A DNA stretch of 64,000 nucleotides from Fulvivirga marina. GTDB taxonomy: Bacteria > Bacteroidota > Bacteroidia > Cytophagales > Cyclobacteriaceae. The stretch covers positions 1 through 64,000 of the forward strand of contig NZ_JAEUGD010000058.1 in assembly GCF_016775155.1 (NCBI RefSeq). Direction: 5' to 3'. Position 1 is the first letter of the stretch; the number at the start of each line of letters is the position of its first letter. The notes beneath the pieces are model-generated. The model saw only the letters and a program-made list of their open reading frames with translations, did not search any database and was not told where the DNA came from. Positions 1 through 64,000 of the stretch are shown here, in pieces. The translations under genes were made by a program, and so were the position numbers.

Positions 1-113
1 ATATTGAAAAATGACTCTCAACTAATAAGTCAAAAGTGTACTCCTAATCATAACATAAAAAATAACATCTGTTGCCTATATCTTACACGTCATAAAACCT
101 AACCTTATTAACA

Positions 114-128
114 GCCTGATTTTCAGGC
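114..128 (-). terminator. Possible terminator after kptA
   Basis: Six-base-pair perfect stem (GCCTGA/TCAGGC, 3-nt loop) about 30 nt past the stop codon of the leftward KptA gene. It is followed on the minus strand by an AT-rich stretch but not by a clean T run, so this is a weak call. The remaining bases 1-159 show no other gene or motif. Confidence 0.3.
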
Positions 129-159
129 AACATTCCCTTTATTCACTCCGATGCAGAAT

Positions 160-717
160 TCATTCATTATTCTCCATCAAAATATACTGCACCGGTACAC
201 TTTCAGTCAACCATACACCGTTATCGGATCGGTAAAAATGAAGACCATCATTATGCATGGCTCGGGCTCTGATGTTCAGCACTACCGGTTTACCATGTCT
301 TTGCCCGACATTAATGGCGGTTTCTATGTCCAGACTCAAATGCACGTGATGCCTGCTCCCTTTGGTCAAACCGGTTTTAAGGATGTTGTCAATATTTTTA
401 CTGGCCGTACCATGATAAAGTACTTCTGGTGGCTCTATCTTCTCATAACCTAAATCTATACTTATTGAATGCCCCTGGCTGGCTCTGATCCTAGTTTTAT
501 CTTCATTAAACCTAAACCGTTTTTTGTTATTATTTTCCACAATAACTTCCAGCACCTCCATATCAATAGGCTTCCGATGTGCATTCATCTTTTCAAACAG
601 CTCTTTAACATCTGCCCATCCCTCGGGATCTAGCTCCAGTCCTATGGTCTCAGGTTTGTGTCTAAGAACCAAACTGAGAAATTTACTCAGTTCGGTCTGT
701 TTTTTCTCATTAATCAT
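160..717 (-). CDS. kptA: RNA 2'-phosphotransferase (Tpt1/KptA family)
   Basis: Predicted cytoplasmic enzyme of 185 residues, the usual size for bacterial KptA. Family members transfer a 2'-phosphate from RNA to NAD, giving ADP-ribose 1'',2''-cyclic phosphate; the physiological substrate in bacteria is uncertain. The N-terminal winged-helix part carries the family signature LSKFLSLVLRHKP (conserved Arg19 and His20), and the C-terminal ADP-ribosyltransferase-like half carries LYHGT and the SRHHVHLS motif. ATG start, no signal peptide. It stands alone between the window edge and a decayed gene upstream, so context adds nothing about its role. The family assignment is secure from the motifs. Confidence 0.93.
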   Translation of the reverse strand: MINEKKQTELSKFLSLVLRHKPETIGLELDPEGWADVKELFEKMNAHRKPIDMEVLEVIVENNNKKRFRFNEDKTRIRASQGHSISIDLGYEKIEPPEVLYHGTASKNIDNILKTGLTKGSRHHVHLSLDIETAINVGQRHGKPVVLNIRARAMHNDGLHFYRSDNGVWLTESVPVQYILMENNE

Positions 718-730
718 TTTGTATTTAAAT

Positions 731-874
731 CTACTTTATGTAGTGACTTAAACTCTCTGTACTCATGAGAGGTTTAAACTCTGACAACGAATATTCTGCC
801 CATTGGTTAATAATCAGAGGGTCATTGTCCAAAATTTTTATCACCTCTTCTTCAGACTCACATTTAGCGATCAC
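731..874 (-). pseudogene. C-terminal relic of a YCII-like gene
   Basis: Between kptA and the GH13 gene, the minus strand encodes a 47-codon stretch (first sense codon GTG after an in-frame TAA) reading VIAKCESEEEVIKILDNDP and then WAEYSLSEFKPL. This resembles the C-terminal half of YCII-family proteins, where a VIAxxESxEEVxxxLxxDP segment is typical; the N-terminal half of a ~95-residue family member is missing. It ends at a TAG at 731-733. I infer a truncated remnant; a genuine 47-residue protein is possible but less likely. The recognition rests on memory of the family pattern, not on an alignment. Confidence 0.45.
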
Positions 875-898
875 TTACCAATGATTTTATCTATTTCG

Positions 899-2635
899 TT
901 AAAGAAGTAAATAAATAATAGCCTGATATGGTTTTAAATTAACATCACTGCCTTCAACCTCGTCATCATCCATATTATCAATCATCACTTCTTTTAATTT
1001 CACATTTGCAGGAAGCGTAACTTTCACCGGCTTTTCCGAAAAGTTAAGCAGCACCAGTACTTTCTCATCATCAAGTTCTCTGGTATAAGCATACACCTGC
1101 TCATGATCTGGAAAGAGTAACTCATAGTCACCATAAACAAAAACCGGGTATTCCTTCCTAAGCTGCACCATCTTTCTGAAATAATTGAGGCAGCTAGCGG
1201 GGTCATTGTTTTCGACCTCCACATTGATGGCTTTAAAATTAGGATTTACTGCAAGCCATGGTGTTCCATTGGTAAATCCTGCATATGAAGTTGTATCCCA
1301 CTGCATAGGAGTTCTGGCATTATCTCGACTAAGGAAGTTGAGTTTTTTCATGAATTCATCCATATCCTTACCTGCTTCTTTCGCTGCCTGGTAGCTATTT
1401 ATAGCACTAATATCCTTGTAATCCGAAATATCGTCAAAATCAATATTGGTCATCCCTAGCTCATCTCCATAATAGCAATAAGGCGTACCTCTCATACTTA
1501 AAATAAATGTATTGAGCATTTTAGAAGATGCCTGCCTAAAGACATCACCGTCATTTCCAAATTTACTGACCATCCTGGGTACATCATGGTTAGCCAAAAA
1601 TATAGATAGCCACCCTTTGTCTGCAAGGGCGTTATCCCAGCGGCTATACACTTCTTTGAATTCCTTTAAGCTATACCCCCCGAGACCATTACCGATATCC
1701 ATACCTTCGAAATGATAGACCATATCAAGTTCTTTTCGCTCGGGATCAACCAATGAAATTGCATCTTCAAAAGTACTTCCTGCCCCCTCGGCCACCGTCA
1801 TGATATCATACTGACTGATTACCTCCCTGTTCATTTCCTGAAGGTATTCGTGCAGGTTAGGTCCCATGCCATAATACTTAATAATATCCTTTTCATAACC
1901 CTCTGGCAGAGGCTTAAATGTGGTATCTTTTGAAACGTATTGAAAGGCATCCATTCTAAAGCCATCAATCCCCTTGGCCAGCCAGAACCTCATGATATCG
2001 TACACTTCTTGCCTCACTTTTGGGTTTTCCCATTTCAAGTCCGGCTGTTTCCTTGAAAAGTAATGTAAATAATATGCGTTGGTTGTCGAATCGTACATCC
2101 ATGCATCACTATTGACATCAAAAAAGCTAAACCGGGGTGCCGGCTTACCCTTTTCTGCCGGCCACCAATGATAGTAATCCCGATATGGATTGTCTCTTGA
2201 GCTTCGCGACTCCTGAAACCACCGGTGCTCATCGCTACTATGATTTACTACCAGGTCCATAACCAGCCTTATATTCCTTTTGTGCATCTCCCGAAGCATC
2301 TCATCAAAATCGTCCATGGTCCCAAACTCATCCATAATGGCCTTATAGTCACTGATGTCATAGCCATTATCATCATTTGGAGATGCATAAATTGGGTTTA
2401 GCCATATCACATCTACTCCCAGGCTTTTGATGTAATCCAGCTTTTCAATAATACCTCTTAAATCCCCCACTCCATCACCATTGGTATCTTTAAAGCTTCT
2501 GGGGTAAATCTGATAGATTACCGCTTCTTTCCACCATTTTTTATTCATACTGGAGGTTGTTTGTTCTACGTCCTGTTTCTTACTACAGCCACTGAGGATC
2601 AACAGGATTAAAAGGGTTAGGGAGAATTTATTCAT
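899..2635 (-). CDS. GH13 alpha-glucosidase, lipoprotein
   Basis: Glycoside hydrolase family 13 enzyme of 578 residues, of the oligo-1,6-glucosidase / alpha-glucosidase type. The N terminus is a lipoprotein signal peptide with lipobox LSGC (Cys17), so it is probably anchored in the cell envelope. The catalytic (beta/alpha)8 barrel starts at EAVIYQIYPRSFKD. Expected catalytic residues are visible: nucleophile Asp229 in GFRMDAF, acid/base Glu283 in TVAEGAG, and the stabilising Asp351 in ANHDVPR. The loop VMDLVVNHSSDEH is typical of the oligo-1,6-glucosidase branch. It likely hydrolyses short alpha-glucans. Monocistronic by spacing and unrelated to the mannan locus. Exact bond specificity cannot be read from the motifs. 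Confidence 0.92.
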   Translation of the reverse strand: MNKFSLTLLILLILSGCSKKQDVEQTTSSMNKKWWKEAVIYQIYPRSFKDTNGDGVGDLRGIIEKLDYIKSLGVDVIWLNPIYASPNDDNGYDISDYKAIMDEFGTMDDFDEMLREMHKRNIRLVMDLVVNHSSDEHRWFQESRSSRDNPYRDYYHWWPAEKGKPAPRFSFFDVNSDAWMYDSTTNAYYLHYFSRKQPDLKWENPKVRQEVYDIMRFWLAKGIDGFRMDAFQYVSKDTTFKPLPEGYEKDIIKYYGMGPNLHEYLQEMNREVISQYDIMTVAEGAGSTFEDAISLVDPERKELDMVYHFEGMDIGNGLGGYSLKEFKEVYSRWDNALADKGWLSIFLANHDVPRMVSKFGNDGDVFRQASSKMLNTFILSMRGTPYCYYGDELGMTNIDFDDISDYKDISAINSYQAAKEAGKDMDEFMKKLNFLSRDNARTPMQWDTTSYAGFTNGTPWLAVNPNFKAINVEVENNDPASCLNYFRKMVQLRKEYPVFVYGDYELLFPDHEQVYAYTRELDDEKVLVLLNFSEKPVKVTLPANVKLKEVMIDNMDDDEVEGSDVNLKPYQAIIYLLL

Positions 2636-2754
2636 AAAAGCATTCTTAGTATCTTCTGTTAACCCAATATAACACTTTCATCACCTTTATATCAAATGGC
2701 TAATGAGCAGGAACCGTAAGAAGCCCTTTAGGGTTAAGTTTTAAACATTACATT

Positions 2755-3519
2755 ATGCAAGATAATTGGCAATTTATAGTGCTTATAATTCTGTTAAGGT
2801 ATGTGATCGTAGCCGGCATAGCTTATCTTACCTGGTATGTTTTAAAGCGCCGGGCCTGGTCATACAAAAAGATCCAGGTCAAATTTCCTCAGAATAAGGA
2901 CTACCTTAGAGAAATTACATATTCATTGGTCACGATAATTATCTTTACCACAGTAGCAATGACACTTTTTAGCCCGTGGGTAAAACCTCACACATTAATC
3001 TATGACAATATACCTACCCTAGGAATTGCTTACTTCATATTAAGCATAGTAATGATCATCTTTGTACATGATACTTATTTCTACTGGATGCACCGGTTGA
3101 TGCACCATAAAAAGTTATATCGAATAACTCATTTGGTTCATCATAAATCAACAAACCCAAGTCCATGGGCTGCGTTCGCTTTTCATCCTATTGAGGCTTT
3201 TATTGAAGCCGGGATAATCATATTGACTGTATTTCTCTTTCCCGTTCACAAACTGGCTATAGCACTATTCCTCATTTTCATGATCATTTATAATGTATAT
3301 GGGCATCTCGGTTATGAACTATACCCTAAAGGGTTTTACAAGCATTGGCTGGGAAAATGGCTAAACACTTCCGTGAATCACAACATGCATCATGAATATG
3401 TAAAAGGAAATTATGGCCTGTATTTCACCTTTTGGGACAGGCTTATGGGGACAATACACATGGGCTATGAGGCTCGGTTTGATGAAGTGAAAAACAGAAT
3501 CACCAACAAAAACCAATAA
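2755..3519 (+). CDS. Sterol desaturase / fatty acid hydroxylase family membrane protein
   Basis: Integral membrane di-iron protein of 254 residues. Several hydrophobic segments (about residues 7-30, 53-72, 88-105 and 145-180) surround the histidine clusters that define the family: HDTYFYWMHRLMHH (from His105), HLVHH (126-130) and HNMHH (209-213). Family members hydroxylate or desaturate lipids, sterols or carotenoids using a non-haem di-iron centre; the substrate here is unknown. It is transcribed away from the GH13 gene and converges with the TonB-domain gene, so it is probably monocistronic. ATG start 235 nt upstream of the first histidine cluster region is the only sensible choice. Confidence 0.9.
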   Translation: MQDNWQFIVLIILLRYVIVAGIAYLTWYVLKRRAWSYKKIQVKFPQNKDYLREITYSLVTIIIFTTVAMTLFSPWVKPHTLIYDNIPTLGIAYFILSIVMIIFVHDTYFYWMHRLMHHKKLYRITHLVHHKSTNPSPWAAFAFHPIEAFIEAGIIILTVFLFPVHKLAIALFLIFMIIYNVYGHLGYELYPKGFYKHWLGKWLNTSVNHNMHHEYVKGNYGLYFTFWDRLMGTIHMGYEARFDEVKNRITNKNQ

Positions 3520-3559
3520 CTGCCCCCTAAACCTTTTCTCAATTGACAACTTCCTGCTC

Positions 3560-4333
3560 TTAGTTAAATGTAATTGGAAGTATCATTCTTACGGGCACAG
3601 GTTTACCCCATTGATAGCCAGGACTCCAGTCAGGCATTTTACTGACCGCATACTGTGCTGCCTCATCACAGCCACCTCCAATACCTCTTACTACAGTGAC
3701 TTCTGAAGTTGTTCCATCAGGGTTAATAACAAATTGAACGAATACCTTACCTGTAACTTTCTTTTCCAAGGCCTCAGGTGGATATACTAAGTAATTTCCC
3801 AGCATTTCATAAAGCCTGCTTATTCCTCCCGGGAATTTTGGAGGGTCTTCCACAATAATAAAGAGTTCCTTTTCTTCATCTGCTGTTGATTCAGCCTTTT
3901 CGGCATCATAATTATCTATTAATAATGGCTTTAACCCTGGGTAATCATTTTTTCTTATGTACATCCCCTTTGCAAACTCTTCCTTTTTAGAAATAATGAG
4001 CAAAAGTGAATCTGGCAGTTTATCACTACCCAATAATTTATTGTCAGCAAATGTGGCATCAATAGCGCCTTCCGCACGCATTACATAGCGAAACGCCCCT
4101 TGTTTAAGGCCACTGCTATCATAATTAATCTCCATTATCAAAGAGCTATCCATTCTATACTCCACAACATTTCCAACAAAGTGTTTACCATCAACATTTA
4201 TATTGGCAATACGATAATGTGTAGCGAGTTCAGGCAGAGTAATTTTCCCTTTTCCATTGTAGTAAATTGTGTACTGACTTAATGCTCCACCAGACACACT
4301 AGCAAGTAACAAGAGTGTAATCAATAATTTCAT
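3560..4333 (-). CDS. Secreted protein with TonB C-terminal domain
   Basis: About 257 residues from the ATG at 4333; a longer frame would need a TTG at 4354, and the ATG gives a clean signal peptide (MKLLITLLLLASVSGGALSQ). The last ~90 residues form a TonB C-terminal fold: PPKFPGG, then GKVFVQFVINPDGTTSEV and the PDWSPGYQWGKPVPV segment. In this family the domain contacts outer-membrane receptors, but here there is no N-terminal cytoplasmic-membrane anchor or proline-rich spacer, so it is not a classical energy-transducing TonB. The middle part (about 20-160) is unassigned. It lies just downstream of a GNAT gene (23-nt gap) and may be co-transcribed with it and the helicase. Confidence 0.8.
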   Translation of the reverse strand: MKLLITLLLLASVSGGALSQYTIYYNGKGKITLPELATHYRIANINVDGKHFVGNVVEYRMDSSLIMEINYDSSGLKQGAFRYVMRAEGAIDATFADNKLLGSDKLPDSLLLIISKKEEFAKGMYIRKNDYPGLKPLLIDNYDAEKAESTADEEKELFIIVEDPPKFPGGISRLYEMLGNYLVYPPEALEKKVTGKVFVQFVINPDGTTSEVTVVRGIGGGCDEAAQYAVSKMPDWSPGYQWGKPVPVRMILPITFN

Positions 4334-4355
4334 AAAACAGATACAATAATTCAAA

Positions 4356-4787
4356 CTAAATATCCAACCTCATCTCGAAAGAGTGTTCATTTTCCCCGAC
4401 AATTACAAAGCCGCATTTCTCATACAGCTTCCTGGCATTATTCTCTTTCAGTACACTTAAAAACAGAGAATCAATAGAATCGGGGGCTTCAGCTATAAGC
4501 TCACGAATGATCTTGCGACCAAACCCTCTTCTCTGAAACTCAGGGGCAATCTGGAATTGGATGATCTCTATAAAATTTTCTTCTGATGACGTCTTGATCA
4601 AACCAACCCGCTCATCTCCATGAAAAATGATCCTGGCTCCCTCAAATTTATAATTGAGCGCTTTATAGTGGTTTTCCCTATCTACCTTAAACCCTGCTTT
4701 CAACAGGTGAGGAGTCATAGTTTCCTCTCTTAACCAGAGCAAGTACTCAATATCCGAAGCCAGTGCTTTTTTAAAAGTAAATTCCAA
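4356..4787 (-). CDS. GNAT family N-acetyltransferase
   Basis: 143-residue GNAT-fold protein. The acetyl-CoA binding motif A is visible as IAPEFQRRGFGRKIIREL (about 76-93) followed by the LSVLKENNARKLYEKCGF segment typical of motif B. Substrate unknown. The frame begins with TTG at 4787, directly preceded by GAGAGG; no upstream ATG is available because the helicase stop (4803-4805) lies in the same frame five codons earlier. The 15-nt gap to the helicase suggests co-transcription. Confidence 0.85.
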   Translation of the reverse strand: MEFTFKKALASDIEYLLWLREETMTPHLLKAGFKVDRENHYKALNYKFEGARIIFHGDERVGLIKTSSEENFIEIIQFQIAPEFQRRGFGRKIIRELIAEAPDSIDSLFLSVLKENNARKLYEKCGFVIVGENEHSFEMRLDI

Positions 4788-4802
4788 CCTCTCTTCAGTA
4801 TC

Positions 4803-5945
4803 TTAGTACCCTTTCAGATCAATGTTTTCACTATCTATCATGGTCACGGGTTTACCCATCTTCTTTTGAATCACCTTAAAGTGGTGCTGATCTTCCGGAG
4901 TTATGAATGAAATCGCATCTCCTTTAGCATCGGCACGCCCTGTTCTACCGATTCGATGGACATAGTCTTTAGGTGACCGGGGCAGATCATAGTTGATCAC
5001 ATAAGGCAAAAACTCTATATCTATACCTCTGGCCAGCAGGTCTGTCGCTACTAATACCCGCAGCCTGCCTCTCTTAAAATCAGACAACGCCTCTATCCTG
5101 GTGTTTTGTCCTTTTTTACTATGGATCGCTTCAGCGTCTATACCGTTTTTGCGGAGTTTATTAGTCACATTGTCGGCTTTCTGAACCGTGGAGGTAAAAA
5201 CCAGTACGTGCCTGATGTTATTTTCTTTGATCAAATACCTCAACAAAGGTCCCTTCTTCTCCTGAGGCACGAAGTAAGCCAGTTGGCTAATCTGATCTAT
5301 ATTCTCCTCCACGGCTTTCACCTCGATCACTTCAGGATCATTTAATAGAAACTGATTGATCTCCTTAACGTCATTGCTCAGGGTGGCGGAGAACAAAAGG
5401 TTCTGTCTTCTGGCAGGCAGAAGTTCAAAAATTCGATTCATCTCTTCCTTGAAACCCAGATTAAGCATTTTATCTGCCTCATCCAGCACCAAGACCTCAA
5501 CCGCTGAAAGTTGTACTGCCTTGGATTCCACCAACTCCAAAAGCCTGCCTGGTGTAGCCACCAGTACATTAACCCCATAAAGTGCTTTCATCTGAGGGTT
5601 AATCGACACCCCTCCATAGACCGCCATGGACCTGACCATATCAGGCAGTTCAGAGCCAAAATCATGAAACACTTCATTGACCTGAATCGCCAGTTCGCGG
5701 GTTGGTACCAGTACCAGCACGCTGATGAACCTGCTTTTATCCATTATCCTGCCTTCCAGGTTAGTCAGGATCGGCAGCACATAACTGGCTGTTTTACCCG
5801 AACCTGTCTTGGCGATGCCGAGCACGTCCTTTCTGCGCAATACTGCAGGTATGGCTTTCTCCTGGATAGGATAAGGTTTTAAATATTTTTGACTGGCAAG
5901 TGCCTGTAGTAAAGATGGAGCCAGCCCCAGAGCATCAAATGACAT
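4803..5945 (-). CDS. DEAD-box RNA helicase (RhlE-like)
   Basis: ATP-dependent RNA helicase of 380 residues from the ATG at 5945 (a TTG at 5987 would add 14 unconvincing residues). Motifs in order: Q motif with YPIQEKAIP, Walker A AKTGSGKT (about 45-52), PTRELA, GG, TPGR, the name-giving DEAD box in VLDEADKM, SAT, and in the second RecA domain the ATDLLARGID and HRIGRTGR motifs. The protein ends soon after the second RecA domain, without the long basic tail of many RhlE proteins. Probable roles are RNA structure remodelling, ribosome assembly or cold adaptation. First gene of a likely helicase-GNAT-TonB-domain transcription unit. Confidence 0.95.
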   Translation of the reverse strand: MSFDALGLAPSLLQALASQKYLKPYPIQEKAIPAVLRRKDVLGIAKTGSGKTASYVLPILTNLEGRIMDKSRFISVLVLVPTRELAIQVNEVFHDFGSELPDMVRSMAVYGGVSINPQMKALYGVNVLVATPGRLLELVESKAVQLSAVEVLVLDEADKMLNLGFKEEMNRIFELLPARRQNLLFSATLSNDVKEINQFLLNDPEVIEVKAVEENIDQISQLAYFVPQEKKGPLLRYLIKENNIRHVLVFTSTVQKADNVTNKLRKNGIDAEAIHSKKGQNTRIEALSDFKRGRLRVLVATDLLARGIDIEFLPYVINYDLPRSPKDYVHRIGRTGRADAKGDAISFITPEDQHHFKVIQKKMGKPVTMIDSENIDLKGY

Positions 5946-6075
5946 GAAAGAGTGCTTATTAAGATGAAGGATATATTTCAGGCACAAATATATTGAGAAT
6001 TAATTTCAGAAAGCATAATTAGCCCTAAGGTTTGGGCTGGTTACTACGGAAAAGTGATGGTATCAGGGAGGCTTT

Positions 6076-6318
6076 CTAATTCTTCTTTCGTATTTGGCGC
6101 AAATACAACTGCTCTACCTTATCCCTTGCCCAGGGGGTCTTTCTTAAAAAGTTAAGACTGGACTTAATGGATGGATTGCTATTGAAGCAACGTATATTCA
6201 CTCTGGCTCCCATTTCATCCCAGCCCAATCTCTCCACAAGGAATTCCAGTATATCTGCCAGTTTCACTCCGTGCAGAGGGTTATTGGGCTGTTCTTCAGG
6301 TTTACCTGTTTTTGTCAT
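6076..6318 (-). CDS. VF530 family small DNA-binding protein
   Basis: 80-residue protein matching the VF530 (DUF2132) family: [42 protein letters not shown] followed by FLRKTPWAR is the conserved core of this family almost end to end. Family members are small helical proteins proposed to bind DNA, with unknown physiological role. It follows the metallo-hydrolase gene by 18 nt on the same strand, so the two are probably co-transcribed. Confidence 0.88.
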
Positions 6319-6336
6319 AGATTATGTCTTATTCGC

Positions 6337-7056
6337 TTAAGCTGAGTCATTCAGAAATTTGTTGTAATAGTTAACAACCTGCCCTCTATTGACCGGGCCA
6401 CCGTGCCCAAGATAGAACTGTTCACATTTTTCAGCCAATACTTTGCCAAAGCTAGCTTTTAATTCAATTAAATTATCATGAAAAGGAGGATGTTTGATCC
6501 TTGAACGGAACATGACCCCTCCCAGCAATATTCCCGAGGCCATCATATCCATAATTATGGCTTCACCATTGGCCAGTATGACCGATAAAGAACCGGGGGT
6601 ATGGCCTGGCGTATGGATTACTTTCCCGTTAGTTCCCCAGGAACTCAGGTCATACTCTTCTCCCTCCTCCAGCATGATATCCGGGGTAAAACGCTTTGCT
6701 CTTTGGTCTTTTACCAAGGCTCTGAAAAGCTTCCATTGAGGCTTATTTACTTTCATGGTAGACACATCGGCACGTCCGGCCCGGTAGGCAGGTTCATCAG
6801 CTTTATGAGCCAATATGGACGCTCCGAATATTTTCTTCAGGCTTGCTGCACTTCCAAAGTGATCAATATGCCCATGAGTGACCACGATCAGATCTATGTC
6901 ATCTGGGTTGATTTTATGCCTTTTTAGTTGACGGAGTATTCTGCCCTCACAATTTGGAATGCCTGTATCTACCAGTATATGTTTTTGATCCCCTTTGATT
7001 AAAAAACAATTGATAAGGCCTCCCGGCCAGATAGCTATTGGAATTATTTTGCTCAT
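6337..7056 (-). CDS. Metallo-beta-lactamase fold hydrolase
   Basis: 239-residue MBL-fold enzyme. The zinc-binding motif THGHIDHFG (His61, His63, Asp65, His66) is intact, the next metal histidine sits in HTPGHTPGSL (about 155), and the last in LGHGGPV near the C terminus. No signal peptide, so cytoplasmic. The substrate cannot be deduced; many proteins of this subgroup are glyoxalase II-like or general hydrolases. It lies between a Crp/Fnr regulator (upstream, 57-nt gap) and the VF530 gene, a pairing that suggests control by the regulator. Confidence 0.88.
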   Translation of the reverse strand: MSKIIPIAIWPGGLINCFLIKGDQKHILVDTGIPNCEGRILRQLKRHKINPDDIDLIVVTHGHIDHFGSAASLKKIFGASILAHKADEPAYRAGRADVSTMKVNKPQWKLFRALVKDQRAKRFTPDIMLEEGEEYDLSSWGTNGKVIHTPGHTPGSLSVILANGEAIIMDMMASGILLGGVMFRSRIKHPPFHDNLIELKASFGKVLAEKCEQFYLGHGGPVNRGQVVNYYNKFLNDSA

Positions 7057-7113
7057 AGTTTTAAATTTTACTTCAAAACTATAGGCCGTTCGGCCGGTAA
7101 AAAATCACATATG

Positions 7114-7695
7114 TTACTTAATCTCTTTTCTGATCCGACTAAGGGATTGAGGCTTGATGCCCAGATATGAGGCCAGGTGCTTAACAGGTGTGTGAAGTGC
7201 AATTTCAGCCTTTTTTTTGAGCAGTTTTTCGTAACGGTCCGAAGCTGACAGCGTCTGAAGAGCATTGACCCGCTCTGTCATTTTCAGGATATAATTCTCA
7301 TAAACACCCTGACAAAACACCGCCCACTCTGAAATTTCGGCATAAAGCGCTTTATAATCTGGTTTTGTTATGAATAGCAACTTGCAATCGGAAATACACT
7401 GAATACTATAGGAAGAAGATGTGTCTTTCAGGAAGCTCTCGAAGGAAGTAACCAACTCTCCCGCAGATAATATATCGGTGGTCACCTCGTTTCCGTCATG
7501 GTCTATATAAAAACACCTCACGAACCCCGAGACAATAAAATATAATTTTTGAGGCTTTTGACCCGCTTTAAGCAGGCACTCATTTTTCTTGCAGTTTAAT
7601 GGGTGGAATGAGGAGCTTAAAAGCTCCTTTTCTTGAGGCGAAATAGAAACCCTGTTTTCTACTGCATTTATTAATATTTCCTGATGCCGTCCCAT
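7114..7695 (-). CDS. Crp/Fnr family transcriptional regulator
   Basis: 193-residue regulator with an N-terminal cyclic-nucleotide-binding-like barrel (about 25-120, including YFIVSGFVRCFYIDHDGNEVTTDIL) and a C-terminal winged helix ending in VKHLASYLGIKPQSLSRIRKEI. The arrangement is that of the common Bacteroidota Crp-like regulators that sit next to redox or detoxification genes and lack the cysteine cluster of Fnr. The ligand is unknown. It is immediately upstream of the MBL-fold gene in the same orientation. Confidence 0.9.
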   Translation of the reverse strand: MGRHQEILINAVENRVSISPQEKELLSSSFHPLNCKKNECLLKAGQKPQKLYFIVSGFVRCFYIDHDGNEVTTDILSAGELVTSFESFLKDTSSSYSIQCISDCKLLFITKPDYKALYAEISEWAVFCQGVYENYILKMTERVNALQTLSASDRYEKLLKKKAEIALHTPVKHLASYLGIKPQSLSRIRKEIK

Positions 7696-7846
7696 ACAAA
7701 CTTATTAACTAAGATAGCTACTCCACCCTACGCCAATCTAAATCCTGAAAGCCGAAGCTAAAATCAATGTCAGGAGAAATGTCCTTCATTTTGATGGATT
7801 ATCCTTTTCCTTCTTCATCGACATTGAACATAACAAAAAGCATGAC

Positions 7847-7873
7847 TTGGGTTTTAAAAGTAAATAAACCCAA
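7847..7873. terminator. Possible terminator between permease and Crp genes
   Basis: Inverted repeat TTGGGTTT / AAACCCAA with an 11-nt AT-rich loop in the 235-nt spacer between the end of the permease gene (7931) and the Crp gene (7695). Placed downstream of the leftward permease operon, it could end that transcript. The rest of the spacer holds no gene I can support. Only an 8-bp stem, so tentative. Confidence 0.35.
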
Positions 7874-7930
7874 AACCAATTACGCAGACCAGACTATATC
7901 GATTTTTTTAATTACCATATAGCAACAAGA

Positions 7931-10321
7931 TCAGTCGTCCTTTAAACTATCTACCGGGTTAGCTCTTGCCGCTTGTAGTGATTTATAGCCCGTTGTGACC
8001 AAGGCAATAGTAATGGTTGCCACCAGCGCTACCACAAATACGCCGGCATCAAGATCAATCCTGTTTTGATAGTTTTGTAACCACTGACTCATCAGGTACC
8101 ACCCTAACGGGGCGGCTATTACAAAGCCGATGACTACCGGCATCATAAAATCTTTAGAAACCAGGCTTAATATATTACTTACGGAAGCTCCAAGCGCCTT
8201 ACGGATACCAATTTCTTTCACCTTCTGATTGGTGGTATACGACACCAAACCAAACAGTCCCAGACAACCAATAAAAATGGCTACCGATGAAAAGAAGGTA
8301 AAGATAGTAGCCATTCTTTCTTCCGACTCGTACATAGAAGCTACTGCTTCGTCTACAAATTCATATTCAAAAGTATATTCGGGATACACCTGCTGCCAGG
8401 TCCGCTTTACGGCGTTGAGTTGATTGTTAAAGTCTTTCCCGCTTAGCTTTACAGAAAGCGTTCTGGCATTACCCATGCCATTGACAAGCATTACAGGCTC
8501 CATTTTCATGCGCAGGTTCCTGGAGTAAAAATTCTTAACTACTCCGGTAATAGGCACATCTCTGTTCCATATATGCACCATCCTGCCCAAAGCCTCCTCA
8601 GGGCTATTGATCCGCGCTACTTTAAGAAACTCTTCATTCACCACCACCCGGGTCAGGGTGTCCACTGCATTTAAACCCTCCCCAGCTGTCAGCTCAATGC
8701 CATAAACAGAAAGGTAATTCTCATCGACCCACTTGATGTCGCAATAGTAGTCTTGAGGATCATTGTCCAACTGTATGTCTGTCACTGAAATGGAACTTGA
8801 AAGCGGGGTTCTGCTGGCAAGACTCACTTGCTGTATTCCTGATATTCTTTCTATGCCGTTTTTTAGCGTTTTCTTTTGTTGGCTTTCACTCTCAGGTACA
8901 TCAATAGCAATAACTGCATCCATTTTAAAGCCCAGATCCGACTCTTTGAGGAATTTCATTTGGCCCACCAGTACCAACGTGCCAATGATAAAGAATGGGG
9001 TAATTACAAACTGAAAGACTACCAGCACCTTGCGAAGTGAAACAGCGGAAGTCCTGGCGTTGGCAAACTGATTTTTCATGACCACTGCCGGTTTCATTCT
9101 GGCCATCACAAAAGAAGGATAAAGCCCTGCGATGAAGGTTACAAGAACCAGTGTGCTCAACAGGAACAGCTCAACTTTACCATCCGTAAACCAGTTGATG
9201 CTTAAATCGATCTCCAAAAACGGATTGATGTAAATCAGCAATAGCTCCGCCAACCCAAGAGAAAACATGATGGAAAGGAAAACGATGAAGAAGGTTTCTC
9301 CCATAAACTGCCTCACCAGCTGCTTTCGGGTACTTCCCAAAACTTTTCTGACCCCAACCTCTTTAGAACGCTTTACTGCAATGGCGGTGGATAAATTAAT
9401 GAAATTGATACAGGCTGTAACCAAAATAAAGAAGGCCACCAATACCATAGTCAGTATGTTGCCATCACTGACCGTGGTATACCGGTAGTTATTAAACCTT
9501 GTATCAAAATGAAGTTCTTTGAGTGGCTGCAGGAAATAAGACAGATCCTGATCATCATTAGGAAACTGCTTCTCTTTAAAAGCCGCAAGTCTTTCATTGA
9601 CATTTTCAACTTTGGTTGATTTACCGAGAAGCAAATAAATTTGATCATCGCTACTTACACTACCCCAGCCATTTTGTTCATATTCTTTTTTAATAGTGCT
9701 ATAGGAGATGAATAGCTCAAAGGGAAAATCACTGTTACGCGGATAGTCCTCCATTACACCTACCACTTCAAGTGTCTGCTCTTTGTTGAGCAAAATTTCC
9801 CTGCCAATGATGTTGGTTGAGTCAAAATATTTATCCGCCAGCTTTTCTGACAAAATCACTTTACCTGGCTGACCAAACCCTGCCAGACTACCTTTAACTA
9901 TGGCTCTGGAAAACACATCGAAAAATGCTGTTTCTATATATGCGACACCTTCCCGCTCCTCAAAGTAGCGTCTGTCACCGCTATTATTATCATCAATGGC
10001 GACCAGTGTATTCGAATATTTGTTTGAAACAAAGGCAATCGTCTCAATACCTGGAACCTCTTCTCTTACTGCATCCGTCATAGGTGAAGGCACACCATTA
10101 CCAAAGACCCGACTCCCTTGTTGGTCATTGGCTGAATGCACAATTCTATAAATACGTTCAAAGTTCTCGTGGTACCGATCAAAGCTAAGCAAGAAGGTCG
10201 CCAACAGGAACAATATCAGGCTACAGGTTATACCCAGCGATAATCCAAAAATATTAATAAATGTATTGGAAGGGTTCCTGAACAAGCTTCTTATTGTTGT
10301 TTTTAAATAGTTTCTTAGCAT
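7931..10321 (-). CDS. FtsX/MacB-like ABC transporter permease (third of three)
   Basis: 796-residue membrane protein with the double architecture common in Bacteroidota: TM helix near 20-45, periplasmic MacB_PCD-like domain, three TM helices with a first FtsX block (NFINLSTAIAVKRSKEVGVRK, about 305-325), a second periplasmic domain and a second FtsX block (NQKVKEIGIRKALGAS), ending in RANPVDSLKDD. There is no nucleotide-binding domain in this protein or in its neighbours. Family members use ATPase-driven conformational change to act on envelope substrates such as lipoproteins, peptides or drugs. It is the last of three paralogues read leftward with 94-112-nt gaps, probably one operon. Confidence 0.9.
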   Translation of the reverse strand: MLRNYLKTTIRSLFRNPSNTFINIFGLSLGITCSLILFLLATFLLSFDRYHENFERIYRIVHSANDQQGSRVFGNGVPSPMTDAVREEVPGIETIAFVSNKYSNTLVAIDDNNSGDRRYFEEREGVAYIETAFFDVFSRAIVKGSLAGFGQPGKVILSEKLADKYFDSTNIIGREILLNKEQTLEVVGVMEDYPRNSDFPFELFISYSTIKKEYEQNGWGSVSSDDQIYLLLGKSTKVENVNERLAAFKEKQFPNDDQDLSYFLQPLKELHFDTRFNNYRYTTVSDGNILTMVLVAFFILVTACINFINLSTAIAVKRSKEVGVRKVLGSTRKQLVRQFMGETFFIVFLSIMFSLGLAELLLIYINPFLEIDLSINWFTDGKVELFLLSTLVLVTFIAGLYPSFVMARMKPAVVMKNQFANARTSAVSLRKVLVVFQFVITPFFIIGTLVLVGQMKFLKESDLGFKMDAVIAIDVPESESQQKKTLKNGIERISGIQQVSLASRTPLSSSISVTDIQLDNDPQDYYCDIKWVDENYLSVYGIELTAGEGLNAVDTLTRVVVNEEFLKVARINSPEEALGRMVHIWNRDVPITGVVKNFYSRNLRMKMEPVMLVNGMGNARTLSVKLSGKDFNNQLNAVKRTWQQVYPEYTFEYEFVDEAVASMYESEERMATIFTFFSSVAIFIGCLGLFGLVSYTTNQKVKEIGIRKALGASVSNILSLVSKDFMMPVVIGFVIAAPLGWYLMSQWLQNYQNRIDLDAGVFVVALVATITIALVTTGYKSLQAARANPVDSLKDD

Positions 10322-10415
10322 ACTGGTTTTTCTTGTATTTCTGATTGTTGTTAATAATCACTGTCATTGCAGTGAATGATCAGTTTGGACTTTACTGTTT
10401 ACTGATTATCTTATT

Positions 10416-12854
10416 TTACTCATCCTTAAGTGTTTCTATGGGGTTTACCAATGCCGCTTTAATGGATTGATAACTTACGGTAAGCCAGGAGATGATAAGC
10501 GCCATCACCCCTGTAAGTACAAATACCGGCCAGCCAATGGTTACTTTATAAGCAAACTGCTCCAGCCATTGATCCATGGCATACCAGGCTAATGGCAGTG
10601 CCAGAATACATGAAAAAAGTATGAGTTTTGAGAAATTACCGTTGAGCATCAGCACCAGTTGCCCCATAGATGCCCCAAGCACTTTCCTGATACCGATCTC
10701 CTTGCTTCGCTGATGAACGGTATAGGCAGCAAGCCCGAACAAGCCGATGGATGCTATGAACAAAGCAAACCCTGAGAATACGGAGAACAGGCTTCCCAGT
10801 CGTTCCTCTGATCTATACATATTTTCAAACTCCTCGTTCAGGAAAGAGTACTCAAACGGATTGTCCCCAGCATATTTTTTCCATTTCTGCCCGGCAACCT
10901 GAAGCAGGTCACTTACATGCTGATTCTTGGTTTTTAAAGCCAGCACTCTGCTTTTCCCCCACATGGTTGACTTAGTATGAAAAAATATAAAGGGATTGAT
11001 ACCTGTTCTCAACGACTGAAAGTTAAAATCTTTTACCACACCTATAACTTCTACCGGTCCAATATCATCGCCCATATACTTGATGCGCTGTCCAAGTACA
11101 TCGTCTTCATTCCACCCATAGAGTTGCATCGCGGTTTCATTAATAAGAACGGCAAGCATATCCGAAGGGCGATCCTCAGAAAAAGTCCTTCCTACAGCCA
11201 GTTTCAACCCCATAGTTTCGAAAAAGTGATCATCAACCTTGAGTTGAGCTATAGCCATACGGGTATCATCACTTTCTTTGGTAAAGATCTCCTCGTAGGT
11301 GCCTCTTCCAAGCATATCCATGGCCAGAGATGCGTTAAGCACATTATCCTGAGCAGCCAGTTCATTCCTGAAAGACTCTAACTGATCTCCCAGCTTATGG
11401 GCATTATTAATTACCAATACGTTGTCCTTATCAAAGCCCAGGTGCTTCTCACTAAAATAGTCGAGCTGTTGAAATACAATTACGGTGCATATCCCTAGTG
11501 TAATGGATATGGTGAACTGCACCACAACAAGCGTATTCCTAAAACCACCATTCTTCATCCCCATACTCAGCCTTCCTTTCAACACATTGGCCGGTTTAAA
11601 AGAGGTTAAGTAAAAGGCAGGATAAATCCCTGCCACAAAGCCCAACACTAAAGGAATGGAGATAACAAACACAAAAATTGCAGGGTTTGACCAGAATGAC
11701 TCCAGTTTCACATCCAAAAGCTGCCCCATGGATATCCTGATGATCTCCATCAGCCCCAGTCCCACTATTGTGGCAACAAGAGATACAAGGATAGACTCTA
11801 CTAAAAGCTGGATCACCAGCTGTTTTCTTGAAGATCCGATAGCCTTCCGCACACCTATTTCCTTGGCTCTTAACGATGACCTGGCGGTTGAAAGGTTCAT
11901 GAAATTGATCGCTGCTAATACCAGCACAAACACGGCTACACAGGCAAAGATGTAGATGTATTTAATGTCTCCCACTCTGCCTAAGCGGTTGCCTATTTGA
12001 GCCGAGTAAAGGTTAATATCTTTCACCGGTTGCAGGTAGAAGTTCCAATCACCTTTACCTGCCATAAACTCATCATAATCCATCTTAAAACGCTGCAAGG
12101 TAGCGGCTACATGAGTCCTCCTCAGGCGTTCGAACTTCCCTTCAAGCTGAGCAGGGTCTGTCCCCTCTTCTAACTCAACATAAGTAACTACCTGTGTCCA
12201 TATCCAGCTCCACTCAAAATGTTCAACAGCAGGATTGGTATCCATAGAAACCAGAAAATCGAAGTTGAAGTGGCTGTTTTCCGGCTGAGCAGCAACCCCT
12301 GTCACTTCCAACGCAGTTTTACTTTCTCCCCAATAAAGTGTTCTGCCCAGTGCATTCCTGTCTCCAAAGTACTTCACGGCGGCCTCTTCTGATAATACCA
12401 CCTTGTTGATTCCCTTCAGGGCAGTTTTTGAATCTCCCTCTACCAGCTGAAAACCAAAAAAATCAAAGAAGTTAGAGTCAGCAGCCAGTATATTTGGCTC
12501 ATTGAAAATCTTCTCTGTATGGCTGTTTTCAATCAGTCGAACCGTATGAGTGCCCATAGTGTTTACCCTGAGTGCAGACTTTACCTCCGGATATTCGGCA
12601 AGTAATGTACCCGCCAGTGGCAACACCGATGAGCTCATTACCCCACCCTGAGGGTCCCAAATATTGGTCTGGTTTACGCGATACTTCTGCGCTAAATTGG
12701 GGTGAAAGTCATCATAACTCAATTCATGCAACATATAAAGTGATATGATCAGGCTGCATGCTATACCGATAGCCAGTCCCAGCACGTTGATCAGCGAGTA
12801 AAAGCTATCCTTTGAGAAATTTCTTATTGCTATATTGATGTAGTTTTTGACCAT
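10416..12854 (-). CDS. FtsX/MacB-like ABC transporter permease (second of three)
   Basis: 812 residues with the same two-block layout as its neighbours: N-terminal TM (about 20-42), MacB_PCD-like periplasmic region, first FtsX block with NFMNLSTARSSLRAKEIGVRKAIGSS, second periplasmic region, and C-terminal FtsX block with VHQRSKEIGIRKVLGAS. It is clearly paralogous but not a recent copy of either neighbour, since only the membrane-proximal signatures match closely. The substrate is unknown, and the partner ATPase must be encoded elsewhere. Confidence 0.9.
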   Translation of the reverse strand: MVKNYINIAIRNFSKDSFYSLINVLGLAIGIACSLIISLYMLHELSYDDFHPNLAQKYRVNQTNIWDPQGGVMSSSVLPLAGTLLAEYPEVKSALRVNTMGTHTVRLIENSHTEKIFNEPNILAADSNFFDFFGFQLVEGDSKTALKGINKVVLSEEAAVKYFGDRNALGRTLYWGESKTALEVTGVAAQPENSHFNFDFLVSMDTNPAVEHFEWSWIWTQVVTYVELEEGTDPAQLEGKFERLRRTHVAATLQRFKMDYDEFMAGKGDWNFYLQPVKDINLYSAQIGNRLGRVGDIKYIYIFACVAVFVLVLAAINFMNLSTARSSLRAKEIGVRKAIGSSRKQLVIQLLVESILVSLVATIVGLGLMEIIRISMGQLLDVKLESFWSNPAIFVFVISIPLVLGFVAGIYPAFYLTSFKPANVLKGRLSMGMKNGGFRNTLVVVQFTISITLGICTVIVFQQLDYFSEKHLGFDKDNVLVINNAHKLGDQLESFRNELAAQDNVLNASLAMDMLGRGTYEEIFTKESDDTRMAIAQLKVDDHFFETMGLKLAVGRTFSEDRPSDMLAVLINETAMQLYGWNEDDVLGQRIKYMGDDIGPVEVIGVVKDFNFQSLRTGINPFIFFHTKSTMWGKSRVLALKTKNQHVSDLLQVAGQKWKKYAGDNPFEYSFLNEEFENMYRSEERLGSLFSVFSGFALFIASIGLFGLAAYTVHQRSKEIGIRKVLGASMGQLVLMLNGNFSKLILFSCILALPLAWYAMDQWLEQFAYKVTIGWPVFVLTGVMALIISWLTVSYQSIKAALVNPIETLKDE

Positions 12855-12966
12855 GTTGTTAATTCTTTTGATTTTAGTTACTGGCTTTCCTATTGCCTTT
12901 TACCATTGACTCATTACTATTCACTATATCACCGATCACCATTTACCGAACACCGAATACCAAAGC

Positions 12967-15393
12967 CTACTCATCTCTTAAAGCATTTACAGGGTTTGAC
13001 ACAGCAGCCTGATACGATTGATAGCCAATGGTAACAAAGGTGATTACACCTGAGATTACAATCGCCAGAGCAAAGAACCACACCTGCATATCGATCTGGT
13101 ATACAAAATCGGCCAACCAGATATTCATAGCATACCAAGCAGCAGGTGTTGCTAGCAAAAAGGCCATCAGTACCAGAAGCATGAAGTCTTTTGAGAACAA
13201 CATTATGATACTGCCCACACCTGCTCCCAGAACTTTTCTCACCCCTACTTCTTTGGTCCTCTGATTGACGATGAAAGAGATCAGCCCTAACAGTCCCAAA
13301 CAGGAGATGAATATCGATACCGATGAAAAAATCTTAAAAAGCGTGAAAGTACGTTGCTCTTCTACATAAAAGTCTCTTACATCATCATCCAGAAAATCAT
13401 ATTCAAAGATATTGTCAGGAAACATACTCGTGTGTACATCCTCCACATGGCTGATGGCTTCTTTCATGTTTGTGGAGGCTATTTTGATACCTGCATTGTA
13501 GTAAAACATGGGCAGGTGCATCATAACAGCAGGCATAATCTCCTCATGAAACGACCCCAGATGGTAGTCTTCCACAATACCCACTATAGGAGCAGAGATA
13601 TCATTTACGCCTGTTGATATCCGGACGCCAATGGCCTCCTGCGGATCGTTGAAACCGAGTTTCCTTACTGCCGTTTCATTCAGGATGTATGAAATGTCTG
13701 CATTACGGTTTTCAAGCACATCACGAAACCTTTCCTCTTCCCCAGGTAGAAACCACCGCCCATATTTTAGCTTTATCCCATATGTTTCCAAATAATGATA
13801 GTCCACAGGCTTAATCTGTACTCTATACTCCTGGTCTCTCCCCTTACTGGTCTGATAATAATGTGTGCTAAAAACATTATTGGATATAGGAGGTCCCAGA
13901 GCAAAAGATACATTTTCAATATATGCATTAGACATCAACCTGCTTCGTAATGCCTCCAGGGTATTCGGGTCGTTCTTTTCTACATTTATGGTGATGATGG
14001 CATCTTTATCAAAACCCAGAGGCTTAGAGGTAAAGTAATCCATCTGACTGGATATAATGATGGTAGAAATGATCAGAACCTGAGAAATGAAGAACTGAAC
14101 CGTGATAAGTCCTTTTCTAAGAAAAAGAGACGTCTTACTTTGTGAATGGATGTTATTTTTCAGCGCTTTTACCGGGTTGTAGCCAGAAAGTATCAATGCA
14201 GGATAAAGCCCTGATAGCAAAGCAACCACCACCACTACTACTACTACAAAAGCGATAACCTCCGGAGTATCAAACAGATTCATGGTCAGCTCCTTTTCGA
14301 AAAACTGATTAAACAGAATGATCATACGTTCAGCTATACCCACTGCCAGCAGTCCTGATAGCAATGTAACAATAAAAGTATCCGCAAGATACTGCCTGAT
14401 AAGCTGAGGGCGTCCTGCGCCCAATGCCTTTCTCACCCCTACTTCTTTTGACTTCCTAACCGCCAAAGCCGTTGATAAATTGATGAAGTTCACACATGCG
14501 ATAAGCAATATAAACAAGCCAATAGTACCTAACGCCCAGAGTGATGTGGGGTTGATGGAAGACGGGCTTCCGGCTTCCTGGTTAAAATGAATATCTAACA
14601 ATGGCTGTAGCAGAAAACGCCTGGAGTGATTCTCCCTGCTCTCGTAATTTTTGTCAACCACCTTTTCAAACTGAGCATGCGCCTGCTCAACAGTAGCCGT
14701 AGGCTTCAGCTTCACATATGCATATCCCTCCGCTGTCATTTCCCACGAGGTAAGATCAAACATATCAAACCCCATATAGTCGGAAGTGAATGTCGGGTAT
14801 GACACCATCATGTCAAACCTCAGGTGCGAGGTGGGTGGTGTATCTTCGATCAGTCCGGCTACCTCTACCTCTATTTTGTTGCGCAACCTGATCTTTTTAC
14901 CAATAGGCTGCTCATCATCAAAAAACTTCTCTGCCAGAGATTTGGTGAGAAATGCTTTATTGGGTTCTCCCAAGTCTTTTTTAGGGTTACCGGATATAAC
15001 CTTAAAACTAAAAACATCAAAAAAGTTAGAGTCCGCAAAGATCACATGATCAACCACAAATTTCTTATGATCGATCACAGCAAGAGGAACATCATCGCTA
15101 TGATAAAGCGTAGATGCTTCAAACTCCGTAAAATCACTTTTCAGCGCACCAATCATAGGGTAGGGCACTCCCCTGTCTATCTCTTTATCGGTAACACTTC
15201 CTGACTCCTTGATAACCCGGTAGACACGGTCTGCATGCTCATGAAATTTGTCAAAACTCAGTTCTTGGTTGATATAAACAAAAATGATCAGGCTCGCAGT
15301 AATCCCTATCGTTAGTCCAATGATGTTGATCAGTGAATACCATTTATTCTTTTGTAGATTCCTGATAGTAATACGTAAGTAATTTTGCAACAT
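12967..15393 (-). CDS. FtsX/MacB-like ABC transporter permease (first of three)
   Basis: 808-residue paralogue and first gene of the leftward three-gene set. N-terminal TM near 20-42, first FtsX block with NFINLSTALAVRKSKEVGVRKALGAG, second with NQRTKEVGVRKVLGAG, ending in SNPVNALRDE. Its start is divergent from the sigma-54 response regulator gene, 275 nt away. Such permease sets next to NtrC-type regulators occur widely in Bacteroidota, so regulation of this operon by that regulator is a reasonable inference. Neither a histidine kinase nor an ABC ATPase is in view. Confidence 0.9.
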   Translation of the reverse strand: MLQNYLRITIRNLQKNKWYSLINIIGLTIGITASLIIFVYINQELSFDKFHEHADRVYRVIKESGSVTDKEIDRGVPYPMIGALKSDFTEFEASTLYHSDDVPLAVIDHKKFVVDHVIFADSNFFDVFSFKVISGNPKKDLGEPNKAFLTKSLAEKFFDDEQPIGKKIRLRNKIEVEVAGLIEDTPPTSHLRFDMMVSYPTFTSDYMGFDMFDLTSWEMTAEGYAYVKLKPTATVEQAHAQFEKVVDKNYESRENHSRRFLLQPLLDIHFNQEAGSPSSINPTSLWALGTIGLFILLIACVNFINLSTALAVRKSKEVGVRKALGAGRPQLIRQYLADTFIVTLLSGLLAVGIAERMIILFNQFFEKELTMNLFDTPEVIAFVVVVVVVVALLSGLYPALILSGYNPVKALKNNIHSQSKTSLFLRKGLITVQFFISQVLIISTIIISSQMDYFTSKPLGFDKDAIITINVEKNDPNTLEALRSRLMSNAYIENVSFALGPPISNNVFSTHYYQTSKGRDQEYRVQIKPVDYHYLETYGIKLKYGRWFLPGEEERFRDVLENRNADISYILNETAVRKLGFNDPQEAIGVRISTGVNDISAPIVGIVEDYHLGSFHEEIMPAVMMHLPMFYYNAGIKIASTNMKEAISHVEDVHTSMFPDNIFEYDFLDDDVRDFYVEEQRTFTLFKIFSSVSIFISCLGLLGLISFIVNQRTKEVGVRKVLGAGVGSIIMLFSKDFMLLVLMAFLLATPAAWYAMNIWLADFVYQIDMQVWFFALAIVISGVITFVTIGYQSYQAAVSNPVNALRDE

Positions 15394-15496
15394 AGTTTAT
15401 TCCTCCGTTCTGATGTTTACCGAGACAATGCCAAAATCAATGCCATAGCTCAAATTATTCATTTTTGAGCAAATTAAGGCTACACCAAAAAATAAA

Positions 15497-15552
15497 TGTA
15501 TCAAAAACGATACACCTATACGTTTGTTTATGATACAGTTTTGTTATGTTTG
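15497..15552. promoter_or_regulatory. Repeated GATACA element and promoter in divergent spacer
   Basis: The 275-nt spacer between the permease operon and the response regulator contains TGTATC (15497-15502), six bases, GATACA (15509-15514), and a further GATACA (15532-15537). The first two form a perfect inverted repeat. A Bacteroidota-type promoter reads rightward: TTTG at 15523-15526 and TATGTTTG at 15545-15552 with an 18-nt spacer. The third GATACA lies between these boxes, a position suited to an operator. No convincing sigma-54 GG/GC element was found by eye. The rest of the spacer shows nothing else. Confidence 0.45.
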
Positions 15553-15668
15553 GTCATAAAACATTATCGCTTTCACTATGAGCTTAAGGGGTACGGTCAG
15601 GATATTTAATTCTAAGAAAATGTTAAAAACTTACCCAGAACCATTACCCTGACCTTAAACGTAATAAA

Positions 15669-17039
15669 ATGAAAACACCAGCCAATATACTGATTGTAGA
15701 TGACGATCGTGATGTGCTTGAAACCGCCAGGATGTTTCTTAAGCAAGAGTTCTCATCGGTAGACATTGAAGAAGACCCTTCTAAAATACCGGGTTACTTT
15801 GAAATCAAAGACTATGATGTGATCCTGCTCGACATGAATTTCAAAAAAGGAATGAACGACGGCGAAGAGGGTTTTTACTGGCTGGGTGAGATACTGAAAA
15901 TTGACCCGCAGGCTATAGTTATACTGATCACTGCTTATGGCGAAGTAGATGTAGCCGTAAAGGCTATGAAGCAGGGCGCTACAGACTTTGTACTAAAGCC
16001 GTGGAAAAATCAAAAGCTTTTAGGAACCATCCTCTCAGCGCTCCAACTTAGAAAGTCTAAGAAAGAAGTAATCCGGCTCAAGGAAACCCAAAATACCCTT
16101 AACCGGGATAAACCTCACAATTTCAATGATTTTATAGGGGAATCGCCCGCCATACAACGGGTCAAGGACCTGATCACAAAAGTAGCCAAAACGGATGCCG
16201 ATATACTGGTACTGGGTGAGAATGGTACAGGGAAAGAACTCGTGGCTCGTGCTATTCACAACTTTTCTCTGCGAAGTAATGAGATATTTATCAGCGTCGA
16301 CTTAGGTGCCGTGAGCGAAACACTTTTTGAGAGCGAGCTTTTCGGACATGTAAAAGGTGCTTTCACAGATGCCCGGCAAGACAAACCAGGTCGGTTTGAG
16401 TTAGCCAACGAGGGAACGATATTTCTGGATGAAATCGGCAACCTTTCTATGCCCCTACAGGCCAAGTTGCTTACTGTATTGCAAAGCCGAAAAATACGAA
16501 GGGTAGGTGCCACTCGAGAGGTAGATGTAGACTTCAGGCTGGTGTGTGCTACCAATATGCCGCTCAGTGAGATGGTTTACGAACAGAAATTCAGACAGGA
16601 TTTGCTATACCGGATCAACACGGTAGAGATCCGAATACCATCATTGCGTGAGCGCATTGAAGACATTCCTTTGCTTGTAGATCATTTTCTGAGCATTTAC
16701 TCCCGAAAATACCATAAACCAGGATTATCCATCAACAAGCATACGGTTGAAAAACTTAAAAATTACCATTGGCCGGGTAACATCAGAGAACTACAGCATG
16801 CGGTGGAACGCGCTGTCATTTTAAGTGAAGGGGACACGATCAATTCAGTAGAGTCATTCATTAGCCCTACTACCTCCATACACCGTGTACCATCTCAGGC
16901 AAAAACGTTAGATGAAATGGAACGAGATTTCATTTTACAGTCACTTGAAGAAAATAATGGCAATGTAACACAGACAGCAAAAAACCTTGGTATAACACGA
17001 ACTGCGCTGTATCGACGCATGAACAAACATGGAATCTAA
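15669..17039 (+). CDS. Sigma-54-dependent response regulator (NtrC family)
   Basis: 456 residues: receiver domain 1-120 with phosphoacceptor Asp55 in ILLDMNF and Lys110 in VLKPW; AAA+ domain about 150-385 with Walker A GENGTGKE (183-190), sigma-54 contact loop GAFTDA (230-235) and Walker B IFLDEIGN; Fis-type HTH at the C terminus (NVTQTAKNLGITRTALYRRM). Activates RNA polymerase carrying sigma-54 when phosphorylated. The contact loop has Asp where GAFTGA is canonical, a variant also found in functional family members. The cognate histidine kinase is not in the window. Divergent from the permease operon, its probable target. Confidence 0.93.
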   Translation: MKTPANILIVDDDRDVLETARMFLKQEFSSVDIEEDPSKIPGYFEIKDYDVILLDMNFKKGMNDGEEGFYWLGEILKIDPQAIVILITAYGEVDVAVKAMKQGATDFVLKPWKNQKLLGTILSALQLRKSKKEVIRLKETQNTLNRDKPHNFNDFIGESPAIQRVKDLITKVAKTDADILVLGENGTGKELVARAIHNFSLRSNEIFISVDLGAVSETLFESELFGHVKGAFTDARQDKPGRFELANEGTIFLDEIGNLSMPLQAKLLTVLQSRKIRRVGATREVDVDFRLVCATNMPLSEMVYEQKFRQDLLYRINTVEIRIPSLRERIEDIPLLVDHFLSIYSRKYHKPGLSINKHTVEKLKNYHWPGNIRELQHAVERAVILSEGDTINSVESFISPTTSIHRVPSQAKTLDEMERDFILQSLEENNGNVTQTAKNLGITRTALYRRMNKHGI

Positions 17040-17055
17040 AAATTTAATTTGATAT

Positions 17056-17110
17056 AAAAAGAAAGTGGCACGCCGCATTCTCTTCACAGCCTAGCGTTAC
17101 CTTTCTTTTT
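17056..17110. terminator. Long-loop terminator after the sigma-54 regulator
   Basis: Ten-base perfect inverted repeat AAAAAGAAAG (17056-17065) and CTTTCTTTTT (17101-17110), starting 16 nt after the regulator stop codon and ending in a T run. The 35-nt loop is unusually long for an intrinsic terminator. Confidence 0.45.
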
Positions 17111-17266
17111 GTATTCATATCGGCTCATATGCATCTTCTAACCCATCAAAACATCCTAAATATCGACAACTCACCTACCATGTAAGTTTCCTTATATATT
17201 TCAATTGTATTCCCACCACTTCTCCGGTACATTTAGGCCAACCTAAAAACCAAAACCAATTTTATT

Positions 17267-19495
17267 ATGAAAAATCGTAAATCTATTATGGCATGGATAG
17301 TATTTCTATGCCTCTTCAACTATTCTGCGTGGTCGCAAGAGGTCAGCAAACAAGATTATTTTTATGCCACGGTTACCACCGAGGATGCTCGGGATCTGCA
17401 AAAGCAATACCCTAATGAAGTAATCATTTATGAAAGCGTCGACGGCGTAAGTGCAGTAAAAATGACTGTAAACGCTGCTGACCATTTACACCATAATGTA
17501 CTAACTCACGGACCTGGGTATGTTTACATGTCCTCACTCGACAAAGCGGTGCAGTCTATTAAAAAAGCACAAGCCAACAAGTCTTCCAAACAGGCTAAAC
17601 AACTCGCAGTTAATTACACCATAGACCAGGACACTTATGTTAACCAAAGCCTAAACCTGGTAGATAATCTGGAAATCGAAAACACCATTCAGACGTTGGT
17701 AGGCTATGGTACGCGATACCATACATACAGTTCAGCCACACAGTCGGTGGTGGACATCAAAGCCAAGTGGGACAACATGGCTGCCGGAAGAAGTGACATC
17801 TCCACAAGGCTGGTTTATCACTCTTCTACTAACATGCCCTCGGCAGTGCTCACCATTCAGGGTACTACCTACCCGGATGAGTATGTTATCATTGGTGGGC
17901 ATATTGACTCCACCAACCCTTCAAACAACTCCAATGCTCCGGGTGCTGATGATGATGCATCTGGTATAGCTACCATCACTGAAGCCGCCCGCGTATTGAT
18001 CGAGATGGACTTCCGCCCTCAAAGGACCATTGAGATCATGGCCTATGCTGCTGAAGAGGTAGGCCTGAGAGGTTCAGGAGAGATAGCACAAGATTACAGC
18101 ATCAATAATGTAAATGTGATCGGGTATGCTCAATTTGATATGACCAACTACAAAGGGTCTACTTACGATGTGTACCTGATCAATGACCAGTATACTACTC
18201 CTGTACTCAACAATTTCATGATGCAGTTAATGGACCATTACAATGCATCGGGTACACATCAGTTGAGCTACTCTACCACACAATGTAACTATGGCTGCTC
18301 TGACCACGCCAGTTGGGAGGCTGAGGGCTACAATGCCACTTTCCCTTTTGAGGCCAGTTTTAGTGGAAGTAACCCATACATCCATACTTCTTCAGACACC
18401 TATAACCAGGCCCCACTTGCAAATTCGGTACATGCTGCCAAATTTGCTAAACTAGCTCTGGAGTTTTTAATAGAAACAGCAAAAGCTGATGGTGGCACAA
18501 CGCCTACCTGTAATGTACCTTCAGGGTTGTCTTCTTCAAACATCACTACATCTTCAGCCACTGTATCGTGGAGTTCTGCTTCCGGAGCTGCCAGCTATGA
18601 TATCCGATATCGTATAGCCGGAGGTTCATGGGTATCTACCACCAGCAGCAGCACCTCAAAATCATTGAGCGGCCTGACGGTTGATACTAATTATGAATTT
18701 CAGGTAAAATCCATATGCTCAGGACAGGAGTCTGCCTATTCCAGCAGCGCCACTTTCCGCACCTTGAGCAACAATCCGGTAAGCTACTGTGCATCTTCTG
18801 GTAATGATGTAAGCTATGAGTGGATAGAAAATGTAACTGTAGGTAGCCTTAATAATACCAGTTCATCTGATGGCGGATACGCTGACAATACCGGTCAATC
18901 GGTTTCTCTTACTGCCGGAAACACCTATAGTGTGAGCCTTACACCTGGCTTCATGTACTCCAGTTACAGCGAAGTATGGAGAATATGGATTGATTACAAC
19001 CATGATGGGGACTTTACCGACCCAGGCGAGCAGGTATACAGCGGTACCAGTTCATCTACCTCATCAGGGTCATTCACTGTACCTTCGGGAGCTTCATCCG
19101 TGACCACACGTATGAGAGTAAGCATGCGTTACAATAATGCTCCTTCAAGTTGTGGAAGTTTTGACTATGGCGAAGTGGAGGATTATACCGTGACTATCAA
19201 TGGCTCCTTGCTTGCCGCAAAAGGTGGAGAAAAAACTGTAAGAGAAGCTGCCGGCATGAAGATTTTCCCGAACCCGGCCAATACAGAAACCATTGCGCTA
19301 ACCATTGAAGATGGATTTCAAGACGAGGGAGTGGTTAGAATAATGACCATCGACGGTAAAACTCTTGAAACCAAAACCATAATGGAACCCCGTGTAGAAG
19401 TCGATATCAGCAGGCTGCCTGCAGGGCATACCTACATACTGGTTTTTGAGTCAGGAGATGTTAAAAAAACTCAAAGTTTTATAAAACAGCAGTAA
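17267..19495 (+). CDS. Secreted M28 aminopeptidase with FN3, GEVED and T9SS tail
   Basis: 742 residues. Signal peptide to about residue 24 (ending YSAWSQ), then a prodomain, an M28 zinc peptidase domain (about 125-470), a fibronectin type III domain (about 415-500), a GEVED domain (WIDYNHDGDF to GEVEDYTV), and a C-terminal T9SS sorting domain starting at MKIFPNPAN. Metal-binding residues are visible: His212 in GGHIDS, the Asp cluster 228-230 in GADDDASG, Glu263/264, Asp291 and His347 in SDHASW. Predicted to be exported through the T9SS to the surface or medium to release N-terminal amino acids. Monocistronic and followed by a good terminator. Confidence 0.93.
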   Translation: MKNRKSIMAWIVFLCLFNYSAWSQEVSKQDYFYATVTTEDARDLQKQYPNEVIIYESVDGVSAVKMTVNAADHLHHNVLTHGPGYVYMSSLDKAVQSIKKAQANKSSKQAKQLAVNYTIDQDTYVNQSLNLVDNLEIENTIQTLVGYGTRYHTYSSATQSVVDIKAKWDNMAAGRSDISTRLVYHSSTNMPSAVLTIQGTTYPDEYVIIGGHIDSTNPSNNSNAPGADDDASGIATITEAARVLIEMDFRPQRTIEIMAYAAEEVGLRGSGEIAQDYSINNVNVIGYAQFDMTNYKGSTYDVYLINDQYTTPVLNNFMMQLMDHYNASGTHQLSYSTTQCNYGCSDHASWEAEGYNATFPFEASFSGSNPYIHTSSDTYNQAPLANSVHAAKFAKLALEFLIETAKADGGTTPTCNVPSGLSSSNITTSSATVSWSSASGAASYDIRYRIAGGSWVSTTSSSTSKSLSGLTVDTNYEFQVKSICSGQESAYSSSATFRTLSNNPVSYCASSGNDVSYEWIENVTVGSLNNTSSSDGGYADNTGQSVSLTAGNTYSVSLTPGFMYSSYSEVWRIWIDYNHDGDFTDPGEQVYSGTSSSTSSGSFTVPSGASSVTTRMRVSMRYNNAPSSCGSFDYGEVEDYTVTINGSLLAAKGGEKTVREAAGMKIFPNPANTETIALTIEDGFQDEGVVRIMTIDGKTLETKTIMEPRVEVDISRLPAGHTYILVFESGDVKKTQSFIKQQ

Positions 19496-19563
19496 TACTG
19501 AATGTGCAGACAGAATCAACTTTATTTTAGGGGAAAGTAAGGTTCTGCTAAGCACAACAAATG

Positions 19564-19594
19564 AAAGTCACCTCGGTTGGGGTGGCTTTTGTTT
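19564..19594 (+). terminator. Intrinsic terminator after M28 peptidase gene
   Basis: AAAGTCACC (19564-19572) pairs with GGTGGCTTT (19581-19589) with one G-U pair, followed by TTTGTTT. It is about 70 nt after the peptidase stop codon. Confidence 0.75.
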
Positions 19595-19605
19595 GTATTA
19601 ACTTA

Positions 19606-20354
19606 CTATCTCACTCTAACTAGCCCTATGTCACCATTCGACATTCTAACTACTGAATTCAATTGTAAATTCAGGGAATCCGGAATGCTGCTGATCAACC
19701 TGGCAATGTATTCTCGCGGAACACTTTTATCTATATGAAAATTCATACCAGCAAACGGCTGGTCTATGCACATATCATATGTTTGCGTAGCCAATAGTGG
19801 TAAGTCCATAAACTTTATTATGACATCATTAGCTCGAATAAAGGCTGAATCAGGGTATATAGATGCCAAACTATCGTAAAAGTAACTTTTACCAACCTTC
19901 GATGGCCCTACAAACACACTCGTTCCACAACTGTTTGGAAGTGCATCTTCAAATGCATAAGCATCATCATTCACCTCTAAATCTATCCTCAAAGAAGAGT
20001 GGATGTAGCGGTGATCATAAATACAATCTGGCAAATCGGCTTTGATATATTCAACAACTGCAGTATCCAAACTTAACAAAAGTCGATCGCCCCTCAATTC
20101 AAATGAATTTGTATAAAACAAGTCATTAAATGGGAATATATATAATGAGTCGACATCAACTCTCGGCAAAACATAATAGTAATACCCTTCCAATTCATAA
20201 TAATTAGTTAGTGATGAGGTATCATTAATGTCAATAGTATTGAAAAAACCATTGTCAGAATTCAAATGCCATGCCCTGTCAAGCTTTCATTTTGAGCACA
20301 GCTAAATTGCAATAGCGTTATAATTGACAAAAGTATAATAGTGCACAACCTCAT
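19606..20354 (-). pseudogene. Frameshifted secreted P-loop protein gene
   Basis: From 20265 to 19606 an open frame of ~219 codons encodes an unrecognised protein with a Walker-A-like GPSKVGKSYF in its middle. Its only apparent start is a TTG. Immediately upstream, in another frame, an ATG at 20354 begins MRLCTIILLSIITLLQFSCAQNES, a convincing signal peptide that runs into TGA around 20263. Restoring a single base near AGCTT (about 20281-20285) would fuse the signal peptide to the body as ...CAQNES-x-DRAWHLNSDNG. So this is either a recently inactivated gene or a base-calling error in a real exported protein. The P-loop resembles HPr-kinase-type ATP sites only loosely; I do not assign a function. 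Confidence 0.6.
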
Positions 20355-20369
20355 TGTTCAGCAAAGAAT

Positions 20370-20816
20370 TTATGCCAGCTCCAGATCTTTCTTAGACTTT
20401 CTATACAAATACGAATTAAAAATATTCCTCTTGGCAAAACGATAAGGGTTATCGCAATTGACCATTTTGGAAACTACATTTTTATTGACTCCAAAGTACT
20501 CATAAGTAGTACCATCAAGAAACGAAATTTCGAGCAGCAACCCTTTATGCTTAAAGTCGGCTATACCGGTTGTGCTCGTGGTGATACGATAATCTTCCTG
20601 GTTCACTTCCCTGGTTTCCGGTGCTATACTCACTAAGAAGTGATAACCATCGATAATCTTCAGACTCTTTTCTTCAGCAATTGCCTTCTCTGCTTCATCC
20701 TGAAATTTATCCGGGTGCCACTCTTTCACCAGATTTCTATAAGTGGTCTTTAATTGCTTAAGGTCTGTATTTGCATCAGCATTAAACAGCTTCCTGTACT
20801 CATTTATGCGCTTCAT
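20370..20816 (-). CDS. J-domain protein with KTSC domain
   Basis: 148 residues. An N-terminal DnaJ-like J domain (about 4-65) has the essential HPD tripeptide at 34-36 in VKEWHPDKFQ and would stimulate an Hsp70 ATPase. The C-terminal half (about 78-140, ISFLDGTTYEYFGV then NPYRFAKRNIFNSYLYRK) matches the KTSC domain, a small domain of unknown function usually found alone or with lysyl-tRNA-synthetase-like proteins. No glycine/phenylalanine linker or zinc domain is present, so it is not a general DnaJ. The gene sits 15 nt upstream of the frameshifted gene, in the same direction. Confidence 0.85.
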   Translation of the reverse strand: MKRINEYRKLFNADANTDLKQLKTTYRNLVKEWHPDKFQDEAEKAIAEEKSLKIIDGYHFLVSIAPETREVNQEDYRITTSTTGIADFKHKGLLLEISFLDGTTYEYFGVNKNVVSKMVNCDNPYRFAKRNIFNSYLYRKSKKDLELA

Positions 20817-20925
20817 TGCCGTATGGTAAAATTAAGCCACAAAGCTACTGGTAAAATAATCTGAAATAGTGCATCTAAGTATTCTTTATTTTCCGCATTA
20901 GCTTCATATACTCACCATCCCGCCT

Positions 20926-21462
20926 TTACATTCCCGTTTCAAAGCCATCAATGCTGACCCTATTCTTCTCTTTCCAATAATTTCGTATTCGCTCTTCCCC
21001 TTGCTTCTCTGCCCATGACTTTAACTGAGTCCTCTCTTCTTTAAAATCCATAAAGGGAACTGCGGTACCGCAAGAGGTTTGTACCAGATCGACCTCCATT
21101 TCAATGACCTGACGTGCTCCGGCTATTTTAGGAAAAAGGTCTATATGCTGCTGGTATGCTTCGTCACTCTGGTGATAGATTTTTGCAGTGCCATACAACC
21201 TTAGGATCAATGGTTTACCCTCAAAGGCACAGAACATAATGGTCATCCTGCTGTTCTTAATCAAATGAGCAGCGGTTTCGTTACCACTTCCGGTAAGGTT
21301 GAGCCAGAGGACCTTATTCTGCCCCAATACCCTAAAAGTATCCATCCCTTTTGGAGAGACATTTACCCTGCCCTCCTCAGCTGCGGTACCTACAAAAAAG
21401 ATTTTCTGATTGATAATAAACTCTTGTAATTCGGGGGTTATGCTTTCAAGTTGTTTACCCAT
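20926..21462 (-). CDS. Pyridoxamine 5'-phosphate oxidase family protein
   Basis: 178-residue FMN-binding split-barrel protein. The segment FFVGTAAEEGRVNVSPKGMDTFRVLGQNKVLWLNLTGSGNETAAHL is characteristic of the PNPOx-like general stress branch, rather than PdxH itself. Likely binds FMN or F420-like flavin and reduces an unknown small molecule. Monocistronic by spacing (about 110 nt from the J-domain gene). Confidence 0.85.
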   Translation of the reverse strand: MGKQLESITPELQEFIINQKIFFVGTAAEEGRVNVSPKGMDTFRVLGQNKVLWLNLTGSGNETAAHLIKNSRMTIMFCAFEGKPLILRLYGTAKIYHQSDEAYQQHIDLFPKIAGARQVIEMEVDLVQTSCGTAVPFMDFKEERTQLKSWAEKQGEERIRNYWKEKNRVSIDGFETGM

Positions 21463-21896
21463 GATATCTTGGTTTTAGTTAATTGTAACGAGGCTGGTTT
21501 GAAAATAGTTGAGGGATATCGAAGGTTAAAGATCTAGCGAGTAATTAGTGAGGGATGAGTTTGATTTGAGAGATGTATGGCCTCACAAAGCGCTGGACAG
21601 TAAACTAGCTATGGACAAAATACTCTCTTCTACACGGAGAGGGAGTTTTGGCTCTGCTATTTTTTCAATCTCTTTTAATGTGATTTATTAATCATTCATC
21701 CCAACAAACAAGTACAAACCGCAACTAAACCCGTCATCCCTGAATTTTCTTCACAAAACAGCATTTCACTGCTGCATTTGATAAAAATATCAGGGATCCC
21801 CTTGAGCCGAAGCACATAGCTAGTATTTCGTCTTCTACTTCTCAGCGAATGTCTCTCGAAGAGGACTCCACGTCACTCGTCACTTGACGTAATGAC
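21463..21896. other. Gene-poor spacer with dispersed repeats
   Basis: 434 nt without a credible gene. It contains a REP-like palindrome (21731-21800, listed separately) and a 25-nt sequence at 21854-21878 (TCTCGAAGAGGAC then CGTCACTC) that recurs with three changes at 24537-24561. Nothing else was recognised. Confidence 0.6.
21731..21800. repeat. REP-like palindromic repeat, copy A
   Basis: Begins CCGTCATCCCTGAATTTT and ends AAAATATCAGGGATCCCC. ATCCCTGA (21736-21743) pairs with TCAGGGAT (21790-21797), and an inner hairpin CAGCA/TGCTG sits in the loop. A related copy at 25386-25457 keeps the pairing with compensating changes. Confidence 0.65.
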
Positions 21897-23306
21897 CTAT
21901 CTGTTCTCCGAAATCAATTCACCGCCAAAGTCTAACCGATCCGGTTCTATAATTTCTGACAACTGCTTTTGATGTTTTCTGATTACCCTTCGACCTCCCC
22001 TAAAGTTGAATAATGAACTCCTGGAATCATATTGACCTTCATAGTATTCGCTCTGAGTGGTAAAGTACCCTACATAGTCATTGGTTAATCCCAGTATCCA
22101 GGCATTGTCATAGCCGTTTCGTTTACTCAATGCCTTTAACCAAAAGCCCAGCGTAGTCGAGGCTTCCCCCGGCCATGTAAACATTAGTATGTCTCCTATT
22201 CTGGCAATTGAAATTCGAGTATATTGATTCATTAGCCCGGGCATAGGAACCCGTAAAGGCGGAATCCATTTTTTCTTAGCCAGCGTTTTGCGGTTGGCAT
22301 ATTTAAGGGAATAGCCGGGTATGCCCAGCCAGATTTTTTTGCTGGTACTGCTCAGGGTCGGAGCCACAGGGCTCAGGTTTTCCAACGCTGGCATCGCCTG
22401 ACGGGCAAATTCTTCACCGATCCAATGCATTTTTTTATATCCCCGTCTGATTACTCCAACATCTCCCAGGGCACCCTGAAATAATGCAACTGTTGGAGGG
22501 CGTGCATCAGTAGTGTTTTTTGATGCAATCAGTTTTTCCATATTTCTTTCTATAGCTCCTATCACATCGGCGCTATATTTTAAGTTTTCAGGTCCCAAAG
22601 AGCCTCCATGAATGGCAAAATTGACCATTCCTCCAAGCCATTGGCCCTGGCTATTTTGCAACATTAACAGTTGGACCTCCCGGTCTACATAGTCTTTCCT
22701 TCCTTCTCGCCATTTATTCTTTTGCAGGCCCTGAACACTAAAACCAGTCTGATACAACTTTACAGGTTCTTTTTGATCAATTGCCTTTAATACGCTTTCG
22801 TATACTTTATTCACAATATGATCGTAATTCTCCCGCTGAAAAATGTCAGTGGCCACAAACTCCAAAAGTAGTTTACGGCTTACTGTACCCGGGCCAGAAT
22901 GCGTGTGCGTGCCCGAAATAAACAACTGATCGCGCTCAAAGCCGAGAGGTTTAAGTCGTTTACAAAGGCTATTGACAAACCGGTAACTTACCCCGATCAT
23001 ATCCAGACTGATAAAAAGGAGTTGGTGTTTTTCATTTTGAAGAAAGATCACTTTACTTCGAATGGGGTCGAGCAGACCAATGGAAGGTTTGAACATAAAA
23101 CTATGTGGAATATCTCCGCTCCAGTCTTTTTTTTCTAAACGCCTGCTCTCTGAACCATACCCGGCTAATGGAATACCTATTTCAGGCTCCATATCAATAC
23201 TTACGGCACTCCCCATCAGGTCATGCTCCTGAGCCTGACAATGCTGTATGCCTGCCAGATAAAAAATGAAGCATAAGAACCACGTGGATTTGTCTAACCT
23301 ATCCAT
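21897..23306 (-). CDS. Neutral/alkaline ceramidase-like hydrolase, secreted
   Basis: 469 residues from the ATG at 23306, which is preceded by AGGT at good spacing; a TTG at 23327 would add seven residues. N-terminal signal peptide ending near QHCQAQ. The body matches the N-terminal catalytic domain of neutral/alkaline ceramidases: GIPLAGYG near the start, SGTHTHSGPG with the zinc histidines, and the NFAIHGGSLGPENLKYSADVIG segment. Classical enzymes cleave the amide bond of ceramide and are ~650 residues or more; this one lacks most of the C-terminal immunoglobulin-like domain, so substrate is uncertain and could be another amide or glycolipid. Monocistronic, bounded by repeat-rich spacers. 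Confidence 0.82.
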   Translation of the reverse strand: MDRLDKSTWFLCFIFYLAGIQHCQAQEHDLMGSAVSIDMEPEIGIPLAGYGSESRRLEKKDWSGDIPHSFMFKPSIGLLDPIRSKVIFLQNEKHQLLFISLDMIGVSYRFVNSLCKRLKPLGFERDQLFISGTHTHSGPGTVSRKLLLEFVATDIFQRENYDHIVNKVYESVLKAIDQKEPVKLYQTGFSVQGLQKNKWREGRKDYVDREVQLLMLQNSQGQWLGGMVNFAIHGGSLGPENLKYSADVIGAIERNMEKLIASKNTTDARPPTVALFQGALGDVGVIRRGYKKMHWIGEEFARQAMPALENLSPVAPTLSSTSKKIWLGIPGYSLKYANRKTLAKKKWIPPLRVPMPGLMNQYTRISIARIGDILMFTWPGEASTTLGFWLKALSKRNGYDNAWILGLTNDYVGYFTTQSEYYEGQYDSRSSLFNFRGGRRVIRKHQKQLSEIIEPDRLDFGGELISENR

Positions 23307-23690
23307 ACTTACCTCATAAAACAGCAAGTGGCAGCCAAAAATTCTGATTAGGAACCTTAAAAATCAGAAATATTCTTACCACATGAGCTAAGCGCACTAC
23401 CCTACAACCACCTCTTCTGAAGGAGGGCTTAACGTATGTATCTGATAGTGAATAAGTAAGCTCAAAAGACCTCTTTAATTGGGTGTTCGGAGATTTTAAT
23501 TTGTGGAGGGTACAACCTCACCCTGCTTTGGGTATCGGGATTGCTCTTGACCAATGGAGGGGTTCCTTGTAATGAAATCAATTGAAAAACAACCTCAGTC
23601 AATTGAAAATGCCAGAACATACATTAGGCATTATTAGCTTAAAGTGCTTCTTATAATTTGCCAGCATTATTTAACGAAACCAATATTATT
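23307..23690. other. Divergent spacer with dyad and direct repeat
   Basis: 384-nt spacer between two divergent genes. It holds a dyad TTCTGATT (23342-23349) / AATCAGAA (23362-23369) close to the ceramidase-like gene start, and a direct repeat TCAATTGAAAA at 23578-23588 and 23599-23609, exactly 21 bp apart, upstream of the lipoprotein gene. A TATAATTTG at 23652-23660 is one base too long for the usual -7 box. No gene seen. Confidence 0.45.
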
Positions 23691-24338
23691 ATGAAAAAAT
23701 CTATTCAAGTAAAATTATTAGCTGCGTTAATGGTTGCAATGTCACTGTTCAGCTGTGAGGATACTCAGATTGTGGAACCTTTCGCACCCTCAGGCACCAA
23801 AGTTGAACTTCCTAAACCAATGACAATTAAAAGAGGGGATACCAATAGAAGCTTTACAGACGATGGGTATATTGAAGACTTTAAATGTAGCTGGTTTGAA
23901 ACTTATGAGGTGAGTAAACCCTGGCTCAATCAAGTGTTGTACCTTGATGTTGATGCTCCTACCGTGCCGTATTATTTCAGCAACGCCAAAGTATATAGAA
24001 AATATGGAAAGTATTATTCCGCTCTAATACAACCAGGAGGCTTTGTGGCCATGAATTTTGAATATAAAAAGATTTGTGACCGGGTAAACCTTACAATTGG
24101 CACTTGGAATGAAGTCTTCGAACCAGATCATATCTATCCAAAATCCGGATACGACCTATACATCTATCAGTCAGGAGACTGGAAGTTATTCAAGAGTGTT
24201 ACATGTACAAACCCACAGACAACGGGTTTTGATATTCCTCTGGTGTTGTCAGGTATTGCTGTCGCTGTTGTTGCACACCCTGACAATATTGAACCCTTGG
24301 ATCTTTCAGGTCTTTATTTATCAGTGGCAGGTAATTGA
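23691..24338 (+). CDS. Hypothetical lipoprotein
   Basis: 215 residues from the ATG at 23691 (an upstream TTG at 23658 would disrupt the signal peptide). MKKSIQVKLLAALMVAMSLFSC is a lipoprotein signal, so the mature protein starts at Cys22. The body contains many aromatic residues and no recognised domain; the C-terminal part (DLYIYQSGDWKLFKSVTC to LVLSGIAVAVVAHPDN) suggests a beta-rich fold. I do not recognise the family. It stands alone, with a strong hairpin right after its stop codon. Confidence 0.65.
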   Translation: MKKSIQVKLLAALMVAMSLFSCEDTQIVEPFAPSGTKVELPKPMTIKRGDTNRSFTDDGYIEDFKCSWFETYEVSKPWLNQVLYLDVDAPTVPYYFSNAKVYRKYGKYYSALIQPGGFVAMNFEYKKICDRVNLTIGTWNEVFEPDHIYPKSGYDLYIYQSGDWKLFKSVTCTNPQTTGFDIPLVLSGIAVAVVAHPDNIEPLDLSGLYLSVAGN

Positions 24339-24351
24339 TCCATTTCAAATA

Positions 24352-24390
24352 GAGTCTAAAAGCCTATATCATATTTAGGCTTTTAGACTC
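24352..24390. terminator. Strong hairpin after the hypothetical lipoprotein
   Basis: Fifteen-base perfect stem (24352-24366 with 24376-24390, GAGTCTAAAAGCCTA and its complement) and a 9-nt loop, 14 nt past the stop codon. No T run follows on the plus strand, so it may act as an mRNA 3'-end stabiliser as well as a terminator. Confidence 0.6.
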
Positions 24391-24762
24391 CCCACTGGCT
24401 CGGAAGTTTCTTCCGTGATACATAGGAAAGGTAAAGGACACCAGCCTCCCCGCTTGTGCCAGAGAGGGAGTGTGCCTCATCTGGTTAGATAACTAAAACC
24501 TGTCCTACAGACACCTCCCTTCCTTTCAGCAGAGTTTCTCGAAGAGGACCCTGCGTCACTCTAGCAACATTTGCACAAGCAATAAGCAACTCTACGGAGT
24601 TACTACATTTAAATCCAGAGAAAACTGGTATCTGTTAAACGAATCAGGGTTGTATTGGACTTTATGTAGCTTACATTTTTCATTTCTTTTAAAATAAGCA
24701 GAATAAAAGAAATATACTGATCAAAATGCAATACTCGATATTCCAGGGCCAAGTATCATAAA
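24391..24762. other. Non-coding spacer with dispersed repeat fragments
   Basis: 372 nt without a gene. It contains CTGTCCTACAGACACCTCCCT at 24500-24520, which recurs with two differences at 26433-26453, and the second copy of the 25-nt TCTCGAAGAGGAC repeat at 24537-24561 (first copy 21854-21878). Short repeat fragments of this kind suggest accumulated repeat debris. Confidence 0.55.
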
Positions 24763-24803
24763 GGACTCAGCAATTTTATCCTCGGTCTTTTTATTTAAAT
24801 CCG

Positions 24804-24811
24804 TATCTTTG
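24804..24811 (+). promoter_or_regulatory. Promoter -7 box of module copy 1
   Basis: TATCTTTG matches the Bacteroidota -7 consensus TAnnTTTG and lies in a segment that is identical in both module copies. No good -33 TTTG is found at the usual distance. The predicted transcript start would fall around 24816-24820, inside the GCGAAAC element. Confidence 0.5.
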
Positions 24812-24815
24812 AAGT

Positions 24816-24999
24816 GCGAAACTTGTCATAATTATTAACTCAATGGTGCTATTTGTATCTACTTGGCTAAAACAGAAAATCTTGGATAGGCATACGGGTG
24901 AAAGTCCCGAAGACCAATCAAAGCACCGCTTTGACGAGTTTCGCAGTGACCTATCCTATTTTTATTCACCTATTAATCCATTTCATTATGCGAAACTCG
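24816..24999 (+). promoter_or_regulatory. Candidate RNA switch leader, copy 1
   Basis: Three linked segments: GCGAAACTTG (24816-24825) at the predicted transcript start; CGAGTTTCGCA (24935-24945); TGCGAAACTCG (24989-24999) overlapping the ATG of the 87-residue ORF. The middle one is perfectly complementary to the third (11 bp) and complementary to the first with one G-U pair, so the pairings are mutually exclusive. The middle segment lies inside a 73-nt fold: GGATAGG (24884-24890) with CCTATCC (24950-24956), hairpin CGGG/CCCG (24895-24909) and hairpin CAAAGC/GCTTTG (24919-24933). Pairing with the start codon would form a pseudoknot. Function is inferred. Confidence 0.45.
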
Positions 25000-25046
25000 A
25001 ATGGTCCGAAAGCCTTTATCAAAAGCAATTATGCAGAACCTATTGA
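24843..25046 (+). CDS. Hypothetical 67-residue leader ORF, module copy 1
   Basis: Small ORF beginning MVLFVSTWLKQKILDRHTGE. The paralogue at 25598-25801 has exactly the same length and start position. In the shared KILDR segment three codons differ synonymously between copies (AAA/AAG, ATC/ATA, TTG/CTG), a sign of coding selection. Against this, much of the following difference is non-synonymous and two compensating one-base indels change a short stretch. Its 3' end overlaps the next ORF by 59 nt in the +1 frame. No family recognised. A frameshift fusion of the two frames is conceivable. Confidence 0.45.
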   Translation: MVLFVSTWLKQKILDRHTGESPEDQSKHRFDEFRSDLSYFYSPINPFHYAKLEWSESLYQKQLCRTY

Positions 25047-25251
25047 TGGCTCTGAAATTCTCAACACCCTAATCCCTGCCGAGCAGGAATTTATTAGCTG
25101 CATTAAACTTCTTGGGGTTGACGAATTGATCTTTTCATTAAAAATGATTCACAATTTGGCCTTGTATCATACCGAACTAGTTATTGATCAGGAGGAAAAG
25201 AATGCTCTTTTTAATTTAAAGATTCTTTGGGAGGAGTTGCAAAAGCTTTGA
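24988..25251 (+). CDS. Hypothetical 87-residue protein, module copy 1
   Basis: Starts at MRNSNGPKAF; a longer in-frame start at 24898 is unlikely, since the second copy starts at the same relative ATG. The conserved core is EPIDGSEILNTL, then EFISCIKLLGVDELIFSLKM and ALYHTELVIDQEEKNALFNL, predicted mainly helical and acidic. Differences from copy 2 in this core are mostly synonymous, supporting a real protein. No known family. The ATG is embedded in the segment complementary to 24935-24945, so translation may be controlled by the leader. Confidence 0.65.
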   Translation: MRNSNGPKAFIKSNYAEPIDGSEILNTLIPAEQEFISCIKLLGVDELIFSLKMIHNLALYHTELVIDQEEKNALFNLKILWEELQKL

Positions 25252-25258
25252 TTTTTAT

Positions 25259-25285
25259 GGGGCTGTTCTTGGGGATGGCCCTTTG
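25259..25285 (+). terminator. Terminator-like hairpin, module copy 1
   Basis: GGGGCTGT (25259-25266) pairs with ATGGCCCT (25275-25282), including G-U pairs, followed by TTTG. The same hairpin closes module copy 2. Confidence 0.5.
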
Positions 25286-25521
25286 TTTAATTTGCTAAAG
25301 GGTCCAATGGATGCTTACGCCAGAGAGGGGGAATACCCTTCTATTTTTACATCACTCCAAAATAATAGCGCCCGACCCAAAAAAAACCGTCATTCCTGAA
25401 TTTTCGAGTACGAGCGTGTTTTATGCAGGTATGTAATGAAAATATCAGGAATCTCCCCGACTCGGGGGATATGGCTCGACTTTTACTGACATTAACCATT
25501 CGAATAAGGCATTCCCTGTCA
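25286..25521. other. Spacer between the module copies
   Basis: 236 nt without a gene, mostly occupied by the second copy of the REP-like palindrome (25386-25457) and an adjoining short hairpin CCCCGA-C-TCGGGG at about 25453-25466. Confidence 0.55.
25386..25457. repeat. REP-like palindromic repeat, copy B
   Basis: Begins CCGTCATTCCTGAATTTTC and ends AAAATATCAGGAATCTCCCC. ATTCCTGA (25391-25398) pairs with TCAGGAAT (25444-25451). Copy A at 21731 has ATCCCTGA/TCAGGGAT, so one base pair changed on both sides. Confidence 0.65.
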
Positions 25522-25574
25522 GGACTCTGCAATTTAATCCTCGGTCTTTTTATTTAAATCCGTATCTTTGAAAC

Positions 25575-25754
25575 GCGAAACACATTATTATTTTATCATG
25601 ACGCCAAAGATCAAAAATCGGCTCAAACCAAAGATACTGGATAGGCATACGGGTGAAAGTCCCGCAGACCGTTCAAGGCGTTGCTTTGATGTGTTTCGCA
25701 GTGACCTATCCTATTTTATTCACTTATTAACCCATTTACATTATGCGAAACACA
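25575..25754 (+). promoter_or_regulatory. Candidate RNA switch leader, copy 2
   Basis: Same three-part layout as copy 1 with different bases at the variable end: GCGAAACACAT (25575-25585), ATGTGTTTCGC (25689-25699), and TGCGAAACACA (25744-25754) over the start codon. The middle segment pairs perfectly with both others, 11 bp each. The CTC/GAG of copy 1 has become ACA/TGT in all matching places. The 73-nt fold is kept: GGATAGG (25639-25645) with CCTATCC (25705-25711), and the second hairpin is now CAAGGC/GCTTTG, where A-U became G-U. Confidence 0.45.
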
Positions 25755-25801
25755 AATGGTCCGACCACCCGTCTCAAAGGCAATTATGCAGAGCCTATTG
25801 A
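25598..25801 (+). CDS. Hypothetical 67-residue leader ORF, module copy 2
   Basis: Paralogue of 24843-25046, same length, beginning MTPKIKNRLKPKILDRHTGE. An upstream in-frame ATG at 25568 exists, but the internal ATG matches the start position of copy 1. Overlaps the next ORF by 59 nt. Rich in Lys and Arg, no recognised domain. Whether it is translated as a protein, serves as a leader peptide, or only reflects the structured RNA is open. Confidence 0.45.
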   Translation: MTPKIKNRLKPKILDRHTGESPADRSRRCFDVFRSDLSYFIHLLTHLHYAKHKWSDHPSQRQLCRAY

Positions 25802-26006
25802 TGGCTCTGAAATTCTCAACACCCTAACCCCTGCCGAGCACGAATTTATTAGCTGCATTAAACTTCTTGGGGTTGACGAATTGATCTTTTCCTTAAAAAT
25901 GATTCACAATTTAGCCTTGTATCATACCGAACTAGTTATTGATCAGGAGGAAAAGAATGCTCTTTTTAATCTAAAGGTTCTTTGGGAGGAGTTGCAAAAG
26001 CTTTAA
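25743..26006 (+). CDS. Hypothetical 87-residue protein, module copy 2
   Basis: Paralogue of 24988-25251: MRNTNGPTTRLKGNYAEPID, then the same helical acidic core (ISCIKLLGVDELIFSLKM) with few amino-acid changes (for example Ile to Val near the C terminus and Gln to His in the middle). The N-terminal ~15 residues differ more. Function unknown. Its start codon lies in the complementary segment described for the leader. Confidence 0.65.
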   Translation: MRNTNGPTTRLKGNYAEPIDGSEILNTLTPAEHEFISCIKLLGVDELIFSLKMIHNLALYHTELVIDQEEKNALFNLKVLWEELQKL

Positions 26007-26013
26007 TTTTTAT

Positions 26014-26041
26014 GGGGCTGTTCTTTGGGGATGGCCCTTTT
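26014..26041 (+). terminator. Terminator-like hairpin, module copy 2
   Basis: GGGGCTGT (26014-26021) and ATGGCCCT (26031-26038) with a TTT tail, one base longer in the loop than in copy 1. Confidence 0.5.
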
Positions 26042-26042
26042 G

Positions 26043-26870
26043 CTTATCTGTATAGGACACAAGCAGTTTTCTAGAAAAACGCTTGTTTTGATATACACTT
26101 TATGGGTAAATGGTCAGGAGTATGATCCAAATAGAAATGTGAAAAATCGTTTGCTTTTAAGTATTCTTACAAAACGCTTTATTTTAAAACGAACATATGC
26201 ACGCTTGCCAAATACTACAGCCTGAACTTTCCCAACATCTCCTTCTATTTTCCCAATACTGCTAATCCAATTGCAACAAATCTAAATCTAGCTTAACCTG
26301 ATATCTCTGTCAATACCCAACCTTGGGTATTTTTTAGGAAATCTGCCTTGAAATAAGAATAGAGCAAGATAAAAAAGACAAAAAATGATGCCCGCCACAA
26401 GACCCCCCCTTGCTTTTGAAGCTAAACACCCTCTGTCCTACGGACATCTCCCTCAAGGGAGAAATTAGTGAGTAGATATCAGTCATGCAACAGGTCGGGT
26501 TTGGCTAGTGCTTTTAAGTTCGGGATTCCAGATATTTTCTCTGTTGCTCTACGAAAATTCCAGAATGACAGTGTTATATATTTTGTCGGCTCTATACTCA
26601 TAAAGTACAAGCTAATTCAACACTGCCATGTATATCCTACCTTAATTCACCAAATTTCACAAGGTATACGACCTTAATACTGGTATTTTTTTACCAAAAT
26701 TGATACGAAAATTATCAAAAATATGCATATGTCTGTAGTTTTACTTTTCTTTACATTAAAAACATAAATTCAAATCACTGCTTATCAACAATTTACAGCT
26801 CATCTTAACACTACTCACAAGGCCTACTCATCTGTTCTCATAACTTGTTTTGTAACTCAATTTTCAACAT
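26043..26870. other. Long non-coding spacer before the polysaccharide locus
   Basis: About 830 nt without a gene I can support; short open frames here lack any protein-like features. It contains the second copy of the CTGTCCTAC repeat (26433-26453) followed by a small hairpin CTCCCTCAAGGGAG, and just upstream of the AraC gene the dyad TTGATA-N7-TATCAA (26700-26718) and TGGTA-T7-TACCA near 26681-26697, which could be operator sites. Confidence 0.45.
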
Positions 26871-27752
26871 ATGTCAACGATCAGGAAAAATGTACATCGA
26901 GAAATAACTCCACTAGCACCCCAGGACAGCTTTCTGGTATTCGAGAGGGTTAAGCAACATTTTGATTTCCCCATCCATTTTCATCCTGAATTTGAATTAA
27001 ACTTCATTCATAATGGAAAGGGCTGCCGCAGAGTGGTTGGTGATAGTATGGAAGAGATCGATGATATTGAGCTGGTCATGGTCGGCCCCAATTTGGAACA
27101 TGGCTGGGAAACCTATAAATGCCAAAGTGCAAGAATACACGAGGTTACCATCCAGTTCCACAATGATCTGTTTGATGACAGAATGCTCTCGAGGCAAATA
27201 TTTAAGCCTATCAGGGACCTGTTTAATCGATCAAATCACGGTATACTGTTCTCTAACAAAATAGCCAAAGAGCTTATGCCAAGGATAGTTTCCCTATCCA
27301 AGATTGATAGTATCGATTACTTTTTGGAGCTTATTTCCATCCTTCAGGACCTGGCCAATTCCAGAAATCAAAGGTTACTCTCCACCTATAGTTCGCGTAA
27401 CTCCAAGTTTGAGAACAGCAAACTGATTGAAAAGGTGTATACCTATATACAAGAAAATTTTGACAGAAAAATAACATTGACAGAAATATCCGACCTGGTA
27501 AATATGAGTCCGGTCTCATTCAACCGCTTTATAAAAAAGCGTACTGGTAAAACCTTTATTGAGTACACCAACGACACGCGTATAAGCTACGCTACCCGTT
27601 GGCTAATTGAAACAGATCTGAGTATTGGCGAGATTGGTTTTAAATGTGGGTTTAACAACATTGCTAATTTTAACCGCGTATTCAAAAAAGCCAAAAACTG
27701 CACTCCAAGTGAGTTTAGGGCTGAATTTCAAGGCATAAGAAGGGTCTTGTAA
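26871..27752 (+). CDS. AraC family transcriptional regulator
   Basis: 293 residues: an N-terminal cupin-like ligand domain (about 20-110, FHFPIHFHPEFELNFI-like with FPIHFHPEFELNF and the GPNLEHGW motif) and a C-terminal AraC DNA-binding domain (about 190-290) with both HTH units visible (ITLTEISDLVNMSPVSFNRF and LSIGEIGFKCGFNNIANFNRVFKK). First gene of the polysaccharide locus and likely its activator, sensing a sugar such as mannobiose or cellobiose; the ligand is inferred from context only. A hybrid two-component sensor, common in such loci, is absent here. Confidence 0.92.
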   Translation: MSTIRKNVHREITPLAPQDSFLVFERVKQHFDFPIHFHPEFELNFIHNGKGCRRVVGDSMEEIDDIELVMVGPNLEHGWETYKCQSARIHEVTIQFHNDLFDDRMLSRQIFKPIRDLFNRSNHGILFSNKIAKELMPRIVSLSKIDSIDYFLELISILQDLANSRNQRLLSTYSSRNSKFENSKLIEKVYTYIQENFDRKITLTEISDLVNMSPVSFNRFIKKRTGKTFIEYTNDTRISYATRWLIETDLSIGEIGFKCGFNNIANFNRVFKKAKNCTPSEFRAEFQGIRRVL

Positions 27753-27865
27753 TTTACTGTCAGGTTTTATCAAAAGCCTATTAAATTGTATCAATATTTG
27801 ATGAATTAAGGCAAATAGGATAGTACGCAATGGCATAACTTTATTCACTTAAAAATTGTGATAAT

Positions 27866-28948
27866 ATGCGTTATAATATTCTATTCTTTTTAATGGTATC
27901 TCTCCTTGCATGCAAAGAGCAAGAAACACTAAATTTTTACAAAAATAATGGGGGGACCCCTTTTATAAGCAATGGACGGGTAGAGCCTCTTGCAGATAGT
28001 ACTATTGTTTTAATCGGCTCAGGTTCTTCAGTGGAATTTATGGTTGAAGGTGATTCTTTGAATATACATTTAAGGTCAGGTGGGCCATCATACAACTATA
28101 TCTTGCTGGAAGTTAACGACCAGTATCTGGGTCGATTTAAAATTGAACAGGGTAAAGAAATTATTCCGCTGAAGTTAGATAAAAAACAATCAAAAGTTGG
28201 GATTTATAAGGCTACAGAGGCTGCTAATGGCACCGTTATATTTCTTGGAGCTGAAGCACAAAAAATATCACCTCTCAAAAAAAACAGCGTAGCGTTAATA
28301 GAATTCATTGGCAACTCCATTACCTGCGGCATGGGTGCAGACACCACGGATGCTCCATGTGGATCAAAAGAGTGGTTTGATCAGCACAATGCATATTTGG
28401 CATATGGCCCGCGCGTAGCCAGGGCGCTGAACACCTCATTTAAGTTAAGTTCTGTTTCAGGCATCGGCATGTACAGAAACTGGAATGATGAAAATATTGA
28501 TGAACCCATCATGCCACAGGTCTATGAGAACTTATACCTAAACACCGACAGCTCCAAAAAAGCGGACTTCTCTATGCACCCTGACATTGTAAGTATATGC
28601 CTGGGCACCAACGACCTGTCAGTTGGCGATGGTGTAAAACCCCGGCTGCCTTTCAATCAGGAAAAGTTTGTTGATAATTACACCAAATTTGTAAAGAATA
28701 TCTTTAGTCATTACCCCAATACCAAAGTAGCTTTATTAACCAGTCCTATGGTTTCTGGCACAAAAGGCGACACATTGATTGCCTGCCTGAAAAAAGTCAA
28801 AGAAAACATAGGTACCGAGACTGTATCAATTTTTGAATTTGATGAAGTGCCACCGACAGGGTGCTCTTGGCACCCTTCCATATCAGAACATAAGCAAATG
28901 GCGGAACAACTTGAACCCTTTTTTAGAGATATACTCAATAATGAATAA
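27866..28948 (+). CDS. CE2-like acetyl esterase, lipoprotein
   Basis: 360 residues with a lipoprotein signal (LMVSLLAC, Cys16). The N-terminal ~125 residues form the beta-sandwich found in CE2 carbohydrate esterases, followed by an SGNH hydrolase domain. Catalytic elements: Ser151 in EFIGNSITCGMG, the SGNH-type LGTNDLS, and His in TGCSWHPSISEH near residue 340. CE2 enzymes remove O-acetyl groups from xylan, glucomannan or oligosaccharides. In this locus, deacetylation of acetylated glucomannan at the cell surface is the natural reading. It follows the AraC gene by ~110 nt and precedes the SASA esterase. Confidence 0.88.
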   Translation: MRYNILFFLMVSLLACKEQETLNFYKNNGGTPFISNGRVEPLADSTIVLIGSGSSVEFMVEGDSLNIHLRSGGPSYNYILLEVNDQYLGRFKIEQGKEIIPLKLDKKQSKVGIYKATEAANGTVIFLGAEAQKISPLKKNSVALIEFIGNSITCGMGADTTDAPCGSKEWFDQHNAYLAYGPRVARALNTSFKLSSVSGIGMYRNWNDENIDEPIMPQVYENLYLNTDSSKKADFSMHPDIVSICLGTNDLSVGDGVKPRLPFNQEKFVDNYTKFVKNIFSHYPNTKVALLTSPMVSGTKGDTLIACLKKVKENIGTETVSIFEFDEVPPTGCSWHPSISEHKQMAEQLEPFFRDILNNE

Positions 28949-29046
28949 TGAAGTTATTTTGAGTTTCGGGGCATGAGATTCTTTTAATGAAAATTGTATT
29001 TTCAATGCCCTCCCTCTCTAAAAAAGCAATATGAAATATTTAAGAG

Positions 29047-30429
29047 ATGAATAAGATTATATATTACACCTTAATTCTATTATTCGTGGCAACCGGCACT
29101 TCTTTTTCTAACGTAAGCCTGCCCTCTGTTTTTGCAGACCACATGGTGCTGCAACAAAATGCCGAAGTGAAACTTTGGGGATGGGGCAATCCTATGGAGG
29201 AAATTACAGTCACCACAAGCTGGGATTCCGTTGAAGTTAAAACAAAAGCGGACAGACATGCCAATTGGCAGGTATTACTCAAAACACCCCTAGCAGGAGG
29301 TCCTTATTCGATCACTATTAAGGGGTATAATCAGGTAACCCTTAACGATGTTTTAATTGGAGAAGTCTGGCTCTGCTCAGGCCAGTCCAATATGGAGTGG
29401 ACTCCCTCAGCGGGGATAACAAATGGTGAAGAAGCCATCAAAAATGCTAACTTTCCTGAAATACGCTTTTTTAATGTCGTTAAAAACAGCGCTGACAGCC
29501 CTCAACTAGATCTCAAGGGTGAATGGCAAGTCTGCACACCTAATACGATGCAATATTCCAGTGCTGTTGCCTATTTTTTTGGAAAGAAACTTCACGAAAA
29601 CTTAGATGTCCCGATCGGGCTGGTCAACTCCAGCTGGGGAGGAACCCCCGCAGAAACATGGATACCACAGAATGTGATCAATGCCGACCAAACACTAAAG
29701 AAAGCCTCTCAAAAATTAAAGGCAGAAACATGGTGTCCCAGCGAACCAGGCAGAACTTACAATGCGATGATCGCTCCTCTGGTTGGTTTTAAATTGGCTG
29801 GCATCATCTGGTATCAGGGCGAAACCAACACCGCCAACCCCGACACCTATCAGCATACATTCACTGCATTAATCCGGTCATGGAGGGATAATTGGACCCA
29901 ACAACTTCCATTTTATTATGCTCAAATAGCGCCCTATGAATATGGCTCACCAGAGTCTGGTGTAAAAGTACGGGAGGCCCAAAGACGCACATTAGTAGTG
30001 CCTAATACCGGAATGGTCATGACCAGCGACATTTGTACCACAGATGATATCCACCCCAGAAATAAACTGGATGTTGGGTTAAGGTTTGCCAATATTGCCC
30101 TGAAAAATCATTACCATACTGTTCAGGGCATTGTAGAAGGGCCTTTGCTGGATTCTGTATCCTTTAAGGGGAAAAAGGCTTACGTGTATTTTAAACATGC
30201 AGAGGGACTTTACTTAAAAAATAAAGACCATCTTTTTGAAGTAGCCGGGGTGGATAAGGTCTTCTATGCCGCCAAAGGTACTTTAAAGAAAAGTATGTTC
30301 ATCGTTACTTCTGATAGGGTAAGCGAGCCAAAATATGTCCGGTATGCATGGGGCAACACGAGTATATCCAATATATTCAATAAAGCCAACCTGCCAGCTT
30401 CCAGTTTTACCACAGAAACGTCCGAATGA
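29047..30429 (+). CDS. Sialate O-acetylesterase-family (SASA) esterase
   Basis: 460-residue secreted esterase with signal peptide ending near GTSFS. Opening motif LPSVFADHMVLQQ and WGWG are typical of the family, and the SGNH blocks are clear: GEVWLCSGQSNMEW (Ser114), GLVNSSWGGTPAETW, GIIWYQGETN and the catalytic DDIHPRNK. Members in plant-polysaccharide loci act as acetyl xylan or acetyl mannan esterases rather than on sialic acid, and I infer that here. It belongs to the CE2-SASA-GH3-GH5 gene run, with gaps of about 100, 60 and 10 nt. Confidence 0.9.
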   Translation: MNKIIYYTLILLFVATGTSFSNVSLPSVFADHMVLQQNAEVKLWGWGNPMEEITVTTSWDSVEVKTKADRHANWQVLLKTPLAGGPYSITIKGYNQVTLNDVLIGEVWLCSGQSNMEWTPSAGITNGEEAIKNANFPEIRFFNVVKNSADSPQLDLKGEWQVCTPNTMQYSSAVAYFFGKKLHENLDVPIGLVNSSWGGTPAETWIPQNVINADQTLKKASQKLKAETWCPSEPGRTYNAMIAPLVGFKLAGIIWYQGETNTANPDTYQHTFTALIRSWRDNWTQQLPFYYAQIAPYEYGSPESGVKVREAQRRTLVVPNTGMVMTSDICTTDDIHPRNKLDVGLRFANIALKNHYHTVQGIVEGPLLDSVSFKGKKAYVYFKHAEGLYLKNKDHLFEVAGVDKVFYAAKGTLKKSMFIVTSDRVSEPKYVRYAWGNTSISNIFNKANLPASSFTTETSE

Positions 30430-30490
30430 GTATCCAGGATTTGAAGGACTAGTTCTTTAAAACAATGAAGTAACAAAAATCATCCTTACT

Positions 30491-32707
30491 ATGGAATTTC
30501 AGAAAAACACTACCATAGATCAAAAAGTAGATTCACTTCTAGCCATGATGACCCTTGAGGAGAAGGTTGGACAAATGAATCAATACAATGGTTTTTGGGA
30601 TGTAACAGGCCCATCCCAAAGGGAAGATATGGCCTGGAAATATGAGCACCTAAGAAAAGGCTGGGTGGGATCCATGTTATCAGTACGGGGCGCAAAAGAA
30701 GTTCGTGCTGTTCAGAAAATTGCCGTCGAGGAAACCCGGTTGGGCATCCCGCTTATTATTGGATTTGATGTAATCCATGGCTACAAAACCTTAAGCCCAA
30801 TCCCACTGGCTGAAGCCGCAAGCTGGGATTTGGAGGCTATTAAAAAGTCTGCATCTGTGGCAGCCGCAGAGGCATCTGCTTCCGGTATCAACTGGACATT
30901 CGGACCTATGGTTGACATTTCCAGGGATGCACGCTGGGGGCGGGTGATGGAAGGCGCCGGGGAAGATCCGTTTTTGGGCTGCAAAGTAGCCGTAGCACGA
31001 GTGAAGGGATTTCAGGGAGAAGATCTGTCAGCCGTAAACACTATTGCAGCCTGCGCCAAGCATTTTGCTGCTTATGGTTTTGTAGAAGCTGGCAAAGAAT
31101 ATAACACAGCCGACATAGGCCCCTCTACCTTACACAACGTGGTTTTACCTCCCTTTAAAGCTGCCGTGAATGCGGGTGTGCGAACCTTGATGAATTCCTT
31201 CAATGAACTTAATGGCATTCCTCTTACCGGCCACTCCTCCTTGCAGAGAGATATCCTGAAAGGCGAATGGGGCTTTAACGGATTTGTGGTGTCTGATTGG
31301 GCATCCATTGCTGAAATGATCCCCTGGGGCCATGCAAAAGACAAAAGAGAAGCAGCAAAAATAGCAGCAACCGCCGGCTCTGATATGGACATGGAGGGAT
31401 ATATATACGTTGAGGAACTGGCACAGCTGGTTAGGGATGGAGTTGTAGAAGAAGCCTTAATTGACGATGCGGTAAGAAGAATCTTATACTTAAAATTTGA
31501 ATTAGGCCTTTTTGATGATCCCTACAAATACTGTAATGAAGCCCGAGAAAAAGAAACTATCGGCTGTGAAGAGCACAGGCAAGCGGTGCTGGATATGGCC
31601 AAAAAGTCCATTGTGCTTCTGAAGAATGAAGGGCATTTACTCCCACTAAAAAAAGATGGCCAAAAAATAGCTTTAATCGGCCCTTTGGTCGCTGATAAAA
31701 ACAGCCCTTTGGGAAGTTGGAGAATTGCATCAGAGGACCATACAGCCGTTTCTATATTGGAAGGGATGCAGGAATATGCCGGCAATTCCCTTATTTACAA
31801 AAAAGGAGTAGACCTTACAGTAGGAGAAACTGCATTTACCCAGGAAACAACCATCAATAAGACAGACCGATCAGGTTTCGATGAAGCCATAGAAGCAGCC
31901 CGACAGGTCGATGTAGTCGTTATGGTCTTGGGTGAGCATGGCTTTCAAACCGGTGAGGGAAGAAGCAGAACAGATCTTCAATTACCCGGGCTCCAGCAAG
32001 TGCTGTTAGAAGCAGTTTCTAAAGTGAATCCGAACATAGTTTTGGTATTAAACAACGGTAGGCCATTGGCCATTACATGGGCAGATAAACATATCCCTGC
32101 TATTGTAGAAGCCTGGCAGTTGGGTACGGAATCAGGGCGGGCCATTGCTCAGGTATTATATGGTGATTATAACCCCAGCGGAAAGCTGCCCATGACTTTT
32201 CCCAGGAACGTAGGTCAGGTACCCATCTATTATAACAGGAAAAATACAGGCAGGCCTTTCCCCAACATCGATGACCCGCAAAACGTATTTTGGACACATT
32301 ACAGCGATGTAGACAACACCCCCTTATACCCTTTTGGGTATGGGTTGAGCTATACGCAATTCTCACACAAAAATTTACGGCTGGATAAAGATACAGCCGA
32401 GGTAGGTGATAGTATCGAAGTAAGTGTAGATGTAACCAATACCGGTGACAGGGAAGGAAAGGAAGTAGTCCAACTTTATATTCGGGACCTTGTGGGCAGT
32501 GTAACACGCCCCATTAAAGAGCTTAAAGGTTTTGAATTGGTTGAATTAAAAGTCGGCGAAACGAAAACAATCCGGTTTACCCTGGATCATTCTACACTTG
32601 GTTTTTACAATAACGATGGCCGTTATATAGTTGAGCCAGGAGATTTTAAAGTATTTGTCGGGGGTGATTCGAATGCTTCACTCACGGCTGATTTTAGTTT
32701 ACATTAA
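30491..32707 (+). CDS. GH3 beta-glucosidase
   Basis: 738 residues with the usual GH3 layout: (beta/alpha)8 domain, alpha/beta sandwich and C-terminal FN3-like domain (from about 650). The nucleophile is Asp269 in GFVVSDWASI; GRVMEGAGEDP and KHFAAYG are conserved substrate-binding blocks. Family members in such loci release glucose from cello- or gluco-oligosaccharides. Unusually for BglX-type enzymes in Bacteroidota, no signal peptide is visible: the protein starts MEFQKNTTIDQKVDSLLAMM at the canonical family start. A cytoplasmic location would suit mannosyl-gluco-oligosaccharides imported whole. No in-frame upstream start with a signal sequence was seen. Confidence 0.92.
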   Translation: MEFQKNTTIDQKVDSLLAMMTLEEKVGQMNQYNGFWDVTGPSQREDMAWKYEHLRKGWVGSMLSVRGAKEVRAVQKIAVEETRLGIPLIIGFDVIHGYKTLSPIPLAEAASWDLEAIKKSASVAAAEASASGINWTFGPMVDISRDARWGRVMEGAGEDPFLGCKVAVARVKGFQGEDLSAVNTIAACAKHFAAYGFVEAGKEYNTADIGPSTLHNVVLPPFKAAVNAGVRTLMNSFNELNGIPLTGHSSLQRDILKGEWGFNGFVVSDWASIAEMIPWGHAKDKREAAKIAATAGSDMDMEGYIYVEELAQLVRDGVVEEALIDDAVRRILYLKFELGLFDDPYKYCNEAREKETIGCEEHRQAVLDMAKKSIVLLKNEGHLLPLKKDGQKIALIGPLVADKNSPLGSWRIASEDHTAVSILEGMQEYAGNSLIYKKGVDLTVGETAFTQETTINKTDRSGFDEAIEAARQVDVVVMVLGEHGFQTGEGRSRTDLQLPGLQQVLLEAVSKVNPNIVLVLNNGRPLAITWADKHIPAIVEAWQLGTESGRAIAQVLYGDYNPSGKLPMTFPRNVGQVPIYYNRKNTGRPFPNIDDPQNVFWTHYSDVDNTPLYPFGYGLSYTQFSHKNLRLDKDTAEVGDSIEVSVDVTNTGDREGKEVVQLYIRDLVGSVTRPIKELKGFELVELKVGETKTIRFTLDHSTLGFYNNDGRYIVEPGDFKVFVGGDSNASLTADFSLH

Positions 32708-32718
32708 AATACAATTTG

Positions 32719-33720
32719 ATGAGATTATCAGGTTTTAAAGCATTAGTGACGTTTATTTTTATTTTGGGAATGTCTTCTGCATTTGCTCAGGAGATGGACA
32801 GGATAAAGGTTGTTAACAACAACTTTGTAAAGGCAGATGGCCAGCTCATAGTTTTCAGGGGTTATAGTACCAGTGATCCCGACAAGCTGGAAAGCCAGGG
32901 GTATTGGAATAAGGCATATTTCGAAGAAATAAAGAAATGGGGAGCCAACATCGTGCGGTTTCCAATCCACCCTCCTGCATGGAGCAAACGAGGCAAAGAA
33001 AATTATCTCAAGTTACTGGATCAAGGGATCAAATGGGCTGGAGATCTGGGTATGTACGTGATCATTGACTGGCACAGCATAGGTAACCTAAGAACAGCAA
33101 TGTACCAGTCTGATATTTACGACACGAACCTCAAGCAGACTTATGATTTTTGGCGAACCATTGGTGTCAGGTATGGAAAGAATCCTGTAGTAGCTTTTTA
33201 TGAGCTTTATAATGAACCTACGACCTATGATAATACCCTGGGAACGGCCACATGGGAACAATGGAAGGTCTTGAATGAGGAAATGATTACTATTGTACGG
33301 GCTAACGGAGGAGAAGGCATACCTCTTGTCGCCGGGTTTAACTGGGCCTATGACCTGACTCCTGTAAAAGATAATCCAATTGAGGCAGAAGGTATTGGTT
33401 ATGTTTGTCACCCGTACCCTCAAAAAAGAGAAGCTCCCTGGGAGGATAAGTGGACTGCCGACTGGGGTTTTGTAAAAGAAAAATACCCTGTAATATTAAC
33501 GGAAATAGGATTCTGCGGCCCTGAGGACCCCGGCGCCCACAGACCAGTAATCAGCGATGAAACCTACGGTGAAGCCATCACCAACTATTGCGACCAAAGG
33601 AATATATCTTATGTTGTTTGGGTATTCGACCAACAATGGGCTCCGAGACTTTATACTGACGATAACTACACACCTTCCCGACACGGGAAGTTTTTCAAGA
33701 AGAAGTTAAATAGTTATTAG
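32719..33720 (+). CDS. GH5 cellulase/endoglucanase
   Basis: 333 residues from the ATG at 32719 (a TTG directly before it is unlikely to be used). Signal peptide MRLSGFKALVTFIFILGMSSAFAQ. Single GH5 barrel with acid/base Glu166 in ELYNEPTTYD and nucleophile Glu262 in VILTEIGFCG, plus the conserved His in HPYP. The fold signatures resemble small endo-beta-1,4-glucanases more than the GH5_7 mannanases, so it may cut cello- or glucomannan chains. Last gene of the rightward run beginning at the AraC gene, 11 nt after GH3, followed by a terminator. Subfamily assignment is not certain. Confidence 0.88.
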   Translation: MRLSGFKALVTFIFILGMSSAFAQEMDRIKVVNNNFVKADGQLIVFRGYSTSDPDKLESQGYWNKAYFEEIKKWGANIVRFPIHPPAWSKRGKENYLKLLDQGIKWAGDLGMYVIIDWHSIGNLRTAMYQSDIYDTNLKQTYDFWRTIGVRYGKNPVVAFYELYNEPTTYDNTLGTATWEQWKVLNEEMITIVRANGGEGIPLVAGFNWAYDLTPVKDNPIEAEGIGYVCHPYPQKREAPWEDKWTADWGFVKEKYPVILTEIGFCGPEDPGAHRPVISDETYGEAITNYCDQRNISYVVWVFDQQWAPRLYTDDNYTPSRHGKFFKKKLNSY

Positions 33721-33731
33721 ATTAACAATTT

Positions 33732-33764
33732 AACCCTCCAAAGGTTTGAAACCCTTGGAGGGTT
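33732..33764. terminator. Bidirectional terminator after GH5 gene
   Basis: AACCCTCCAA (33732-33741) pairs perfectly with TTGGAGGGTT (33755-33764). Almost the same stem lies next to the intact GH27 gene at 38383-38415, where it also sits between convergent genes. Confidence 0.75.
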
Positions 33765-33779
33765 GGTTGGTAGTAAAAA

Positions 33780-33836
33780 TTAATCCAGCCTGATCATCAG
33801 CACATCGTGCACACCAATAGTGGCGTTAAGCTTGTG
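33780..33836 (-). pseudogene. 3'-end relic of a GH27 alpha-galactosidase gene
   Basis: Fifty-seven bases identical at 55 positions to the 3' end of the intact GH27 gene (38429-38485), encoding HKLNATIGVHDVLMIRLD and a stop on the minus strand. Homology ends abruptly at 33837. The adjacent hairpin is related too. This marks a lost or displaced GH27 copy between the GH5 gene and the two-component genes. Confidence 0.8.
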
Positions 33837-33895
33837 ACCAGTAAGGATTTTGCTTTTTAAACCGACATATCCAGTTTAGCAACTCATTGAGTATT

Positions 33896-34546
33896 TCAAT
33901 ATTCAACCAAGTCATTTTTAATCGACCATAAGACAAGCCCAACCCTGCTTTTGATATTAAATCTTTCAAAAAGTGCCATCCGATAACCGTCAATTGTTTT
34001 AGGACTAAGACACATTTGATCCGCAATCTGATTGTAGGTCATCTCTGAACAGGCCAGCCTGAGGAACTCTCTTTCTCTTTCATTAATATCATAAAATGAA
34101 TCCTTAGTATCTTCATTTTGCAATGAGTGAATCAATTTTCCTGTAACAAAATCTGTATAATAATAGCCCTTATTATAAATTGAAGATAGAGCCTCTTTAA
34201 ATTCCCCCGGCTCAGCATCTTTACATAAATAGCCCTTAACACCAAGTTTCAACATTTTGACAATGGTTTCTTCTTTTTCGATCATGCTCAAAACCAGAAT
34301 ACGGATGCCAGGAAAATGTTGGGAAAGCCATTCAACGGTCTCAAACCCATTCATTTCAGGCATGTTTACATCCATCAATATAATATCAGGTGTACTCTGT
34401 GAATTGAGTTTATCCTGAAGATCCAGTCCATTATCGGCTTCAAACTCAACAATATACTTATCTGAAATGGATTCAATCAAACTGCGAAGTCCACCCCGGA
34501 ATAGTTTATGATCGTCTACCAGGGCTAGTTTAATAGTTGGATTCAT
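33896..34546 (-). CDS. LuxR-type response regulator (NarL/FixJ family)
   Basis: 216 residues: receiver domain with phosphoacceptor Asp59 in DIILMDVNMPEMNG and Lys in YLCKDAE, and a C-terminal LuxR HTH (DINEREREFLRLACSEMTYNQIADQMCLSPKTIDGYR). Overlaps the kinase gene by 17 nt, so it is the partner of that kinase. Target genes are unknown; it sits within the mannan locus but is flanked by genes not related to it. Confidence 0.93.
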   Translation of the reverse strand: MNPTIKLALVDDHKLFRGGLRSLIESISDKYIVEFEADNGLDLQDKLNSQSTPDIILMDVNMPEMNGFETVEWLSQHFPGIRILVLSMIEKEETIVKMLKLGVKGYLCKDAEPGEFKEALSSIYNKGYYYTDFVTGKLIHSLQNEDTKDSFYDINEREREFLRLACSEMTYNQIADQMCLSPKTIDGYRMALFERFNIKSRVGLVLWSIKNDLVEY

Positions 34547-35333
34547 TGGAAATTGGTACGTTAATTATAATTTCAGTTCCTGTATGAGCCGTGCTGTTTA
34601 CTTTAAGCGTTGCATGTATCAATTTTGCCCGGGTTTTAAGATTCAGGAGCCCGGAACCTCCATGATTGACTGCTTTATCAACATTAAAGCCCACACCGTT
34701 GTCTTTAAAGATCAATGTAAGAAAATCATCCGACACTTCGGCCCAAACAGATATACTGGTTGCATTACTATGTTTAAGAGCGTTATTCAGAATTTCCTGT
34801 GACATACGAAAAAGTATAATTGTTTTATGGGGATTAGGCTCAATATTTTTTACATCACAGTCAAAGGTCACTTCATGTAGTCCAAGCTTTTTGATGCGTT
34901 CAACCTCGCCTTTCAACCCCTTAAACAAACCGGTACTAACTACCCTGTCACTATTCAATGAAATACTAAGTTCTTTAATATCTGCTATCAGTTTTCTTAT
35001 TAGGTTTCTTGTTTCACCCAACTTTTCTTCCGCTTTTTCTCTTGCATCTAGGTCAATTATATTCAAATTAATCTTTATCAGACTCGCTATCTGGCCTAGG
35101 TTATCGTGTAACTCGTAACCAATATGTCTCAATGTTTCTTCACGAATTTCAAGCTGTGCTTCAAGCAGGTTCTTTGAGAATTGCTCTTTGATCTGCTGCT
35201 TTTCTATTTTATGCTGCTGGCGCTTTCTTACGAATACAAGTGTAAATGCAACAATAAAAGTACATAGAAGAAAAAGTAACAATGATCCAGCTGTAATGGC
35301 TATAACTATATCTGATATAGGATATTCTTTCAT
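34530..35333 (-). CDS. Sensor histidine kinase (HisKA_3 type)
   Basis: 267 residues from the ATG at 35333, whose ATGA overlaps the stop of the upstream membrane gene; a GTG at 35354 would be longer but less likely. One TM helix (about 9-35), a short coiled coil, then the dimerisation/phosphoacceptor domain with His76 in ETLRHIGYELHDNLGQIAS, and a HATPase domain with NNALKHS, DNGVGF and GGSGLLNLKTRA. No extracellular sensor domain, so sensing probably depends on the co-encoded membrane protein or on the TM segment. Confidence 0.92.
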   Translation of the reverse strand: MKEYPISDIVIAITAGSLLLFLLCTFIVAFTLVFVRKRQQHKIEKQQIKEQFSKNLLEAQLEIREETLRHIGYELHDNLGQIASLIKINLNIIDLDAREKAEEKLGETRNLIRKLIADIKELSISLNSDRVVSTGLFKGLKGEVERIKKLGLHEVTFDCDVKNIEPNPHKTIILFRMSQEILNNALKHSNATSISVWAEVSDDFLTLIFKDNGVGFNVDKAVNHGGSGLLNLKTRAKLIHATLKVNSTAHTGTEIIINVPISNESNY

Positions 35334-35941
35334 AGTGATATGGATTTTTCCCACCCTCTATAATCACTGTAAAAGCCTATAAAAAAAACTATATACATGA
35401 TGGTATTGAATATGTCATGTATAATCCACAGATTCTTAAGAAGACTATCACTAGTAGCCATGATGTAGTGCCACAAACCAAAGATCAGGATCGTACATGA
35501 GGTATAAAGAAACAATCCCAACAGGAATAGTAGATATGATCTCCTGGTATGGAGCAGGCGATTGTCATCTTCATAAATATCAAGTACGCTAAGCAATATC
35601 CAGGAGGTATAAACAAGGTTATTAAGGCAAAGCCATTCAGTCAGAAACTTTGTTTTAACTCCCCAATAGCTAATAGAGAAAACTCCGAACAGCAGGCAAA
35701 GTACACCTAATATTTTAAAGATTTTCTGTCTTCTAGAGCTATAACCATCATTAAAAAAGAAGTACAATATCACAAATTCTGCTCCTACATTAATATTATA
35801 AAAGACATTTAAGATGGAGACCCTACCCAAAAATGCTCTTGCCAACTGAGGAATACAGGCTATTAAAACCAAAAGCAACATCAGCCTGGACTTGTTTGAA
35901 AGCCTGGTGTAAAAGAAGCATCCTGCTACAGCTGGTAACAA
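35330..35941 (-). CDS. Multi-pass membrane protein, putative sensor partner
   Basis: About 203 residues with six to seven hydrophobic helices and very short loops. No domain recognised. The stop codon overlaps the kinase ATG (ATGA), implying translational coupling, so it is likely a signal-input subunit for the kinase. The start is uncertain: the first plausible codon in frame is a TTG at 35941, and the frame stays open further upstream without an ATG. Confidence 0.65.
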   Translation of the reverse strand: MLPAVAGCFFYTRLSNKSRLMLLLVLIACIPQLARAFLGRVSILNVFYNINVGAEFVILYFFFNDGYSSRRQKIFKILGVLCLLFGVFSISYWGVKTKFLTEWLCLNNLVYTSWILLSVLDIYEDDNRLLHTRRSYLLFLLGLFLYTSCTILIFGLWHYIMATSDSLLKNLWIIHDIFNTIMYIVFFIGFYSDYRGWEKSISL

Positions 35942-35991
35942 AATGCTCCAAATAGATATTTTATTTATGATGTCTTGGATGCATGAATATA

Positions 35992-36483
35992 TTATTCTTG
36001 AATGACAAAGACCAAACTTTTTTCTTCCTCCAATGCATTTAATGTTTCTTTAAGAACCTTAGGCGGATATTCTGTTGCCGGATAGTCTACGTTCAGAGAG
36101 CGGTATATAGTTTCATTACCATTAGTTTCTTCCTTAGTACAACCAGCAGCCACAACAGTGAATGATCCCTTCTTAAAATTCGGAAATTCTATATGTTCGT
36201 TCAGATGCGCTCCTAAAACAATCATTAGATGAGTAGCTCCTTTAGCGAAAAAATCTTCAATGTCTTCTTTTTTAAATATAAAAGCATTGAAGTTCTCCTT
36301 GTCCTTCATAAGCTTGTTATACATCGCTTCTGTCCTTTTCAGAGGTTCAGGCTCCGTCCCTGCATACTTTCGGTTAATATGCTTGTTCATCAAAAAATAG
36401 GTGCCTATAATTTCATTAGCTTCTTTTCTGTTGATAAGATGGCTATCAATTTTCATTGCGGTGTTATTGTCTTTTATGTTCAT
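35992..36483 (-). CDS. Hypothetical cytoplasmic protein
   Basis: 163 residues, no signal peptide, no recognised family. Contains a Lys/Glu-rich helical N-terminal half and a C-terminal region with MIVLGAHLNEHIEFPNFKKGSFTVVAAGCTKEE. It is the first gene of the leftward cluster with the membrane protein, kinase and response regulator (about 50 nt before the membrane protein), so it may be part of that signalling unit. Confidence 0.55.
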   Translation of the reverse strand: MNIKDNNTAMKIDSHLINRKEANEIIGTYFLMNKHINRKYAGTEPEPLKRTEAMYNKLMKDKENFNAFIFKKEDIEDFFAKGATHLMIVLGAHLNEHIEFPNFKKGSFTVVAAGCTKEETNGNETIYRSLNVDYPATEYPPKVLKETLNALEEEKSLVFVIQE

Positions 36484-36703
36484 GATTAAAGTGTTTGGTT
36501 TAACATATTGTCAAGTTAAGGGACAAATTAACTTTTAACCAGTAGCCATAGCAGAAACAGGATAATTATAACTATTATCAGGTTTTTCCCTGCTTCACTT
36601 TCAGGCATTCTCCTCTGGAAGGCAACTAGCCATCAAACTACCTTTATATTACCCTCTACGAAGGAGTTTAAACCATCAATTTATTAACCAAATCAACATT
36701 ATC

Positions 36704-38332
36704 ATGAAAAAGTTAATCATTATTCTAACTCTGATCTTACCATCACTTATGTACGGAGAAGATCTACCGGAATCTCACTTTGTTCCCGAAGGGGGACAAA
36801 TGATAGGAGATGTTATGTGTAGTAGCAAGCCCATATTTCGAGTAAGTATGAGTAGTATCATAAAGCGTGAAGTTTACACCAGGATTAGTCTGATACCCTA
36901 TAACACGAATATTATCTCATTTGAAATAATCAACAAACCTGCAACGATGGATGTGGTATCTGAATCCAGGGTAAATGGCAAAACATTAGTTTGGACTCCA
37001 CTTACAGATTTTAAGGCAGACGCCCAGGTTTCCATTAAGGTCAGACCAATATATGCCTCTGACTCATTACAACGAGAGGCAGGTTGCAATTCCTATTTAA
37101 TTCAACTTCCAATTGAACGGGACCTGCCTCCGAAATTATCTGTAAAGGATGAATTTATTCAGCAAATTGCTGTTAATGGTGCACTCATTGAGGTGAAATA
37201 TAATTTATTTGGAGGTGACGATGGTGAAAATCTCTTACTCTTTGAGGATGAAGATATATCAACACTCCAACTAATGGTTATCCAAGATAATGTTAGAATT
37301 AATACAGATGATTTAGATAAGGGTATCATTAAATTCACGCATTTTGGGCCTACACCTGCTCCTCCTGCCGATAAGTTCTCAATAAAATTGAGAGCTAAAG
37401 ACCGTCTAGGCCAACGTTCCGATATAGCAACCATTAATTTTGTAATTGTTGCAGAAAGTACCACGCCATCTTTTAGCATGTGTGACGGTAATAACCAAAG
37501 AGTATTACCCAACCATCAAGTAGCCTATGAGGGACAGACGCTAAAAGTGGAAATGATAAAAGCTATAAACCCTGCAACCAATGAGTTATGCCTGGTAGAA
37601 GTTGATGACAACAAAATTTCCAATTATAGTATCAATCAGGATGCAAATGTTTTCTCATGGACTCCTAATGAAGATGTTTTACCTGACACCAGAGGAGAAG
37701 AGCTTGTTGAGACAAATATAAGACTTAAAGCTATAGCCCCATCAGGTCTTTCTAGTACCTGTACTCTGGTAGTTAAAGTAACTAATTCAACATCTAAAGA
37801 AGGAATGTACAGATATAATGCTGCTCTTGAAAAATTTGAAAAGTCGGAAAAGGAATTTCTTGAGGCTGTTCGCAAACCTTTATGTTACCTGCAATACGCC
37901 TCTCAAAAAGTGGCCAGAAACCAAGAGCAGATATCAAACATACAAGATATATATACCGGTGCCGATGGATTGTATGCTATAACTGCCTCTTCAAACCCTG
38001 TAGCTGCCGGTATATATGGGGGTGTAGGTCTGTTGATTGGTGCTCTTGACAAAATGGGATCCAATAGAGCAGATCAGGTTAAGGCAAAAGCTCATGAGCT
38101 TCAACAGGCTATCAGTCAATACCAAAAACTGAGTTCCGAATTCACTCAAAAACAAGGCAAGCTAACTAGGTTTAAGACAGATGCCCAGTGCCTCGAAATG
38201 CTTCAACTTAGTGAACAAATTGAAGCTGCTTTAGCGACTTTTAAGACTCAGGTTCCCGGGTTTATAACAATAACTGCAATTTTCAACAGAAGGATTGAGC
38301 AGAGGATTAAAGAAGCTTGCGCTTCCTATTGA
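36704..38332 (+). CDS. Large secreted hypothetical protein
   Basis: 542 residues with signal peptide MKKLIIILTLILPSLMYG. The region 20-370 has repeated beta-strand patterns ending in xxWTPxxDxxxD (residues ~88-98 and ~320-330), as in cadherin/Ig-like extracellular repeats. The last ~170 residues are helical, with a glycine-rich hydrophobic stretch (NPVAAGIYGGVGLLIGALDKMG) between coiled-coil-like parts. I do not recognise the family. It is flanked by the signalling genes and GH27 and converges with GH27 at a shared terminator. A surface or adhesion role is only a guess. Confidence 0.6.
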   Translation: MKKLIIILTLILPSLMYGEDLPESHFVPEGGQMIGDVMCSSKPIFRVSMSSIIKREVYTRISLIPYNTNIISFEIINKPATMDVVSESRVNGKTLVWTPLTDFKADAQVSIKVRPIYASDSLQREAGCNSYLIQLPIERDLPPKLSVKDEFIQQIAVNGALIEVKYNLFGGDDGENLLLFEDEDISTLQLMVIQDNVRINTDDLDKGIIKFTHFGPTPAPPADKFSIKLRAKDRLGQRSDIATINFVIVAESTTPSFSMCDGNNQRVLPNHQVAYEGQTLKVEMIKAINPATNELCLVEVDDNKISNYSINQDANVFSWTPNEDVLPDTRGEELVETNIRLKAIAPSGLSSTCTLVVKVTNSTSKEGMYRYNAALEKFEKSEKEFLEAVRKPLCYLQYASQKVARNQEQISNIQDIYTGADGLYAITASSNPVAAGIYGGVGLLIGALDKMGSNRADQVKAKAHELQQAISQYQKLSSEFTQKQGKLTRFKTDAQCLEMLQLSEQIEAALATFKTQVPGFITITAIFNRRIEQRIKEACASY

Positions 38333-38382
38333 ATAATGTTTTGATGGACACTAGATTGGCATTCATTAAAGGGCTGCTTATT

Positions 38383-38415
38383 AACCCTCCAAGGATTTCG
38401 AATCCTTGGAGGGTT
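38383..38415. terminator. Bidirectional terminator between convergent genes
   Basis: Fifteen-base perfect stem, AACCCTCCAAGGATT (38383-38397) with its complement (38401-38415), loop TCG. It lies between the end of the secreted hypothetical gene and the end of GH27. Confidence 0.85.
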
Positions 38416-38428
38416 AGGTTTAGAGGAA

Positions 38429-39628
38429 TTAATCCAGCCTGATCATCAGCACATCGTGCACGCCAATAGTGGCTTTAAGCTTGTGCTTTGTATCTTTCAA
38501 TTTTTTGTGATTGAACAGGTCTCTTACCTGATAAGTCTTTTGTTGCAAATCCAGTTTCTTAGCATTTTCTTCATCAATAATTTTATGCTTACTCCAGTCA
38601 AAGCTCAACTGAGCAGGTTCTTCGTTCATATTGACAAAGGTCATCGCCCAAGAACCATTGGCTAACGGCTTAGCCCATATTTCAATGTTATTATCATTAG
38701 AAACCCTAAACCCCTGAATACCGAGAGAGTCCTGATTCACCTGAATTACTTCTTTGTTCGTAAGCGTTTTTATGGTCTCTTTCGTTGCCGAACGCAAATC
38801 ATTACCCATAATCAGTGGTGATGCCAGCATGCTCCACATGGCAAAATGACTTCTGTCCTCTGCAGCTGTCATTCCATTCCCTACCTCCATCATATCAAAG
38901 TCATTCCAATGGTCCGGGCCTGTTGCTGATCTGATATTCTCATGCATATTGATAATTTTCCAAACACCCCATGATGACCAGGTTCCGTGGTTATCCTCAC
39001 AGTCCCAGCAATTTGAAATATCCCCAGAAACACGCCACATATGACCAATGTCCTTACCCCAATTCCAAGGCTCATTATCACCCCACTCACAAATACTAAA
39101 AACAACAGGTCTTCCGGCTTTAGCCAGCGCATCTCTCATGGTTATATAGGCTCCTTCTGCATTCAGTTTTTCGGTATTGCACCAGTCATATTTCAGAAAA
39201 TCTACATCCCATGAAGCATACAAACGAGCATCCTGATACTCATAACCTCGGCTACCCGGGTATCCGGCGCAGGTTTCGGAACCCGCACAATTATACAAGC
39301 CAAATTTTAACCCTTTGGAATGAATATATGCCGCGAGTGCTTTCATTCCACTGGGGAATTTTTCAGGGTCAGCCACCAAATTTCCGTCAGCATCCCTTTC
39401 TCTGGCCATCCACCCGTCATCCAAAACAATGTACTCGTACCCGGCATCTTTGAGACCCAACTCTACAAACTTATCCGCAATGTCTTTTACCAATTGCTCG
39501 TTGATGTCAGTAGCAAATGTATTCCAACTGTTCCAACCCAAGGGAGGTGTTGGGGCAAGCCCTTCGAACTTTTGCGCCTGAAGGTTAAATGATATTAGAA
39601 CTGAAGTAATAAAAAATAAATATTTCAT
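38429..39628 (-). CDS. GH27 alpha-galactosidase, secreted
   Basis: 399 residues with signal peptide MKYLFFITSVLISFNLQAQ. GH27 signatures are intact: PPLGWNSWNTF, VLDDGWM, nucleophile Asp148 in DFLKYDWCN and acid/base Asp203 in WRVSGDIS, followed by the C-terminal beta domain. It removes alpha-1,6-linked galactose from galactomannan or galactoglucomannan, exposing the backbone to mannanases. Leftward, downstream of the SusC/SusD genes but separated from them by a terminator and 330 nt, so probably under its own promoter. The 3' end is duplicated at 33780-33836. Confidence 0.94.
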   Translation of the reverse strand: MKYLFFITSVLISFNLQAQKFEGLAPTPPLGWNSWNTFATDINEQLVKDIADKFVELGLKDAGYEYIVLDDGWMARERDADGNLVADPEKFPSGMKALAAYIHSKGLKFGLYNCAGSETCAGYPGSRGYEYQDARLYASWDVDFLKYDWCNTEKLNAEGAYITMRDALAKAGRPVVFSICEWGDNEPWNWGKDIGHMWRVSGDISNCWDCEDNHGTWSSWGVWKIINMHENIRSATGPDHWNDFDMMEVGNGMTAAEDRSHFAMWSMLASPLIMGNDLRSATKETIKTLTNKEVIQVNQDSLGIQGFRVSNDNNIEIWAKPLANGSWAMTFVNMNEEPAQLSFDWSKHKIIDEENAKKLDLQQKTYQVRDLFNHKKLKDTKHKLKATIGVHDVLMIRLD

Positions 39629-39957
39629 GTGTATATGTTAGTTTGTCGACAGTTATAGGGAATAACCAAAATGACTAATGCCGCTTTGCTGTCAGAAGGT
39701 TCTTAACATTCCCCTTCAGTTGGTTATGGCATTACCTCATGGTCATTTCATATATAAGTTATTTCTGATGGCCACGTGAGCCCCGAATACACTTACCCCT
39801 TTGTCATTATAATTTAAGGCTCCTAAAGTTTAGGCCCATTTCATGGTTTCTATAAATTCTGCAGGTATATAACATAAGAAAAGACCGCGAAACGCGGTCT
39901 TTTCTTATGCAACAACTACTATATGAAGCATACTACTAGATAGTTTTTGATACTGCC
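39629..39957. other. Spacer upstream of GH27
   Basis: 329 nt. Contains the strong terminator at 39873-39909 and, close to the GH27 start, a small dyad GTTAT-N5-ATAAC at about 39653-39667. No TAnnTTTG box was found by eye. No gene. Confidence 0.5.
39873..39909. terminator. Strong terminator after the SusC/SusD operon
   Basis: Seventeen-base perfect stem (39873-39889 with 39893-39909, core AAAAGACCGCG) and AAA loop. The minus-strand side ends the SusC-SusD-lipoprotein transcript 49 nt after its last stop codon. Confidence 0.85.
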
Positions 39958-41013
39958 TTAACGAACAAACATCACATCGTCAAGATAAATAGTTTCATCA
40001 CCATTATCAGGTCCCTGGATTCTCCATCCCAAGTGGTTCCATTCAGGACCATTCTCCCATAATTTCAACTGATCAACCGGAATCTTAAAATAGGTCCATT
40101 CATTGGCAGGAACACTGATTTTATTGAAATCCGAAAAAGTATCAAAATAACTCGGACTTTGCTGTGAGAAGATGTATAGATCCAGATCAATTGATCCTCC
40201 TTTTACCCAAAAAGACAAGTATTTAAAACTGTCATTGGCAGTATTAGTCCATCCAAACCCAAAAACACTCCAGGTACCTGTCTCATACTTTTTACCTACT
40301 GAAGCTGTTCCTGATTTGAACACCTCTGTACTAATGGCACCCGGCGCACCCCAAGTGGCATCCATATAACCTGGTGCGTAGTCATCGGTAAAAATCAAAA
40401 ATGCTTTATCTCTATTGACAAATACCTGCTCCGTCTCAGTTACCCCTGTTGAATTTTCGATAGAAAGCGTAAACTCATTTAATTCACTGGCAGGCATTTT
40501 AACGGTTAGAGAAGTGGCCGTTTGAGACACAATAGTAATCTCAGTTGAAGTACCCGTAATCAGAACCTGCGTAACGTCAATGAGATTTTTACCTGTTAAA
40601 GTAATCTCTTCATCAGCACTGAAATTATAGTTAGAAACTTCAGTTACTGTAGGGAATCCCAGCACTTTAAATGGAACAGTAAACTCAACACCCTTTCCAT
40701 TGGTGAAGATAATATTCTGTTCACCGGTCAATGCATCTAGAGGCACCCTAAAAATAAAAGCTTGATCGGTATTAAGTGTAGGGTTTATATAAACAGGCAC
40801 ACTATCACTTGAAAATACCACTGAGGTAATGTTTCCCAGTCCACTTCCTTTCAAAGTAAGTGTTTCATTAGCCACACCCTCAGCAGGTAAAACCTCACTT
40901 ATCTGAGGGTTATCTGATGGTCCGGCAGGAGCTGGCTCCTCCAAGTCACACGCATATAGTAGCACCGACAAAAGCAGTACGATGGATAAGGATGTATTTA
41001 TATATCTTTTCAT
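39958..41013 (-). CDS. IPT/TIG-domain surface glycan-binding lipoprotein
   Basis: 351-residue lipoprotein (LLYACDLEE, Cys22). Two IPT/TIG immunoglobulin-like domains (about 37-115 and 117-195; ISEVLPAEGVANETLTLKGSGL and VTEVSNYNFSADEEITLTGKNL) precede a C-terminal carbohydrate-binding-like beta domain (about 200-351, ending in IYLDDVMFVR). The layout and position after SusD match surface glycan-binding proteins (SGBP/SusE-like) that capture polysaccharide at the outer membrane. Binding to mannan or glucomannan is inferred from the locus. Confidence 0.85.
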   Translation of the reverse strand: MKRYINTSLSIVLLLSVLLYACDLEEPAPAGPSDNPQISEVLPAEGVANETLTLKGSGLGNITSVVFSSDSVPVYINPTLNTDQAFIFRVPLDALTGEQNIIFTNGKGVEFTVPFKVLGFPTVTEVSNYNFSADEEITLTGKNLIDVTQVLITGTSTEITIVSQTATSLTVKMPASELNEFTLSIENSTGVTETEQVFVNRDKAFLIFTDDYAPGYMDATWGAPGAISTEVFKSGTASVGKKYETGTWSVFGFGWTNTANDSFKYLSFWVKGGSIDLDLYIFSQQSPSYFDTFSDFNKISVPANEWTYFKIPVDQLKLWENGPEWNHLGWRIQGPDNGDETIYLDDVMFVR

Positions 41014-41040
41014 ATCAGTATTTTATTATTCAAAGAATGA

Positions 41041-42648
41041 TTAGTTGTCATAATAAGAAACAGGGTCATCCAATAACAAGGGATTAATAACTGTTTCACT
41101 CTGAGGTACAGGCAGGTAAAGATTAAATCCTGATGGTATGGTAGCTTTGAAGCTATTTAAAACCTTGTTATTATCGTATGTTCCTCTTTCCTGGTTAGCC
41201 ACCATTTCACTTGCCTTGGCCAATCCCTGACGTTGTATATCAAACCAGTAATCACCCTCGAAAGCAAATTCCACCTTACGCTCATGCAGTAATTCATCAA
41301 TAGTAAGGTTTGTTACAGGATCTAGCCCAGCTCTTGTGTGAACTGCATTAAAAGCTTCCAGTGCTTGTGCATCTGCTGTAGCTCCGCCTCCACCCATGGC
41401 AGCCTCTGCGTAGATCAAAAGCACATCGGCATAACGTAAAATGTAGGTAGGCATACTGCTATGTGCGTTAGTATTTACAGGCTCCCCTGACCTGTTAGGG
41501 CCTACCATATATTTTTGAATATTCGACCTTGTAGCCGTAAAGATATAAGTATTATCTGTTGCCATTCCGGTAGTATCATAAGTAAAACCTCCCGGGTAGC
41601 TGTCATTCACCCAGTCATCTCTATGAAAGCCATGCTCCATCACAGACCATTGACGCCTCATGTCTCCATTAGCATAGCCGGTAGCAGGATCCAGCATATC
41701 AATTGATGGAATTACCGCAGACCATCCAGCTGTAGAATTGGTAGGGGCGGGCGCCACCAACGGTTTAGGGGCTGCATACGTCATAAAACGGTTGCCACCA
41801 TTCCAGCTGGCATCTGTTGTCCATTGTAAAGCGAACAGAGATTCAACATTTCCCCTTCCTACTACTGAAGAAGTAAACAATTCATTATAATCCGGATACA
41901 GGCCAATAAGCCCTGTAGCATTTGCATAGTCAATTACTTCTTTTGCTTTTGCTTTGGCATTATCATAATCTTTCATGTACAGATAAACCTTAGCCATCAG
42001 TCCCTTGGCTGAATATGAGGTAACTCTACCTAACTGATAAGCCGCCTCTGGCAGATTTTCTTCAGCAAACTTCAGATCTTCTATAGCAAATCGCAGCACA
42101 TCAGCCTGAAAATACCTGGGCACAAGACTATTACCAGATTTCGTCAACGCCAATGGGCTCTCAACAATCGGAGCATCACCGAATGTACGTGCTATGTAGA
42201 AATAAGCAAATGCCCTGATAAAGCGAGCTTCAGCGATTCCTATTGTTAAAAAGGGTTGTTCTCCAATTTGCTCCTTTTTCAACTCAAAGGTTTCAATCAA
42301 TACGGAAGCATTACCTGCTGCCTTATAGCAAGATGTCCATGTATCACCGACTAACCCATCGGTACTTTGTATGTTGAAATTGTAGAACGAGTTATATTGG
42401 CTATTCCCAGCAACACCGGTTACTGTACCTCCCAACACATCACCAACAGAGGTGAATGCCTTGTCAAACCATCTGCTCCACACACGACCATACAATAAAC
42501 CAGTAGCGCCGTAAACCTCCCCTGCCGTATTGTAGTAGTTATCAACAGTAGGCTGAGTAGTAGAAGGGTATTCCAGATACTCCTTTTCGCATGATGATAT
42601 TGTTAAACTAAGGATAAAGCTTATTATTAATGTGAATTTAGTCTTCAT
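41041..42648 (-). CDS. SusD/RagB family outer-membrane lipoprotein
   Basis: 535 residues, lipoprotein signal with Cys20 (LTISSCEKEY). The N-terminal SusD segment, the TPR-like helices (VTSYSAKGLMAKVYLYMKDYDNAKAKAKEVI) and the C-terminal RagB region (YADVLLIYAEAA, HERKVEFAFEGDYWFDIQRQG) are all present. It caps the SusC channel and binds oligosaccharides for import. Located 12 nt after SusC, and the SGBP follows 27 nt later. Confidence 0.95.
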   Translation of the reverse strand: MKTKFTLIISFILSLTISSCEKEYLEYPSTTQPTVDNYYNTAGEVYGATGLLYGRVWSRWFDKAFTSVGDVLGGTVTGVAGNSQYNSFYNFNIQSTDGLVGDTWTSCYKAAGNASVLIETFELKKEQIGEQPFLTIGIAEARFIRAFAYFYIARTFGDAPIVESPLALTKSGNSLVPRYFQADVLRFAIEDLKFAEENLPEAAYQLGRVTSYSAKGLMAKVYLYMKDYDNAKAKAKEVIDYANATGLIGLYPDYNELFTSSVVGRGNVESLFALQWTTDASWNGGNRFMTYAAPKPLVAPAPTNSTAGWSAVIPSIDMLDPATGYANGDMRRQWSVMEHGFHRDDWVNDSYPGGFTYDTTGMATDNTYIFTATRSNIQKYMVGPNRSGEPVNTNAHSSMPTYILRYADVLLIYAEAAMGGGGATADAQALEAFNAVHTRAGLDPVTNLTIDELLHERKVEFAFEGDYWFDIQRQGLAKASEMVANQERGTYDNNKVLNSFKATIPSGFNLYLPVPQSETVINPLLLDDPVSYYDN

Positions 42649-42660
42649 CTTTCTAGTGTT

Positions 42661-45600
42661 TTAAAATTCAATATTTAATCCAACTGTATATGCGCGAGGA
42701 ACGGGATAACGACCATTGTCAACATTAATCAGTATTCCTTTACTGCTAGTTGCCTGGTCACTGATTTTACCCAATTCAGGATCATATCCGCTGTAGTCGG
42801 TGAAGGTCAGTAAGTTTTGACCTGATATGTATAACTTCAGCGCCGAGATTTTAGCTTTGCTTAAAAGCGCTTTTGGGAAATTATACCCCAACTGTACGTT
42901 TTGAAGTCTCACATATGTTCCATCCTCGATATATCTGTCTGAAATTCTACGGTTGTTGTCATGCCACTGGTTATATCGTGGAATGTCTGCACCTGTATTG
43001 TCAGCTGTATATCGATCTAAAACACTAGCCGATTGGTTGTTATATAAACTATTCATCGCTTCGGTCTGTCTTCGGGTATAGTTGAAAATGTCACCACCAA
43101 AACTTCCGTAAACGAATACACTCAAATCAATACCTTTATAACTTACCGTATTGGTCAACCCAAGGGTAAAATCAGGGTTAGGATCCCCGATGACCTCTAC
43201 ATCCTGGTCATCAATAATACCATTCCCATCAAGGTCCTTATACTTAATATCCCCATACCATAAGCCATCAGGTTTTACATCCAACCCTGTTTCAAGGCTA
43301 TTCAATTCTTCTTCTGTGGTATATAAGCCATCGGTCACATAACCGTAGAACACTCCCACCGGGTAACCTGCCTGGGTATATGCTACTAGTGATTTCGTAC
43401 CATACTCATCAAATTCCCCCTTTACGGCGGCATCAGAAGTATTTAAGAAGTCCAGCTCATTTTTATAATGACTAAATACGGCAGTGGTAGACCAAGTGAG
43501 GTTTTCTTTACTAATATTATTAGAGGTCAAACTAATATCTATCCCTCTATTTGTAATTTGACCATCGTTAGTTACCGGGGTTTTTATATCATCCCATTCT
43601 GTTCCCAAACCTGAAAAAGCTCCTAATTGCGTATTCAACAACATATCAGTGGATACTTTCTTATACAAATCCACAGATAGCTCGATTTTGCTCTCCAATA
43701 GTGATGCATCAATGCCTGTATTATAAGTTACTACAGACTCCCAACCCAAGTCTGGGTTAGGCACATTGGCGGGTACGCTTCCATTACCAAAGGCTGAAAT
43801 ATTTACGAGGTTAACATTGGCCGTATACAGATTAGCGCCTGTATTTTGATTTCCTACGACACCATAACCAGCCCTTAATTTTAAGCTGTTTACCACAGGG
43901 AGATCACTTGCAAAAGGTTCATTGGTGATAGTCCATGCCGCAGACACAGCAGGAAAGTACCCCCATCTGTTGTTTGAACCAAAGCTTGAAGAGCCATCTG
44001 CTCTCAACGTGGCACTTAAAGCATATTTATCTTTGTAGGCGTAGTTTAACCTACCGAAATAGGATTCCATCGCCCATTCACCTGCTCCTCCTCCAATCAT
44101 TTCTCCTGAGTCATTACCACCCTCTCCAGCATTCAGCGAAGGCAAATTCAATGTAAGGTTTACTCTACTGGCTTGCAGATAGTCATATTTATTATGTTGA
44201 GCCTCATGCCCCAGCGTTACATATACATTATGAACACTACCAAATGTCTTACTGTAGGTTAAGTAGTTCTTAATTACATAATACAAGCTTTGATTTCTTT
44301 GCTCCATAAGCTTACTCGGGCTAATTATGCTGACGTTGAGTTCTTCGTTCTCAACAAAGGGCTGGTACGCCTTGCCATCGGCCAGCGTGTAATCATAATT
44401 CAACTCATTTCTTAGAGAAAGCCCCTCAATGAACTTAATCTCTCCATAAACTGAACCTATGAGTCGTGAGTTAATAGATCGGACATCTCTTAAATTGGCC
44501 TGCGCTACAGGATTTGACGGGTTACCCACCAAAGAATTCCCTACTCTGATCTGTCCTACGTAATCACCATGCACATCCCTTACCGGAGCAGAAGGGCTGT
44601 TATAAAGTACAACACTCGTAACTGCATCAAACGCATCAGTAAGCCCTATACGCTGATTGCTTCGACTTGCATTTATACTAAAACCAGCTGTTAACCACTC
44701 TTTTAAATCACTGTCAACATTGGCTCTTAAAGAGTATCTTTCAAAGTCGGTCCCTATAAGTATTCCTTTTTGGTTGAACTGCCCTAGTGAAAAGTAATAA
44801 TTGGTCTTGTTTTGACCTCCTGATAGTGCCAGCACATTGCTCTGTACACTCCCTTTTTGGTATATTTCATCCTGCCAGTCAGTACCGTGCCCTAAAATTG
44901 AAGGGTCGGCATACTCAGGATTAACAGGTGTATTCCCTCCGGTCACCTCATTGATTTCTGCTGTAACTGCACTTTGATACCTTGCGTATTCCTGCAAATC
45001 CAGTACGTCAAGCTTTTTAGGAATCGTCTGAACACCGTAAAAAGTATTAAAAGTAAGTTTCCCCTCACCTATTTTTCCTTTTTTAGTTGTAATTAAAACT
45101 ACACCGTTTGCTGCCCTAGAACCGTAAATAGCTTGTGCCGATGCATCCTTTAGCACATCAATGGACTCAATATCGGAAGGATTAAGTGTGGCCAACACGC
45201 TCTGAGTAGTTTGCCCTTCTCCTCCTCCAAGGAAGTTCTGGTTGAGCGAATTGCTTTCTGCTGCAATTGGAACCCCATCAATTACATAAAGAGGCTCATT
45301 ACCATTCACTGAGGTCAATCCCCTTATACGAACCGAGACACCTCCTCCTGGCTGCCCACCATTGGAGCTAACGGATACACCGGCCAAGCGCCCCTGAATA
45401 GCCTGATCTACCCCCGCCAGAGGAAGGTTCTCAATTTTTTTCTGGTCGAGAGATGATATTGATGTTGTTACATTTGATTTCTCAATTGATCCATAACCTA
45501 TAACAACAACTTCCCCCAACATGCTGATGTCTTCTTCCAGCACAATATCGATTGTTGACTGTCCATTAACAGGCACTTCCTGAGGGCTAAACCCAATGAA

Positions 45601-45840
45601 GCTAAAAAGCAATGTAGCATTGTCTGAAACGGTTAACTGGAATTTCCCGTCTGTATCAGAGGCTGTACCATTGGTGGTTCCTTTTTCAAGGACCGTAACC
45701 CCTGGCATAGGCTCCTTATTATTGTCCAGCACAGTACCCGAGACCTGGTTTTGTGCCAGGACTATCTGACCATAAAAGCAAAACAACGCTACCAGCATAA
45801 TGCGTCTTTTGCTTAGTTTTCTTAAATAATGATTCAACAT
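42661..45840 (-). CDS. SusC/RagA family TonB-linked outer-membrane transporter
   Basis: 1059 residues: signal peptide ending at VLAQ, a carboxypeptidase-like regulatory domain (VSGTVLDNNKEPMPGVTVLEKGT), TonB-box region and plug (VVVIGYG, RIRGLTSVNGNEPLYVIDGVPI), and a beta-barrel with the SusC-type DLDGNGIIDDQDVEVIG calcium-like motif. It imports oligosaccharides across the outer membrane with SusD as lid. First gene of the leftward SusC-SusD-SGBP operon, divergent from GH26. A TACCTTTG box on the minus strand (45906-45913) is a possible promoter. Confidence 0.95.
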   Translation of the reverse strand: MLNHYLRKLSKRRIMLVALFCFYGQIVLAQNQVSGTVLDNNKEPMPGVTVLEKGTTNGTASDTDGKFQLTVSDNATLLFSFIGFSPQEVPVNGQSTIDIVLEEDISMLGEVVVIGYGSIEKSNVTTSISSLDQKKIENLPLAGVDQAIQGRLAGVSVSSNGGQPGGGVSVRIRGLTSVNGNEPLYVIDGVPIAAESNSLNQNFLGGGEGQTTQSVLATLNPSDIESIDVLKDASAQAIYGSRAANGVVLITTKKGKIGEGKLTFNTFYGVQTIPKKLDVLDLQEYARYQSAVTAEINEVTGGNTPVNPEYADPSILGHGTDWQDEIYQKGSVQSNVLALSGGQNKTNYYFSLGQFNQKGILIGTDFERYSLRANVDSDLKEWLTAGFSINASRSNQRIGLTDAFDAVTSVVLYNSPSAPVRDVHGDYVGQIRVGNSLVGNPSNPVAQANLRDVRSINSRLIGSVYGEIKFIEGLSLRNELNYDYTLADGKAYQPFVENEELNVSIISPSKLMEQRNQSLYYVIKNYLTYSKTFGSVHNVYVTLGHEAQHNKYDYLQASRVNLTLNLPSLNAGEGGNDSGEMIGGGAGEWAMESYFGRLNYAYKDKYALSATLRADGSSSFGSNNRWGYFPAVSAAWTITNEPFASDLPVVNSLKLRAGYGVVGNQNTGANLYTANVNLVNISAFGNGSVPANVPNPDLGWESVVTYNTGIDASLLESKIELSVDLYKKVSTDMLLNTQLGAFSGLGTEWDDIKTPVTNDGQITNRGIDISLTSNNISKENLTWSTTAVFSHYKNELDFLNTSDAAVKGEFDEYGTKSLVAYTQAGYPVGVFYGYVTDGLYTTEEELNSLETGLDVKPDGLWYGDIKYKDLDGNGIIDDQDVEVIGDPNPDFTLGLTNTVSYKGIDLSVFVYGSFGGDIFNYTRRQTEAMNSLYNNQSASVLDRYTADNTGADIPRYNQWHDNNRRISDRYIEDGTYVRLQNVQLGYNFPKALLSKAKISALKLYISGQNLLTFTDYSGYDPELGKISDQATSSKGILINVDNGRYPVPRAYTVGLNIEF

Positions 45841-46233
45841 ATTCTTCCGGTTTATAAGGTAAGGTTATTTAGTTATTTGCCCGCAAAATGATTATTTAGT
45901 GCTATCAAAGGTAATGGAAAGATCAGCCTTTAGTTAATGCTATTTTGTCAATTGCCAATAATATATTTAATCTAACCAGCGCATATTTACAGAGGTATAC
46001 CCCGCTTCAATATCGATAAAATGAAGATTACCGGATTTTATCGAACAAACCCGAAACATTTTTAATAATAGATAATCAGGAGCCTTTCTTCCGAGGTCAC
46101 TCCCTACAAAAAGACAGAAAACGTTACCATATTTTGAAACTTGCAGTTATTTGTCAATACTTTGATAAAATCATATTAATAGTCAGCCTTCTGGATGCTT
46201 AGCTTTGACATAAGTGTTTCAAATACAATTATA
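45841..46233. promoter_or_regulatory. Divergent control region between SusC and GH26
   Basis: 393-nt spacer separating two operons of the same pathway. Near its centre is a 10-bp perfect inverted repeat, TCGATAAAAT (46013-46022) and ATTTTATCGA (46035-46044), with a 12-nt spacer. A minus-strand TAnnTTTG-type box lies at 45906-45913, and a direct repeat TTATTTAGT at 45865-45873 and 45892-45900. Shared regulation of both operons through the dyad is inferred. Confidence 0.5.
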
Positions 46234-47382
46234 ATGCGGAAGCTCAAGCCTAATAATTTTTATATAAAGCCATGGATAGGATGGTTCTTTTTAATGGCTG
46301 CTATATCAAGTTCATGCAAATCGCTTTACAATACTGAGTATCCAAAACCTGATTTAGTAGACACAAAACCTGCCAGAAGCATACAGAAGTTACACAAAGC
46401 CCTTTTTTATGTCTCAAAAGAAGGGTTTGCTGTTGGACAACAAGATGCCACCAGCTATGGCATAGGCTGGAAGCATTGGGAAAATCCAGATAGGATCAGA
46501 AGCGATGCAAACGAGATCACTGGAGATTTTACGGCCGTTAGCGGGTTTGACCTGGGAGACATTGAACATAATGCTGAGCATAACCTGGATGGCGTACCTT
46601 TTAATATTATGCGAGAGCTCATTATCGATGCTTATAAAAAAGGCGGTATCATTACCATAAGCTGGCATACAGACAACCCTGTTTCGGATGGTGACTCGTG
46701 GGATAAAACTCCGGCAGTTGCAGAAATACTTGCTGGAGGTAAAACCACTGAAAAGTTTGAACTGTGGGTAGAGCGTTTGGCAGGATTCATAAAAACCTTA
46801 CGTTACAGAGGTAGGCCCATACCCATTATATTCAGACCATATCACGAAATGAATGGCTCGTGGTTTTGGTGGGGAGAAACCAACTGTTCTACTTCAGATT
46901 ATATTAAGTTATGGAGAAAGACGGTCGTCTTGCTTAGAGATAAATACAAGTTACATAATATCCTTTATGCATACTCTCCCAACAAGCTTGCCCCAAGTGA
47001 TGACTACCTGAAATACTATCCGGGAGATGATTATGTGGACATCCTTGGTGTAGACATCTATGATTTTAATAATGCCGAAGATTATAAAACTGCCGTTGCC
47101 AAAGACCTGGCACTGGTAAAGAGTATCGCTGAAGAAAAAAACAAACTATTTGCTTTTACAGAAACCGGGCTTGAAAAAGTACAAACGCCCGATTGGTTTA
47201 CAAGTGTTTTGTACCCCGTGGTGGAAAATTCAGGTATTGCCTGGGTATTGTTTTGGAGAAATAGTAAAAAGTCTCACCATTACCTGCCCTACAAGGGACA
47301 CATGAACGAAACTGATTTCAAAAGATTCGAAGCAATGCCCAAAACCATGTTCTTAAAAGACATCTCTAAACTCAACTACTGA
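46234..47382 (+). CDS. GH26 beta-mannanase, lipoprotein
   Basis: 382 residues from the ATG at 46234, which gives a lipoprotein signal (MAAISSSC, Cys28); an ATG at 46195 would add 13 residues before it. GH26 barrel with acid/base Glu205 in FRPYHEMNGSWFWWG and nucleophile Glu310 in FAFTETGLEK, and the conserved TISWHTDNP region. Cleaves the mannan backbone, typically giving mannobiose, the compound used by the three genes that follow. Only 3 nt separate it from the symporter gene. Confidence 0.94.
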   Translation: MRKLKPNNFYIKPWIGWFFLMAAISSSCKSLYNTEYPKPDLVDTKPARSIQKLHKALFYVSKEGFAVGQQDATSYGIGWKHWENPDRIRSDANEITGDFTAVSGFDLGDIEHNAEHNLDGVPFNIMRELIIDAYKKGGIITISWHTDNPVSDGDSWDKTPAVAEILAGGKTTEKFELWVERLAGFIKTLRYRGRPIPIIFRPYHEMNGSWFWWGETNCSTSDYIKLWRKTVVLLRDKYKLHNILYAYSPNKLAPSDDYLKYYPGDDYVDILGVDIYDFNNAEDYKTAVAKDLALVKSIAEEKNKLFAFTETGLEKVQTPDWFTSVLYPVVENSGIAWVLFWRNSKKSHHYLPYKGHMNETDFKRFEAMPKTMFLKDISKLNY

Positions 47383-47385
47383 TCT

Positions 47386-49218
47386 ATGCTTCATCTGTTA
47401 GATGTAGGTATCATAGGAGCCTACCTGCTTATTACAATTATTATTGGTCTGGCCGCCAGAAAGAAAGCCCAAAAAAGTACCGGAGACTATTTAATGGGTG
47501 GGAAGTCCATCCCGTGGTATCTGTTGGGGCTTTCCAACGCATCAGGCATGTTTGATATTTCAGGTACCATCTGGCTGGTAACGCTGATGTTTGTCTATGG
47601 AATAAAAAGCGCTTGGATACCCTGGTTATGGCCGGTCTTTAACCAGATATTTTTAATGGTCTATCTTTCCAAATGGCTAAGGAGATCAAACGTAACCACA
47701 GGTGCTGAGTGGATACATACACGATTCGGTGCCGGGAAAGGAGGCAAACTCTCACAAACCATTATTGTTGTATTTGCGCTGTTAAGTTGTTTAGGCTTTT
47801 TGGCCTATGGATTTATTGGCCTGGGAAAATTTGTTGAAATTTTTATACCCTGGGAGATGGTATCCGGCTACCTGCCTTTCCATGTCCCTCCTGCCTACGT
47901 ACCCCATTTTTATGGTATTATTTTTACACTGTTTGCTGTGTTCTATTCTCTCCTTGGGGGCATGTCCGGCATTGTATGGGCCGACGTCGTTCAGTTCTCG
48001 ATAATGACCATTGCTGCGCTGGTAATCGGATATTTAGGTTTCGTCGCTGTTGGTGACCACTTGGTCAATATTCCAGATGGGTGGATGAGCCCATTTTTCG
48101 GTTGGGAACTGGATTTGGACTGGAGCGCTATTATTCCAGCAGTGAATGAAAAAATCACATCAGATGGTTATGGGCTGTTCACGGCCTTTTTCATGATGAT
48201 GGTATTTAAAGGTGTTTTGGTCAGTTTGGCAGGGCCAGCACCCAACTATGACATGCAGAAAATTCTTTCTACCAAATCTCCTCAGGAAGCTTCTAAAATG
48301 AGTGGGTTTGTCTCGGTGGTCTTAATGCCCATCCGCTACCTGATGATTGCAGGGTTTGCTGCGCTGGCTCTGATATTTTACGATAAATTGGACCTGCTTA
48401 CAGCTTCAGGCACAATAGATTTCGAATTGATCCTGCCAGCTGCCATAAAAGAATTTGCTCCAGTTGGCCTGCTGGGACTTTTACTAGCAGGGCTTTTGGC
48501 AGCATTTATGTCAACGTTTGCTGGTACGCTCAATGCCGCCCAGGCTTATCTTATCAATGATATTTACCTGAAACATAAAAAAGGAAAAGTCACACATCGT
48601 CAGATCAAATGGATGAATTATGGTTCGGGGATCATTGTGGTAAGTGTAAGTATTATTCTGGGCTTTTTCGTTCAAGATGTAAACTCGGTACTACAATGGT
48701 TAGTCTCCGCACTTTTTGGTAGCTACGTGGTAGCCAATGTACTAAAATGGCACTGGTGGAGATTTAATGGAGAGGGTTTTTTCTGGGGCATGGTTGCAGG
48801 TATGATCCCCGCGCTTATTTTACCACTCGTATTCTCTGCCACACTCGACCTTTACTACTTCCCTATCTTATTAGTAACATCGATCATTGGTTGTGTGGGA
48901 GGTACCTACACTGCTCCGCCAACAGAAGAAGCAGTTTTAAAATCTTTTTACACTAATGTAAGGCCATGGGGATTTTGGAAACCCGTTTATAGCAAGCTGG
49001 TTCAGGAAAAAGGCAACTTCAAAAAGAATGCTGATTTTGGTTTAGATATGTTCAATGTTGCGGTAGGTATTATAGCTCAAACCACCTTGGTGCTATTACC
49101 CATGTACATCGTTTTCCGGCAGCTATTCCCTATCTATATTCTTGTTGCCATACTAGCTCTTAGTATAATCCTATTGAAAAAATTCTGGTGGAATAAATTA
49201 AAAATTGACCTTGACTAA
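47386..49218 (+). CDS. Sodium:solute symporter for mannobiose-type sugars
   Basis: 610-residue SSS-family transporter with about 13-14 TM helices. Family blocks are visible: the TM1 region, GGKSIPWYLLGLSNASGMFDISG, AEWIHTRFG and GLLLAGLLAAFMSTFAGTLNAAQAYLINDIY. Members in mannan loci carry disaccharides across the inner membrane; mannobiose is the likely cargo given GH26 before it and epimerase/phosphorylase after it. 6 nt before GH130. Confidence 0.9.
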   Translation: MLHLLDVGIIGAYLLITIIIGLAARKKAQKSTGDYLMGGKSIPWYLLGLSNASGMFDISGTIWLVTLMFVYGIKSAWIPWLWPVFNQIFLMVYLSKWLRRSNVTTGAEWIHTRFGAGKGGKLSQTIIVVFALLSCLGFLAYGFIGLGKFVEIFIPWEMVSGYLPFHVPPAYVPHFYGIIFTLFAVFYSLLGGMSGIVWADVVQFSIMTIAALVIGYLGFVAVGDHLVNIPDGWMSPFFGWELDLDWSAIIPAVNEKITSDGYGLFTAFFMMMVFKGVLVSLAGPAPNYDMQKILSTKSPQEASKMSGFVSVVLMPIRYLMIAGFAALALIFYDKLDLLTASGTIDFELILPAAIKEFAPVGLLGLLLAGLLAAFMSTFAGTLNAAQAYLINDIYLKHKKGKVTHRQIKWMNYGSGIIVVSVSIILGFFVQDVNSVLQWLVSALFGSYVVANVLKWHWWRFNGEGFFWGMVAGMIPALILPLVFSATLDLYYFPILLVTSIIGCVGGTYTAPPTEEAVLKSFYTNVRPWGFWKPVYSKLVQEKGNFKKNADFGLDMFNVAVGIIAQTTLVLLPMYIVFRQLFPIYILVAILALSIILLKKFWWNKLKIDLD

Positions 49219-49224
49219 AAACTT

Positions 49225-50406
49225 ATGAAAAACACTGATACAGAAAATCAATTCAGAGAAATCAAAAAACAACATGCCTGTTTAATTACCCGTGAAAACA
49301 AACCCGTAAAGGAATCTAATGGTATTTTTAACCGGTATGAATACCCAATCGTAACTGCTAATCATACACCACTTCACTGGAGGTATGATTTGAATCCCGA
49401 AACAAATCCTCATGCCTTAGAGCGAATAGGTATCAATGGTACATTTAATGCCGGCGCCATTAAGTGGGAAGATAAATATGTGCTATGCCTTCGGGTAGAA
49501 GGCAATGACAGAAAGTCTTTCTTTGCCATGGCTGAAAGCCCTAATGGCGTTGACAACTTTACTTTTTGGGATAAACCGTGTGTTATACCTGAAATACCGG
49601 AGAATCCGGACACCAATGTATACGACATGCGATTGACAGCCCATGAAGACGGATGGATCTATGGGGTGTTTTGCACAGAACGAAAAGACCCCAATGCCCC
49701 GGCAGGGGATACCAGTACTGCAACGGCAAATGCTGGCATTGTAAGAACTAAAGACCTAATCAACTGGGAAAGGTTGCCAGACCTTATCTCCAAGTCATCA
49801 CAGCAGCGTAATGTGGTGCTTCACCCCGAATTTATCAATGGCAAATATGCTATTTACACACGTCCACAGGATGGATTTATTGAAGTAGGAAGCGGAGGGG
49901 GAATAGGTTTAGGCTTCATTACCGACATATGCAATCCAATTTTGGAAGATGAAAGGGTCATCAACAACAAGGTATACCATACGGTCTATGAACTTAAAAA
50001 TGGATTGGGGCCAGCCCCTATAAAAACAAGCAAGGGTTGGCTACACCTGGCCCATGGTGTTCGCAACACCGCGGCCGGCCTACGCTATACTTTGTATATG
50101 TTCATGACTGACTTAAATGACATCTCCAAAGTAACCTATCAGCCGGGAGGACATTTCATGGCTCCTATCAACGGGGAAAGAGTTGGGGATGTTTCTAATG
50201 TATTGTTTTGCAATGGGTGGGTTGCAGATGAGGATGGCACTGTATTTATTTACTACGCTTCTTCTGATACACGCATGCATGTAGCAGTCTCATCTATAGA
50301 CAAATTGCTTGAATATGTAATGAACACACCAAAAGACAGGTATTCATCGGCCAAATCAGTAGAAACAATTTTGGACCTTATTGAAAAAAATCAGGGACTA
50401 TATTGA
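49225..50406 (+). CDS. GH130 mannosylglucose phosphorylase
   Basis: 393 residues matching GH130 subfamily 1, 4-O-beta-D-mannosyl-D-glucose phosphorylase. The block GINGTFNAGAIKWEDKYVL and the catalytic Asp134 in NVYDMRLTAHEDGWIYG are typical, as are RNVVLHPEF and GPAPIKTSKGWLHLAHG. It splits mannosylglucose with phosphate into mannose 1-phosphate and glucose in the cytoplasm (no signal peptide). Together with the next gene it forms the known mannobiose catabolic pair of Bacteroidota. Confidence 0.93.
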   Translation: MKNTDTENQFREIKKQHACLITRENKPVKESNGIFNRYEYPIVTANHTPLHWRYDLNPETNPHALERIGINGTFNAGAIKWEDKYVLCLRVEGNDRKSFFAMAESPNGVDNFTFWDKPCVIPEIPENPDTNVYDMRLTAHEDGWIYGVFCTERKDPNAPAGDTSTATANAGIVRTKDLINWERLPDLISKSSQQRNVVLHPEFINGKYAIYTRPQDGFIEVGSGGGIGLGFITDICNPILEDERVINNKVYHTVYELKNGLGPAPIKTSKGWLHLAHGVRNTAAGLRYTLYMFMTDLNDISKVTYQPGGHFMAPINGERVGDVSNVLFCNGWVADEDGTVFIYYASSDTRMHVAVSSIDKLLEYVMNTPKDRYSSAKSVETILDLIEKNQGLY

Positions 50407-51593
50407 TGTGTGAGCCATACATAGAATTAAGATCAGAGCTTGATGCTGAGTTACTTCGTATTTTAAACTATTGGGTACTAAACACATTAGATGAGGCTAA
50501 TGGCGGATTTTCCGGAATGATCGATCACTATAATCAGATAATTCCAAATGCCTCCAAAGGCATCATATTAAACAGCAGAATATTATGGGCTTTCTCTGCG
50601 GCTTCCAATCATTTAAAAACGCAGAAGTATACTTCTATATGCCACAGAGCTTTTGACTATATCAAGAATCACTTTTATGACACCCGGCATAAAGGTGTAT
50701 TTTGGGAAGTAGATCATAAGGGCAACCCAATTAATAAAAGGAAGCAAGTCTATGCACAGGCATTCTGCATCTATGCCTTTTCAGAATACTACATCCACTC
50801 ACAAAATGAGGAAGCCAAACGCCTGGCCATAGAAATCTTCGACTGTATAGAAAAGTATTCCAAAGATGACGAAAAAGGAGGCTACATGGAGGCCTTTGGT
50901 GAGGACTGGAGCACACTGGATGATGTACGCCTAAGCACCAAGGATATGAATGCAGATAAAACCATGAATACGCACCTTCATATACTGGAAGCTTATACCA
51001 CCCTGCTTAAAATTCATAAAAGCAAAAAAGTGAGGGACTCCCTGCATCACTTGGTCAATATTTTCCAAAATAATTTTCTCAATAAGAAAAACCATTACGA
51101 ACTCTTTTTCGACAGAGACTGGAACCTGCTCAGTAACACAGTGTCTTATGGCCATGATATAGAATCGGCCTGGCTGGTACTTGAAGCTGCAAAGTGCATA
51201 CCTGATAAAGACCTACAAACTGCATGTGAAACATCCGTCATAAAAGTGGCGGATACATTTTTGAATGAGGCTATTGACGCTGAAGGCGCTGTGATGAATG
51301 AAAAGAACATGGATACAGGGTCTTTGGATGATGACCGGCATTGGTGGCCTCAGGTAGAGGCCATGGTCGGAATGAAGTATGCCCACATGCTTACGGGGAA
51401 CAACAGGTATCTGGAAAAATCTATCGGTATCTGGAAATTCACAAAAAAACATTTGATTGATTGTCAAAATGGGGAGTGGCACTTTAGAGTAGACCGAAAT
51501 GGGAACGCCTATACCGAGGAATACAAAGTAAGCATGTGGAAGGCCCCTTACCATACTACCCGCGCATGTATCATTTTAGCATCAGCAACATGA
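50406..51593 (+). CDS. AGE family epimerase, cellobiose/mannobiose 2-epimerase
   Basis: 395 residues from the ATG at 50406, which shares one base with the GH130 TGA stop. Alpha/alpha-barrel epimerase; catalytic histidines are recognisable in MNTHLHILEAY (His190/192), SYGHDIESAW (His250) and WKAPYHTTR near the end, with RHWWPQVEA. Converts mannobiose to mannosylglucose (and cellobiose to glucosylmannose), supplying GH130. Cytoplasmic. The gene pair order phosphorylase-epimerase and the overlap support one functional unit. Confidence 0.92.
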   Translation: MCEPYIELRSELDAELLRILNYWVLNTLDEANGGFSGMIDHYNQIIPNASKGIILNSRILWAFSAASNHLKTQKYTSICHRAFDYIKNHFYDTRHKGVFWEVDHKGNPINKRKQVYAQAFCIYAFSEYYIHSQNEEAKRLAIEIFDCIEKYSKDDEKGGYMEAFGEDWSTLDDVRLSTKDMNADKTMNTHLHILEAYTTLLKIHKSKKVRDSLHHLVNIFQNNFLNKKNHYELFFDRDWNLLSNTVSYGHDIESAWLVLEAAKCIPDKDLQTACETSVIKVADTFLNEAIDAEGAVMNEKNMDTGSLDDDRHWWPQVEAMVGMKYAHMLTGNNRYLEKSIGIWKFTKKHLIDCQNGEWHFRVDRNGNAYTEEYKVSMWKAPYHTTRACIILASAT

Positions 51594-51685
51594 GAAGTTT
51601 TTGTACTGATTATTTCATTGACTTTGCTGACAAGCCTGCTTCCTGGCTCGTTGAGCATTTACCTGACATGTATTCTTTACCCTAA
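51590..51685 (+). CDS. Possible 31-residue ORF overlapping the epimerase stop
   Basis: ATG at 51590 overlaps the epimerase TGA in an ATGA arrangement and opens 31 codons (MRSFCTDYFIDFADKPASWL then VEHLPDMYSLP and TAA). The overlap is of the kind seen in translational coupling, but the peptide has no known match in my knowledge and could be chance. The following 12 nt lead into the GH5 gene. Confidence 0.3.
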   Translation: MRSFCTDYFIDFADKPASWLVEHLPDMYSLP

Positions 51686-51697
51686 TTTGATCGTATC

Positions 51698-53023
51698 ATG
51701 AAGACACTCAAACTTATACTCATTCTCATCAGCTCACAACTCCTGCTCGCTTGTAAAGTTGCTCATGATTCACGCGTAGCCAGAAAGATACCAATAGAAC
51801 TCATCACTGTTAAAGACGGTATTTTTTATAAGGGAAGCAGCCCTTATTATTTTGTAGGAGCTAATTACTGGTATGGACCTCTAATCGCAGCCAATAACAT
51901 TGGTAATCGTGACCGGCTTGTTAAGGAGCTTGACCTGATGAAGGAATTAGGGATCGACAACCTGCGTATTCTGGTTGGAGCAGAAGGAGATGGAAAAGAC
52001 TCCAGAGTTCATCCGGCATTGCAATATAAGCAAGGGGTATATAATGAGGACTTACTGGATGGGTTGGACTTTTTATTGATGCAAATGCGCAAGAGAAATA
52101 TGTATGCCATCCTATACATGAATAACAACTGGATATGGTCTGGCGGGATGTCGCAATACTTGGAATGGAATGGATATGGCGAAGTACCTAATCCTTTTTT
52201 AGAGGATTACACATGGCCTCAATACATGAATTACACTAAGCAATTTCATACCTGCGAACCTTGCATGGAGGCCTTTTCAAAGCATGTTGCCTTCATTATA
52301 GGACGTACCAACTCGTATACCAAGATTCCATATACACAAGACAACACGATCATGTCATGGCAGGTAGCTAATGAACCCAGAGTATTCAGTCCAGACCATG
52401 AAAAAGCGTTTGCTAAATGGCTGAAAGCCACTGTAGCTCAAATTCAGTCACTGGATTCGATGCACCTTATATCCACTGGCGCTGAGGGCAAGGCAAGTTA
52501 TCTTGATGATATCGACATGTATGAACGTTTGCATACCAATCCCGACATAGATTACTTAACCATGCATATGTGGCCCAAAAACTGGGGATGGTATGATACA
52601 AATAATGAAGAAGAGACCACTAAGATATCGATCGAAAAAGCGAATGCTTATCTGGACGAACATATTGCCATCGCACAAAAACTGCATAAACCTATCGTTA
52701 TGTCAGAGTTTGGGTTCCCGAGAGAAAAAGAGAGCCTCTCCCCCGAAGCTTCCATAGAAAACAGAAATATATTTTATGGTGCTATTATAAAACGTGTACT
52801 TGAAAGTAAAAATAAACAAGACAAACTGAGCGGATTAAATTTCTGGGGCTTTGCCGGATATGGCAAAGCCGATGAGGCCAATAAAGGCAAATGGCAACAT
52901 GGTGACGATTTCCTGGCAGATCCTCCTCAGGAGCCTCAAGGTCTTAACTCTGTATTTGCATCTGATTCTACCACGCTGGAATTGATCCTAAAAGCTAACG
53001 GCGTATTGTCAGGAAAGAAGTGA
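51698..53023 (+). CDS. GH5 beta-mannanase (GH5_7-like), lipoprotein
   Basis: 441 residues with lipoprotein signal (SSQLLLAC, Cys19). The barrel starts FYKGSSPYYFVGANYWYG, a typical GH5_7 mannanase opening. Acid/base Glu226 in SWQVANEPRVF, nucleophile Glu337 in IVMSEFGFPRE, and the conserved YLTMHMWPKNWGWYD segment. Endo-acting on mannan or glucomannan at the cell surface, complementing GH26. Last gene of the rightward GH26 operon, followed by a terminator. Confidence 0.93.
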   Translation: MKTLKLILILISSQLLLACKVAHDSRVARKIPIELITVKDGIFYKGSSPYYFVGANYWYGPLIAANNIGNRDRLVKELDLMKELGIDNLRILVGAEGDGKDSRVHPALQYKQGVYNEDLLDGLDFLLMQMRKRNMYAILYMNNNWIWSGGMSQYLEWNGYGEVPNPFLEDYTWPQYMNYTKQFHTCEPCMEAFSKHVAFIIGRTNSYTKIPYTQDNTIMSWQVANEPRVFSPDHEKAFAKWLKATVAQIQSLDSMHLISTGAEGKASYLDDIDMYERLHTNPDIDYLTMHMWPKNWGWYDTNNEEETTKISIEKANAYLDEHIAIAQKLHKPIVMSEFGFPREKESLSPEASIENRNIFYGAIIKRVLESKNKQDKLSGLNFWGFAGYGKADEANKGKWQHGDDFLADPPQEPQGLNSVFASDSTTLELILKANGVLSGKK

Positions 53024-53028
53024 AATGA

Positions 53029-53055
53029 GGCTGGTTAATTATCCCTTAACCAGCC
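53029..53055 (+). terminator. Terminator after GH5 mannanase
   Basis: GGCTGGTTAA (53029-53038) pairs perfectly with TTAACCAGCC (53046-53055), 7-nt loop, just after the mannanase stop codon. No long T run. Confidence 0.7.
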
Positions 53056-53169
53056 AAGCATATTGCTAAATTTCAATAAGTAAAAATATTCATAAGGCAA
53101 TAATCCCCTTAAAGTGACCACACATGCTCAATGCCTTAATCAGTGAGTACTAAACCGTTAAATTCTATT

Positions 53170-55371
53170 ATGATGATTTCCTTGTTTAGAAGTACCTTAT
53201 CAAAATGTAATCAAGTAGCATGGCACCTCCTATTTTTAATGGCTGGCCTGCCCGGTATTGCAGAATCTCAAACGGTTTCCAAATACATTGTAGTAGATCA
53301 ATTTGGGTACAGGCCGAGCTCAGAAAAAATTGCTGTAATAAGAAACCCAATTACCGGTTTTGATGCGGCAGAATCTTTCAGCCCGGGAGATAACTACGCA
53401 CTGGTCAATGCAAGTGACAATAGTAAGGTTTTCAGCGCCACACCAGAGATATGGAACGGAGGCAAAGAAGATGCCTCATCCGGTGATCAGGCCTGGTGGT
53501 TTGATTTTTCAACCTATGATACTCCGGGGAATTACTACGTGCTAGATGTTGACAACAACGTGCGATCCTATGAATTCACCATCGACGAGCATGTTTATGC
53601 CGAAGTATTAAAACATGCGGTTCGTACATTCTTTTATCAGCGAGCCGGCTACAACAAGCCTGCTCAATATGCCGGATCAAATTGGGCAGACAATGCAAGT
53701 CATTTGGGTACACTTCAAGATGCGTTTTGCAGACGCTACGACGATAAATCCAACGCATCAACTGAACGCGACCTGAGGGGAGGTTGGTATGATGCCGGCG
53801 ACTACAACAAGTACACTCCCTGGACAGCTAATTACATTGTAGGAATGCTTAACGCTTATGAAAGTAACCCTGATATATGGGGGGATAATTATTGCCTACC
53901 CTATTCAGGAAACGGCACACCTGACCTGATAGATGAAATAAAGTGGGGTCTTGACCATCTGCTCAGGCTTCAGGATTCTGACGGTTCTCTGATTAGTATT
54001 GTTAGCCTTGCAGGCGGCTCGCCTCCTTCTTCAGCCACAGGCCAAAGCCTTTACGGAGGAGTAAATACCACTTCAGCACTGGCCGGTGCAGCAGCATACG
54101 CCTATGCCGCCCGGATTTTCAGTGACCTGGGAATGGGCTCCTACAGTAGCACACTGTTGGAAAGTGCAAAAAAGGCGTGGAACTGGGCTGATGCCAACCC
54201 CAATGTGATCTGGAAAAACAACAGCTCAGAGTATAACTCAGTGGGTATTGGGGCAGGACAGCAGGAAACCGATGATTATGGAAGGTTTGCTTACAAAATG
54301 CGCGCTGCAATCCATCTGTATCAGACAACCGGAGACTCTAAATACAAAACTTTTATTGAAAGTAATTATCAGGATATTCACCTTATGCAGTGGAACTATG
54401 CGTTTCCATTTGAAGAGGAGAACCAGCAAATGTTATTGCATTATGCATCGCTGCAAGGCGTTTCCTCAGAAGTAGCCTCATCTATCAAAGACACTTATAA
54501 GGCCGCCATGGAAGGTACTGACAACTTCAGTGCCTTTTACAGTGAGGTCGACCCATATACCGCTCACCTTGCCACATATGTTTGGGGCAGCAACCATATT
54601 AAAGCCAGGAAAGGTCTGATGTTTATGGATTATATCACTTATACCGATGGCAGCACAAAATATGATGATGCTGCCAAAGCTGCCGAAAGGTACCTTCACT
54701 ACATACACGGTGTAAACCCGCTTAGCTTCTGCTACCTGTCAAATATGTATGCTTATGGTGCTGATAATGGCGTTAACGAATTTTATCATACCTGGTTTGG
54801 GGATGGTACAGATTGGGACAGAGTTGGTACAGACCCGTACGGACCTGCACCGGGATACCTGGTAGGTGGAGCAAATCCGTCCTATGATTGGGATAGTTGT
54901 TGCCCCTCCGGCTGTGGGGGAGCCTCGTGTGACGCCGCTCAACGTTCTAGAATTGTGGGACAGCCCAGCCAGAAGGCATACGACGATTTCAATACAAGCT
55001 GGCCCATGAACTCATGGTCCGTTACGGAAAACAGTTGTGGCTATCAGGTCGGATATATTCAGTTACTTTCAAAGTTTGTTTCCACAAGCGAACAGTCTGG
55101 CTGTGAGATTAATGTTACCACTGGTGCCCAGGCTCCTAAAAACTATGAAGATATAGCTATATACCCCAACCCTTCCTCCGGTACACTGATCATCGGGCAC
55201 AAGGGAAGCTCAGTTGTAAAAGTATATAATATGCAAGGCGAACTTGTTATTGATCAGAAAGCGATGGCAGAGGAGCAGATAGATATACGAACTCTCCCTG
55301 ATGGCATTTATCAGATATGCCTGTTTAAGAATGGGCAAATTATCTACCGTGACAAAGTGGTGAAGAGGTAG
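53170..55371 (+). CDS. GH9 endoglucanase with Ig-like domain and T9SS tail
   Basis: 733 residues from the ATG at 53170; a GTG at 53143 would add nine residues before the signal peptide. Signal region to about residue 34, an N-terminal CelD-type Ig domain (about 35-140, YIVVDQFGYRPSSEKIAVI), then the GH9 (alpha/alpha)6 domain with RDLRGGWYDAGDYNKYTPW (Asp208/Asp211 as base) and, near the end, catalytic Glu in WSVTENSCGYQ. A T9SS sorting domain (AIYPNPSSGTLIIG to the end) closes the protein. Cuts beta-1,4-glucan or mixed glucomannan chains outside the cell. Own promoter likely, because a terminator precedes it. Confidence 0.93.
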   Translation: MMISLFRSTLSKCNQVAWHLLFLMAGLPGIAESQTVSKYIVVDQFGYRPSSEKIAVIRNPITGFDAAESFSPGDNYALVNASDNSKVFSATPEIWNGGKEDASSGDQAWWFDFSTYDTPGNYYVLDVDNNVRSYEFTIDEHVYAEVLKHAVRTFFYQRAGYNKPAQYAGSNWADNASHLGTLQDAFCRRYDDKSNASTERDLRGGWYDAGDYNKYTPWTANYIVGMLNAYESNPDIWGDNYCLPYSGNGTPDLIDEIKWGLDHLLRLQDSDGSLISIVSLAGGSPPSSATGQSLYGGVNTTSALAGAAAYAYAARIFSDLGMGSYSSTLLESAKKAWNWADANPNVIWKNNSSEYNSVGIGAGQQETDDYGRFAYKMRAAIHLYQTTGDSKYKTFIESNYQDIHLMQWNYAFPFEEENQQMLLHYASLQGVSSEVASSIKDTYKAAMEGTDNFSAFYSEVDPYTAHLATYVWGSNHIKARKGLMFMDYITYTDGSTKYDDAAKAAERYLHYIHGVNPLSFCYLSNMYAYGADNGVNEFYHTWFGDGTDWDRVGTDPYGPAPGYLVGGANPSYDWDSCCPSGCGGASCDAAQRSRIVGQPSQKAYDDFNTSWPMNSWSVTENSCGYQVGYIQLLSKFVSTSEQSGCEINVTTGAQAPKNYEDIAIYPNPSSGTLIIGHKGSSVVKVYNMQGELVIDQKAMAEEQIDIRTLPDGIYQICLFKNGQIIYRDKVVKR

Positions 55372-55607
55372 CTAGACGAGATAATATTATAAGCCACAGG
55401 AGGTAAGCAAGGTATTAAGTACACCCCCATACGTGTAATTCCTGACGCAGCTCTAAAATGGTCATTGCTTATTTAAGCTGTGAGTACCCATACTTGGCCT
55501 GATAATTAAAGAGTGTAGTACAAGAGGTGCGAACAATTAACGCTCATACCAAGGAATTAAAATTGTATATCTCGCTTTCTTTATATTTGTTATTGACATT
55601 TAGTTAA

Positions 55608-56426
55608 ATGAGCAGAAAACTCTTATCCCAAAGACATCCCATTCTCTATTTTTTGTCCATCTGGACAAAACGTATATATCGAATGGTAATCTGGAAAATT
55701 GACGGTAACATTTACGCTAAATACAAACAAACAGAAAAGCTTCCTTACAGGGTCAAAAAGCATCAATCCAAGCTTATACGAAAACTTGGCGATGCCGACA
55801 TGAAACTGCAATACAATAAGGTGGACAATCTTAAACTTGTAGTAAAAGGTTTGAACGGCTTAATCATAAAACCCGGAGAGACATTTTCCTTTTATAAGAT
55901 TATTGGTCGTCCAACTAAACGTAAAGGATTTAAAGAGGGGATTGAGCTTTCATTTGGGAAAGCAAGAGCTGGAATTGGAGGTGGCATTTGCCAAAGCACC
56001 AACCTGCTTCATTGGTTAGCTTTACACTCACCATTAACCATAACAGAACGACATCATCACAGCATTGACCCATTTCCTGATGACGGGAGAGTATTGCCTT
56101 GGGCAAGTGGCTCCGCGATATTTTATAATTACTTAGATTTTCAATTAACCAACAACACAGAGTGGACTTTTCAAATGAACCTGTGGCTAACTGAAAAAAC
56201 GATCGACGGAGAAATAAGGGTTAATGAAGAACTGGATTTTGCCTATCATGTTTTCGAAACAGATCATCAGTTCCTAGAAAAGGGAAATCAATACTTCAGG
56301 ACTAATAAAATTTGGCGAAACAAGATTGCAAAATTTAAAAGTGGTAAAGTTCTGGAAACTGAATTAATGTATGAAAACTATGGCAAGGTGCTGTATACAC
56401 CAACAGAAGATCAGTTAAAGCGCTAA
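55608..56426 (+). CDS. VanW family protein
   Basis: 272 residues, no clear signal peptide but a hydrophobic N-terminal stretch (about 11-30). The VanW-family core is clear: KPGETFSFYKIIGRPTKRKGFKEG followed by GIGGGICQSTNLLHWLALHSPL and the HHHSIDPFP region. VanW-like proteins were first seen next to vancomycin resistance genes, but the family is broad and its biochemical role unknown. No resistance context is present. Monocistronic; the 236 nt before it (55372-55607) hold nothing recognisable. Confidence 0.88.
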   Translation: MSRKLLSQRHPILYFLSIWTKRIYRMVIWKIDGNIYAKYKQTEKLPYRVKKHQSKLIRKLGDADMKLQYNKVDNLKLVVKGLNGLIIKPGETFSFYKIIGRPTKRKGFKEGIELSFGKARAGIGGGICQSTNLLHWLALHSPLTITERHHHSIDPFPDDGRVLPWASGSAIFYNYLDFQLTNNTEWTFQMNLWLTEKTIDGEIRVNEELDFAYHVFETDHQFLEKGNQYFRTNKIWRNKIAKFKSGKVLETELMYENYGKVLYTPTEDQLKR

Positions 56427-56494
56427 TGCTAATTTTCTACATGGCCGATTTATACATACCCCCTTTAATCCGTCATTTAGTTTGAAATTCACAC

Positions 56495-56872
56495 TTATAC
56501 TTTAACCACAAAAGACTTCAAGTCAAGCAATACTCGTGAGCCTGCGCTTCGAAATTTGTAAATATCGCAAAACGCAAATGTGGTATCCTCCATCACCATC
56601 AATCCATTTGCCGCAGCTTCGCTGCCGTGGGTAACAATTGAGTCAATTATCAATTCTTTGGGAGATGGATACGCCAGCATTTTATCAATTCCTTTTTTAA
56701 AGGACTGCTTTCCGCTCACATCAAAGTCTCCATAGATACACCATCTGATATTTTCATCAACATGGTCCAGGATAAATGCAGCATTACCTTCTGCAAACGC
56801 AACGTTAAAATCACGAATGAATGTTTTCTTAGGCGCGTTACCACAATCGGGTTTTATTGTAATTTTTGTCAT
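56495..56872 (-). CDS. NTF2-like (SnoaL-type) protein
   Basis: 125 residues. The N-terminal helix and the sequence FNVAFAEGNAAFILDHVDENIRWCIYGDFDVSGKQSF match the nuclear transport factor 2-like fold used by small ligand-binding proteins and enzymes. No catalytic site is evident. Same strand as the VOC gene upstream, 72-nt gap. Confidence 0.7.
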   Translation of the reverse strand: MTKITIKPDCGNAPKKTFIRDFNVAFAEGNAAFILDHVDENIRWCIYGDFDVSGKQSFKKGIDKMLAYPSPKELIIDSIVTHGSEAAANGLMVMEDTTFAFCDIYKFRSAGSRVLLDLKSFVVKV

Positions 56873-56944
56873 AATATACTTTTCGAGGCTGCATAAATGC
56901 CGAGCCTATTCATTAAAAAATGTGTTCTCTGATTAGCTCTTCAA

Positions 56945-57397
56945 CTAACTGTTATAGGCCTCTTCCAATTCGGAGAAGATGATCTTTTTCATTTTCATCA
57001 TAGCTCCGAACACCTTCCTCGCTTTTTCAGCATCAGAATCATTTGACAGTGTGATCAGGGCTTCCGGCACTATCTGCCAACGTACGCCATACTTATCCTG
57101 AAGCCAGCCGCACATTGACTCTTTTCCTCCGTCATTAACCAGGGTATTCCAGTAATAATCTACCTCTTCCTGATCCTTACAGTCTATATAGAAGGAAACC
57201 GAATCATTGAAAGTATCGTGCGGACCAGCCTCCAGAATAGAGAAGCGTTGACCGCACAATTCAAAGGTTGTGACCATCGGTGCTTTGGAGATAATTCTTG
57301 AGTTGGGGAAGATACTGGTATAGTATTCCGCTCCTTCCTGACCATTGGCTTCAAACCATAGGAAAGGGGTGATTTTTTGGGTGCTTAATTGTGCCAT
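56945..57397 (-). CDS. VOC superfamily protein (PhnB-like)
   Basis: 150 residues starting MAQLSTQKITPFLWFEANGQ, with AEYYTSIFPNSRI, SFYIDCKDQEEVDYYWNTL and the closing GWLQDKYGVRWQIVP. This is the PhnB / 3-demethylubiquinone methyltransferase-like branch of the glyoxalase fold. The substrate is unknown; related proteins are annotated only by fold. Likely co-transcribed with the NTF2-like gene. Confidence 0.88.
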   Translation of the reverse strand: MAQLSTQKITPFLWFEANGQEGAEYYTSIFPNSRIISKAPMVTTFELCGQRFSILEAGPHDTFNDSVSFYIDCKDQEEVDYYWNTLVNDGGKESMCGWLQDKYGVRWQIVPEALITLSNDSDAEKARKVFGAMMKMKKIIFSELEEAYNS

Positions 57398-57509
57398 TTG
57401 TTTTTTATAACAAAATAGATCAAATATTCCCTCTTATATAAAGTGCTTTTGCGACCATTTAGCGGGCTGATTGCGTCATAGCGAAGTTTCATGTACAGCC
57501 TGCACCTCG

Positions 57510-58061
57510 TTAAGAAAGCTCCAGCCGAAAGCCAAAAACCTCCAGACCTTCCTGTTCAAAATCCAAATCATCAGACCTTTCAAAGCCTAGCTTTTCATAC
57601 ATCTTCCAAGCCGTTTGCATTGCTTTTGTGGTATGGATCACCACTTGTTCCCGTTTGGTTTCCCTGGCTTTATCAATACACGCATTGATAAGCAGCTTAC
57701 CTACCCCCTGCCCTCTTGCTTCCGGATTAACAGCCAGGAGCCTAAAGCCTCCGGCATTTTTTTCCTTTGTAGCAGTACCGCCAGATCCATAATACTGCAT
57801 ATCACCAAAGTAAACTACTGCTCCCAATATAATTCCTTCCGTAGAAACTGCTGCCAACAGCTCCGCTTGCGGCTTGGCCGTAAGATCTCCAACATTTGCC
57901 AACAGCTTATAATAGCGAGGTCGTTCATCGGGTTTAGGAAAACCATCAAGGTTTGAATATACCTGCACCATTAACTGTCCGATTTCCTGGTATTCATCAG
58001 GGTGTGCTCTTCTTATTATCAGTTGGGTTCTCATTGTTTTATTTTCCATATCCTTAACCAT
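57510..58061 (-). CDS. GNAT family N-acetyltransferase
   Basis: 183 residues. Acetyl-CoA motif RLLAVNPEARGQGVGKLLINACIDKA (about 107-132) and the C-terminal AWKMYEKLGFERSDDLDF are diagnostic. Its ATG shares one base with the TAA of the MarR gene (TAATG), so the two are translationally coupled and GNAT expression is probably controlled by MarR. Substrate unknown; MarR-GNAT pairs often concern drugs or small amines. Confidence 0.9.
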   Translation of the reverse strand: MVKDMENKTMRTQLIIRRAHPDEYQEIGQLMVQVYSNLDGFPKPDERPRYYKLLANVGDLTAKPQAELLAAVSTEGIILGAVVYFGDMQYYGSGGTATKEKNAGGFRLLAVNPEARGQGVGKLLINACIDKARETKREQVVIHTTKAMQTAWKMYEKLGFERSDDLDFEQEGLEVFGFRLELS

Positions 58062-58537
58062 TAGCGTGTAGATACTCTTTCATGAAGAGGGTTGCGCTCC
58101 AATTCATTATCTATTCTTTCCAAAATAGCAATGATCTCAGGATGGCCCGCAACAAGTATCTCTCTTAGTGCACCTGAGATTTGCTCCCATACCGGGTTGA
58201 GCTTATCCAAAAGCTTTAACCCTTTTGGGGTTAATGAAACCAACTTAGACCTTTTATCTTCCGGGTTCGCACTGACATGCACCAGTCCCTCTTTTTCCAG
58301 TTCCTTCACTATATTCTTAACTGTAATATGGGAGAAAGTGATCTGGTTGGTGATCTCCATAATAGTTTGTGGTTCTTCTGTTCTCGATAGCACATAGTAA
58401 ACCGGAAACCAACTGGATTTAAAGCCCAATCCTGAGTCTTTGTAGATTCGATCTCCACTTATTTGCAGTTTCTCATATATCCTTCTGAATCGTGAACCCC
58501 CTGAAAGGAAGCCTAATTTTTCAATGATGTCTGTCAT
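58061..58537 (-). CDS. MarR family transcriptional regulator
   Basis: 158 residues with a winged-helix domain (about 55-125): EPQTIMEITNQITFSHITVKNIVKELEKEGLV and the wing HVSANPEDKRSKLVSLTPKG, typical of MarR. Dimeric repressor responding to small phenolic or similar ligands in the family. The start codon lies 2 nt from a large perfect inverted repeat, its probable operator, implying autoregulation of the MarR-GNAT operon. Confidence 0.92.
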   Translation of the reverse strand: MTDIIEKLGFLSGGSRFRRIYEKLQISGDRIYKDSGLGFKSSWFPVYYVLSRTEEPQTIMEITNQITFSHITVKNIVKELEKEGLVHVSANPEDKRSKLVSLTPKGLKLLDKLNPVWEQISGALREILVAGHPEIIAILERIDNELERNPLHERVSTR

Positions 58538-58539
58538 AA

Positions 58540-58589
58540 GTAAATATGAAAGTACTTTTGTAAATTTATAAAAGTACTTTCATATTTAC
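58540..58589 (-). promoter_or_regulatory. Probable MarR operator, 20-bp inverted repeat
   Basis: GTAAATATGAAAGTACTTTT (58540-58559) is the exact reverse complement of 58570-58589, with a 10-nt spacer. Each arm contains the palindrome AAAGTACTTT, so there are two palindromic sites about 22 bp (two helical turns) apart. It covers the whole promoter area directly before the MarR start codon. Confidence 0.8.
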
Positions 58590-58615
58590 AAGCAATCCTG
58601 AAAAGAGATCAAGGA

Positions 58616-59578
58616 TCAAACTACCATCACAATCTTCCCGAGAAACTTGCCCTCACCGAAGTACTTCACGGCCTCAGAAGCTTTGTCCAAAGTGTATACT
58701 TTATCAATAACAGGCCTTAGTTCTCCCTGCTCAAACATTTCAGACAAAATCCCCAGATCTTCATAATTAGGAGCATGTACAAGAAGCCTCATCTGTTTGG
58801 GTTTGACCAACCATGAGCCAAGTATTCCCACTGACAAAAGAGTGGAAATCGCTCCACCCACTACTACCAATGCCCCCTTTGGTTTTAAAGCCGACCTATA
58901 ATCTAATATAGAGCGTCTGGCGATGACATCCAGCACCAAGTCATATTGCTCACCTCTTTTGGTATAATCTTCCTTGTCGTAGTCTATTAAGTGATCTGCA
59001 CCCAATGAACGTAAGGGGTCCAACTTTTCAGCTCGATCAACAGCTGTCACTTCCGCCCCACGCAACTTAGCCATTTGTATGGCCAGTGTACCTACTCCAC
59101 CTCCTGCTCCATTGATCAGAACCTTATATCCTGCCTTGATCCCTCCACAACTGCGCAACCCCTGAAGAGCTAATACTCCTGCCTGAGGCAATGCGGCTGC
59201 TTCTTCATAGCTCATGGTACTAGGCTTAATGGCCAAGGCACTCTCCCTGGCACATGCATACTCTGCAAATCCACCAAAGCCTGAATCCGAAATATCGCCA
59301 AACACTTCGTCACCCACCTTTAGCCGCTTTACCTTTTTACCTACAGCCACAACAACTCCGGCAACATCACTCCCAATAATGGTATGCCTGGGTTTAAACA
59401 AACCAAATAACAGCCTGTAGACATAGGGCTTACCAGTAATCAGATCCCAATCCCACGAGTTAATAGATGTGGCTTTTACCTTGACCAGTATCTCATTATC
59501 TTTTGGAGCAGGTTTATTTACCTCTTCTACCTTGAGTACATCATGATTTCCATATTTCCGATAAACAATTGCCCTCAA
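58616..59578 (-). CDS. NAD(P)-dependent MDR oxidoreductase (quinone reductase-like)
   Basis: 320 residues of the medium-chain dehydrogenase/reductase superfamily. Coenzyme site GAGGGVGTLAIQMAKLRGAEVTAV (about 156-180) and the N-terminal GroES-like domain with IIGSDVAGVVVAVG and VKRLKVGDEVFG are intact; no structural zinc cysteine cluster, so it belongs to the zinc-free quinone oxidoreductase-like branch. Substrate unknown. It lies just upstream of the MarR operator and downstream of a TonB receptor start; a similar enzyme is encoded at 62876-63838. Confidence 0.9.
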   Translation of the reverse strand: MRAIVYRKYGNHDVLKVEEVNKPAPKDNEILVKVKATSINSWDWDLITGKPYVYRLLFGLFKPRHTIIGSDVAGVVVAVGKKVKRLKVGDEVFGDISDSGFGGFAEYACARESALAIKPSTMSYEEAAALPQAGVLALQGLRSCGGIKAGYKVLINGAGGGVGTLAIQMAKLRGAEVTAVDRAEKLDPLRSLGADHLIDYDKEDYTKRGEQYDLVLDVIARRSILDYRSALKPKGALVVVGGAISTLLSVGILGSWLVKPKQMRLLVHAPNYEDLGILSEMFEQGELRPVIDKVYTLDKASEAVKYFGEGKFLGKIVMVV

Positions 59579-59614
59579 AATTCTTGGGGTTTGGTTCTAT
59601 TTTCTATACTTAAC

Positions 59615-62050
59615 TTAAAAATACACTCTATACATGAGATTCGGAAAAAATCCAAATTGTGTTACATACCCCACTGACCCCGGTTTACCCTCATCATAAT
59701 ATTCTGACAGTTTGCCTTTTGTGTTGGTGAGATTATCCAGGTTCAGATAAAGTTCATGGGTAGCTCCTGGCCTGTTCCATTTATAACTTACGGATAAGAT
59801 AATTTGATAAACATCTTCAATATCATTTTCATAGGCCTTGCTGTAATCCCAATATTGATCATTTGCCGGATCTACTGCCAGATTACCCTGCTCATCTCTC
59901 AATAGGGGAATGATCTTTTTACCTCCTCCTAAAAACACTTTGCCATTAAAGGCAAGCGTTTGATTTTCCTTTTTCCCCAACCCTGTAAATTCTTTACCCA
60001 TCAATATATTCACCAGATAATTACCGTTATACCGGGTATTGCGCTCAACCCCATCCAATGCCTTGTACTTCGATTCATATAACGCCCCATTGATGATGTA
60101 GTAATAGCCTCGTTTAAAGAATTTCTCCAAAGTGATTTCCACCCCATAATTCTTGCCCGTACCTTTATTCACAAGGGCTACATATCTGAAATCAAGCCCT
60201 TCATTGATGGTGCTGTAGTAACTTGTATTGTTGTTTTCTACAGGCAGGTCATACAGATCCTGATAGTACATCTCCACCTTTGCCCGCAGGTTTGTATTGA
60301 TGCGGTTTTCATACCCAATCACATAATGATGGGCTTTGAGTAGGTCCAGTTCTTTATTAGGCTCTATAATACTTCCATCCGGCTGCTTCACCTTGGCGAA
60401 ATAATTATGTACACTCTCCATAATACTATGTTTACCGTACCCGACCTGTATGGTGCTAACAGGACTCACCCGCCAGCGAACAGCCACTCTGGGTTCAAAT
60501 GTAGTCTTGTTATTGAGCAAAACGTTCATATTATGAATACCCGAAACCAGTGTAATGTTTTCATTCATTCTATATTGCCAGCTGATGAAACTACTCACAG
60601 TACTTATACCTTCATCAAGATCAATAAGTGTAAAACGGTCGGCTATGACATCATCCAGCTTACTTTGACTGAATGAATACTGGAAAAATGCATACTTAGC
60701 CCCTATCTGTATTTTATGATTTGCATTCAGCTTAGTATGGTAGGTTACGTCTCCCCGATAGCTTGACTTGTTTAGTTTGCTTTTGAAATTCAGTGTCTTG
60801 CTAATCACCGAGTCGCGCAGAAAACTACCTTCACTATCATATTTTTTCACGATGCCCCTCTCATAAACTTTATCCCGAATCCCTTCACTTGAATAAGATA
60901 AAGTAGTGCTTAAGAAGCTATTACTATTAATCGTAAAATGATGACTCAACCCCAGATTAAGTAGGTGGGAATCTTTCTCAAAATCTTCTTTAAGGTTTTC
61001 CTGCATAAACCTGTTACCTGGCGTTTGCCATACATCAGGAGTGACATCTTCAAAAGAAAACCCACTCAAGCCTCCCAATCCGAACAAAGAAAAATCTCCC
61101 AGCTTACTGGTGGGTAACACAACCTTAAAAGCAGCATCCTGAAATTTAGGAACACCACCTTCAACATCTACCAGTCCCATCTGGCTAATAAGAGAGGCCG
61201 TTGAATACCGATAATTCACCAGATAAGAGCCATTATACCCTTTCCTAAATGGTCCCTCTAGTGTCAAGTCAGTACCCAAAAGCCCAAATCCAAAAACGGA
61301 TTCAAATTTTTCATTATTCCCTGGCCGAAGTTTTACATCATATACTCCTGATAACGCATTGCCATATTCGGGAGAGAATGCACCAGTATAAAAATCGGAC
61401 GTTGCCAGCAGGTTATTATTCAGTGTACTTACAGCTCCGGAAACAGCGCTTTGATCTGCAAAATGATTTGGGTTTGTGATTTGCACCCCCTCCAATCGCC
61501 ATTGCATATATTTCGGAGAGTTACCTCTAACAATGATATCGTTGCTTCCATCCTGAGTACTGGTAATTCCGGCAAAATTGGACATGATTCGTGATGGGTC
61601 ATTAAACCCTCCGGCATAGCGATTAGTCTCTTCAGCAGAAATGGAACGGGCACTAACTATCGCCATATCATTAATGGCTTCGCCTTTATTCTTATTGGCA
61701 GTAATCACAATTTCGTCCATTTTAATGGCAGACTCCTGCATTTCCAAGTCCAGCACTACCTCTTTGCCGGAGTTGACTACAATGTTTGGCAGGACCTGAC
61801 TTTCATAGCCTATATAGCTAAGCTGCAGAGTAATTCTCCCGGCAGGAACCCGTGGTATTCTGAATTCTCCATTATGATCTGTAACAGCTCCAATCATGGG
61901 ATCGGTACCTGCCACAATTACGGTGACACCTATTAATGGTGACTTACTGTCTATATCAACCACTGCACCCCGTACAGTTTGGGTTAGCGTCTGCCCCTTG
62001 CTCCAGATGGGCAGAACGACTAGAAAAAAACAAATTATTCTCTTCATCAA
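59615..62050 (-). CDS. TonB-dependent receptor with carboxypeptidase-like domain
   Basis: 811 residues. Signal peptide (ICFFLVVLPIWSKGQ), a carboxypeptidase-regulatory-like domain (VRGAVVDIDSKSPLIGVTVIVAGTDP), a plug with DPSRIMSNFAGITSTQDGSNDIIVRGNSP, and a barrel ending in Phe (LMYRVYF), as outer-membrane barrels do. Imports an unknown ligand across the outer membrane. There is no SusD partner, so a ferric-siderophore, peptide or other non-glycan cargo is possible. Monocistronic by spacing. Confidence 0.92.
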   Translation of the reverse strand: MMKRIICFFLVVLPIWSKGQTLTQTVRGAVVDIDSKSPLIGVTVIVAGTDPMIGAVTDHNGEFRIPRVPAGRITLQLSYIGYESQVLPNIVVNSGKEVVLDLEMQESAIKMDEIVITANKNKGEAINDMAIVSARSISAEETNRYAGGFNDPSRIMSNFAGITSTQDGSNDIIVRGNSPKYMQWRLEGVQITNPNHFADQSAVSGAVSTLNNNLLATSDFYTGAFSPEYGNALSGVYDVKLRPGNNEKFESVFGFGLLGTDLTLEGPFRKGYNGSYLVNYRYSTASLISQMGLVDVEGGVPKFQDAAFKVVLPTSKLGDFSLFGLGGLSGFSFEDVTPDVWQTPGNRFMQENLKEDFEKDSHLLNLGLSHHFTINSNSFLSTTLSYSSEGIRDKVYERGIVKKYDSEGSFLRDSVISKTLNFKSKLNKSSYRGDVTYHTKLNANHKIQIGAKYAFFQYSFSQSKLDDVIADRFTLIDLDEGISTVSSFISWQYRMNENITLVSGIHNMNVLLNNKTTFEPRVAVRWRVSPVSTIQVGYGKHSIMESVHNYFAKVKQPDGSIIEPNKELDLLKAHHYVIGYENRINTNLRAKVEMYYQDLYDLPVENNNTSYYSTINEGLDFRYVALVNKGTGKNYGVEITLEKFFKRGYYYIINGALYESKYKALDGVERNTRYNGNYLVNILMGKEFTGLGKKENQTLAFNGKVFLGGGKKIIPLLRDEQGNLAVDPANDQYWDYSKAYENDIEDVYQIILSVSYKWNRPGATHELYLNLDNLTNTKGKLSEYYDEGKPGSVGYVTQFGFFPNLMYRVYF

Positions 62051-62172
62051 TCTATTTATTTTGAGTTTTTGACCTTAACTCAAAGGTAGGTTGATAAAGC
62101 TTGATAAGTGATTGACTTAAGTTAAGAAGAGTTTTTTATTTGATTTTTAAATACTTACCAGACATAAAGACC

Positions 62173-62832
62173 TTAGGTCATAGATACCTGCGCCAGTTTA
62201 ACGTTCACTCCCGGCTTAAGCATTATCCTCTTTCTTATTCGGCTCAACGACTCAGGCTTAACACCTAAATAGCTTGCCAGCTGATATTGGGGCACTCTGT
62301 TCAACAAGTCAGGTCTTGTCTCTAATAAGTTCAAATAACGCTCTTCAGGGCTGGAGGTAATATACTTGGCCAGTATTTCCTGATAGTCACCCAACTGCTC
62401 CTCTACCCCTATCCGGCACAATGATTCAAATCTTGGATATTTCTTATATAACTTTTCCTCTTTCTCAAAAGACATTACGGATAACACTGTATCCTCTACA
62501 CAAGACAGGTAATGAGTTGATGGCATTTTTTTAGTGGCACTTGCAAACGAGGCTATGGGCTGATCTTCAGTATAGAAAAAGGTCGTTTTCTCCTCTCCAT
62601 CAATAAAGTAATATTGCCTTACACACCCTTTCAAATTCAAGTAGCACTCTGTGGCTATTTCTCCAGCCTCCAACAATATCGTCCCTGCTTTATATGCTCG
62701 GATTTCAATAGCTGCTGAAATCGCCTGCAATTCTTCCTCGGTAAGGCTAACTTCTCCGAGGCATTTATCCATTTGATCTTTATAAGCTGACAATCCTACC
62801 CCTTCTATTGCCCCTTCGTTTGTATCTCTCAT
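62173..62832 (-). CDS. Crp/Fnr family transcriptional regulator
   Basis: 219 residues with a cyclic-nucleotide-binding-like domain (about 35-140, including LKGCVRQYYFIDGEEKTTFFYTEDQPI) and a C-terminal HTH (YQLASYLGVKPESLSRIRKRIM). Closely similar in layout to the regulator at 7114-7695. It follows the MDR oxidoreductase gene by 43 nt on the same strand, so the two probably form an operon. Confidence 0.9.
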   Translation of the reverse strand: MRDTNEGAIEGVGLSAYKDQMDKCLGEVSLTEEELQAISAAIEIRAYKAGTILLEAGEIATECYLNLKGCVRQYYFIDGEEKTTFFYTEDQPIASFASATKKMPSTHYLSCVEDTVLSVMSFEKEEKLYKKYPRFESLCRIGVEEQLGDYQEILAKYITSSPEERYLNLLETRPDLLNRVPQYQLASYLGVKPESLSRIRKRIMLKPGVNVKLAQVSMT

Positions 62833-62875
62833 TTTAGTTCTTCATTAGATTATCATTTCTACTATTCCGCAAGAC

Positions 62876-63838
62876 TTATTCATCTGCAACTTTTAAAACC
62901 AAACAACCTTTTTTATGGCCGCTTTCTACATATCGGTGAGCTTCAACTACCTGCTCTAATGGGTAGCACTTATCTATAATCGATTTTATTTTTCCTTCCT
63001 TAAGCAATGTTGCGAGATAACGCAGATCTTGCGGAGTCTCCTCTGCAAAATCAAAAATCACATTCTTTCCGCTCCATTTCGCCTTGATCATTTTAACCGG
63101 ACTCGGATTGGCCAACAGGTAACACCCATCATCTTTGAGTATGCCTAAGCCTTTTGAAAATGGTGTGCTGTAGATCAAGTCAAATATAACATCATACTTT
63201 TGGTCATTTTCAAAATAATTCTCTCGGGTATAGTCAATTACATGATCTGCTCCAAGTGACAATAACATATCCAGCTTATCTCCGCTATCAACAGCTGTTA
63301 CTTCTGCTCCATAGTTTTTGGCAAGTTGCACAGCATAGGTACCTATGCTGCCTCCTCCCCCAATGATCAATACCTTTTGTCCGGGCCGGATGTTGGCCTT
63401 TCTTAAAAAATGTAGGGCATTAATCCCTCCTACCGGCAGGGTCGCGGCATCTTCATGGCTTACTTCAACGGGCTTTACAGCCATGTTTTTAGGATCTCGG
63501 CTCATATATTCCGCATTGGCTCCCATATACATACCTCCAGTACCAAAAATATGATCTCCTTCTCTGAATGAAGTTACTTTGCCCCCCACAGCCTCTACTA
63601 CTCCCGAAAACTCAGCTCCTGCTACCAACTTTCTGGGCTTGTTGAAACCCATAAACAGACGTAAAGGGATGCGTGTCCATAAAGGTAACGTCATACCCCT
63701 GATCTCACAGTCTCCCATAATCACTGTTGAAGCATGAACCTTAATGAGTACTTCATTCTCTTTAGGCGATGGTTTTTCCACTTCCTTAACTTGGAGAACA
63801 TCCGGAGGACCATATCGAGTGACAATAGTTGCTTTCAT
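62876..63838 (-). CDS. NAD(P)-dependent MDR oxidoreductase
   Basis: 320-residue zinc-free MDR enzyme. GroES-like domain with LVAGAEFSGVVEAVGG and REGDHIFG; nucleotide site IIGGGGSIGTYAVQLAKNYGAEVTAVD (about 154-180). Same length and branch as 58616-59578, but only moderately similar in the central part. Substrate unknown. It is upstream of the Crp/Fnr gene. The remaining 160 nt to the window end show no gene. Confidence 0.9.
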   Translation of the reverse strand: MKATIVTRYGPPDVLQVKEVEKPSPKENEVLIKVHASTVIMGDCEIRGMTLPLWTRIPLRLFMGFNKPRKLVAGAEFSGVVEAVGGKVTSFREGDHIFGTGGMYMGANAEYMSRDPKNMAVKPVEVSHEDAATLPVGGINALHFLRKANIRPGQKVLIIGGGGSIGTYAVQLAKNYGAEVTAVDSGDKLDMLLSLGADHVIDYTRENYFENDQKYDVIFDLIYSTPFSKGLGILKDDGCYLLANPSPVKMIKAKWSGKNVIFDFAEETPQDLRYLATLLKEGKIKSIIDKCYPLEQVVEAHRYVESGHKKGCLVLKVADE

Positions 63839-64000
63839 ATTTTAGGTTTTAGGTTATTATAATTGGAATGTAATTAGTCAGGTTTAACCCTGCAATGAAT
63901 TAATCATAATTAAACATTACATCCTCGTAAAAAATGATAAGTGATATATACGGCGGCTTGATGGTCAGGGTTTGGGGTGGATGCACATGACCATAAATGC

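What the first reader, a model, noticed from the sequence alone, without database searches (positions are those of the whole stretch)
24763..26042. Candidate RNA switch with co-varying antisense segments, present twice
Each module copy carries three related segments: one at the predicted transcript start, an internal complementary one, and one over the start codon of an 87-residue ORF. In copy 1 the internal CGAGTTTCGCA pairs with TGCGAAACTCG; in copy 2 the internal TGTGTTTCGCA pairs with TGCGAAACACA. The differing bases changed together at the paired sites, so the complementarity looks selected. The internal segment can pair either with the 5' end or with the start codon, and it sits inside a 73-nt fold closed by GGATAGG/CCTATCC. 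A start-codon-sequestering pseudoknot with a competing 5'-end anti-sequester is the simplest model. I know no described riboswitch class with these features. The alternative is DNA: three operator sites (direct, inverted, direct) whose specificity diverged in each copy.
Basis: partly seen in the sequence, partly recalled or inferred. Interest (0 to 1): 0.8.

Follow-up and report, generated by a model that had tools for sequence, protein, structure and literature searches.

The report
Phage-type antisense immunity RNA in Bacteroidota
Two tandem copies of a small RNA fold carry an internal 'guide' that matches both the start of its own transcript and the start codon of the next gene; the same design occurs in many Bacteroidota and their phages, often in front of antirepressor genes, so it looks like an undescribed counterpart of the antisense RNAs by which some phages keep relatives out.

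Summary
The two modules belong to an RNA family (stems P1, P2, P3, then an unpaired guide of about 11-16 nt) found in chromosomes and phages of Bacteroidota. In 94 distinct loci (60 different 12-nt guides) the guide matches its own 5' segment in 89 and a downstream segment in 88, against 10% and 8% with swapped guides; the AUG lies in the downstream match in 79 of the 88. Helices show many compensatory changes. The 5' segment starts 3-4 nt after a Bacteroidota -7 box in 65 of 89 loci, and P1 is followed by a U-run in 74%, so a terminated small RNA plus read-through mRNA is likely. In phages the RNA precedes a small ORF and an antirepressor (8 of 10 proteins tested), the layout of P1's c4-icd-ant operon; P4 has the same target order. 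Rfam's C4 model does not match. Best reading: a C4-like antisense immunity RNA that hides the AUG. The window copies have no antirepressor but their ORF is conserved; one relative guards a SymE-type toxin. Not a riboswitch. Trans action is inferred, not shown.

The parts
24804..24811 (+). copy 1, TATCTTTG, Bacteroidota-type -7 promoter box (TAnnTTTG)
   Evidence: sequence; the box ends 3-4 nt before the 5' segment in 65 of 89 loci, 0.8% at random places
24815..24828 (+). copy 1, S1: 5'-terminal segment, complementary to the guide (one G.U)
   Evidence: (I12)
24843..25046 (+). copy 1, leader ORF (67 aa) that starts 14 nt after S1 and runs through the RNA core and past the ORF start in another frame
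   Evidence: open through the core in 46 of 76 loci, 14% with shuffled leaders; role unknown
24884..24956 (+). copy 1, RNA core: P1 24884-24890/24950-24956, P2 24895-24898/24906-24909, P3 24918-24924/24928-24934
24932..24945 (+). copy 1, guide (antisense segment), overlapping the last bases of P3
24957..24967 (+). copy 1, U-rich run after P1 (terminator-like)
   Evidence: a run of 4 or more T within 12 nt of P1 in 74% of 94 loci, 10% at random places
24988..25251 (+). copy 1, 87-aa ORF; S3 target 24989-24999 over the start codon
   Evidence: dN 0.114, dS 0.819 against the same-guide counterpart in G014
25563..25570 (+). copy 2, TATCTTTG -7 box
25575..25587 (+). copy 2, S1
25598..25801 (+). copy 2, leader ORF from its ATG
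25639..25711 (+). copy 2, RNA core
25688..25700 (+). copy 2, guide
25743..26006 (+). copy 2, 87-aa ORF; S3 target 25744-25754
   Evidence: dN 0.109, dS 0.632 against the same-guide counterpart in G001

Best explanation
Each module makes an antisense RNA of the C4 / P4-CI working type. Transcription starts at S1 and part of it ends at the U-run after P1, giving a short RNA with an exposed guide; read-through gives the mRNA of the small ORF (in phages often small ORF plus antirepressor). The guide pairs with S3 and hides the start codon, shutting off translation; it can also pair with S1, in cis or on another transcript. I propose that S1 is the switch: it is the start of the mRNA and lies just before the leader ORF, so a guide bound there in trans would block the leader ORF and favour P1 folding and termination, while a newly arrived copy with no small RNA around would read through. 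In phages the output is the antirepressor, so a resident copy would give immunity against relatives with the same guide, and different guides would be different immunity groups. The window copies keep RNA and small ORF but no antirepressor: maintained chromosomal modules of the same design. Shown: fold, double match, promoter position, U-run, antirepressor context in phages, selection on the ORF. Inferred: translation block, terminated small RNA, trans action, immunity, the role of S1.
For: Guide matches own S1 in 89 of 94 and own S3 in 88 of 94 loci, swaps 10% and 8%. Core helices: 92.5% of cells paired in 63 sequences, 182 two-sided changes vs 49.8 +/- 6.8 shuffled, slid controls 52% or less; one search likewise. 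S1 sits 3-4 nt behind TAnnTTTG in 65 of 89 loci; U-runs after P1. Antirepressor-type domains in 8 of 10 phage proteins tested: AntA/ANT, Rha, KilA-N, Bro-N. Same order and topology as P4's C4 RNA: upstream target, C4 with two hairpins and a free stretch before the closing strand, downstream target at the ribosome site. C4, icd and ant form one operon in P1 (PMC8198154 passages) and C4 underlies P1/P7 heteroimmunity (PMC12197685 passages). Same-guide copies in different species stay alike in the RNA leader (89-93%) while their ORFs are 81-83% alike.
Against: No expression, processing or phenotype data. The local search found an antirepressor behind none of the other 77 loci (8 query proteins only, about 13 loci with under 1 kb held downstream), and a Pfam check of 10 proteins at 6 of those loci plus L046 context found none either but a SymE toxin, RadC-like proteins and an integrase. 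8 of 17 distinct viral loci showed none (one with only 611 nt held). Six of 94 loci lack a clear downstream match, and in 9 of the other 88 the script found no AUG in it (in L118, L143 and L144 it lies one base earlier, by eye). An open leader ORF is no part of the C4 system as described in what I read. Window copies 1 and 2 differ by few changes with dN/dS 0.5. The within-genome guide test is confounded by descent.
Confidence: 0.72

Rival explanations
1. Purely cis-acting switch: S1 and S3 compete for the guide on one transcript; S1 pairs first during transcription and the exchange to S3 times or senses something. No trans action, no immunity.
For: Both targets and the guide are on one transcript; S1 pairs longer with more G.U, S3 shorter, as for a metastable pair.
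Against: Does not explain why guides are so diverse (60 12-mers in 94 loci), why tandem copies with 95% identical ORFs keep different guides, the terminator-like U-run or the antirepressor context.
Confidence: 0.15
2. The chromosomal copies are type-I-toxin-antitoxin-like or abortive-infection modules: the antisense RNA silences a harmful small protein, and a phage with the same guide or target releases it.
For: At L130 (Tannerellaceae MAG) the ORF behind the RNA is a SymE-type toxin (Pfam SymE_toxin 42.8 bits, cut-off 29), though its S3 match is only 7 nt. In P1 the ORF in this position, Icd, inhibits cell division (PMC8198154 passage). The 87-aa ORF family is conserved (dN/dS 0.08-0.17 between copies of different species). 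25 of 1095 guide-by-phage-S3 combinations pair over 10 or more nt, G.U allowed (three of the guides come from loci that may be prophages).
Against: No toxicity evidence for the 87-aa ORF; no Pfam, NCBIfam, PDB-sequence or fold relative, weak PHROG and PADLOC hits only. Guide-phage matches may reflect the narrow make-up of start-codon segments.
Confidence: 0.22
3. Decaying prophage remnants without present function.
For: The copies are intergenic and some relatives have broken ORFs; by eye the window neighbours look like ordinary genes.
Against: Same-guide copies of different species keep guide and S3 unchanged at dS 0.6-0.8 with dN/dS 0.14-0.17; six genera have genomes with 2 or more copies.
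Confidence: 0.06
4. DNA operators: three sites (direct, inverted, direct) bound by a protein whose specificity diverged.
For: Same geometry at the DNA level.
Against: Compensatory changes in P1-P3 and the excess of G.U over mismatches in the S1 match (59 against 10 at positions 2-11; the register was chosen with a milder penalty for G.U).
Confidence: 0.03

Closest known systems
C4 antisense RNA of phages P1/P7 and CI RNA of satellite P4 (Rfam RF01695; targets RF03163)
   Same: Antisense segment in the leader of the operon it controls; direct-inverted-direct order of targets; closing stem, two hairpins, free antisense stretch before the closing strand; downstream target at the translation start of a small ORF that precedes an antirepressor (P1); specificity set by guide and targets.
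   Different: No C4 match on the window at E up to 10 or on 15 divergent loci at E up to 1; one guide instead of a' and b'; target is the AUG rather than the Shine-Dalgarno; upstream target is the transcript's first bases; U-run after a short P1; leader ORF; Bacteroidota; many chromosomal copies with a small ORF and no antirepressor.
P22 sar RNA
   Same: Phage antisense RNA that blocks initiation of antirepressor translation (PMC12197685 passage).
   Different: As recalled, it has its own promoter and no such double target or core fold.
Chromosomal C4-like small RNAs of Acinetobacter baumannii
   Same: Many copies of a phage-type antisense RNA with variable guide in one bacterial genome (PMC5320573 passages).
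   Different: They match the C4 family; the passages that I saw report no small ORF with a co-varying start codon.
SymE/SymR type I toxin-antitoxin
   Same: At L130 a SymE-type toxin ORF follows the RNA; antisense RNA over the toxin's start (recalled).
   Different: SymR is encoded opposite symE (recalled); here the RNA lies upstream on the same strand with its own fold.
hok/sok-type mRNAs
   Same: A 5' element competes with a translation-start element for one partner (recalled).
   Different: Different fold and context, no specificity groups.

Membership tests
C4 antisense RNA (Rfam RF01695) | scores above the family's covariance-model threshold | tested here: not met
   no hit on the whole window at gathering, no C4 among 6 weak hits on 24750-26060, none on 15 divergent loci at E up to 1; the model finds P4 at 74.9 bits
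C4 antisense RNA (Rfam RF01695) | antisense segment with complementary targets upstream and downstream in the same leader | tested here: met
   S1 in 89 of 94, S3 in 88 of 94 loci; P4 yardstick (its upstream target model scores 44.1 bits, just under the gathering score 46.7)
C4 antisense RNA (Rfam RF01695) | downstream target at the translation start of a small ORF followed by an antirepressor | tested here: inconclusive
   start codon in the match in 79 of 88; antirepressor at 9 of 17 distinct viral loci, at none of 77 other loci by local search, not at the window copies
C4 antisense RNA (Rfam RF01695) | trans-acting processed RNA that confers superinfection immunity | not testable with these tools
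   needs RNA-seq and lysogen tests
Riboswitch | conserved ligand-binding core that senses a metabolite | tested here: inconclusive
   GCAU, the P2 loop and GUGA are invariant or nearly so, but genes behind it are phage regulators and no Rfam riboswitch matches
Type I toxin-antitoxin | toxic small protein silenced by antisense RNA | tested here: inconclusive
   SymE-type toxin at one locus, L130; the 87-aa ORF has no recognised relative and its toxicity was not testable

The most novel reading that the evidence does not exclude
Bacteroidota carry, in their own chromosomes, sets of 2-5 domesticated phage-immunity RNAs with mutually different guides. The guide types look older than the species: in the window's genome and two congeners the RNA types cut across the ORF relationships. 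Such sets would act as a small RNA-coded repertoire that silences the antirepressor or early operon of incoming phages of the same guide type, or that releases the guarded protein (at one locus a SymE-type toxin) when such a phage arrives.
Probability: 0.3. Interest if true: 0.88.

Novelty: new variant of a known kind. Interest (0 to 1): 0.74.

Why it matters
Phage immunity by antisense RNA is known from phages of Proteobacteria (C4 is listed only there and in phages in the Weinberg 2010 table). A separate family in Bacteroidota, whose phage regulation is little known, would show that the design recurs and adapts: here it hides the start codon, as fits a phylum that hardly uses Shine-Dalgarno sequences (recalled). 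Guide-target pairs give a readable code for immunity groups, so who excludes whom could be predicted from sequence and tested. The maintained chromosomal copies raise the question whether hosts turned the phage's own immunity RNA into a defence.

Tried and rejected
DNA-operator and inversion ideas were dropped once P1-P3 showed compensatory changes. Resemblance of the GGTGAAAGTCC loop to group II introns or retrons was only a thought from memory; Rfam gave nothing over the core. Bridge-RNA and TnpB/IscB guide ideas were dropped because, by eye, no nuclease or recombinase gene sits behind the RNA in the window; no search was made for it there. The 87-aa protein found no relative in viral contigs; families, PDB sequences and folds gave nothing usable. 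The within-genome guide test: first set P=0.34 for all genomes and 0.066 for the family, larger set 0 of 60 pairs against 5.0 expected, P=0.004 pooled, 0.066 and 0.041 by lineage; it is confounded by shared descent of loci, G013 outside the two lineages has two copies with the same guide, and the script's pattern missed some copies (G559, G622, G648), so I do not lean on it. Named phages with this RNA were sought by blastn with two loci; matches were short, mostly in the Rha-type gene, and none was convincing over the RNA. Literature searches for an earlier description: (searches listed only part of their hits); going by titles and starts of abstracts none describes this RNA. I saw passages only of PMC2864571, PMC4825925, PMC5320573, PMC8198154 and PMC12197685.

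Rows dropped before counts: one search started from 112 places; left out were places with more than one pattern error, places without enough flank, rows of alignment files, duplicates by guide and next 40 nt, and five loci that I judged off-taxon or weak by hand (L092, L099, L112, L137, L177), leaving 94. A3 used 63 of 65 non-redundant loci; L105 and L169 were left out by hand. The box and U-run counts used 89 and 94 loci.

Full report
What is there. The window (G000:C54:1-64000) holds two head-to-tail copies of a module of about 530 bp, 94% identical over a 294-nt block that is mostly ORF and 85-88% over two leader blocks; aligned from S1 to S3 with gaps the leaders are 75% identical. Each has a TAnnTTTG box, a 5' segment (S1), a leader, a 73-nt RNA core with the internal guide, a U-rich run and an 87-aa ORF whose start codon lies in the third segment (S3). 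The genome has three more intact copies on another contig, two of them in tandem, and one ORF fragment.

The co-variation is not an accident of two copies. Copies 3 and 4 of the same genome have different guides (TGATGAAGTTCGCA, TGATGAGTGTAGCA) and their S1 and S3 follow. I then collected members in four ways: the protein in 145 genomes (6 have it, own included); model R1 in 390 genomes of the family (15, own included); a degenerate pattern of the core in viral contigs (18 loci, all 18 found again by R1 at E below 0.001); and the same pattern in one genome per species of GTDB, 96 stretches. Of these 96, R1 finds 69 of the first 80 at E up to 0.1 and R2 finds 13 of the last 16 at E below 1e-15. 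By record title 81 of the 96 are Bacteroidota (Fulvivirga, Dyadobacter, Flagellimonas/Muricauda, Flavivirga, Reichenbachiella, Pedobacter, Sphingobacterium, Tannerella and others); of the 15 off-taxon ones only L139 and L099 score well. Several viral contigs are the same DNA as genome loci (for example L083 and L109, L081 and L110, L075 and L142), so these are prophages of cultured Bacteroidota. R2 found 22 of 341 genomes of the order, mostly one genus that contig lengths show to be Dyadobacter, and 4 of 395 of the phylum sample, own included: widely scattered, not common.

Statistics. In 94 distinct loci with 60 different 12-nt guides I scored the best ungapped match of the reverse-complemented guide before P1 and after it. 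Own S1 12.8 and own S3 10.4 on average; 7102 swaps of guides that differ at 4 or more of 12 positions 7.2 +/- 1.2 and 7.0 +/- 1.2. At score 9 or more: 89 of 94 and 88 of 94, against 10% and 8%. Weak S1: L046, L058 (second copy), L089, L105, L159. Weak S3: L069, L079, L105, L130, L159, L178 (one copy). Of the 88, the AUG lies in the match in 79 (in 77 with its U at guide position 1); in L118, L143 and L144 it lies one base earlier by eye, L021 has ACG, and in L058 (first copy) the best-scoring place is not the start codon although a start-codon match exists. The loci are related, so these are not 94 independent events, but the range of guides means many separate co-changes.

RNA fold. A1 (18 sequences) and A3 (63 sequences) give P1 (7 pairs plus an invariant three-pair extension, CAU with GUG, and a bulged A), P2 (4 pairs) and P3 (6-7 pairs, variable). 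On A3, 92.5% of cells pair, 182 cells changed on both sides against 49.8 +/- 6.8 in shuffles, and no slid version exceeds 52%. One P1 pair shows GC, UA, CG and AU types. P3 is weaker, 78% paired on A3. The guide lies between P3 and the closing strand of P1. In the S1 match, departures from Watson-Crick at positions 2-11 are 59 G.U against 10 mismatches; in S3 16 against 27.

Ends. TAnnTTTG, the -7 element of Bacteroidota promoters (recalled; Bayley et al. is in the reference list seen), ends 3 nt (58 loci) or 4 nt (7 loci) before S1 in 65 of 89; at random places it occurs in 0.8%. S1 is therefore very probably the 5' end. A run of 4 or more T within 12 nt after P1 is seen in 74% of 94 loci against 10% at random places; with P1 this looks like a weak intrinsic terminator that would yield a short RNA with the guide and, by read-through, the mRNA.

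What it regulates. At the viral loci the RNA is followed by a small ORF (57-128 aa where found; at L070 the first ORF is the 244-aa Bro-N protein itself) and, at most of them, by a protein of 228-274 aa close behind. Ten proteins were put to Pfam: AntA+ANT (L078), AntA (L075), Rha (L071, L073), Rha+ANT (L083), KilA-N (L077), Bro-N (L080, L070); L067 and L069 had no antirepressor domain. L042, the same contig as viral L084, has a KilA-N-like ORF at 283 nt. In all 9 of 17 distinct viral loci (L082 counted with L073). Behind the other 77 loci the local search found none. A later Pfam look at ten proteins behind such loci gave no antirepressor but a SymE-type toxin directly behind the RNA at L130, RadC-like proteins at L131 (just above the cut-off) and L127 (below it), a phage integrase at L167, an AraC-type protein at L130 and a helix-turn-helix protein at L139. 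So the RNA drives more than one kind of cargo.

Comparison with C4. In phage P4 Rfam finds C4 at 74.9 bits, the a1b1 target model before it at 44.1 bits (gathering 46.7), overlapping an isrK match, and the sequence shows the downstream complement over the AGGAGG before an ATG. PMC4825925 (passage) says that CI RNA pairs with seqA and seqC upstream and downstream of it; PMC5320573 (passages) describes C4's three stems, its RNase P processing and its masking of ribosome sites; PMC8198154 (passages) the c4-icd-ant operon and Icd; PMC12197685 (passages) the heteroimmunity of P1 and P7. The Bacteroidota RNA has the same order, topology and, in phages, gene context, but does not match the C4 model, has one guide, and aims at the AUG. 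I call it a new family that works like C4; common descent is open.

The chromosomal copies. Most share one family of small ORF (A2; Dyadobacter members) with no recognised domain; its model has four helices (pLDDT 77) and no fold match. dN/dS is 0.14 and 0.17 between copies 1 and 2 and their same-guide counterparts, 0.16 for L022/L023, 0.11 for copy 3 and 0.08 for copy 4; between window copies 1 and 2 it is 0.5, on 12 changes. RNA types cut across the ORFs: copy 1 resembles G014 (leader 93%, ORF 81%), copy 2 resembles G001 (89%, 83%), while the window copies resemble each other in the ORF (95%) but not in the leader (75%), and G014 and G001 likewise (93%, 76%); copy 3 and its G001 counterpart 94% and 75%; copy 4 and its G014 counterpart fit less well (84% leader, 94% ORF). 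True orthology was not established; flanks match only in part. G001's contigs have the lengths of Fulvivirga kasyanovii contigs, and G001 is of the window's genus, so the window is probably a Fulvivirga. Guide types thus look older than the species and either recombine with the ORF or survive its homogenisation. 25 of 1095 combinations of non-phage guides with phage S3 pair over 10 or more nt; since start segments are drawn from a narrow set and some of these loci may be prophages, this is a lead and no proof.

Mechanism and its limits. Best supported is translation block at the AUG by the guide. Trans action of a short RNA is the natural reading of antirepressor context and guide diversity. 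For S1 I propose control of the leader ORF and termination, because S1 is the mRNA's first bases and an ATG follows shortly (mostly 9-17 nt after the first 12 nt of S1) whose frame stays open through the core in 46 of 76 loci, in all three frames relative to the core, against 14% with shuffled leaders. This step is the weakest.

Noticed in passing
window 24843-25046 and 25598-25801; many related loci: A leader ORF starting just behind S1 runs open through the RNA core in 46 of 76 loci (14% with shuffled leaders), in any of three frames, so openness rather than peptide sequence seems conserved.
   Followed up: partly
L130:5695-6105 (Tannerellaceae MAG): The ORF directly behind the RNA is a SymE-type toxin (Pfam, above cut-off); its start-codon match to the guide is only 7 nt.
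   Followed up: partly
L131:5096-5542 and L127:4643-5086 (Pedobacter): RadC-like proteins directly behind the RNA, one just above and one below the Pfam cut-off.
   Followed up: no
window 25383-25453 and 26524-26575; L008; L027: Copies of an intergenic repeat (CGTCATTCCTGAATTTTC ... GAAAATATCAGGAATC) flank the modules; 3 places in the genome matched one stretch of it.
   Followed up: partly
L069 4813-4905 and L079 2386-2484: Two related viral loci with a longer P1 and an S1 match but no match at the start codon; perhaps a sub-type with only the 5' target.
   Followed up: no
L072 1443-1600: The start codon lies at the 3' end of S3 instead of its 5' end, so the target position can shift relative to AUG.
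   Followed up: no
L021 1498 (G070): S3 has ACG where others have ATG; the frame is otherwise open.
   Followed up: no
L067, L071, L073, L075, L078, L081 leaders: Phage loci of one sub-type have a small hairpin directly after S1 (for example GTGGAGTGAGTCCAC), by eye.
   Followed up: no
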